A stretch of 30,138 bases of DNA from a virus. The notes under the pieces were generated by a model. That model was not told the origin of the DNA, made no database searches, and was given only the letters and a program-made list of their open reading frames with translations. Positions 1 through 30,138 of the stretch are shown in pieces. Every line of letters begins with the position of its first letter. Position 1 is the first letter of the stretch. Where the stretch lies: positions 1 through 30,138 of IMG/VR virus record IMGVR_UViG_3300036770_001984, one strand, 5' to 3'. Made by a program: the position numbers and the translations under genes.

Positions 1-1
1 C

Positions 2-64
2 CGTAAGGCGTTTGAGCGCGAGTTCCCCTCAACTGCCGTCGTTCGTGTCCAGGAGGTTGATTGA
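2..64 (+). CDS. C-terminal end of an unidentified protein (cut by window edge)
   Basis: The second frame is open from the window edge to a TGA and encodes about 20 residues ending in VRVQEVD. Its stop lies at an AGGAGG-containing junction (50-55), which is how the following small genes are also joined. It probably is the tail of the preceding gene of the plus-strand cluster. Too little is visible to assign a function. Confidence 0.5.
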   Translation, partial: RKAFEREFPSTAVVRVQEVD

Positions 65-281
65 TGCCGCTCCCCGTTGTGATCGCGAGCGTGCTTCGCG
101 CAGTCTTGACCAGCGCTACCGGCTGGAACGCCACCGCCAAGCTATGGCCAAGGCCCATGCCCGTGGCAGAGCCCTAGGGAACCTGGTGGTCGTCGTGCTG
201 TCGCTGCTGGCCTGCCTGATGGCCGCACACGCACTGCACGCCGACCAGCAGCAGATGCAGCAGCTGCAACAGCTGCGGTGA
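57..281 (+). CDS. Small single-pass membrane protein, unknown function
   Basis: An N-terminal half rich in Arg and charged residues (DRERASRSLDQRYRLERHRQ) is followed by one hydrophobic segment (LGNLVVVVLSLLACLMAAHAL) and a short Gln-rich tail. The layout suggests a positively charged cytoplasmic side and one membrane helix. The start is uncertain: TTG at 57 lies too close to the AGGAGG at 50-55, and ATG at 144 is the first in-frame ATG and would leave mainly the membrane helix. Its TGA overlaps the ATG of the next gene. No family recognised. Confidence 0.5.
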   Translation: MIDAAPRCDRERASRSLDQRYRLERHRQAMAKAHARGRALGNLVVVVLSLLACLMAAHALHADQQQMQQLQQLR

Positions 282-457
282 TGACCGTCTGCGCCAGTTG
301 CCGGCATGCACAGCACGGCGATCAGCTCCGCTGTGGGCTGACCGGCGCGGTGGTGACACCGAGCAACTGGTGCGAACACTGGAGCCATTCCGATGAACCA
401 AACTCAGCAGATCGAAGACAGCCTCCCAACGGGAGAAGGCCACACCAGAACGAGTGA
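281..457 (+). CDS. Small Cys-rich (putative zinc-binding) phage protein
   Basis: The ATG overlaps the preceding stop (GTGATG) and the frame stays open for 58 codons. The N-terminal part contains CASCRHAQHGDQLRCG followed by NWCEHW, giving four cysteines with flanking His residues, as in small phage zinc-ribbon-like proteins. The C-terminal third is polar, overlaps the start of the next gene in another frame and may be unstructured. The specific function is unknown; nucleic-acid binding is only a guess. Confidence 0.55.
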   Translation: MTVCASCRHAQHGDQLRCGLTGAVVTPSNWCEHWSHSDEPNSADRRQPPNGRRPHQNE

Positions 458-617
458 CCCGGCCGCCCAGCTCTGGCCGGTTGTCATCACCTTCAGCTCT
501 GGCGCCAAGCCGATGAAGACCACGATCAGGGCCACCGGCCCAACGCAGGCGGAGCAGTTCGCCCGCAATCGCCACCCCTATGTCCGCTCCGTGAGCGTGG
601 AGCGAAAGCCGGCATGA
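393..617 (+). CDS. Hypothetical small phage protein
   Basis: The 74-residue product has a polar N-terminus and a core (WPVVITFSSGAKPMKTTIRA then TQAEQFARNRHPYV) with the look of a small alpha/beta fold. It overlaps the preceding Cys-rich gene at its start and the following gene by 4 bp (ATGA), consistent with translational coupling in the plus-strand cluster. No family recognised. Confidence 0.6.
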   Translation: MNQTQQIEDSLPTGEGHTRTSDPAAQLWPVVITFSSGAKPMKTTIRATGPTQAEQFARNRHPYVRSVSVERKPA

Positions 618-895
618 CTGACCTACTCATCACCTTCGCCGGCACCGCTGCCGCGATCACCTTCTGGGAGCTGGTTAAGCAGGTGGGCGTCCGCCTCACC
701 CAGGCCTACGCCCCACCCGCCGTCGCTGCTGGCCTGGTGGCACTCGATCGCCTGCTGCCCCAGCTGCTGGCCGATGGCGTCACCGGCACCGAGCTGGAAC
801 AGCGGCTGCGCACCGAGCTGGGCCAGCTGACCGGCAGTGAGTGGCGGGCCATCCGTCAACGCTTTGACCCTGCAATCTTTCTCGACCACCAATGA
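614..895 (+). CDS. Hypothetical phage protein with N-terminal hydrophobic segment
   Basis: The start overlaps the upstream stop as ATGA, and its own TGA overlaps the next ATG. The 93-residue product begins with a hydrophobic stretch (LLITFAGTAAAITFWELV) that could be a weak membrane segment, followed by an amphipathic helical region rich in Leu and Gln. Function unknown; a membrane-associated accessory protein is possible. Confidence 0.6.
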   Translation: MTDLLITFAGTAAAITFWELVKQVGVRLTQAYAPPAVAAGLVALDRLLPQLLADGVTGTELEQRLRTELGQLTGSEWRAIRQRFDPAIFLDHQ

Positions 896-1047
896 CCGAT
901 TCCGAAATGGAAGTGCTGCTGCGCACCTGGTGGCAGCAGAGCTACCCGACACCACCAGGACCGCATGCGGTGATGACGCATCTGGGATGGGGCCGGTTCC
1001 TGCTCCAGATGATCGAGAAACAGCAGCAACAGGAGCAGCAACGATGA
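892..1047 (+). CDS. Short Trp/Gln-rich hypothetical protein (51 aa)
   Basis: Begins MTDSEMEVLLRTWWQQSYPT and continues through MTHLGWGRFLLQMIEKQQQQ to a Gln-rich end. Both ends overlap their neighbours by 4 bp (ATGA), the same coupling as in adjacent genes, which is the main reason to accept so short a frame. The paired Trp residues and W-G-R-F segment look like a small helical protein of phage type. No function assigned. Confidence 0.6.
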   Translation: MTDSEMEVLLRTWWQQSYPTPPGPHAVMTHLGWGRFLLQMIEKQQQQEQQR

Positions 1048-1349
1048 ACCATCAACTCCGCGTCGCCCTCTGCCACAGCATCACCGCCCGCGCCCACCTG
1101 GCCGGAGCTGAGGCGGCTGAGCTGGAGGCGCAAGCTGACGCCTTGGCCGGCGATCCGCCTGCACGATTTGACGATGCCACCGCCAGTCAGCGCATTGCGT
1201 TTGGCCTGGCGTGTGCCGCGCAATCCGCCCGCCGCCGCTACTGGCGCGAGCAGGAGGCGTGCGAGCTGCTCCATGGCCGTCGCTGGCCTGAAGCCGAAGC
1301 GCTGGGGGTGGAGCCGACGGCCGCGGTTTCTACCAGCCAGCAAGGCTAA
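1044..1349 (+). CDS. Hypothetical Ala/Glu-rich helical protein
   Basis: Starts at the ATG that overlaps the previous TGA and encodes 101 residues. The sequence is mostly helical (HLAGAEAAELEAQADALAG, then SQRIAFGLACAAQSARRRYW) with a polar tail. There is no recognisable motif or membrane segment. It is part of the tightly overlapping cluster and is followed five bases later by a gene of visibly lower GC content. Confidence 0.6.
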   Translation: MNHQLRVALCHSITARAHLAGAEAAELEAQADALAGDPPARFDDATASQRIAFGLACAAQSARRRYWREQEACELLHGRRWPEAEALGVEPTAAVSTSQQG

Positions 1350-1354
1350 GGCAG

Positions 1355-1657
1355 ATGAGCGACTTTAAGGTAACGCCAATCTCTGTTGCTATTCATCACG
1401 AGTCAGAAAATCCGATTTTTGGGGAACATGGGGGCAAAGGTGAAGGCATCTTGCACGTTTCCGTTGACAGCGATGGTGGCACGGAGTTTCTCGTAATTAA
1501 GCAACTGGAAGACGAACCGGATCCAGGTGTTATCCGGCTTAACGCAAGGGAGCTTCCGTACCTGCTCCAGGCCGCTCAGCACCTTGGTTTGATCACGGAG
1601 CGCTCAACATGGCTTATCGAACCTGCCACAAGTGAAGGAGTCTTGAGGAATGGCTGA
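1355..1657 (+). CDS. Hypothetical protein, lower GC than neighbours
   Basis: Encodes 100 residues: an N-terminal beta-rich part (VTPISVAIHHESENPIFG, ILHVSVDSDGGTEFLVIKQL) and a C-terminal helix (ELPYLLQAAQHLGLI). The first half is noticeably richer in A and T than the genes on either side, which suggests recent acquisition or weaker codon adaptation. The start follows a short gap after the preceding TAA. No family recognised. Confidence 0.65.
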   Translation: MSDFKVTPISVAIHHESENPIFGEHGGKGEGILHVSVDSDGGTEFLVIKQLEDEPDPGVIRLNARELPYLLQAAQHLGLITERSTWLIEPATSEGVLRNG

Positions 1658-1838
1658 ACTTTCCCCCGCTGCAGAGGCTGCATGGGAGGCCTTCAACGAA
1701 GACGAAGCTGGCGTCTTTGTTGACTACGGCGAGAAACTCGCCGCAGCATTTCGCGCTGTGGCCCTTTACCTCGATCACGACTGCCAACAACTCCTCGCCA
1801 TCGCCGCCGAACTGGAGGGCTCCAATGATCCTGCCTGA
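1650..1838 (+). CDS. Hypothetical small acidic helical protein
   Basis: Overlaps the preceding gene by 8 bp and the following dCTP deaminase start by 14 bp. The 62-residue product is acidic and helical (PAAEAAWEAFNEDEAGVFVD, then KLAAAFRAVALYLDHDCQQL). Its position directly before the deaminase suggests coexpression, but nothing in the sequence identifies a role. Confidence 0.6.
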   Translation: MAELSPAAEAAWEAFNEDEAGVFVDYGEKLAAAFRAVALYLDHDCQQLLAIAAELEGSNDPA

Positions 1839-2334
1839 CCTTGAGATCCACCAGCTCTGCACCGCAGGCATGGTGACGCCCTTCGACCCATCGCTCGTCA
1901 ACCCCGCCAGCCTGGATGTCAGGCTCGGCCAGCAGCTGCTGATCGAGTCGGCTGAGAGCCGCAAGATGGCCAGCTATCCATTCCACCTCCACAGCGAGGA
2001 CGATCCTTATCTAATGGTTCCAGGTCAGTTCGTGCTGACTCCGACGCTGGAGTTCGTGCGAGTGCCTGACACCTGCAACGCTCAGTTCGTCCTGAAGTCC
2101 TCCCGCGCCCGCGAAGGAATCGAGCATCTTCTGGCCGGATACCTGGACCCAGGGTTCCACGGCGTGATCACCCTGGAGCTGCACAACAGCCGTCAGCTTC
2201 ACGCCGTCCCGATCTGGCCAGGGATGCGAATTGGCCAGCTCGTATTCAGTCAAATGCTGGCACCGCCAAAGCGCTCCTATGCCGTCACGGGACGGTATCA
2301 GGGCGACACCACAGTCATGGAGTCCAGGGGATGA
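1825..2334 (+). CDS. dcd: dCTP deaminase (dUTPase superfamily fold)
   Basis: Converts dCTP to dUTP (or dUMP in bifunctional relatives), feeding thymidylate synthesis for phage DNA. The 169-residue product carries the family motifs in order: SLDVRLG (residues 29-35), KSSRAR (91-96, matching the SSxAR signature), DPGFHGVITLEL (108-119, containing the Glu that corresponds to the catalytic Glu of dCTP deaminases) and GMRIGQLVF (133-141). It is slightly shorter than the typical bacterial enzyme of about 190 residues, as is common for archaeal and phage forms. The ATG at 1825 gives MILPDLEI, a normal N-terminus. Whether it is mono- or bifunctional cannot be told. Confidence 0.9.
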   Translation: MILPDLEIHQLCTAGMVTPFDPSLVNPASLDVRLGQQLLIESAESRKMASYPFHLHSEDDPYLMVPGQFVLTPTLEFVRVPDTCNAQFVLKSSRAREGIEHLLAGYLDPGFHGVITLELHNSRQLHAVPIWPGMRIGQLVFSQMLAPPKRSYAVTGRYQGDTTVMESRG

Positions 2335-2678
2335 CCACGCCACACAAGGCCACGCCGGAGCAGTGGGAACACGTTGAGCAGCGCATCCTGGCCATTGACC
2401 CTGGTTGCTCTTGCCTCATCGAACTCCGCGACCGCCTCGCCGCGCTGGAGGCTGCCGCCAACTCATCAGCCGGGCTTACAGGTTCACCCGCTCCGGCTGG
2501 CGGACTGATGCAGGCGGTCGGCGCCGCCATCTGCAGCATTGCGGACTGCGGCGACACGCCGCCCAACTGGGCGCCAGAGGCCCGCGCCGCAATTCAAGCC
2601 GTCGCTGAGTGGTTCGACGCAATCGGCTACGGCGCCACCGCCAGCATCCTGCGCCAGGAGCTGCGGCGCCATGGCTGA
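2331..2678 (+). CDS. Hypothetical phage protein with PEQW/ELRDRLAALE helical motif
   Basis: Encodes 115 residues beginning with a TPEQWEHVEQRI...CLIELRDRLAALEAA segment, a short helical module that recurs at the N-terminus of many cyanophage hypothetical proteins. A Pro/Gly linker follows, then a helical C-terminus (ARAAIQAVAEWFDAIGYG). It overlaps the deaminase stop by 4 bp and the next start by 8 bp. Function unknown. Confidence 0.65.
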   Translation: MTTPHKATPEQWEHVEQRILAIDPGCSCLIELRDRLAALEAAANSSAGLTGSPAPAGGLMQAVGAAICSIADCGDTPPNWAPEARAAIQAVAEWFDAIGYGATASILRQELRRHG

Positions 2679-2904
2679 CCACCTCCAACCCGGCGACATC
2701 TGGCGCCATCCGGGCATGGGCAATCTCTACGTCACCGACGAAGACATCGACCTGCGGCCCGGCTACTTGAAGTGCTACTGGGCCATGGGCGGCAACAGCA
2801 ACGCTCCCTGGACCTTTATGGATGCCACACGCACCGCTGGCCTGACGCTGATCCAGCGGCTCGGCGAGCGCGGCCCTGACGGTGAATGGAGGCTCAAGCG
2901 ATGA
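2671..2904 (+). CDS. Hypothetical 77-aa phage protein
   Basis: The ATG at 2671, overlapping the preceding gene, gives MADHLQPGDIWRHPGMGNLY; an upstream extension would duplicate the preceding coding frame. The product has a compact beta-like pattern (YVTDEDIDLRPGYLKCYWAM...WTFMDA) and ends in a basic tail. It overlaps the next gene by 4 bp. No family recognised. Confidence 0.6.
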   Translation: MADHLQPGDIWRHPGMGNLYVTDEDIDLRPGYLKCYWAMGGNSNAPWTFMDATRTAGLTLIQRLGERGPDGEWRLKR

Positions 2905-3311
2905 GCGGCGTGACCTGCCCCGCCTGCGGCGAAACCGCTCGCGCTGTCGTTGAGAGCCGCCGGCTGACCGATCGCGTGCGTCGTCGCTGCAGCTGTGCCG
3001 CCTGCGGCGAACGCTTCACCACCCTGGAGCTGCGCCAGGATCAGATCACTGCCGAGGCCAACCGTGCCGCGGCCGCCAGGGCCAGCCGGCTACTGAGCCG
3101 CTTCCACCAGCTGGAGCAGGCCACGGCCGCACTACGGCAGCTGCTCGATGCCGAGCTGAGCGCACCGGATGCACCGGACCTGCAGGCACTTGATGCCACC
3201 TGCGAGCAGTGCCTCCACTGGACAGGTCACTGCGGGCTGGGCTTCCCGGATCCGGTGGAGGAAGGCACCAGCTTCGCCCAGGAGTGCGCGTCCTTTGCGG
3301 GGGTGGCGTGA
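2901..3311 (+). CDS. NrdR-like zinc-ribbon protein with a second Cys cluster
   Basis: The N-terminal 45 residues match the zinc ribbon of the transcriptional repressor NrdR: CPACGETARAVVESR, then RRRCSCAACGERFTTLELR. The ATP-cone domain that makes up the rest of true NrdR is missing. In its place are a helical region (about residues 50-90) and a second cluster, CEQCLHWTGHCGLGFPDP...FAQECASF, a Cys motif common in cyanophage proteins. DNA or RNA binding through the ribbon is likely; regulation of ribonucleotide reduction is not supported. It starts at the ATG overlapping the previous stop. Confidence 0.65.
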   Translation: MSGVTCPACGETARAVVESRRLTDRVRRRCSCAACGERFTTLELRQDQITAEANRAAAARASRLLSRFHQLEQATAALRQLLDAELSAPDAPDLQALDATCEQCLHWTGHCGLGFPDPVEEGTSFAQECASFAGVA

Positions 3312-3604
3312 TGGCCCGCGTCCTGCTCACCCTCTCCGAAGCCGCCGAAGCTCTCGGCGTCAGCAAGCGCCACGTTGAGCGGCTGGTGGCCGAGGCCGAC
3401 GCCAACCGCAAGAGCCGGTGGCGATGGGGCAGGGAGCTGATCGACCTGGCACCCGTCGGCGCCAGCCGGCGCACAGTCAGGGTCAACCTGGCAGCGGTGG
3501 TGCCGCATCTCCCAGCAACGCCCGCTCCGCTGCCTCTGCCACCAAGTGCGGCTGAATGTGCGCCCGGTAGGTCTTCGCGTGCTGCGTCGGCGTGTGCCCC
3601 ATGA
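3311..3604 (+). CDS. Excisionase-like helix-turn-helix protein
   Basis: Begins MARVLLTLSEAAEALGVSKR, the typical start of the MerR/excisionase-type winged HTH (LTLSEAAEALGVSKRHVERL) in which one small domain reads a DNA site. The basic RKSRWRWGRELID segment follows. The C-terminal Pro/Ala-rich third overlaps the integrase gene in the opposite direction for 122 bp. Pairing with the adjacent integrase suggests a recombination directionality factor, though a regulator is also possible. Coupled to the upstream gene by a GTGATG junction. Confidence 0.65.
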   Translation: MARVLLTLSEAAEALGVSKRHVERLVAEADANRKSRWRWGRELIDLAPVGASRRTVRVNLAAVVPHLPATPAPLPLPPSAAECAPGRSSRAASACAP

Positions 3605-4499
3605 GCCGCGCCGCGGTGTAGATGTCCAGCCTGCTGCCGCCGGTGCTCCACAGCCGGCCCGCATAGGCATGGCGCAGCGCATAGGGCCGCCACGGAAGCC
3701 CTCGGCACTGCCGCCACAGCCACTTCGCCACCACGTCCGGCCGGGCGTGGGCCGCACCGGGCAGGGTTGGCCGCAGCCGCCGGTCATGCAGCCGGAACCG
3801 CTCCACCCACTCGCGCGGCAATGGCACCACGGTGCGGAAGCCGGTCTTCGTGGCTTCTGCCACCTGGCAGTAGTCCCGGTCAATCAGCACCGCGCCTTCG
3901 ATCTCGTGGGGCCGCAGACCATAGGTCGCCATCATCCCCAGGTACCAGGCCGCTGGCCCTGAGCCTTCGACCCACGCGATGATCTCGTCATCGGTCGGCA
4001 CCGCCACCGCTGCAGCGTCGCGGTAGGTCGGCGCCGGCACCTCCGGGAACGGCACGGCCACCAGCTTCGCTAGGTGGCGCAGCAGGTAGAACAGCTCCTT
4101 GTAGGAGCAGCTGCCCCGGTCGTACTTCTGCAGTGCCTCGGCGATGCTGTCGCTCGTCACCTGCCCACCGGGCGGCAGCTGGCGGAGCCGGCCCATGTAG
4201 TTGATCTCCCAGGTGCTCTCTGACGTGCGGCCGAGCACCACCCGGGCCCGGTAGAGCTTGGCGATCGCGTCCCGCCAGGTGATGCCCGGTTCCGCACCGG
4301 TCCAGTAGCCCCACTCGAACGTGCCGGCCTTGAGCTGTCGCTCCAGGGTCTGCAGCTGCTTGGCGGCAATGCGGCGGTTGACCGGCGTGTCGTCGAGCCG
4401 CAAGGCGATCCGCGCCTGCTTCAGCCCCGGCTGGCCGTCGCGCCGGGGCACCCTGGCCACCAGGTAGAGGCGGCCCTGCTGGGCGTTGATCGAGGCCAT
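3483..4499 (-). CDS. int: Tyrosine site-specific recombinase (phage integrase)
   Basis: Catalyses integration and, with a directionality factor, excision between attP and attB. The 338-residue product has an N-terminal arm-binding and core-binding part (residues 1-165) and a C-terminal catalytic domain. Visible active-site residues are Arg196 (GLRPHEIEG), Lys218 (TKTGFR), Arg276 (YALRHAYA, with Tyr where many relatives have the first His), His302 (LMGHT) and the nucleophile Tyr311 (KTYRAH). The ATG at 4499 is followed by a normal N-terminus. Its 3' end overlaps the excisionase-like gene. Its presence marks the phage as temperate. Confidence 0.92.
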   Translation of the reverse strand: MASINAQQGRLYLVARVPRRDGQPGLKQARIALRLDDTPVNRRIAAKQLQTLERQLKAGTFEWGYWTGAEPGITWRDAIAKLYRARVVLGRTSESTWEINYMGRLRQLPPGGQVTSDSIAEALQKYDRGSCSYKELFYLLRHLAKLVAVPFPEVPAPTYRDAAAVAVPTDDEIIAWVEGSGPAAWYLGMMATYGLRPHEIEGAVLIDRDYCQVAEATKTGFRTVVPLPREWVERFRLHDRRLRPTLPGAAHARPDVVAKWLWRQCRGLPWRPYALRHAYAGRLWSTGGSRLDIYTAARLMGHTPTQHAKTYRAHIQPHLVAEAAERALLGDAAPPLPG

Positions 4500-4537
4500 G
4501 AGGAATACGACCGTGACGGACAGGACAGATGAGCCCG

Positions 4538-4554
4538 ATGCACGGGCCGTGCAT
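4538..4554. promoter_or_regulatory. Palindrome ATGCACGG-G-CCGTGCAT upstream of int
   Basis: Two perfect 8-base arms flank a single G, 39 bases upstream of the integrase start. Perfect short palindromes in this position are often repressor operators; it could also be an integrase core or arm site. It lacks a T-run, so it is unlikely to be a terminator. Confidence 0.4.
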
Positions 4555-4759
4555 TCCTACCCGATCTCCTGTCGTTTCCGGTCGGTTGCTGTCGTCTGCG
4601 GCAGGCTGCTGCTGGTGGTCAGATCCCCTGCCCCGCAGCCACTCTGGGCTCTACGCCTGGCCAGCACTGCCAGATACAGATCCTCGTCAACTTCCCGGAT
4701 GTCGTAGTCACAGGCCAGTCACCGCAGCCGGTCTCAGGTGGTGTGCATAGAGCATGCAT

Positions 4760-4774
4760 CCGGCAACCTGAGCC
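4760..4774 (+). promoter_or_regulatory. Junction motif copy, directly before ATG 4775
   Basis: CCGGCAACCTGAGCC ends at the base before the ATG. It is oriented with the downstream plus-strand gene and carries a TGA three bases before the start codon, as at the 10757 copy. Confidence 0.55.
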
Positions 4775-4987
4775 ATGACCGACCTGCCGACCTGGGAAGT
4801 GATCCCCCGCGGGGGCCAGCTGGTCTGGCGGGTCTGCGGCATGGGGCTCTGCATCGAGGACACCTGCGGCCAGCGTGCCCTGTCAGAGTTCGAGGCCCTG
4901 TGCCGCTCCAAGGGCATCGAGCCGCCCAGCGCCGGCCCCAATCAGCCCCGGCGCGGACCGTCAGAGGTGGACGAGCCCGGGGTCTGA
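4775..4987 (+). CDS. Hypothetical moron-like protein
   Basis: A lone plus-strand gene between minus-strand int and HNH. It encodes 70 residues (MTDLPTWEVIPRGGQLVWRV, then GMGLCIEDTCGQRALSEFEALC), with four Cys residues that could bind metal. A perfect junction-motif copy abuts its ATG. It converges with the HNH gene and overlaps its 3' end by 27 bp. Its isolated orientation suggests a moron inserted by recombination. Function unknown. Confidence 0.6.
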   Translation: MTDLPTWEVIPRGGQLVWRVCGMGLCIEDTCGQRALSEFEALCRSKGIEPPSAGPNQPRRGPSEVDEPGV

Positions 4988-5287
4988 GCCGCGGATCCAG
5001 TCCAGCAGCCGCTGCTCACGCCCTGCGCTCCAGCCGTGGTGAGCACGGAACCACTCCAGCGCGTCGGCGTGACCCTTGCCCAGGTTGCAGGCCGAGCAGG
5101 CCGGCACCAGGTTCTCCCTGGCGGTGATGCCACCACGGGCCAGCGGGCGGACGTGATCAAGCGTGTCTGCGTCAGCGCCGCAATAGGCGCAGTCGCTGCC
5201 CCAGTCGGCGAAGATCCCGCGCCGCAGCCGGATCTTGCTGTCCCGCTTCGTCACCAGCTCGGCCCCGTCGATGTGGTGGTGGAGCAC
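4961..5287 (-). CDS. HNH endonuclease
   Basis: The core reads CAYCGADADTLDHVRPLARG, then NLVPACSACNLGKG: two CxxC pairs hold a structural zinc, DH is the metal-binding catalytic pair, and the Asn of ENLVPAC completes the HNH signature. At 108 residues it is a minimal one-domain nuclease. Such genes either act in phage DNA packaging next to the terminase or are free-standing homing or defence nucleases; here it sits beside lysis genes, far from any visible terminase. It starts seven bases after the endolysin stop. Confidence 0.85.
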   Translation of the reverse strand: MLHHHIDGAELVTKRDSKIRLRRGIFADWGSDCAYCGADADTLDHVRPLARGGITARENLVPACSACNLGKGHADALEWFRAHHGWSAGREQRLLDWIRGSDPGLVHL

Positions 5288-5293
5288 GCCGGA

Positions 5294-6352
5294 TCAGTAG
5301 TCCCAGCGCACGCGCGGACGCCCGGCCCTGATGCCGAGATGCACAAACCCTTTCGGCGCGCCGTAGCCCAGGCTGTAGGGCCACTCCTTGTCGCACCAGT
5401 CCTGCACGACCCGGATCGGCGCACCATCGACGTAGAAGTCCACAGCGCCGACCCCCGGTGCGTCGTAGAGGTGCTCACTGTTGCTGGCGCCGCCCACGCT
5501 GCGATTGATCGCCAGTGGCCGGTAGCCGCTGGTGATGATCACCGGCTTGCCGAACCGTGAGCGCACCCGCTCCATGAATGCCGCCAGCTCAGCGGCAGTG
5601 TCCACCTGGTGTTGAGCGGTGAATCGCCGCGCCTCCTGGCCCAGGGCGAACTCACCGAGCGTGAAGTGCGCCGAGATCCTGGTGCTGAACGGATCGCCCG
5701 GGCGGACGCGGCCTGGCTGCGGCTCCTGCTGCTTGCCGGTGAACAGCGCCACCTCTGCCGCCCGCCGCCGTGTCAGGCCTGGCAGCACGCCGCTACCGCC
5801 CTTGTTCCAGCGTGGCAGCTCCTCACGCACCACCAGCGCCGGATCATCACCGCGGATCAGCCGCTTGCGCAGGGTGCTCTCCTGCAGGGCGCCAATGCCG
5901 ACGTTGTAGGCAAAGCTCGTGAGCGCCGCCTGGCGGTTGGCATTCCAGTCGGCTGCCATCGGCAGCGCCGTCAGCATGCCGTGGTGGAACTCGCGCACAT
6001 CCCGCAGCAAAGCATCATCGGCCTGCTGCTGCGTCCAGACGGTGCCGGGTCCGATGCGAAAGCCGGTGCTACCCCAACCGATCGTCCACGGCTCACCGCC
6101 GGTGCCGGGGTCCGGGTAGGCCTTGAGCTTGCAGCCCTCGAACTCCTTGATGATCGCCAGGCATGGCGTCAGCCAGTCCACGCCAGGGCTGGGGCTGGCC
6201 TGCGGCTTGGCCGGTGGATCAGCCCGCCACAGCTCCGCGAACTCCGCCAGCACCGGCGACGGGATCCGCTCCTGCAGCCAGTTCAGCGCTGCTGTCTGGT
6301 GGCTCAGCCCCTGGTAGGCCTTGGCGACATTGACGAGCCTGATGTCAGCCAC
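5294..6352 (-). CDS. Two-domain endolysin: GH24 muramidase plus M15 peptidase
   Basis: Degrades host peptidoglycan at lysis. Residues 1-50 form a helical N-terminal module. Residues 60-206 are a T4-type/GH24 lysozyme: Glu72 in EFEGCKLKAYPDPG is the likely general acid, followed by WTIGWGST and SFAYNVG. Residues 225-352 are an M15-type zinc D-Ala-D-Ala peptidase: TSGYRP, SEH (His294), AVDFY (Asp305) and FVHLG (His338) supply the metal and catalytic residues. The fusion cuts both glycan and peptide bonds. The GTG at 6352 lies after a junction motif; no signal peptide is seen, so export would depend on a holin. Confidence 0.88.
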   Translation of the reverse strand: MADIRLVNVAKAYQGLSHQTAALNWLQERIPSPVLAEFAELWRADPPAKPQASPSPGVDWLTPCLAIIKEFEGCKLKAYPDPGTGGEPWTIGWGSTGFRIGPGTVWTQQQADDALLRDVREFHHGMLTALPMAADWNANRQAALTSFAYNVGIGALQESTLRKRLIRGDDPALVVREELPRWNKGGSGVLPGLTRRRAAEVALFTGKQQEPQPGRVRPGDPFSTRISAHFTLGEFALGQEARRFTAQHQVDTAAELAAFMERVRSRFGKPVIITSGYRPLAINRSVGGASNSEHLYDAPGVGAVDFYVDGAPIRVVQDWCDKEWPYSLGYGAPKGFVHLGIRAGRPRVRWDY

Positions 6353-6368
6353 GGGCGGGAGGCGTGTC

Positions 6369-6392
6369 CCTCAGGTTTCCGGCAACCTCAGG
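6369..6392. promoter_or_regulatory. Two divergent junction motifs sharing one CCGG
   Basis: The minus strand reads CCGGAAACCTGAGG (6369-6382) towards the endolysin, and the plus strand reads CCGGCAACCTCAGG (6379-6392) towards gene 6409. They share the central CCGG, giving a near-perfect 24-bp palindrome. Divergent genes served by head-to-head copies fit a directional signal. Confidence 0.55.
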
Positions 6393-6408
6393 CAGCTGCC
6401 GGCCTGTG

Positions 6409-6711
6409 ATGACCGCGCCGACCGTGGCCTGGGGAGCCGCCAGGCTGTTCCAGCTGCCGAACGGCCAGCACCTGTGGGGACGGGAGTTCGAGCTGCTGCC
6501 TGCCGGGACGATGATGGCCGCCGGGGCGATCCTGCATGGCTTGGCCGGGCTGGAGGCCACCGTCGGCAGCGACAACCTGGCCCGGGTGCCGGCTGGCAGT
6601 GCGCCCGTCGTCTACGCGATCCGCGACACCAGCTGCGAGGAACTGGAGGTCTACGGGTCGGACGTTCTGGAGAGCTACCGCCAGCGGCAGCTGCAGGATG
6701 CTCAGGGCTGA
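6409..6711 (+). CDS. Hypothetical moron-like beta-rich protein
   Basis: A plus-strand gene between minus-strand lysis genes. The ATG at 6409 gives 100 residues: MTAPTVAWGAARLFQLPNGQ, then REFELLPAGTMMAAGA and ATVGSDNLARVPAGSAPVVY, a beta-rich pattern like small virion or decoration proteins. An in-frame GTG at 6364 would put the junction motif inside the gene, so the ATG is preferred. It converges with gene 6702 (10-bp overlap). The minus frame over the same DNA is low-complexity and was rejected. Function unknown. Confidence 0.6.
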   Translation: MTAPTVAWGAARLFQLPNGQHLWGREFELLPAGTMMAAGAILHGLAGLEATVGSDNLARVPAGSAPVVYAIRDTSCEELEVYGSDVLESYRQRQLQDAQG

Positions 6712-7001
6712 CGGCGCTTGAAGCGGCCGTGCTCGTCACGCTCGGCGCCGCTGTGCTGATCTTCTGGCCGCAGCGCAGGGTTGTAGGTCTGGTAGCCGAT
6801 GGAGAACCCACCGCGGGCCGTGGCGCCGAGGCCCATGATGGGCAATGCCGTCATCCAGCAACGGTCCAGCGCTTCAGGGCCGCGGTTGCTGAATCGGCAG
6901 TCCACCAGGTAGACGGCGCCCACCAGGATCGCGGTGGTGCTGGCTCCCTTCAGGACCGCGGCACCACTGCCCAGGGCGCCAAGAATTGCGGAGAGTTTCA
7001 T
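6702..7001 (-). CDS. Small membrane protein in the lysis module (holin-like)
   Basis: The first 33 residues (LSAILGALGSGAAVLKG, then STTAILVGAVYLVDC) are hydrophobic and could form a membrane hairpin; the rest is polar with a charged end (AERDEHGRFKRRQP). A 4-bp overlap with gene 6998 links the two. Position before the endolysin fits a holin, pinholin or spanin-like partner, but no family signature is visible, so the role is inferred from context. Confidence 0.55.
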   Translation of the reverse strand: MKLSAILGALGSGAAVLKGASTTAILVGAVYLVDCRFSNRGPEALDRCWMTALPIMGLGATARGGFSIGYQTYNPALRPEDQHSGAERDEHGRFKRRQP

Positions 7002-7393
7002 GGCTGGCGATGTTGTGGGATCGGTTGCTGCTGCTGGGTCGCCCGTTCCCGGTTGATGCCGACGCCCACCAGGGCCAGCAGGGCGATGATCACGGCGGCC
7101 CAGTTGGCGCCGGTGCCCAGGCTCCAGGTGGCCACGGCGGCGCCACCACGGCGCGTGGCATCGGCGGCAATCAGGCTGTCAACCTTCGCGGTGAGCTGGG
7201 CCAGGTCCGCTTTCGTCACCTGCCGGGATTCCAGCTCCACCAGCCGCTGTTCCAGCCGCTCAACCCGGGACATGCTGGCCGAGGTCTGCGACTGGCCCTG
7301 CACGATCGAGTTCTGCAGGCCGACGAGCAGCCCCTCAAGTCGCCCAAGGCGGTCGACCAGGGTCATCAGGCTGATCTCGCCGGGGTCTGCCAT
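6998..7393 (-). CDS. Coiled-coil plus C-terminal membrane helix protein (holin-like)
   Basis: Residues 5-80 form a coiled coil (LVDRLGRLEGLLVGL, SRVERLEQRLVELESRQV, LAQLTAKVDSLIAAD), followed by one membrane helix (WAAVIIALLALVGVGI) and a short Gln-rich tail. This architecture is frequent among candidate holins in cyanobacterial phages. A junction-motif copy ends one base before the ATG. It is the first gene of the lysis set 6998-6702-5294. A holin role is inferred from context. Confidence 0.6.
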   Translation of the reverse strand: MADPGEISLMTLVDRLGRLEGLLVGLQNSIVQGQSQTSASMSRVERLEQRLVELESRQVTKADLAQLTAKVDSLIAADATRRGGAAVATWSLGTGANWAAVIIALLALVGVGINRERATQQQQPIPQHRQP

Positions 7394-7394
7394 G

Positions 7395-7408
7395 CCCTTA
7401 GCTTTCCG
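7395..7408 (-). promoter_or_regulatory. Junction motif copy before gene 6998
   Basis: The minus strand reads CGGAAAGCTAAGGG, then C and the ATG of 7393. Its TAA ends a 13-codon frame, following the pattern of stop codon inside the motif and start codon just after it. Confidence 0.55.
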
Positions 7409-7439
7409 TCGGAGTGATGGTGTGGCGGCGGCTGGTCAT
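7398..7439 (-). CDS. Possible 13-residue mini-ORF ending in the junction motif
   Basis: The gap between genes 7459 and 6998 contains a frame encoding MTSRRHTITPTES with its TAA inside the motif. It could be a leader peptide that couples translation into the holin-like gene. The short length makes chance likely; it is recorded because two longer small ORFs (10759 and 15535) end the same way. Confidence 0.2.
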   Translation of the reverse strand: MTSRRHTITPTES

Positions 7440-7458
7440 GGCGTCATGTCGGGGACAC

Positions 7459-8253
7459 TTATGGGATCGCCGCCGCGATGGCGTTGATCAGCGTGGTGAC
7501 GCGGGCATTGAGCAGGGCGAGGTCTAGGGATTCGCCGATGCTGTAGAAGGCAAGGCGGGCGTCAGAAAAAGACGCAGCAGGAGTGCCTCGACAAAACACC
7601 AAGATATTTCCATCAGCGGGAGCTGATGATGGGACTGAGACAGGCTGAGTAGCTGATCCTCTTCTTGCAAAAAATGTACTTGCGCTGCTTCTTGAGTGTC
7701 CGACAAACCCAGACAGGCTACCTGCGAACGATGTGTTGGTACTGCCATTTGAGCGGTTCCAGAGGCCGGAAGTAGGGGTGCTAGAAAAAATACTGTTCGC
7801 TCCAGTTGTCGCGAGGGCATGCGAGCCAATCAAGTGAGCAGTCCCAGATGCTACACCAGAAACAAATAAAGCATTGTGGTTGCTATTTTGCGGATCGGCG
7901 TTATTGTTTCTATTGCTATTCAGATACTTTGTACTCCCATCTCCCACCAACCCCGTCTTCCTGTTGTAATCCCCCGCCACAAAGTTAACGTTCGTCGGCG
8001 CCGTCCCCACCAGCGGAACCAAGCATCCATCCAATGTCCGGGCTCCAGCCAGGATGCAAGACGCCTTCAGCGCAGTCCAGATGCCGTCTGCTTTGCAACC
8101 GACCACGAATGCGTTGATCGCATCACGCACCGCCACCTCAAGGAACTGCCCATCAGCAGCTTCAACTGCAGTCAGATACGCCTGAGCGTCGGCGTCTGAG
8201 ACAGCAGGCGGCGGAACAGCAAACCTCCCCGTTCCCATCCAGATCACTGCCAT
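7459..8253 (-). CDS. Tail fibre / receptor-binding protein
   Basis: The 264-residue product starts at ATG 8253, overlapping the previous stop. The N-terminal module (ADAQAYLTAVEAADGQFLEV, DGIWTALKASCILAGARTLD, DYNRKTGLVGDGSTKYLN) is a recurrent phage structural arrangement ending in a Ser/Gly/Asn-rich beta domain and a C-terminal helix (LALLNARVTTLINAIAAAI). The central part (about 7560-7990) is AT-richer than the flanks, as expected for receptor-binding genes exchanged between phages. It is the last gene of the fibre module. Receptor binding is inferred. Confidence 0.65.
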   Translation of the reverse strand: MAVIWMGTGRFAVPPPAVSDADAQAYLTAVEAADGQFLEVAVRDAINAFVVGCKADGIWTALKASCILAGARTLDGCLVPLVGTAPTNVNFVAGDYNRKTGLVGDGSTKYLNSNRNNNADPQNSNHNALFVSGVASGTAHLIGSHALATTGANSIFSSTPTSGLWNRSNGSTNTSFAGSLSGFVGHSRSSASTFFARRGSATQPVSVPSSAPADGNILVFCRGTPAASFSDARLAFYSIGESLDLALLNARVTTLINAIAAAIP

Positions 8254-8924
8254 CAGCCCACCCTCTCCCATGTCAGTGACTCGCGCTCAGCCGTAGCCGG
8301 GTCGTCGGCCATGAACTGGCCATCGCTATCACGCGCCTGCACAACCACCCATTCGACGCCAGCGGCATCGGTCCAGCTCTGGCCAATGCTCTCTGCAGCC
8401 GGCAGCGGGAACAGGCTGTAGACGCCTGCCAAGCGGTGCGCATCCATCAGGGCCTGCAGCTCCGCCAATCCTTCGGCGCTGAGCTGAAGCTGACCGAGCA
8501 GGAACCAGATCGCTTGTTGAAACGCCGGGCGGTTCTCGCGGCCACTCAGGCAGTCCTGGATGGCGCCCAGAAACACGGTCATCGCTGCCGCCTGGTCGCC
8601 TGATTTCCCCGGTGTGGCCACCACGGTGCCGTAGACCTGGCTCGCGAGCAGGCCGCCATAGAACCCGCCATAGTCCGGGCCGGGAGTCGGCGGTGGCGGC
8701 AGGTCTTCGATGGTCCAGCCCCATCGCCATTCACCGGCGGCCAGGTCCACCGTGCGGGTCTCAATCAGCCGCTGGGTGCTGGCGTCGTACTCGGGGGCAG
8801 GATCGCGCACGATCTGCAGCACCAGATAGCGCGGGTCAAGCCCCACCACCGGCTCATCATCAGCGCGGGGGTAGTCGCGGACCTGCTCGGTCTCGGTGTC
8901 AAACAGGCACAGGTTGGGCATCAT
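8253..8924 (-). CDS. Hypothetical tail-fibre-associated protein
   Basis: Two adjacent ATGs (8924, 8921) follow GGAGG; the first overlaps the fibre stop (TGATG). The 223-residue product has an acidic beta-rich N-terminus (LCLFDTETEQVRDYPRADDE), then a Pro-rich linker (DLPPPPTPGPDYGG), then a helical region (AAMTVFLGAIQDCLSG, QAIWFLLGQLQLSAEGLAEL). Its position between two fibre genes suggests a fibre-assembly or fibre-tip protein. No family recognised. Confidence 0.5.
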   Translation of the reverse strand: MMPNLCLFDTETEQVRDYPRADDEPVVGLDPRYLVLQIVRDPAPEYDASTQRLIETRTVDLAAGEWRWGWTIEDLPPPPTPGPDYGGFYGGLLASQVYGTVVATPGKSGDQAAAMTVFLGAIQDCLSGRENRPAFQQAIWFLLGQLQLSAEGLAELQALMDAHRLAGVYSLFPLPAAESIGQSWTDAAGVEWVVVQARDSDGQFMADDPATAERESLTWERVG

Positions 8925-10399
8925 CAAGACCTCCGCACGAACAGCGAGACTTTCAGCCCCGCGCCGGCCACCGTTGAGCCGATCTGGTCGATGTCGATCG
9001 AGATCTCCGCGTCATCCGCCAGGGCGGTGTCGGTGATCGTCGCGGCAGCATCGGCGGTGGTGCTGGTGGTTTCATCGGCGTCGATGCTGAGCTTCGTGCC
9101 CAGCACACTGGTGCCGCCCTCGTTGATGTCCACGATCAGCGTGCTGCCGGTGGGTGCGGTGTTGACGTTGGCCCGCACCGCCAGCAGCGTGGCGGCAAAC
9201 GGCATCCTGAACCGGACGCGATTCGTGCCGGTGGTGAGTGAGCTGGTCTCGTCACCCACCGGCACCACGATCACGTCGGAATCGCGCTGGTGGACGTGAT
9301 CCGACCGCGATGCACTGGCAGCCGTGCCAGCAGATGCTGTAGCTCCCAGCGCCTGTGGTGTGGCGTCGGAATAGGTGGCATCGGCACCGTCTGCACCATC
9401 TGCACCTGCAGGGCCAGTGGGTCCGGCGGGGCCGGTCTCGCCTTGCGGTCCCTGCGGGCCGGTGGCACCGTCTGCGCCATCCGCACCATCAGCACCAGCT
9501 GGGCCGATCAGTGACGTTGGCAATCCCCAGGCGCCTGACACCTTCGGCCCATAGATCGCTGATGCGCTGACGTCGATGTAGAAGTCGCCGTCCTCACCGG
9601 TGCCGCCGCCGGGTGCTCCGATCCCGCTCAGAATCGTGCGGCCATCGATGCCGTCCGCACCATCGGCACCCGCTGCGCCTGGGGCGCCGTCAGCCCCGGC
9701 AGGGCCTTGCGCTCCATCAGCGCCGTCTGCGCCATCAGCGCCCGCAGGGCCGGTCGGACCCGCTGGCCCTTGTGGCCCTTGGAGCGGCCCCAGGTTCACC
9801 CAGGCCGTACCGCTCCAGACGTAAACGTCACCGGTGCCGCTGACCAGGTAGGCGTCGCCAGCCGTGGCGCTGCCCGGCAGTTCGCCCACCGTGGCGACAG
9901 TGCCGAGGATCGTGAAGCCGGTTCCGTCCGCACCATCCGCACCATCAGCACCCGCAGGACCAGTCGGGCCGGCTGGACCTTGCGGTCCCTGGGGGCCGGC
10001 CTCGCCCTGGATGCCCTGCGGTCCCTGGGCACCAGCTGCACCGGCGGGGCCTTGCGGCCCTTGGGGACCGACTTCGCCTTGGATGCCCTGCAAACCTTGC
10101 GGGCCGGTGGCGCCCGGTGCGCCGTCTGCTCCATTGGCACCATCCGCACCGGCTGGCCCTGCTGGACCCTGCTGGCCCTCGGCGATGTTGAAGACGCTGG
10201 AGCCCCAGGCGCCGGCTGTCTTTGGCCCGTAGATGTCGCCGGTGGTGGTGTTGAGGTAGAAGTCTCCGTCGCTGCCGACCTCGGCGCCCGGTGCGCCGGC
10301 ATCCTGCAGCCAAGCGGCACCCACGCCAGCCGGCCCTGTCGGTCCTGCAGGCCCAGGCGGGCCGGGCGTGACGACCTTGATCACCTGCGGGCAGGTCAT
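8924..10399 (-). CDS. Collagen-like tail fibre protein
   Basis: The 491-residue protein has several Gly-X-Y blocks (roughly residues 11-25, 72-165, 205-250, 300-345; GPQGPQG, GADGADGADG) that would form trimeric collagen-like shafts. They are separated by compact modules: GDFYLNTTTGDIYGPK (about 44-60) and its relative GDFYIDVSASAIYGPK (about 270-287), with GDAYLVSGTGDVYVWSGTAW between them. The C-terminal 125 residues (after SRSDHVHQRDS) are a beta-rich head. A GGAGGG sits five bases before the ATG. Likely a side or tip fibre reaching the host surface. Confidence 0.85.
   Translation of the reverse strand: MTCPQVIKVVTPGPPGPAGPTGPAGVGAAWLQDAGAPGAEVGSDGDFYLNTTTGDIYGPKTAGAWGSSVFNIAEGQQGPAGPAGADGANGADGAPGATGPQGLQGIQGEVGPQGPQGPAGAAGAQGPQGIQGEAGPQGPQGPAGPTGPAGADGADGADGTGFTILGTVATVGELPGSATAGDAYLVSGTGDVYVWSGTAWVNLGPLQGPQGPAGPTGPAGADGADGADGAQGPAGADGAPGAAGADGADGIDGRTILSGIGAPGGGTGEDGDFYIDVSASAIYGPKVSGAWGLPTSLIGPAGADGADGADGATGPQGPQGETGPAGPTGPAGADGADGADATYSDATPQALGATASAGTAASASRSDHVHQRDSDVIVVPVGDETSSLTTGTNRVRFRMPFAATLLAVRANVNTAPTGSTLIVDINEGGTSVLGTKLSIDADETTSTTADAAATITDTALADDAEISIDIDQIGSTVAGAGLKVSLFVRRS
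9380..10370 (-). repeat. Gly-X-Y coding repeats (collagen-like shafts)
   Basis: Low-complexity triplet-repeat DNA inside the fibre gene, rich in GGCCC/GGGCC units, codes for the collagen-like blocks. Repeats like these expand and contract by slippage or recombination, so shaft length may vary between relatives. Confidence 0.75.
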
Positions 10400-10755
10400 G
10401 GATCCCTCCGGGTTGTGCGCAGCGCCACGGTCACGGGACCAGTCGCCAGACAGTGGTCATCGGCTGCAGCGGCGCCAGGCGCCACCATCAGGCAGTCGTA
10501 GCGGTAGGCCTTGCCGACCCTGAGGCTGTTGACCAGTGCCTCGGGGAAGATCAGGCGGACGATCCCGCCAGACGGGTTCAGGTCCACCGTCACCGGGTAG
10601 AGCGTGCGACCCTTCTCATCGCTGACGGTCGCATTCACGTCCCAGCCGGTGAACGGCCACGGAGTGGTGGCGGCGCTGTTGCTGAACAGCCGCAGCTCCA
10701 GCAGGGCATCGAGGCCCTGCTCCATCTCCCAGACGTGGCCTTCGACCCATGCCAT
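10396..10755 (-). CDS. Fibre-attachment / baseplate-type beta protein
   Basis: The 119-residue product (LDALLELRLFSNSAATTPWP, VNATVSDEKGRTLYPVTVDL, RLIFPEALVNSLRVGKAYRYD) resembles the small immunoglobulin-like beta proteins that connect fibres to the tail tip. A junction-motif copy ends one base before its ATG, and its stop overlaps the fibre start by 4 bp, so the two are probably translated together. The role is inferred from the fold pattern and position. Confidence 0.55.
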   Translation of the reverse strand: MAWVEGHVWEMEQGLDALLELRLFSNSAATTPWPFTGWDVNATVSDEKGRTLYPVTVDLNPSGGIVRLIFPEALVNSLRVGKAYRYDCLMVAPGAAAADDHCLATGPVTVALRTTRRDP

Positions 10756-10756
10756 G

Positions 10757-10770
10757 CCTCAGGTTTCCGG
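10757..10770 (-). promoter_or_regulatory. Junction motif copy before gene 10396
   Basis: The minus strand reads CCGGAAACCTGAGG, then C and ATG. The first 13 bases give the upstream small gene its Pro-Glu-Thr-stop ending, and the start codon follows three bases after the stop. This is the archetype of the motif. Confidence 0.6.
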
Positions 10771-10920
10771 CTTGTCGCCCTTCGGCCGCAGCTTCTTCAC
10801 CACCGGCCGATGCTCGGTCTCCTGCTGCAGCTCCAGCGGCGGGGCGGGCACAGCCGGGCGATCGCCCATCACCCGCTGCAGCTGCTCCGGTGTCATGCCG
10901 GGCATCGTTGCGATACTCAT
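10759..10920 (-). CDS. Small hypothetical protein (53 aa) ending KPET
   Basis: Starts at ATG 10920 with GAGG eight bases upstream and ends in the junction motif (KGDKPET, stop). The sequence (MPGMTPEQLQRVMGDRP, then LELQQETEHRPVVKKL) has a short amphipathic helix followed by a Pro-rich, charged tail. A strong terminator-like hairpin lies just upstream, so it may begin a separate transcript leading into the fibre module. Function unknown. Confidence 0.55.
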   Translation of the reverse strand: MSIATMPGMTPEQLQRVMGDRPAVPAPPLELQQETEHRPVVKKLRPKGDKPET

Positions 10921-10930
10921 GGCTGCGCCT

Positions 10931-10963
10931 CAAAGATTGAAGGGCTGCCCCGTAGGACAGCCC
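10931..10963 (-). terminator. Intrinsic terminator with UACG tetraloop after gene 10981
   Basis: On the minus strand GGGCTGTCC-TACG-GGGCAGCCC forms a nine-pair stem (one G-U) closed by a UACG loop, followed by a T-rich stretch (TTCAATCTTT). It lies 18 bases after the stop of gene 10981 and separates the head module from the fibre module. Confidence 0.7.
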
Positions 10964-10980
10964 AGAGAGAGCGATCAGGC

Positions 10981-11655
10981 TCAGGCGTACTGAAGGCTGA
11001 TCGTGTTGGTGCCGGCCGGAACGGCAAGCCCGTTGGTGACGGTGCCAGTCGCCGAAGCGCTGGTCACGTTGTCGTTGGTCTTCGCGAAGCTGATCGTGGT
11101 GGCGGTCTTCGCGGTGATCGTGAAGACGCCATCGAAGACAGCGTTGCTGCAGAAGACCGTCACAACCTCACCCACCAGAAGCGAGTGGGTGCCAACGGTA
11201 ACGGTGGCTACGTTGTCGGTCAGAGCGACATTCGTGACCGTCAGGGTGCCGCTGCCGGGGATCAGGCGAACGGCCGTCACGCGCACATCGCCGGTGACAT
11301 CAGGAGTCGGCGCCTTGCGGCACAGATCGCCCACCACAGCACCAGAGAAGGGAATCTCCTGGATGCCGGGGGCAAGGGTCACCGTGCCGAGGGTGGCGTA
11401 GGTCGACGGGGTGGTCGAACCTTCGGGAACGTGAGCCGCCTGGACGATGTAGCCGCCGGCGGAAGTGCTGGATTGGCCGTGAGCCACCAGCTTGAACACG
11501 TCCTGGGCCTCCAGGCGGGTGTTCAGCAGCTGCTCAGCACCCGTGCGAGTGGTAGCGGCGCGGCCTCGGGCGCCAGCAGCGACGGGGCCCACCAGAACGG
11601 TGGCGGCGTCGAGCGTATAGCCCCTGCGCGGGGCGAGACCAGTGGAGCGTGCCAT
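10981..11655 (-). CDS. Capsid-associated (decoration or cement-like) protein with inserted beta domain
   Basis: Encoded directly after the capsid gene and before a terminator. Residues 1-135 form the main part (LAPRRGYTLDAATVLVG, LNTRLEAQDVFKLVAHGQSS). Residues 137-208 form a separate beta domain (TNVALTDNVATVTVGTHSLL, DGVFTITAKTATTISFAK) that has a counterpart in the tail-tube protein (gene 25682). GAGG stands before the ATG. A stabilising role at the head is inferred from position; a portal- or neck-associated role is possible. Confidence 0.55.
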   Translation of the reverse strand: MARSTGLAPRRGYTLDAATVLVGPVAAGARGRAATTRTGAEQLLNTRLEAQDVFKLVAHGQSSTSAGGYIVQAAHVPEGSTTPSTYATLGTVTLAPGIQEIPFSGAVVGDLCRKAPTPDVTGDVRVTAVRLIPGSGTLTVTNVALTDNVATVTVGTHSLLVGEVVTVFCSNAVFDGVFTITAKTATTISFAKTNDNVTSASATGTVTNGLAVPAGTNTISLQYA

Positions 11656-11687
11656 AGGGCGTTACCTCAGATGAACAGGGGAAGAGA

Positions 11688-12608
11688 TCAGGCCACCACG
11701 GCCGCATCGGTCACGCCATAGAGGCGGGCGGCGGAGCGACCGTTGTAGATCGCCATGCCGCAATACCACTCGATCCGCGTACGGTCGACGGGAGCATCAG
11801 GCACCTCACCCATGGCCCGCACCGAGATGCCGAACTGCCCGCGGCAGCGGCCCTGGATGGCAGTGGTGAGCAGATCACCCATGGCCACGCAGTAGATGCT
11901 GGTGCTGGAGCTGGCCTCGGTGAACGGCTGAACCGGCAGATTCTGCGCGTTGGTGTCGGTCACGATGATCGGCACGTCCCCGTACTGCGTCACCCGACGG
12001 CCGAAGCTGTCGAGCTCATAGTTGATGAACCCACCGATGTTGGTGGCACGGCTGGCGGTGTTGAGCCGGCGGCGCATCTTCTTGTTCATGATCAGCACCT
12101 TCTGGCCGCCCATGGCGTCGCAGGCGTCGATCAGCTCATCGAGAGCAGAGAGCGACAGGGCGCCGTTCATGTTGATCGCCTGGGAGCTGCCGGCATTGAT
12201 CCGGCGCTTCAGGCCATCGAACGAGCGAGGATTGACCGACTCATCACCGTTGATGAACTGGTCCTCGAAGGTCATCCGCATGGAGGTGACCTTCATCCGC
12301 ACCTGATCACCCACGGCATCAGGGCCGCGCATGTCAATGATGCTGGTGTCAACGTCCACCTCAGCGCCCAGCACCTTCAGCCGCTCGGACTGGGGGTTGA
12401 GCACGCCATAGGAGGCGTCGAGGGTTTCGTTGATGCCACGGAAGCCGACGGACGGCAGTTCCTGCTCGACGTCGTAGAAGACGCCTTCACCTTCCACATC
12501 CTGGAAGGGGATGACGCGCATGAGTTCGCCTTCGGCGAGTTCACGAATAACGGCGAGGCGGGCCGGATCCCTTTCAGATTTGGCCGCCTCCAGAAGGGTC
12601 AAGCCCAT
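11688..12608 (-). CDS. Major capsid protein (HK97-type fold)
   Basis: The 306-residue protein follows the scaffold gene. Typical features are the N-terminal helix (MGLTLLEAAKSERDPARLAV), the segment VDVDTSIIDMRG leading to TFEDQFINGDESVNPRSFDG (the long backbone helix and a turn seen in many capsid proteins), the P-domain part LDELIDACDAMGGQKVLIMN, and the C-terminal A-domain (IYCVAMGDLL, GISVRAMGEVPDAPVDRTRI, EWYCGMAIYNGRSAARL). No protease domain is fused. No clear ribosome binding site stands before the ATG. Confidence 0.85.
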   Translation of the reverse strand: MGLTLLEAAKSERDPARLAVIRELAEGELMRVIPFQDVEGEGVFYDVEQELPSVGFRGINETLDASYGVLNPQSERLKVLGAEVDVDTSIIDMRGPDAVGDQVRMKVTSMRMTFEDQFINGDESVNPRSFDGLKRRINAGSSQAINMNGALSLSALDELIDACDAMGGQKVLIMNKKMRRRLNTASRATNIGGFINYELDSFGRRVTQYGDVPIIVTDTNAQNLPVQPFTEASSSTSIYCVAMGDLLTTAIQGRCRGQFGISVRAMGEVPDAPVDRTRIEWYCGMAIYNGRSAARLYGVTDAAVVA

Positions 12609-12699
12609 GGGAGAACTGTTGAATGAACGACGGGTTGTGGCATCACGCCGGGGTGGGAGGCATCACGCTTCCCGCATTGCCTGAGAGTGCCGGTAGCTG
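12609..12699 (-). other. Gap between scaffold and capsid genes
   Basis: These 91 bases carry no plausible coding frame. They hold two GGCATCACGC repeats (12639-12648 and 12659-12668) spaced 20 bases apart and, on the minus strand, a weak junction-motif-like CCGGCACTCTCAGG. The only long non-coding gap in the head module sits before the most highly expressed gene, so regulation is plausible. Confidence 0.4.
12639..12668. repeat. Two copies of GGCATCACGC (a third at 13461-13470)
   Basis: The 10-mer GGCATCACGC occurs at 12639-12648 and 12659-12668, exactly 20 bases apart, and again at 13461-13470 in front of the scaffold gene. Copies on both sides of the scaffold gene suggest a protein-binding site or an RNA element for scaffold/capsid ratio control. 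No hairpin is formed by a single copy. Confidence 0.4.
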
Positions 12700-13455
12700 T
12701 TAAGCCGTCCGGCGGCGTGCACCGAAGCTCTCGCGGAACAGTTGGCCGGTCGGCACCTTCGTCAGATCGGCGCTGTTGCTGACGCGGCCGTCACGGCCGG
12801 AGCGGGCGCCGCTGCCGCTGCCGTACTCGGGCTGAAAGTGCATCCCATGCACGGGATCCTTGCGGAGCTTCGCGAAGAACTCGGTCGGCGTGATCCGCTT
12901 GCCGGTCTCCTCATCGAGCCGGGGCGAGCCGTCGGCATCCACCAGGTACAGGCCGCCCTTGTCTTCGGCGAAGTCGTTGCCGTAGAGCTGCCAGATGTAG
13001 TCGAATGGCGTGCGGCCGTCGATGCTGCTGGCCTCGGTGGCACCCTTGGCCTTGAGGAACTCGCGCTCTGTCTTGATCCGCAGCGCCTCGCGTTCGGCGG
13101 CGGTCTTCTGCTGCTGCAGCTCGCCGGTGATCCGGGCCAGCTGCTCCTGATACTTCCGCTCCTGCTCCTGCAGGCGCAGGGTGGTCTGCTGCTCCACCAT
13201 CAGCCGCTGCTGTTCGGCTTCACGGGCCCGCTGGCGGGCTTCGTCGAGCAGCTTCGGGTCCACCTGGCCGACTTCGCGAAGCTGGGCATCCAGCTGGGCG
13301 GCGCGGGCGGCTTCCTGCTTGCGTTGCTGCCGCTCGGCCTCAAGCGCTTTCTTCAGGCGGGCGATGTCATCGCTGGGCTCGCCGGTGGTGGTGTCTTGCT
13401 GGTCGGTGGCCTGCTGCTGGAGCTCAGCGGTCTGGGTGGGATCTTGATCGGACAT
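12700..13455 (-). CDS. Capsid scaffolding protein
   Basis: The 251-residue, highly charged product is encoded just before the capsid gene. Residues 30-135 form a continuous coiled coil (LKKALEAERQQRKQEA, LRLQEQERKYQEQLARITGE), and the C-terminal part (DGRTPFDYIWQLYGNDF, RITPTEFFAKLRKDPVHGMH) is a compact end that could bind the capsid shell. The Gln/Asp-rich N-terminus is disordered. It acts as an internal assembly template that leaves before maturation. Start: ATG 13455 after a motif-containing leader. Confidence 0.8.
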   Translation of the reverse strand: MSDQDPTQTAELQQQATDQQDTTTGEPSDDIARLKKALEAERQQRKQEAARAAQLDAQLREVGQVDPKLLDEARQRAREAEQQRLMVEQQTTLRLQEQERKYQEQLARITGELQQQKTAAEREALRIKTEREFLKAKGATEASSIDGRTPFDYIWQLYGNDFAEDKGGLYLVDADGSPRLDEETGKRITPTEFFAKLRKDPVHGMHFQPEYGSGSGARSGRDGRVSNSADLTKVPTGQLFRESFGARRRTA

Positions 13456-13471
13456 GCTCGGGCATCACGCC

Positions 13472-13600
13472 TCAGTGCCCCGTAGCTTTCCGGTCCTGCT
13501 GCTGGGCCAGCTTCAGCCGCTGCATAGCGATGCGGAGCTGCGCGGCTTCCACCAGTGCGGCCTGTGCGTCGGTGAGGGGCTGCTGTTGCTGGGTGGTCAT
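13472..13600 (-). CDS. Small Gln-rich helical protein (42 aa)
   Basis: The ATG overlaps the preceding stop (ATGA). The product (MTTQQQQPLTDAQAALVEAA, QLRIAMQRLKLAQQQDRKAT) is a single amphipathic helix and could be a helper of the following scaffold. Its last codons lie over the junction motif, read in a different frame (RKATGH) than in gene 16770 (PESYGE). This shows that the DNA, not the peptide, is conserved. Confidence 0.55.
   Translation of the reverse strand: MTTQQQQPLTDAQAALVEAAQLRIAMQRLKLAQQQDRKATGH
13478..13493 (-). promoter_or_regulatory. Junction motif copy before scaffold gene
   Basis: The minus strand reads CCGGAAAGCTACGGGG, identical over 16 bases to the copy at 16787-16802. 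It lies about 22 bases before the scaffold ATG and overlaps the last codons of gene 13472. Confidence 0.55.
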
Positions 13601-14694
13601 GGGGTTAGGTCAGCTTCACTGAAGCCCAAGGCCAGGCACATGGCGCGGCAGTAGTCGGGGTCGTCCCAGTCCCAGAAGAAGATGTCTCCAGGGCCGGGTC
13701 GGCTGTTGATATCCCAGTAATAGCCTAGCTCTGCAAAGTTACCACTATCTTCTATGGCTTTATAATAGCTCGGCGCGTCAATGTCCTCTTCGGGCTGGCG
13801 AACGAGAAGCGAGTCGTTGAACGGGTTAGCCTCCCAGTCTTCTACAGTACCAAGCCACTCAGCAAAGCAGAATCGTGCGTCTGCCTTTGTGACGTTAGTT
13901 TTGCTATTAGCATAGATGCCCTGACGAGGATCTCTGGTAACTAAGTTCTTGCCTGTCGGGAATGGCTTGATCTGCGATGTAAAAGTATTTAGAATGTTAA
14001 GCCTGTTAAAGATTGTTGGCGTATAGTTAAGCCAAAGAGAATACTCTGTCATTCCTTCGCTTGCTTCTATTAAAGTGCCGAAAATATCTGCAGGGAGGAC
14101 CGCCGGCGGCGACCCCGTTTCCCACGTATTAATGCAGCTATTAACGATTGATGGGACCGATATTCGCCGTATTCTGTTTCTATTTACAACAAATGCTGCT
14201 CGGTCTCTTACTTCATTGAAGCCTGGTGCACCGGGAAAGAATTGCTTTCCATAAAAAAAGGTGACCACGATACCTGTATCATTGTCAACTGGCAAGACGA
14301 AGACTGGCGTGGCCGGTCGACCGCCAGGATCTTGAGAAAAGGTAACAGGATCAGTCTTCAGCGAGCGCGAATAATCGCCGCACCATACTTCGCCTGTCCA
14401 TTGACTTGTTGGATTAAATGTGCCGGTTGCAAACGCGTTGCTTCCCCAGCTATATGAAGTAATCCCAAACCTCAGATCATCCCCCAACACCCCCGCCCCA
14501 TGCTGCGGCTTCCGCCAGCCCCTGCTGCTGGCCCCGGCCTTCCTGAACTGCGCGCGCGGCCTGGTGGATGGCCGTGGCTTCGCCTGCTCCTGGCTCAGCC
14601 CCAGCCGGCGACGGTTCGCCAGGATCCTGGCCTTCACTACCTCCAGGATGGCGAACGGCACATCCTCCAGGTCCAGGTTGACCTCAGGGCTCAT
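13597..14694 (-). CDS. Hypothetical virion protein with AT-rich body
   Basis: The 365-residue product has a GC-rich, basic N-terminal part (residues 1-75: VVKARILANRRRLGLSQEQA, RPRAQFRKAGASS) and a body encoded by clearly AT-richer DNA (about 13690-14480), with beta-rich, aromatic sequence (FGITSYSWGSNAFATG, YSLWLNYTPTIFNRL). The change in composition suggests a fused, transferred domain. Surrounded by structural genes and coupled to 13472 by ATGA. Possibly an adhesin, enzyme or head appendage; nothing recognised. Confidence 0.5.
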   Translation of the reverse strand: MSPEVNLDLEDVPFAILEVVKARILANRRRLGLSQEQAKPRPSTRPRAQFRKAGASSRGWRKPQHGAGVLGDDLRFGITSYSWGSNAFATGTFNPTSQWTGEVWCGDYSRSLKTDPVTFSQDPGGRPATPVFVLPVDNDTGIVVTFFYGKQFFPGAPGFNEVRDRAAFVVNRNRIRRISVPSIVNSCINTWETGSPPAVLPADIFGTLIEASEGMTEYSLWLNYTPTIFNRLNILNTFTSQIKPFPTGKNLVTRDPRQGIYANSKTNVTKADARFCFAEWLGTVEDWEANPFNDSLLVRQPEEDIDAPSYYKAIEDSGNFAELGYYWDINSRPGPGDIFFWDWDDPDYCRAMCLALGFSEADLTP

Positions 14695-15083
14695 GGCTTG
14701 ATGCCGAGGGTGATGTTGAACCCACGCGACTGGCCGGCCGACAGCACGATCGGCACGTCGTACAGGTTCACTGCATAGGGCGCCGTGCGGCTGGCGAGCT
14801 TCACCACCATCGCGTCGAACGTGTAGCCCGCGCCGGTGGCGGAGAACTGCCCAGTGAGCACCGGCGCCTCCATCCGGCCGGTGGTGCTGTTGAAGACGGC
14901 CGTGCCGACAGTGCCGGTCACGGCGGCGTAGCCGTTGCTGCTGGCCAGCTCAGCCGCCTCCCATGCCGACAGGCTGCTGGCAATCGTGAGGCTGCCCTTG
15001 GTGGCGAGGAACACCTTGTAGGCGCCGGTCAGGATCAGGCCGGCTTCGTAGGTGAGCTCACCTTGGGTGATGACGAACGGCAT
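14691..15083 (-). CDS. Hypothetical beta-rich virion protein
   Basis: ATG 15083 gives MPFVITQGELTYEAGLILTG; an upstream start would overlap the previous gene by 40 bases. The 130-residue product is beta-rich with a small-residue composition (YKVFLATKGSLTIASSLSAW, MVVKLASRTAPYAVNLYDVP, FNITLGIKP), like small phage head or tail decoration proteins. Coupled to gene 13597 by a 4-bp overlap. Function inferred only from setting. Confidence 0.55.
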   Translation of the reverse strand: MPFVITQGELTYEAGLILTGAYKVFLATKGSLTIASSLSAWEAAELASSNGYAAVTGTVGTAVFNSTTGRMEAPVLTGQFSATGAGYTFDAMVVKLASRTAPYAVNLYDVPIVLSAGQSRGFNITLGIKP

Positions 15084-15085
15084 GA

Positions 15086-15514
15086 TCAGGCCACCGTGAA
15101 GGTGAAGATGCCGCTGGCGTTCCACACCAGCTTGAAATCGGTGCCGGTGCCGGCAGACTCGCTGCCGCCGAAGTCAATGAAGGCGACCGGCGGATCGTTC
15201 GCATCGGTGTCGTTGTAGATGATCGCGTAGGCCGCCTCCAGCGCAGCGCCGGTGGCGGTCCAGGTCACGTCGTCCGCGTCGAACTTCGCGTCGTTGGTGG
15301 TGACCGTGGTCACCGCGACATTGGCCAGAGTGGCACCACCAGCGGTGTAGCCGGTGTTGCTGACCTCAGTCCCGCCGGTGGCTGCCAGGGTGGTGTGCGT
15401 GGCGTCGAAGGTGGCCGCCGTGAGCAGCTTCACCTTGTAGGTGTCGCCCGCCGCATTGGCGCCGGAGGCGAACCGTTGCGCCGTGTGGTTGTAGAGGCTG
15501 ATCGTGACGGCCAT
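15086..15514 (-). CDS. Virion beta protein (decoration or head-fibre type)
   Basis: The 142-residue product begins MAVTISLYNHTAQRFASGAN and continues YKVKLLTAATFDATHTTLAA to a C-terminus KLVWNASGIFTFTVA, a pattern shared by small structural proteins of environmental siphophages. A junction motif lies 18 bases before its ATG, and two bases separate its stop from the next ATG. Likely a surface protein of head or tail; exact location unknown. Confidence 0.6.
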   Translation of the reverse strand: MAVTISLYNHTAQRFASGANAAGDTYKVKLLTAATFDATHTTLAATGGTEVSNTGYTAGGATLANVAVTTVTTNDAKFDADDVTWTATGAALEAAYAIIYNDTDANDPPVAFIDFGGSESAGTGTDFKLVWNASGIFTFTVA

Positions 15515-15532
15515 CGGTGACTAGGGGTGTGG

Positions 15533-15546
15533 CCCTAGGTTTCCGG
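15533..15546 (-). promoter_or_regulatory. Junction motif copy before gene 15086
   Basis: The minus strand reads CCGGAAACCTAGGG. The first 12 bases give a Pro-Glu-Thr-stop (TAG) ending to the small ORF 15535; the ATG of gene 15086 follows 18 bases after the motif. Confidence 0.55.
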
Positions 15547-15633
15547 TTTAGGCGTCAGGGAATGCCGTCCGGGAAGCGGATCCGGTGCGACAGGGGTGCG
15601 GGGGGTGGTGGCGTGGTGGGAGTAGAGCATCAT
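15535..15633 (-). CDS. Possible 32-aa protein between two junction motifs
   Basis: Encodes MMLYSHHATTPRTPVAPDPL and ends LTPKPET, stop. A motif copy abuts its first ATG and a second copy forms its last codons, so it is bounded by motifs on both sides. The Pro/His-rich sequence has no recognisable fold, and coding potential is weak. It shares the KPET ending with gene 10759, but that ending is dictated by the motif. Confidence 0.35.
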   Translation of the reverse strand: MMLYSHHATTPRTPVAPDPLPGRHSLTPKPET

Positions 15634-15647
15634 GCGTCAGGTTACCG
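15634..15647 (-). promoter_or_regulatory. Junction motif copy before ORF 15535
   Basis: The minus strand reads CGGTAACCTGACGC directly followed by ATG. Its TGA is the stop codon of gene 15637. It is more divergent than other copies but has the same layout: stop, three bases, start. Confidence 0.45.
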
Positions 15648-16407
15648 TGAGTGACCACTTGGAAGCGAGCGCATACTTCACGTTGTTGGCGTCTACATCG
15701 CTCAAGACGCTGGAAAAGCACGCAACCTCAGCAATCAAGCCATACCAGCCGCGACCGCTGTATGCACGGTCCATTCCAATCTGAAAGCCATTGGTAAGCG
15801 TAACCGCTGAGCCGTTGCTATTCTTGACGCGCATTAGCGCCGGGCTGTTGATTGTTGGCAGCACGGCAGAAAAGCTGTTCGTAGCGCTGCCGTTCAGGAA
15901 TACTTGATTGAAAGATCCCGCATACATGCCAGCCGCGCCAAAGGAGCCGGTGAGATTCACAGGCTCATTTGTGCCGCCGATCAAGCCATTATAACTTGGA
16001 AATGTTGATCCAAACGCCGCATCAAGGACAATAAAAACATCTGCGATAGCGGTTGACGTGGTGCTTGTATTGCGCAAATAGTTACTATGGGGGGCGCTTC
16101 CCCAGTCGCAGCAGGTCAGCGCGTTGTTTGTCCATGTTGCCTGCGCTGGGCCAGTGGTGGATTTTGTGAGAGTCCATCCCCGGCTGCCTTTGTCTGTGAT
16201 GCTTGTGATCTGAGAGCTTGCAACTGTTACCGTTGCAGCATCAGAAAAGTCATACCAGAGAACAGGGCTCAGGTCGCTTATCTGGAATGGCGGCCAGATT
16301 TGCGCCTGCTGCGCAATGCTCTGCTCATTTGGAAACCACAGCCCAGTCGCTGCGTTAGTAGTTGGCACCCTGCGCTTACCCAGCAGCCCCCCATTAAACC
16401 CCAACAT
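15637..16407 (-). CDS. Tail-fibre-type protein with LamG/ConA-like lectin domain
   Basis: ATG 16407 overlaps the previous stop. After a short N-terminus (LGFNGGLLGKRR) the 256-residue product contains LSPVLWYDFSDAATVTVASS, then GMDRAYSGRGWYGLIAEVAC and KYALASKWSLTV, the opening and closing strands of LamG/concanavalin-like jelly rolls, which bind glycans. The gene is AT-richer than its neighbours. Likely a surface carbohydrate-binding protein on head or tail. Confidence 0.65.
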   Translation of the reverse strand: MLGFNGGLLGKRRVPTTNAATGLWFPNEQSIAQQAQIWPPFQISDLSPVLWYDFSDAATVTVASSQITSITDKGSRGWTLTKSTTGPAQATWTNNALTCCDWGSAPHSNYLRNTSTTSTAIADVFIVLDAAFGSTFPSYNGLIGGTNEPVNLTGSFGAAGMYAGSFNQVFLNGSATNSFSAVLPTINSPALMRVKNSNGSAVTLTNGFQIGMDRAYSGRGWYGLIAEVACFSSVLSDVDANNVKYALASKWSLTVT

Positions 16408-16766
16408 CACGAAATATCCTCGTACGAAATCACCAGCTCCAGATCCCCTGCAGCGCTGGCCTTGGCTCGCAGGCTGTCGCCTTCCTCCAGGTAGATCGGT
16501 GCCTCTCGCGTCACCAGCACCTGCGTCGCATCCGCCGGCACCGCGATTGTCTTGGCCAGATAGAAATCCGTCGTGCCGTTGTAGTACGTCAGGTCAATGT
16601 CAGCAGCTGCGGTGCCGTCCACGTTTGCGCAGTAAACCGAGTTCACCTTGAGCACCTTGCCCGAGCTGGCGCTGTTGCTGAGAGCTGCCGCCAGGGTGTC
16701 GGTCACGGCGTAGCCGTCGGTCTTGCCGGTGACGGTTGTCGGCTCTTTGAGGTTGGGTGCTGCCAT
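16407..16766 (-). CDS. Small beta-rich virion protein
   Basis: The 119-residue product (MAAPNLKEPTTVTGKTDGYA, VLKVNSVYCANVDGTAAADI, REAPIYLEEGDSLRAKASAA) matches a pattern seen in small cyanophage structural proteins of the fibre or neck type. A motif copy ends at the base before its ATG, and its stop overlaps the next gene's start. The exact location on the particle is unknown. Confidence 0.65.
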   Translation of the reverse strand: MAAPNLKEPTTVTGKTDGYAVTDTLAAALSNSASSGKVLKVNSVYCANVDGTAAADIDLTYYNGTTDFYLAKTIAVPADATQVLVTREAPIYLEEGDSLRAKASAAGDLELVISYEDIS

Positions 16767-16802
16767 GGCCTAGGTTGCCCACCATTCCCCGTAGCTTTCC
16801 GG
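16767..16802 (-). promoter_or_regulatory. Tandem junction motifs before gene 16407
   Basis: The minus strand reads CCGGAAAGCTACGGGG (16787-16802), identical to the scaffold copy, then seven bases, then GGGCAACCTAGGCC (16767-16780) directly followed by ATG. Both lie inside the last codons of the tail-tip gene, whose TAG stop is part of the second copy. Confidence 0.55.
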
Positions 16803-19607
16803 CCACCATCCGTAGTTCTGCTGGGCCCAGCTGCTCCAGAAGTCTGCGCCACCGATGCGTGGCGGCAGTGCCGTGATCGTGATCTGAGCCACTGGCACCT
16901 CCAGGAACGTGCCGGTCAGCACCACCGGCGCCAGGCCCGCAAGCTCGATCACCGCAACCGGCACAGCCACTTCAATGCGCGGCCTGCCCACCTGCTCGGG
17001 CACCAGCGCCGCCACCGTCACGGCCGCAAGGGGCACCTCTACCACCAAGGCCGTCTGCACCACAGGCGCCACGGCTGCCACGCCGACCGCAGCGGCAGGC
17101 ACCGCCACGCTGGCGCCGGTCAGCACCACCGGCACCTGTCCTGCCACGCTGATCACGGCCACCGGCGGCGACACTGCGGTGAACTCCTCCAGCTCTGCCA
17201 CCGGTCCCGTCGCGATCGCCGCCGTCTCCGGCTCCAGCGTCAGCCCGTACTCGAACTCCCGCACGATCAGCAGCGGGCCAGTTGCCAGGCGGATCTGCTC
17301 CAGCTCCAGCGTCGGTGCCACCAGGCCCTGACTGCCGCGATAGAGCGCGAAGCGGTCGCTGCCATTGCTCGGCAGGGCCGCCAGCACCGGGCCAGGGTTG
17401 CGGGCGCTGAAGTCAGCCGGCAGCACGATGCTGTTCGCCTTGACGCCCACGCCTGCGGTGCCTGCCGCCACCTGCTGCAGGCCAGACACCGGCACCGGCA
17501 CCCTGACCCAGCTGGTGGTCGGCTGACTGCTGCCATACCAGCCGCTGACGCCCAGCAGCATCAGGTCACTGCTCACCACCATGCCCTCCGGGCCCCAGGC
17601 GTAGCTGCTGCTGTCCATCAGGAACGCGCCCTCGATGCCGGCGAGCTGCACATAGACCGGCGACAGGTCCAGCGTCGGCGCTTCGTTCCAGCCGGTGACG
17701 ATGTTCTGGCCGTAGGCGTGTCCCACGTCCAGCGCCGACTCGGTGCGGCCGAAGGCCTGTGCGGCAGCCGTGGCGCCACCGGGAATCAGCTTGCGGATGC
17801 CCTTGACGTACTCGAAGTAGTCATCCGGCGCAAACGGCATGTCGTAACTGGCCGTGACTGTGGTGTCGTCCGGGTTGAAGGCGGAGCCGTTGAACAGCAC
17901 CACGCCGGTGAGCACCTTGTCGTTGCTGACCTCGGTTTCGGTGGTGGTGTAGTCGCTGTCGCTGGTGTCGAAGTCATCCGGCCCGGTCGGCACAAAAGGC
18001 GCCCAATCAGGAATGCCGTCGCTGTCGCTGTCAGTGTCAAAGTCGGTTCCGGTCGGGACATACGGCGCCCAGTCCGGGACGCCATCGCCATCGGTGTCTT
18101 TGTTGTAGTCGGTCCAGTCGGTGGGGATGTATGGCTGCCAATCAGGAATGCCGTCGTTGTCGCTGTCCTGATCGAAGTCCTCCCAGGTGGTCGGAATGTA
18201 AGGCTGCCAATCAGGAACACCATCGCTGTCGGTGTCCTTGTTCCAGTCCTCCCAGGTCTGCGGCACGAACGGCGCCCAGTCGGGAATGCCGTCGTTGTCT
18301 GTGTCCTGATCGTAATTCTCCCAGTTGACAGGATCAGGCACGAAAGGCGCCCAATCCGGCACGCCATCGCTATCAGTGTCCTGGTCAAAGTCCTCCCATC
18401 CAGTCGGCACATAGGGCGCCCAATCCGGCACGCCGTCGCCGCTGCTGTCGCCAGTGAAGTCCTCCCACTGCACCGGCACGAATGGTGCCCAGTCGGGCAC
18501 GCCATCATTGTCGGTGTCGGCGTCGAACTCCGGCCAGGTCGTCGGCACGCTATCCGCCCAGTCCGGCACACCGTCGCCGTTGCTGTCCCGGTCGTAGTCC
18601 GTGAAGTCCTGCGGAACGTACGGCTCCCAGTCGAAGGTTCCGTCGCTGTCGCTGTCGCTGTCGTAGTCCTCCCAGGACTGCGGAACGTACTCATTCCAAT
18701 CCGGCACACCGTCGTTGTTGCTGTCGGTGTTGTAGTTCTGCCAGTTGCCGTCCGTGCCAGCATCAGGGATGTAGCTGGTCCACCCATTGTCGTTGCCGTA
18801 GACATCGGCCGGGGTGGCGTCGCTGGGACGATCGCCGCTGCCGTTCGTGATGCTATCCCTCGCAATGTCCTGATCCGGCGGCTTCTGCGGCACCGGGATG
18901 CGGCCGGTCTCGATCTGCACTTCGGTGCCTTCGTAGACCAGGGGCACCATTGCGCGAACGAACGGCTCAACGATCTCTGGGAACTTCACCGCGTCGCTCT
19001 TCATCTCCTTGCCGCGCTTCGCCGCGTAGTTCTTCCACTCCGATGACTCCGCCGCTGCGATGTAGCGCTCTGTTCGCGTGCGCGTCACATCACGACCGTC
19101 GGATGTCTTGCTGTAGTCCATCCGCCGGATGGTGCGGTGGCTCAGGATCAGCTCGCCGCCCGATGGCCTGAAGTTACCCCACTCCTCCAGCTGCAGGCCG
19201 CCGGAGAACTGCGCCATCGACACATACTGATCTGACGTCTCGGTCTTCAGCACCGGTCCATCGACCGTGGTGATGTACTCGCTGGTGGTGATGTTCTCGG
19301 AGATCGCGTCGCCACTTGGCAGGCCAAGTTTCTTCCCGAGCCGCCACGCCACATAGCCGGGGTTCACGGCTGCGATCGTGTTGCGCGTCCGGTCAACCTT
19401 GCGCGTCAGAACTTCGCTGCTTTGCGGCTTGCCGTCGCGATCGGTGTAGGACAGTGCCGTGTATGTGCTGGTACTGGTTCCGTTGGTTGTGCTGGTCAGC
19501 GTGACGGACTTCTGCTCTACCTGGTTCTGGTTATTGGTGGTCTTGTATTCAATGACGAGCTTGCTTGACGGCCCAGTCGTCTCGCTCTTGGTCCACAGAT
19601 TCGTCAT
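16770..19607 (-). CDS. Tail-tip / central fibre protein with TSP3-like calcium repeats
   Basis: The 945-residue product follows two minor tail proteins in gene order. Residues 1-280 are a mixed N-terminal domain (TESSEWKNYAAKRGKEM-like region around 170-200). Residues about 283-541 hold 11 repeats of roughly 23 residues with core DxDxDGxPDWxPxxP (for example DQDTDSDGVPDWAPFVP), matching thrombospondin type-3/EF-like calcium loops. The C-terminal 270 residues are repetitive Val/Ala/Pro-rich beta strands (VAVPVAVIELAGLAPVVL) ending GWWPESYGEWWAT. Probably a long, calcium-stiffened tip fibre. Confidence 0.7.
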   Translation of the reverse strand: MTNLWTKSETTGPSSKLVIEYKTTNNQNQVEQKSVTLTSTTNGTSTSTYTALSYTDRDGKPQSSEVLTRKVDRTRNTIAAVNPGYVAWRLGKKLGLPSGDAISENITTSEYITTVDGPVLKTETSDQYVSMAQFSGGLQLEEWGNFRPSGGELILSHRTIRRMDYSKTSDGRDVTRTRTERYIAAAESSEWKNYAAKRGKEMKSDAVKFPEIVEPFVRAMVPLVYEGTEVQIETGRIPVPQKPPDQDIARDSITNGSGDRPSDATPADVYGNDNGWTSYIPDAGTDGNWQNYNTDSNNDGVPDWNEYVPQSWEDYDSDSDSDGTFDWEPYVPQDFTDYDRDSNGDGVPDWADSVPTTWPEFDADTDNDGVPDWAPFVPVQWEDFTGDSSGDGVPDWAPYVPTGWEDFDQDTDSDGVPDWAPFVPDPVNWENYDQDTDNDGIPDWAPFVPQTWEDWNKDTDSDGVPDWQPYIPTTWEDFDQDSDNDGIPDWQPYIPTDWTDYNKDTDGDGVPDWAPYVPTGTDFDTDSDSDGIPDWAPFVPTGPDDFDTSDSDYTTTETEVSNDKVLTGVVLFNGSAFNPDDTTVTASYDMPFAPDDYFEYVKGIRKLIPGGATAAAQAFGRTESALDVGHAYGQNIVTGWNEAPTLDLSPVYVQLAGIEGAFLMDSSSYAWGPEGMVVSSDLMLLGVSGWYGSSQPTTSWVRVPVPVSGLQQVAAGTAGVGVKANSIVLPADFSARNPGPVLAALPSNGSDRFALYRGSQGLVAPTLELEQIRLATGPLLIVREFEYGLTLEPETAAIATGPVAELEEFTAVSPPVAVISVAGQVPVVLTGASVAVPAAAVGVAAVAPVVQTALVVEVPLAAVTVAALVPEQVGRPRIEVAVPVAVIELAGLAPVVLTGTFLEVPVAQITITALPPRIGGADFWSSWAQQNYGWWPESYGEWWAT
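17985..18760 (-). repeat. Eleven tandem ~69-bp coding repeats (calcium-binding)
   Basis: A tandem array with a period of about 69 bases encodes the DxDxDG loops. Units are diverged but in phase, typical of protein-repeat expansion. No conserved spacer pattern exists, so it is not a CRISPR array. Confidence 0.85.
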
Positions 19608-19611
19608 CGCC

Positions 19612-20331
19612 TCACCTCACCGCGGCCGTGTACCGCACGATGTAGTTGTCTGCCGGCTCGGTGCCGCCGGTGATCGGCTCAATGCTCACCAGGTTGCCGG
19701 CCGTCAGGATCGGCCCGGTGCCGCCGGTGGTGAACTGCAGCGGCACCACCTCGAGCGTTTCATTCGGCAGGATCCGCCCGAAGCAGCACTCCGAACGGAT
19801 CAGATCACCGATCAGCTGCACATAGCCCACCGACAGGTCGATGCTTTCGCGTAGGAAGGCGAACCGCAGGCGACGGCTGGTGGGTGCCAGGGTCAGGCCG
19901 ATCCGGCTGCAGCAGAACTCCAGCAGCCGCTGCGCATAGATCGGCGCTGGCGCCAGCGCCTTCTCCGCATCGGTCAGTCCCGCGAACCACGACGGGGCAT
20001 TGGCCGCCGCGAAGTACTGGTCCTGATCCTTCCGGTCCTTCATCAGCGTCAGACGGCAACCCACCTCCACCTCGGAACGGCGCTCCAGCGGGTAGGCCAT
20101 CGAGCGGATCACCCGCAGCGGCTTCGGGAACCGCGACACCCGGCCAGTCTGCGGGCAGGCCACCAGGAAGCTCACCAGCGTGCCGCGAGCCGGCGTGACG
20201 AACCCATCGAACTGCAGCCGGCCCTGGGTCATCACCAGCCCTGAGCGGTCGCTGATGTGGTTCGTGCCCACGTCACCGCTGGCGCAGACTCCCAGGTCGG
20301 TGGCGACGATCGCGCGCAGGTCAACCGTCAT
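19612..20331 (-). CDS. Minor tail protein
   Basis: The 239-residue protein (VDLRAIVATDLGVCASGDVG, GLVMTQGRLQFDGFVTPARG, VSFLVACPQTGRVSRFPKPL) is beta-rich in its first half. It sits between gene 20328 and the tip protein, where distal tail and tail-hub proteins are encoded in siphophages. Two adjacent Cys residues appear twice (FCCSRIG, ECCFG). A 4-bp overlap with gene 20328 indicates coupling. Assigned from position; the family was not recognised. Confidence 0.55.
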   Translation of the reverse strand: MTVDLRAIVATDLGVCASGDVGTNHISDRSGLVMTQGRLQFDGFVTPARGTLVSFLVACPQTGRVSRFPKPLRVIRSMAYPLERRSEVEVGCRLTLMKDRKDQDQYFAAANAPSWFAGLTDAEKALAPAPIYAQRLLEFCCSRIGLTLAPTSRRLRFAFLRESIDLSVGYVQLIGDLIRSECCFGRILPNETLEVVPLQFTTGGTGPILTAGNLVSIEPITGGTEPADNYIVRYTAAVR

Positions 20332-21074
20332 CGCACCTGCCGCAGCTCCAGGCTGATCGTGAACCGCGTCACCCGGGCCCCGTTGACGATCACCGGCGTC
20401 TGCTCCACCTGCGGCGGCGACACCGGGAACCAGTCGCCGACTGCCGGGGTGGTGGCGATCGTGGTCTCAAACCAGCTGCGGATCGTGTCATCCGCGCCGA
20501 CCGTGTGGGTCCAGCCCTGCACCCGCCGCACCTTCGTCGCCAGCAACGGCCCGCGGATCACATGCGTGCCGGTGGCGGCCAGCTCCATCGACGGCCCGCC
20601 GTCAAAGCCCGGCGCCTCGGCCGTGAGGTTCAGCGTCAGCCCGCCGACGCTGAGCGTGCCGTAGGTGCTGTCGTTGTCGGCCACCTGCGTGCCGATCTCC
20701 TGCTCCCGCAGCATCACCGCCAGCTGCTGCGTGGCATCCACCAGCTCGAAGCTGACGCCGACCATGGCGCCGGCGGCGGTGGGGATCGGCGGCGACGAGA
20801 ACCAGGCCGGCACGTTGCTCCAGCTCAGGCCCCAGATCTGGCCGCTGGTGCTGACGGTGCTGCCGACCGCCAGGGACACCATCGTGTCCTGATCGGCCAG
20901 GCGGTTGGTGCGCCAGGTGGTGTAGATGCCGTCGAGCGTCAGCCAGTCGGCAGGCGTCAGGATGCAATCCACCGGCCAGCGGCGTGCCGTGCGGCCCGAC
21001 AGGCTGTCGCCGCTGTGGGCGAAGGGCAGGCCTTTCAGGGCGCGGATCGTGAGCCCGCCGACGGTGATGCTCAT
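20328..21074 (-). CDS. Minor tail protein (distal-tail region)
   Basis: Immediately downstream of the tape measure gene. The 248-residue product is beta-rich (MSITVGGLTIRALKGLPFAH, TVSTSGQIWGLSWSNVPAWF, VIVNGARVTRFTISLELRQV), consistent with the distal tail or a hub component that usually follows the tape measure. One base separates the two genes. No exact family assignment is possible from sequence alone. Confidence 0.6.
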   Translation of the reverse strand: MSITVGGLTIRALKGLPFAHSGDSLSGRTARRWPVDCILTPADWLTLDGIYTTWRTNRLADQDTMVSLAVGSTVSTSGQIWGLSWSNVPAWFSSPPIPTAAGAMVGVSFELVDATQQLAVMLREQEIGTQVADNDSTYGTLSVGGLTLNLTAEAPGFDGGPSMELAATGTHVIRGPLLATKVRRVQGWTHTVGADDTIRSWFETTIATTPAVGDWFPVSPPQVEQTPVIVNGARVTRFTISLELRQVR

Positions 21075-21075
21075 G

Positions 21076-24000
21076 TCACCTCAGCTGCTGGAGCGTCCGC
21101 AGCACCTGGCTGCCACTGACCCCGGTTCGCTGCGTGACGTTGATGTTCCATTGACGCCGCGCCAGCTCGCCCACTTCCTGCCTGAGCTTTCCGATCTCGA
21201 CTGCCAGTTCTGCAGTGCCGCCCGGGGCCGCCATGCCACCAGCAGACGGCAGAGCGCCGGCATCCTGCAGCCGGGCGGTGATACCAGCCGGCACGACGAC
21301 ACCGCTCGACGGCGCCCGCCAGATGGCGTTCTGCGGTGCGTTGATCAGCGACAGCCGGCCGGCCGACAGGAAGGCCTCCTGGCCGAGCTCGTTGATCTTG
21401 TACTCAGCGCCGGCCTCCACCGGGCCACCGGTCCAGCGGGAGCCGGGGAGGTTCGAGGCCTTAAGCAGCCAGTCGTAGAACCGCTGCGCCTCAACCGCCG
21501 CTTCCCTGGTCCGATCGCGAACGGCCGTCATCCCGCCAGCGAGGTTCAGGCTGGCGATCCGCTCGGCAAACACCTTCGCGCTACTGAGGAAGGCCGCGAA
21601 GTCCCGGGCACCCTGCGCTGCCGCCGGGGCGTTCTTGCCGGTGGACACGAAGGCGTTGGCGATGTCGCCGGCCGGCGTCTTGCCCTGAGCCAGGCTGTTG
21701 CGCAGGGCGTCGGTGGATCCCCGGGCGTCCCGTGCGCTGCTGCCGCTGTCGCCGATCAGCTCGGCCACGTCATCGGCGGCGACGCCGGCATTAACCAGGG
21801 ACTGGCGCAGTTGATCCGTCGCCGTCTTGGTGCCACCAGCGGCCCGGGTGCCGGCGTCGTAACCGCCCTTCGTCTTGCCCAACTCGGCATTCGTGCTCTG
21901 CACCGCCCGGGCCACGTCCTGCTGGTTCCGGCCAAGCACCAGCGAGCCATCGGCCGCACGGCCGATCGCCAGGCCCGCCTGCTGCGCGATGCCGCGGAAG
22001 CGCTCCTGCTCCTGCGCGCTCTGACCACTGAACACCGCGACCCGTTCCATGCCGGAGCTCAGGTTGCGGCTCGCCACCAGGGAGCCGTCGGCGGCGATCT
22101 TGAAGCCCTTGGCGGCGGCTTCTGCCTGCAGGCCATTGCGAGCGGTCTCACCAGCGGCTGCAGCGATCGCCCGTTCGATGGGCTGGGTCTTCGCCAGCGT
22201 GCCGGCCTTCTGCTCCACCACGCCGAGGATCTGGTTCTGCAGGTTCACCTGGGCCTGTGCCGCGGCCTTTTCCTCGGCGGTGGTGGCCTTCGCCAGGTTC
22301 GCCTGCGCCTCGAGGATCTTGGCCTTCTGCTCCAGGATCTGCAGATTCGCCTCTGTCCGTGCCTTCTCCTGGCTCAGCAGCAGCATCTGTCGCTCCAGGG
22401 CCTGCTGCTGCACCAGCGCCTGGTAGCGGGCCGACAGTGCCGCCCGGTCCACCCGGTCGATCTCGGCTTTCTTCGCGGCGATCGCCGACTCACCAGCGCC
22501 GCGCTCCTCCAGGCCCTTCAGCTCGAACTGGAGCGCCGAGCGGGTCACGTTGAAGCGCGACTGCTCCAGGTCGCCGACCGCCTTCGTCAGCCCCAGCAGC
22601 TGCTGCCCCACCGCCAGCTGGGCCTCCAGGTTGCGGACGGGGGCGCTGGCGAGGATCTTGTTCAGTTCGTCTTCGGCTTTCTTCTGCTTCTCGATCGCAT
22701 CGACCTGCTCTTTGGTCTTCGCGATGTTTTCAACCTTGGCGCCAGTCGTTTTGTTAGTCCGATCAGCGACACCCTGAAGCGCAACGATCAGCCGGCCGGA
22801 GACACTCGCCTCCACCTCCATATTCTTGGCGTTCTGCTCGGCGATCTTCGCCAAGTCGTTATTGCCGGCCGCCCGATACGATGCGGCCAGCTCTCGATAT
22901 GCCGCCGCCTGCCCGGTTGCTGCTTCCTTGATTGACTGGAGGCTGGCGATGCGCTCCTGGACGCTCTTGGCTTGCTCGGGTGTCAGCGTTGTGGCGTTTT
23001 TTAGCTCAACAAATGTCTTTTGCGCTGCCTGCTGAACCTCGGTGAACTTCGCTTGAAGCTGCTGCGATTGGTCACTGATCGTGCCAAGTGCATTTGCCTT
23101 TGAGAAGTTGTCAACCGCTGAGTAGAACAGCCGGATCACGCCTTCCAGTGGCGCAGCGATCAGCCGCAGCGCAATGGGCAGGTTCTCGAAGAACTTGATC
23201 ACGCCATTGCTGTTTTGGGCCAAGGCCTTGTTCGCTTCGCTGGCGTTCTCCGTGGATCCAGAGACGGCATCCAGCGCCTTCTGCGTCTCCAGCAGCCGCT
23301 CCTTGTACCCTTCCGATGCTTCCGACGCGGCACCGGTGATCTTCTGATAAGCCTCCACTGCAGCAGCGATGTAGGCGAACCGAAGCGCGACGACGGCGAC
23401 TTGGCCAGCAAGCCCGAGCAGCGCCTTGCCGATTCCGCCGATGGCCGACAGGAGGCCCTGGCTGCGCACGGCGGTCGTGAAGACCTGCCATTCAACCTTT
23501 GCAGCAACGATGGCTCTTTGGAAGTCCTGTTTGATGGTGCTTGCGATACTCCTGAAGAACCCGATCAGCTCCTGAACTTGCTGCGTTTGCAGCACAGCGG
23601 TAAACAGAGCTGCAGCGGTTCGGGCGCCAACATAGGCACTGGTCAGAGCGACCAGTGCGCCTGCAACGGCCCTGACTGGGCCGGGAAGATTGAGCGCGAC
23701 ATTGACAACATTATTGAAGGCGTTGATTACCGCCGTCACCGGCGGCGCCAATCCCTCAAACGCCTGAACCGCAAGATTGCTGAACGTGTTTCCAAGCCGC
23801 TTGAGCGACCCGTCAATCGTGTTCGTTGCTTGTTCAGCCGATCTTGCGGCGACGCCTGCAGCCCCAGCCTGGTTTCTCAGGAACTGGTTGTACTTCGCCA
23901 GCTGATCATTCACCAGCGGCTGGATCGCGGCCTGTGCCTCGACCGATCCGGTCAGCTTGATGATCGCGTCCGCTGAACCACCGGTCCTCTTCGCCACCTC

Positions 24001-25164
24001 GGTCAGCAGTCCGCCGAAGCCCTTGGCCTTCAGCGCCGAGGCCGAGAAGTCCAGGCCCAGCTGCTTGGCATAGGTCGACGCCTCCACCGATGGCTTCAGG
24101 ATCGAGCTGATCGCCTGCCGCAGACCGGCGAACGTGCTGCCCACCGGCACGCCCTGCGCAGTGGCGACCGAGATCGCAGCGTTCAGCTCCTCGATGCTGA
24201 CGCCAGACGCTGCGGCGACCGGTGCGATGCGGCCGATCTCGGTGGCGTACTGGCCAACGGTGATCTTGCCGTCGTTCTGGGTCTGGATGAAGCCGTCGAT
24301 CAGCTTGCGGGCCTTGTCGGACGACAGCCCGTAGGCGTTCAACACCGATGTCGCAGCATCCGCGACAGTGTTGATGTCGGTGAAGCCGCCAACGGCGCCG
24401 TCCTGCGCAGCCGAGAGGATGTTGGTGGCATCAGCGGCACTGGCGAAGCCGGATGAAGCGACGTCGTAGCTGGCTTTGAGCAGGTCCACCGCCGACACGT
24501 TGCCCTTGGTCGATGCGCTCAGCTTGAGCAGTCGGTTGCCCAGGTCGTCGGCATCCACCCCCAGGGTGCGCACCGCGGCCTTGGCGCTGTCGAACTGCCG
24601 CACCTGCTGCGGAATTGCGGCCAGCCCCTGCAGTGCCGCGGCGGCTGCGTTCGTCAGCGTGTTGGCCAGGCTGAAGGCGATGCCTTGCACCACTCCATCG
24701 AGCGCCCGCAGGCCGCCGGTCGACTGGCCAGCCTTCGCCAGCTCCTTCTCGGTCGCGCCGATCGCCGTCTGCAGCTCCCTGAACCGCTGCGAGCCGATCG
24801 CGACCTTGCCCAGCTCCGACTGCAGGCCCGCCAGCTTGGCGTTCAGGCCCTCGATGCTGCGCGGGTCTGCCTGCACCGCCACCCGGGCGCTGCGCAGGGT
24901 GTCGATCTGCTTCTGAACCGCGCTGATCTGCTGGTTCAGGACGATGACCTGCCCGCCATCAACGTTGACGGCCGCCTTCTGCGCCTTCAGTCGGCCCAGG
25001 TCAGCCAGCAGGGCGTCAATGCTGCGGTTGACGGCGCCCTGGATGCCGCCGCCGAGCGCCTGGCCGGCCGCCTGGCCCGACTGCTGCGCGCTGCGCTCAA
25101 CCAGCTTGAAACCTTGCAGCAGCTCGGAGAAGTCACCGCCGACTGTGACTGAGAAGTCGCTCAT
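21076..25164 (-). CDS. Tail tape measure protein
   Basis: Sets tail length and helps DNA entry. The 1362-residue product starts MSDFSVTVGGDFSELLQGFK, with coiled coils (residues 50-150), followed by a TP901-type tape-measure core (about 190-450: LLKASYDVASSGFASAADAT, VGQYATEIGRIAPVAAASGV), hydrophobic segments around 500-640 that could cross the membrane, and a long helical part (820-1000, LQILEQKAKILEAQANLAKA). At roughly 1.5 A per residue a tail near 200 nm is expected (inference). Part of the middle (about 22,700-23,750) is AT-richer, suggesting exchange. Overlaps gene 25161 by 4 bp. Confidence 0.9.
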   Translation of the reverse strand: MSDFSVTVGGDFSELLQGFKLVERSAQQSGQAAGQALGGGIQGAVNRSIDALLADLGRLKAQKAAVNVDGGQVIVLNQQISAVQKQIDTLRSARVAVQADPRSIEGLNAKLAGLQSELGKVAIGSQRFRELQTAIGATEKELAKAGQSTGGLRALDGVVQGIAFSLANTLTNAAAAALQGLAAIPQQVRQFDSAKAAVRTLGVDADDLGNRLLKLSASTKGNVSAVDLLKASYDVASSGFASAADATNILSAAQDGAVGGFTDINTVADAATSVLNAYGLSSDKARKLIDGFIQTQNDGKITVGQYATEIGRIAPVAAASGVSIEELNAAISVATAQGVPVGSTFAGLRQAISSILKPSVEASTYAKQLGLDFSASALKAKGFGGLLTEVAKRTGGSADAIIKLTGSVEAQAAIQPLVNDQLAKYNQFLRNQAGAAGVAARSAEQATNTIDGSLKRLGNTFSNLAVQAFEGLAPPVTAVINAFNNVVNVALNLPGPVRAVAGALVALTSAYVGARTAAALFTAVLQTQQVQELIGFFRSIASTIKQDFQRAIVAAKVEWQVFTTAVRSQGLLSAIGGIGKALLGLAGQVAVVALRFAYIAAAVEAYQKITGAASEASEGYKERLLETQKALDAVSGSTENASEANKALAQNSNGVIKFFENLPIALRLIAAPLEGVIRLFYSAVDNFSKANALGTISDQSQQLQAKFTEVQQAAQKTFVELKNATTLTPEQAKSVQERIASLQSIKEAATGQAAAYRELAASYRAAGNNDLAKIAEQNAKNMEVEASVSGRLIVALQGVADRTNKTTGAKVENIAKTKEQVDAIEKQKKAEDELNKILASAPVRNLEAQLAVGQQLLGLTKAVGDLEQSRFNVTRSALQFELKGLEERGAGESAIAAKKAEIDRVDRAALSARYQALVQQQALERQMLLLSQEKARTEANLQILEQKAKILEAQANLAKATTAEEKAAAQAQVNLQNQILGVVEQKAGTLAKTQPIERAIAAAAGETARNGLQAEAAAKGFKIAADGSLVASRNLSSGMERVAVFSGQSAQEQERFRGIAQQAGLAIGRAADGSLVLGRNQQDVARAVQSTNAELGKTKGGYDAGTRAAGGTKTATDQLRQSLVNAGVAADDVAELIGDSGSSARDARGSTDALRNSLAQGKTPAGDIANAFVSTGKNAPAAAQGARDFAAFLSSAKVFAERIASLNLAGGMTAVRDRTREAAVEAQRFYDWLLKASNLPGSRWTGGPVEAGAEYKINELGQEAFLSAGRLSLINAPQNAIWRAPSSGVVVPAGITARLQDAGALPSAGGMAAPGGTAELAVEIGKLRQEVGELARRQWNINVTQRTGVSGSQVLRTLQQLR

Positions 25165-25610
25165 GCTTCAACCACCACGGCCGGATTGGTCCACCGGATC
25201 ACCACCTGCTCCATGACGCCGAGGCCTTCGCCGGCTACATCGAGCCCGCCGCTGGACTGACTGCCCTGCAGCTGCGAACTCACGGCGCCGGGCAGCAGGG
25301 CCACGATCCGGTTGCGCACCGCCTGCAGCTGGCCCAGCGCGCCCCAGGCGATGACGTAGATGCGCCAGGTGGGGTTCAGCAGCACCTCATCGCTCAGCAG
25401 CACTTCTTCGGCCTGGTTCGGCGACGCGGTGATCACCACCTCCAGCCCGCTGGTCACGGTGCCACTCGGCAGGCTGTCGCCACGGGCCATCACGCTGATC
25501 GCCGGCAGGGTGGCGCCACTGGCCAGGGTGTAGACGCCGAGCTCATCGCTGATGGCGTCATCGCCCACCAGCAGGTCGTAGATCTCCTGGGCCGTGGTGG
25601 GAGCGGTCAT
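25161..25610 (-). CDS. Tail terminator-like / minor tail protein
   Basis: The 149-residue product (TTAQEIYDLLVGDDAISDEL, SGLEVVITASPNQAEEVLLS, LNPTWRIYVIAWGALGQLQA) has the helix-sheet pattern of small siphophage tail-terminator/completion proteins. It sits between tail tube and tape measure, where terminators are not usually found, so the assignment is tentative. A junction motif ends one base before its ATG. It might be translated further upstream in frame, since the motif here contains no stop. Confidence 0.45.
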   Translation of the reverse strand: MTAPTTAQEIYDLLVGDDAISDELGVYTLASGATLPAISVMARGDSLPSGTVTSGLEVVITASPNQAEEVLLSDEVLLNPTWRIYVIAWGALGQLQAVRNRIVALLPGAVSSQLQGSQSSGGLDVAGEGLGVMEQVVIRWTNPAVVVEA

Positions 25611-25611
25611 G

Positions 25612-25625
25612 CCGTAGGTTTCCGG
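25612..25625 (-). promoter_or_regulatory. Junction motif copy before gene 25161
   Basis: The minus strand reads CCGGAAACCTACGG, then C and ATG. It follows a terminator-like hairpin by a few bases, so a new transcript or processed RNA starting here would be nearly leaderless. Confidence 0.55.
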
Positions 25626-25631
25626 CCCACA

Positions 25632-25663
25632 GCAAAGCCCCGGCAGCTAGTTGCCACCGGGGC
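25632..25663 (-). terminator. Intrinsic terminator-like hairpin after the tail-tube gene
   Basis: The minus strand reads GCCCCGG, a 13-base loop, CCGGGGC, then TTTGCT. The seven-pair GC stem with a short T-run lies 19 bases after the tail-tube stop. It may reduce read-through from the abundant tube gene into the tape measure, with the motif at 25612 just beyond it. Confidence 0.6.
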
Positions 25664-25681
25664 CAGCCATCAACTCAGCGA

Positions 25682-26524
25682 TCAGGCCAGGTCGAGTTCA
25701 TACGGGCCATAGGCCTTGATGTTCGTCGACCACTTCACGATGCCGCCAGCGGGCGGGGTTTCGTTGAAGCCGGTGAAGCGCCCGTAGCCGTAGGTGGCCT
25801 CGTTGAAGCCAGTGGGGCCAACGCGGGCGTACTTGATCATCAGCCGTTCACGGACCGACTCCTTCGAGCAGATGCGCAGCAGCTGGTAGGCGGCATCCAT
25901 GTGATCGGTGACGCCTTCCACCGTCCAGCTGAAGCCCTTGGATGTGGCGATGCTGGTCTCGAAGCTCTTGGCCTCGTCGTCGTAGGTGATGATCGTCTCT
26001 TCACCTTCGGTCTCGGCCGGGGCCGCATTGGTCAGGCCCAGCAGGCGGATCGGCTTGGCGGTGCCGTCCAGGGCGATGACACCGCTTGAGGCGGTGCCGG
26101 CCGCCACCGTGGCCTCGGTGATGTTGTCGGCGGTGAAGGCGAAGGCCAGGGTGAACGGCGTGCTGGTGGTGACGCCGGTGATGGTGTGGATGCCGTTGAG
26201 CGCGGCGAACGGAGCCGGCAGGCCATCCACGGAGATCACCGCACCCTGGGCAAAGCCATGGGCGGCGGCGAAGGTCAGCGTGGCCACGTTGGTGGCGATT
26301 GCAGCCTTGGTGATGGTCTTCGTCACCTTGTCGGCGAACAGCTTGAAGGTGGCGCCGGTGCCGCTCTTGCTGATCACCGCGTCATTGCTGAGCAGGCTGG
26401 TGTCATCGAGGAACTTACCGCTGCCGACACCGCCAAGATCCAGCTCGGTGAGATCCACTTCGGTGGTGATCACCGGCGCGAAATAGAACTTGTAGCCGTA
26501 GGCCTGGGAGTAATTCTGAGCCAC
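25682..26524 (-). CDS. Major tail tube protein with inserted beta domain
   Basis: The 280-residue product ends TGFNETPPAGGIVKWSTNIK-AYGPYELDLA, the closing pattern of siphophage tube proteins, and has WTVEGVTDHMDAAYQLLRIC before it. Residues about 70-146 are an extra beta domain (TKAAIATNVATLTFAAAHGF, GIHTITGVTTSTPFTLAFAF) related to that in gene 10981. The GTG at 26524 (VAQNYSQAYGYKF) is chosen because no ATG exists; a GTG at 26620 would add 32 residues with four Cys/Arg-rich turns unlike a tube protein. No good ribosome binding site; the start abuts a hairpin. Confidence 0.7.
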   Translation of the reverse strand: MAQNYSQAYGYKFYFAPVITTEVDLTELDLGGVGSGKFLDDTSLLSNDAVISKSGTGATFKLFADKVTKTITKAAIATNVATLTFAAAHGFAQGAVISVDGLPAPFAALNGIHTITGVTTSTPFTLAFAFTADNITEATVAAGTASSGVIALDGTAKPIRLLGLTNAAPAETEGEETIITYDDEAKSFETSIATSKGFSWTVEGVTDHMDAAYQLLRICSKESVRERLMIKYARVGPTGFNEATYGYGRFTGFNETPPAGGIVKWSTNIKAYGPYELDLA

Positions 26525-26549
26525 AGGGAAGATGTGGAATGCTTCCCTG
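26524..26549 (-). promoter_or_regulatory. Hairpin abutting the tail-tube start codon
   Basis: CAGGGAAG and CTTCCCTG form a perfect eight-pair stem around a 10-base loop, ending at the proposed GTG. It could control tube translation by hiding or presenting the start. The region upstream lacks a normal Shine-Dalgarno sequence. Confidence 0.4.
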
Positions 26550-26596
26550 CCAGTGATCCGATCCCGCCTAAGACACGCACACGGCTTACAGAACCG

Positions 26597-26611
26597 GCGG
26601 AAACCTTGCCG
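26597..26611 (+). promoter_or_regulatory. Junction motif copy upstream of gene 26631
   Basis: The plus strand reads GCGGAAACCTTGCCG, 19 bases before the GTG of 26631. It is a diverged copy but has the right orientation for the plus-strand gene. Confidence 0.4.
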
Positions 26612-26630
26612 TATCCCCACCCTGTAGTCC

Positions 26631-26933
26631 GTGGCCTGTTACCCGAAGGGCGTCTGCTACTGCCCCCACGTCAAGCGCCGGCCGTTCCAGGCCCGCGTCT
26701 GGTGGGCCGGCCGGTACTGGAGCCTCGGGTACTTCGGCAGCATCACGGAGGCGGAGATGGCAGCGGCGCGGGTGCGCTCGGAGATTCGCGAATGGGCAGA
26801 CATGCAGCTGCCTCCGCCCACACTGCAGCCGCTCCTCCAGCGGGCGGAGCAACGGCAAGCCACGCCACCGGCTCCTGATCCCCAGGCCAGCGAAACGCCC
26901 GCACCTGATCCGCTGCCGAGTGCTCGGCGATGA
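26631..26933 (+). CDS. AP2-like DNA-binding-domain protein (moron)
   Basis: The 100-residue product starts with GTG (MACYPKGVCYCPHVKRRPFQ). Residues 16-50 (RPFQARVWWAGRYWSLGYFG...TEAEMAAARVRSEI) fit the short three-strand-plus-helix AP2/integrase-type DNA-binding fold, often found in phage HNH nucleases and regulators. The Pro/Ala-rich C-terminus overlaps the -1 frame of the tail chaperone antisense by about 190 bases. Lone orientation and its own motif copy suggest a moron. A regulator is possible; the target is unknown. Confidence 0.55.
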   Translation: MACYPKGVCYCPHVKRRPFQARVWWAGRYWSLGYFGSITEAEMAAARVRSEIREWADMQLPPPTLQPLLQRAEQRQATPPAPDPQASETPAPDPLPSARR

Positions 26934-27980
26934 GGAACCCGCACCAGGCCTCGCCCTGCCGCCGCGGCGCCAGCAGGATCGCATCGTCGGCCACCAGGGC
27001 CAGCGGGGATGGCGCCGGCTGTCCCTGGCCGGCCTGCAGCAGCGGCTCGTAGAACGTGAGCGCGAAGCTCGGGAACTGCCGCGCGGCGATCAGGGCCAGC
27101 ATCGCGGCGCCGGCATCGGCAGGTGGCTGCTCGCCGGGCTCGCGGTTGCGGAACAGGCAGAAGTCCGCCAGCGGCGGGATCGTGGCGCCTTCCTTGGCGT
27201 GGATCTCGAGCGTCAGCTTCGCCAGGGCTGCCACCGGCAGCTCGGCCCAGTGCAGCTGCTGGTTCAGCCAGCGCTCGCCTTCTTCGATCGCCTGGAGGAT
27301 GTAGTCGAGGGTGAGGTCTCCGAAACGGTCGGGGCCGAACTCAGGAGCAGCTGGCCAGAGCTGTCGGCATCGCCAGTAGAGCGCTCCCCAGTCGGTGGGC
27401 TCGGGGAGGCCTCCGGCGCGAGCTTTCCCAGGGTCTCAACCATGTCCTCCACCAGCTCGTCGGGGCTGCGCTGCGGCTTGTCGCCGGCCTGCTCCTCGGA
27501 TGCAAACGCGAAGATCGCATCCTGCAGGGGCCCGGGCAGGTCGCCGCTGTCGTCGTCGGTCCAGGCCTGGCAGCCGGGCAGCCGATGGGTGATGACGGCG
27601 GTGATGGTCCGCAGCCGCTGCTGATCGAACGCATCCTGCAGGGCGCAGGACAGATCGGCGATCAGTGGCGCCTGGCGCAGCATCGCCCGCTGCTCGGCAG
27701 CATCGAGAGCCACCGGGATCCCCATGCGGGTGGAGATGATGCGGATCGCCATCCGCTGCGCTTCGGTCTCTTCGACGCCTTCGGCCACCAGCGCATCAGC
27801 CAGGCGGGAGCTCTCGCGGTAGACGACGCTCTGGTATTCGTGCTCACGGATCGCGATGATCTCCTTGCCCTTCAGGGCCCGGTAGACCGGAAACTCCAGG
27901 CTGCAGTCCTGGCCATCAACAGTGGCCGAGACCATGCGCGTGCGGATCGTCGGCGCAACGACGAACGGAAGCTGTGGCAT
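26743..27980 (-). CDS. Frameshifted tail assembly chaperone (GT-like, long form)
   Basis: The long product is made by a -1 shift at 27423-27429: 186 codons in the zero frame, then about 226 codons in the -1 frame, roughly 412 residues. The -1 frame opens only two codons before the slippery site and at once reads as good protein (GLPEPTDWGALYWRCRQLWP, then TLDYILQAIEEGERWLNQQL), long before any start codon, so it can hardly be expressed otherwise. As in lambda GT, the T part should bind the tube while the G part binds the tape measure. The last 60 codons overlap gene 26631 antisense. Confidence 0.8.
27264..27980 (-). CDS. Tail assembly chaperone (G-like, short form)
   Basis: The unshifted 238-residue product: MPQLPFVVAPTIRTRMVSAT, a beta-rich start, then helical (ETEAQRMAIRIISTRMGIPV, LQDAFDQQRLRTITAVITHR) and a low-complexity Ser/Thr-rich end after the slip site. 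ATG 27980 is preferred to an earlier in-frame start that would overlap the preceding gene. G-like proteins coat the tape measure before tube polymerisation and are lost from the virion. A motif-like copy lies 20 bases before the ATG. Confidence 0.75.
   Translation of the reverse strand: MPQLPFVVAPTIRTRMVSATVDGQDCSLEFPVYRALKGKEIIAIREHEYQSVVYRESSRLADALVAEGVEETEAQRMAIRIISTRMGIPVALDAAEQRAMLRQAPLIADLSCALQDAFDQQRLRTITAVITHRLPGCQAWTDDDSGDLPGPLQDAIFAFASEEQAGDKPQRSPDELVEDMVETLGKLAPEASPSPPTGERSTGDADSSGQLLLSSAPTVSETSPSTTSSRRSKKASAG
27423..27429 (-). other. Programmed -1 ribosomal frameshift site GGGAAAG
   Basis: In the zero frame the codons are CTG GGA AAG, giving the X-XXY-YYZ heptamer GGGAAAG, the same as in lambda gene G. 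The next frame is open for 227 codons. A downstream pseudoknot was not checked. Confidence 0.8.
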
Positions 27981-28000
27981 CAGATGCCGGTGGTGGGGTG

Positions 28001-28014
28001 GCTTAGGTTTCCCG
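28001..28014 (-). promoter_or_regulatory. Junction motif-like copy before tail chaperone gene
   Basis: The minus strand reads CGGGAAACCTAAGC, starting right after the TGA stop of gene 28015 and ending 20 bases before the ATG at 27980. Confidence 0.5.
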
Positions 28015-28530
28015 TCAGCGCCCCGCCTTGAACTTCGCCAGCCAGACATCCTTGAGCCGCTTCTGGAACGGGAACGGCTTGATGGCGCTCACGTTCTCAG
28101 TGCCGAGCACAGCGCGGGTCCATGGGCGGGGCGGCAGGATCACCCGGCGGGCCTGACGGTTGCCCCATGGGTAGATGGCAGCGCCTTCATGCACGGCGGT
28201 GGCGTAGCTGGCGCTCCAGGTGAAGGTGGCCTGGTAGCGGCCCTTCATCTGCCACGAGCCGGTCTGGCGCAGGTTCCCAAAGTCGATCAGGTTGCGCGGG
28301 CTGCCGGCCCTGACGCCTTCGCCAGCGTCGTAGCTGCGGGCCTTCTCCGCCAGCGTGGCGCCGTTGAGCTTGCGGGTCGGCAGATCCTGCGGCCAGTCCC
28401 AGGCCTTGGCCGTGAAGGACTGCTGAAAGGCGCCGTAGAGCTCCCCCATCACGATCTCCACCGCACGCTCTGCTGCTGCCTCGGCCCTGCGGCTCAGGTC
28501 GCCGGAGTCAATGCGCACCTTGATGCTCAT
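28015..28530 (-). CDS. Tail completion / head-tail joining protein (HK97 gp10-like)
   Basis: The 171-residue product has MSIKVRIDSGDLSRRAEAAA at the start and FTWSASYATAVHEGAAIYPW, then LPPRPWTRAVLG, at the end. The pairing of a Tyr-Ala...Val-His-Glu-Gly segment with a PPRPW motif is the hallmark of the HK97 gp10-type family. It joins the finished tail to the head neck. It overlaps gene 28527 by 4 bp and precedes the tail chaperone, as expected for this family. Confidence 0.7.
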   Translation of the reverse strand: MSIKVRIDSGDLSRRAEAAAERAVEIVMGELYGAFQQSFTAKAWDWPQDLPTRKLNGATLAEKARSYDAGEGVRAGSPRNLIDFGNLRQTGSWQMKGRYQATFTWSASYATAVHEGAAIYPWGNRQARRVILPPRPWTRAVLGTENVSAIKPFPFQKRLKDVWLAKFKAGR

Positions 28531-29000
28531 GCCGGCACCTCCAGGCTGATCGACAGCGCATCGCCCAGGGCGGTCCGCAGCTCAGCGCCGATCCCGCCGA
28601 CACCGAACACGCCGGCGACGCTGATCACCGTGGCCTCACCCTGCTGCCCACCGGTCAGGGTCGGCAGGCCCGGCAGGCTGCCGAGGAACCCGCGGCCGCT
28701 GACGCCAGGCAGCAGGCCATCAGGCGCCAGGCCGGTGTCAGTCCAGCTGAAGGCAGAGCCGGCCGCCAGCCAGCTGGTCTGCGCCGGCAGGGTGGCGTAG
28801 GCGGTGATGTAGCCGTTCAGGACGCGCGGGGCGGCACCGACCGATGGCAGCTGGATCGGCGTGCCGGTCTCACCCTTCAGGAACGCTTCGATCACGATGG
28901 GCGTCCCGGCCGCGGGCGTGCCGGAGCGAAAGTCCGTGATGGTGCCAGGCGGGGTCCACAGGAACCGGAAGTTGGCGTAGGGGGCGAAGTCGGTCGCCAC
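28527..29000 (-). CDS. Head-tail connector region protein
   Basis: The 157-residue product (MATDFAPYANFRFLWTPPGT, TPIVIEAFLKGETGTPIQLP, GEATVISVAGVFGVGGIGAE) is beta-rich and lies between the adaptor-like gene 29002 and the gp10-like gene 28015, the normal slot for a head-closure (stopper) protein. Coupled at both ends (1-bp gap, 4-bp overlap). The assignment rests on position; the family was not recognised. Confidence 0.5.
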   Translation of the reverse strand: MATDFAPYANFRFLWTPPGTITDFRSGTPAAGTPIVIEAFLKGETGTPIQLPSVGAAPRVLNGYITAYATLPAQTSWLAAGSAFSWTDTGLAPDGLLPGVSGRGFLGSLPGLPTLTGGQQGEATVISVAGVFGVGGIGAELRTALGDALSISLEVPA

Positions 29001-29001
29001 G

Positions 29002-29502
29002 TCAGCACCTCACCAGCGCCGCATCCCCGTCGCCGCCGTCGTAGGCCTTGATCCCGAGCGTCTGCAGCACCTTGTGCTTGAGGCTCGCCACCCGGGCATG
29101 CAGCACGCCACCAGCGGTGGAGTCCGCGCGCGTGCCGGCCTGGTAGCTCACCTGCAGCAGGCTCGTATCCCACTCCAGGACATCGGCTCGCTTCTGCCGG
29201 TCCTCGCGGCTGAGTGTGGTGCCGGGCGCGGGGCCCTGGTAGCTCTGCACGTTGCCCAGGTGGGCGGTGCCGTCGCTCACCTTGTCGGCCCAGTCCTGCT
29301 CGAGGTCTTCGATCTCATCAATCCACGCCTGCACCTGCGTCACGGTCGCGGCGCTGGTGTCGGCCGCCCGGTTGAGCACCGAGGTGAGCTGGGTGAGGTT
29401 GTAGGCCGAGACCGGCCACAGCGCATAGCTGCGGATCAGCTCCCGGTCATCCCGCGGGGTGGTCCGCCACAGGGGGTTGAGCGTGGGGATCGGGGCTGGC
29501 AT
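29002..29502 (-). CDS. Head-tail adaptor-like protein
   Basis: The 166-residue product is largely helical (RDDRELIRSYALWPVSAYNL, TQVQAWIDEIEDLEQDWADK, RQKRADVLEWDTSLLQVSYQ), as are many head-tail adaptors, and it is the first of three small genes leading to the tail chaperone. ATG 29502 follows a junction motif by 16 bases. The function is inferred from gene order and helical content. Confidence 0.5.
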   Translation of the reverse strand: MPAPIPTLNPLWRTTPRDDRELIRSYALWPVSAYNLTQLTSVLNRAADTSAATVTQVQAWIDEIEDLEQDWADKVSDGTAHLGNVQSYQGPAPGTTLSREDRQKRADVLEWDTSLLQVSYQAGTRADSTAGGVLHARVASLKHKVLQTLGIKAYDGGDGDAALVRC

Positions 29503-29518
29503 GGCGGGGCCTGTGATG

Positions 29519-29531
29519 GCTCAGGTTTCCG
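29519..29531 (-). promoter_or_regulatory. Junction motif copy before gene 29002
   Basis: The minus strand reads CGGAAACCTGAGC with a T in place of the first C. The TGA is the stop codon of gene 29521 (ending GSET), and the next ATG follows 16 bases after the motif. Confidence 0.55.
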
Positions 29532-29772
29532 ACCCCAGTCGCTTCACCGTGCGCTGCATGGCATCGGCGGCGCCATCAATGAAGGCCCTGCGCTTCTCCC
29601 AGGTGTCGCCTTCGTGGCCCATGCCTCTGAGCCGGTTCTGGCACCTGGGATCACGAACCACATCGCAGACCAGCCCCGCCAGATCAAGATCACTGCCGAC
29701 CTTCCCGGTCGCCCAGTAATGCACCCCATTGATCCAGCGGGCGCCGCAGCGCTCGCATTGACGGCAGGACAT
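29521..29772 (-). CDS. Small Cys-rich (zinc-finger-like) protein
   Basis: The 83-residue product begins MSCRQCERCGARWINGVHYW with Cys pairs, then has two more Cys (LVCDVVRDPRC) followed by QNRLRGMGHEGDTWEKR, so a four-Cys zinc site is plausible. It ends in the junction motif. It is divergent from gene 29858, and a motif copy in its orientation (29789-29802) lies 17 bases upstream of its ATG. Possibly a regulator or a small nuclease cofactor; unknown. Confidence 0.6.
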   Translation of the reverse strand: MSCRQCERCGARWINGVHYWATGKVGSDLDLAGLVCDVVRDPRCQNRLRGMGHEGDTWEKRRAFIDGAADAMQRTVKRLGSET

Positions 29773-29788
29773 GGGCCATCCGCGGTTT

Positions 29789-29841
29789 GGGAAGGTTGCC
29801 GGAAAGCTCTACGGCACAACCGCGGCCGGAACCCTTAGGGG
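29789..29841. promoter_or_regulatory. Divergent motif pair plus tandem copy between genes 29521 and 29858
   Basis: The minus strand reads CCGGCAACCTTCCC (29789-29802) towards gene 29521. The plus strand reads CCGGAAAGCTCTACGG (29799-29814), sharing the CCGG, and a further copy CCGGAACCCTTAGGGG (29826-29841), both towards gene 29858. The geometry matches 6369-6392. Confidence 0.5.
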
Positions 29842-29857
29842 AACTCCGGTACTCATC

Positions 29858-30010
29858 ATGGCCAGGTCGTATAAGCGAGACTCCAACGGCAAGTTCGCAG
29901 GCGGTGGCGGTGGCAAGAAAGGCGGCGCCATGAGCAAGGGCAAGGCCAAGGCCAAGAAGCCAGGCGGCAAGAACAGCGGTGGCTTCTCCGCTAAGGCCGT
30001 CAAAGCCTGA
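29858..30010 (+). CDS. Small basic Gly/Lys-rich protein (moron-like)
   Basis: The 50-residue product begins MARSYKRDSNGKFAGGGGGK and is Lys/Gly-rich to the end (GKAKAKKPGGKNSGGFSAK). The RDSNGKFAGGGGG start is common in short cyanophage proteins. ATG 29858 is preferred over an in-frame ATG at 29771, which would place two motif copies inside the gene. The strong basic charge suggests binding to nucleic acid. It converges with the partial gene 30021. Confidence 0.65.
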   Translation: MARSYKRDSNGKFAGGGGGKKGGAMSKGKAKAKKPGGKNSGGFSAKAVKA

Positions 30011-30020
30011 GCCGGCATCC

Positions 30021-30138
30021 TCAAGCCAGCCGCGACAGCCACAGGCGCCCGCCGCCGCTGATCGAGGCATGCAGCACTGAGGCGACCTTGTGGGCCTGTC
30101 CCTGCGGCAGGCTCACTGCGGCATCGCGCAGGGCCTGG
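30021..30138 (-). CDS. C-terminal end of an unidentified protein (cut by window edge)
   Basis: The minus strand is open from the window edge to a TGA (30021-30023) and encodes about 38 residues (ALRDAAVSLPQGQAHKVASV, LHASISGGGRLWLSRLA) with a natural protein look. By gene order it is an upstream member of the virion block. Too short to identify. Confidence 0.55.
   Translation of the reverse strand, partial: QALRDAAVSLPQGQAHKVASVLHASISGGGRLWLSRLA

Follow-up and report, generated by a model that had tools for sequence, protein, structure and literature searches.

The stretch of DNA analysed here (the window) is a metagenomic virus contig of 30,138 bases, the minus strand of which carries a putative pair of tail assembly chaperone genes (Table 1). 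In the upstream open reading frame, residues 1-186 of 238 precede or include a slippery heptamer and about 51 residues follow it, the 0 frame continuing for ~156 nt beyond the heptamer. A preliminary description of this DNA had reported GGGAAAG in phase and a TGA just upstream of it in the -1 frame; both were recovered on the minus strand, the TGA being followed by Asp-Pro and then by the heptamer. The same description had counted 227 open codons in the -1 frame and placed the first possible start 190 bases after the slip. The frame is indeed open and its start is late, although the count is 228 codons from GGG, and the first possible start (GTG 27234) lies 195 nt past the first base of the heptamer. 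The stop of the -1 segment ends at 26743. The junction GKAR-AGGLPEP given earlier is correct, and the predicted fusion reads ...ETLGK-ARAGGLPEP across it.

Table 1. Features of the putative chaperone locus and of the neighbouring tail genes in the window.
Feature	Position	Strand	Basis or remark
0-frame ORF, putative short chaperone (G-like), 238 aa	27264..27980	-	viral homologues
Slippery heptamer G GGA AAG	27423..27429	-	0-frame phase CTG GGA AAG in ORF 27980-27264
TGA shutting the -1 frame just 5' of the heptamer	27436..27438	-	sequence
-1 frame segment (T-like), C-terminal part of the predicted fusion	26743..27429	-	open 228 codons counted from GGG
Apparent dual-coded overlap, ~50 codons in both 0 and -1 frames	27264..27422	-	reduced 4-fold site variation
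Tail tube (major tail) protein gene	25682..26560 (start approximate)	-	phrog_38654 tail protein, E 8e-45
Tape measure protein gene	21076..25164	-	phrog_991, E 7e-47; PhageMin_Tail, E 3e-26

The pair is located among the tail genes, near the tape measure gene and upstream of the tube gene. All informative metagenomic loci share one gene order: gp10-like - G - T - tube - small protein - tape measure. The tube protein of the window matches the major tail proteins of the S-CRES phages and S-CBS2. It is longer than these proteins and the match is limited to its residues ~150-291, which indicates an extra N-terminal or inserted part in the window protein. An antisense ORF of 100 aa (26631-26933, plus strand) is convergent with the T segment and overlaps its 3' end. 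By tblastn, nearly every related locus has it in the equivalent position, and in its codons outside T substitution is in excess at the third position (0.458 versus about 0.21), which makes a real gene probable. A weak match to the later portion of HNH endonuclease families suggests that the product may be a stand-alone DNA-binding domain; in isolate cyanophages, this position after T is occupied by an antisense gene for an HNH endonuclease. Elsewhere on the minus strand, the major capsid and scaffold genes (11688-13455) lie downstream of the tail genes, and the structural module is thus in tail-then-head order on the contig. An integrase-like ORF (3483-4499, minus strand; phrog_1, E 1.6e-11) suggests that the phage may be temperate.

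Counted as a bare 7-mer, GGGAAAG shows no enrichment in the window (3 observed versus 2.95 expected). Its presence alone therefore proves nothing, and the weight lies on its phase, position and conservation. An in-phase GGGAAAG has a chance of ~8.5e-5 per codon, or ~0.005 over the ~55-codon overlap. Searches with both protein segments, together with an alignment of the second, retrieved about 60 related viral loci. In every tabulated locus (n = 61), the second segment lies at -1 relative to the 0-frame gene, and GGGAAAG occurs in the same phase in 59 of them, loci that share descent and are not independent trials. After collapse at 97% identity, the heptamer is in phase in 31/31 representatives, the window included. 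GGA represents only 10.1% of the glycine codons in the same genes, yet it is kept at the slip site, and about half of the comparable 4-fold sites differ in the group of the window, third positions elsewhere being free to vary. Heptamer and frame relation are thus kept across relatives beyond chance, and their conserved place and phase constitute strong evidence for the predicted slip site. In the window, nearly all related loci and the four isolates examined alike, a heptamer of the form X XXY YYZ lies inside the ORF overlap, in the 0 frame. The 0 frame runs 144-402 nt past the heptamer across the metagenomic relatives. Conservation of the -1 frame 5' of the heptamer, which the preliminary description had named as contrary evidence, was absent, as stops close this frame nearby, at varying distances, in most relatives.

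The two loci lacking the heptamer are L039 (GGAAAAG) and L065 (GGGGAAG). In L039 (1346-1380), the change from GGGAAAG to GGAAAAG is accompanied by a new 0-frame TGA that overlaps an ATG of the -1 frame (ATGA). Five of the nine differences between L039 and L037 are clustered in about 50 nt surrounding the slip, and the change may reflect either stop/start coupling in place of the frameshift or an artefact of the sequence. Copies of the pair were also sought as prophages in bacterial genomes, and none was confirmed.

The coding frame changes from 0 to -1 at the slip site. In the group of the window, pairwise substitutions by codon position are 0.26/0.23/0.49 upstream of the slip, where the third position of 0-frame codons is highest, and 0.25/0.25/0.45 downstream of the overlap, where the third position of -1 frame codons is highest. 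Within the overlap, the third position of -1 frame codons is again highest, with a damped peak (0.21/0.21/0.33). The 4-fold sites of the -1 frame are likewise less variable in the overlap than downstream, both in this group (0.319 versus 0.512, permutation P 0.0006) and in a second one (0.288 versus 0.390, P 0.023). Selection thus apparently acts on both frames in this region, which is what two products would require. The openness of the 0 frame, given the -1 protein, is not unusually long (individual P about 0.05-0.9); openness alone is therefore no evidence of dual coding, whereas the reduced 4-fold variation is.

Homologues were found by tblastn in the Synechococcus/Prochlorococcus cyanosiphophages PSS2, S-CRES1, S-CRES2, S-CRES3 and S-CBS2, the T segments of which are homologous to that of the window with 31-33% identity. 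In the four isolates examined for a slip site (PSS2, S-CRES1, S-CRES3 and S-CBS2), the second segment is at -1 with a slippery heptamer in phase in the overlap, as in the window. This heptamer is GGGAAAG in PSS2 and S-CRES3, as in the window, and AAAAAAG in S-CRES1 and S-CBS2. Unlike in the window, the overlap after the slip is very short in the S-CRES phages and S-CBS2, and the in-phase heptamer is at or almost at the 0-frame stop in three of the four isolates. The pair precedes the tube gene in S-CRES1, S-CRES3 and S-CBS2, as it does in the window; in PSS2 the tail protein match is about 18 kb from the pair. The deposited second genes of the four isolates start roughly 120-210 nt past the slip and the frameshift is unannotated, in agreement with the earlier expectation that gene callers would miss the fusion and truncate the second gene. 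In the S-CBS2 record, the neighbouring genes are labelled structural and the putative chaperone pair hypothetical, as would fit products that are absent from virions. We found no paper describing the frameshift in PSS2 or S-CBS2 in the open-access literature, although such a description may exist elsewhere.

At the protein level, the -1 segment corresponds to phrog_34388, which has no function label, in all 31 aligned members, and the T copies of the S-CRES phages carry the annotation 'tail assembly protein'. The T protein of PSS2 matches Pfam Phage_tail_T (lambda T) with an E-value of 6.6e-4 and 20.5 bits, below the curated cut-off of 25.9. The 0-frame protein matched no Pfam chaperone family, and hhalign of both profiles against the single sequences of lambda gpG and gpT gave no match. 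The AlphaFold2 model of 0-frame residues 1-186 (mean pLDDT 88.5) has an N-terminal beta hairpin followed by helices; that of the -1 segment has a mean pLDDT of 81 and a pTM of 0.54. A PDB fold search with both models returned nothing significant, and a viral structure search with the 0-frame model gave one significant match, the unnamed F4YCJ6 (E 2.3e-5). We infer the chaperone role of the pair from gene position and frameshift architecture.

Taken together, the locus is very probably a tail assembly chaperone gene pair expressed via programmed -1 ribosomal frameshifting. Most ribosomes would stay in the 0 frame and produce the short protein of 238 aa, while a minority would move back by one base at G GGA AAG, with GGA-AAG re-pairing as GGG-AAA. 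This minority would continue in the -1 frame past the 0-frame stop and produce a fusion of about 412 aa (186 shared residues and 226 from the -1 frame). On the lambda model, coating of the tape measure protein would fall to the shared part and recruitment of tail tube subunits to the -1 part, and both products would leave before the virion is completed. Slippage and its efficiency are what we infer for the window; in lambda and in relatives of HK97, the efficiency amounts to a few percent. The preliminary description had proposed a search for RNA structure downstream of the slip. Such a search found no conserved structure: an alignment of 21 sequences contained no compensatory pairs. The 70 nt downstream of the slip in the window fold at -30.8 kcal/mol with a z of only -1.2, and among single folds of the window and its relatives, only that of L011 stood out (z -2.41). 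No conserved upstream Shine-Dalgarno-like stimulator was seen by eye in an alignment of 31 representatives.

The same proteins could be encoded by two separate genes, the -1 segment being translated independently, through reinitiation or internal initiation at GTG 27234 or at an ATG near 27102, with an incidental heptamer. In many relatives an ATG indeed follows the heptamer at a distance of 327-333 nt, and L039 no longer has the heptamer but does have a new ATGA overlap. However, the protein is conserved right from the slip, before any start (A-R, D-W, W-R-C-R, L-W-P), substitutions in the segment 5' of any start follow the periodicity of the -1 frame, and an incidental heptamer would not stay invariant. 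The first -1 frame starts of the relatives are at varying positions, usually 160-340 nt in, and among the 61 related loci there is no conserved start codon able to make the whole -1 segment, an independent start of this kind being the other contrary evidence named at the outset. This arrangement therefore appears very improbable. Transcriptional rather than ribosomal slippage yields the same protein products in other systems, and the AAAAAAG copies of S-CRES1 and S-CBS2 hold an A run. Yet at the site of the window neither the G run nor the A run exceeds three bases, which falls short of known transcriptional slippage, for which A runs longer than 7 are quoted (PMC3711429), and conservation spans the two-codon re-pairing pattern X XXY YYZ; we regard a transcriptional origin of the fusion as extremely improbable. 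Finally, in a sequence that comes from a metagenomic contig, a sequencing or assembly indel could have split one continuous gene. The chance of this is practically negligible, the artefact being refuted by independent sequences, since the same -1 relation recurs in the isolates PSS2, S-CRES1, S-CRES3 and S-CBS2 and in 61 loci spread over many metagenomes.

Beyond the programmed frameshift itself, it is possible, though on balance unlikely, that the overlap is truly dual-coding with a function of its own for the unshifted C-terminal tail, and that in some lineages, such as L039, ATGA stop/start coupling has replaced the frameshift. The tail of the unshifted protein is basic and rich in Ser, Thr and Pro. 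If this proposal were true, both products could be made by interchangeable translational devices.

Our analysis adds a family of cyanobacterial siphophages to the phages with a lambda-type tail frameshift, a family whose chaperone sequences are recognised neither by current Pfam nor by PHROGs function labels, and shows that the isolate genomes of PSS2, S-CRES1, S-CRES3 and S-CBS2 carry truncated second-gene annotations. Both the consistent position of the pair, ahead of the tube gene, and the length of the dual-coded overlap should help annotation and the study of whether the unshifted tail is important. The data support a frameshift pair that is ordinary in kind and new in this family.

Low-level G-T frameshifting is widely conserved among long-tailed phages, and in E. 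coli the sequence G_GGA_AAG is highly prone to shifting (PMC5009743). As in HK97-type chaperones, a low-level frameshift, predicted in the case of the window, would fuse two chaperone ORFs; for a cluster similar to HK97, the measured frameshift efficiency is 6-7% (PMC3711429). The pair of the window shows no sequence similarity to the HK97-type that Pfam could detect and no detectable similarity to lambda gpG or gpT beyond the one sub-threshold Phage_tail_T match of PSS2 T. With lambda G/GT it shares the heptamer GGGAAAG, its phase and the -1 shift in the upstream ORF, as well as a C-terminal extension in the -1 frame and the proximity of tail tube and tape measure genes. In contrast, the gene order is V(tube)-G-T-H in lambda and G-T-tube-small protein-tape measure in the window, and the 0 frame of lambda stops 18 nt past the heptamer, compared with ~156 nt. 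The statement of the preliminary description that the locus reproduces lambda G/GT thus holds for the predicted mechanism and not fully for the anatomy, as gene order, overlap length and sequence differ. The differences in gene order and overlap length are variations within a known kind.
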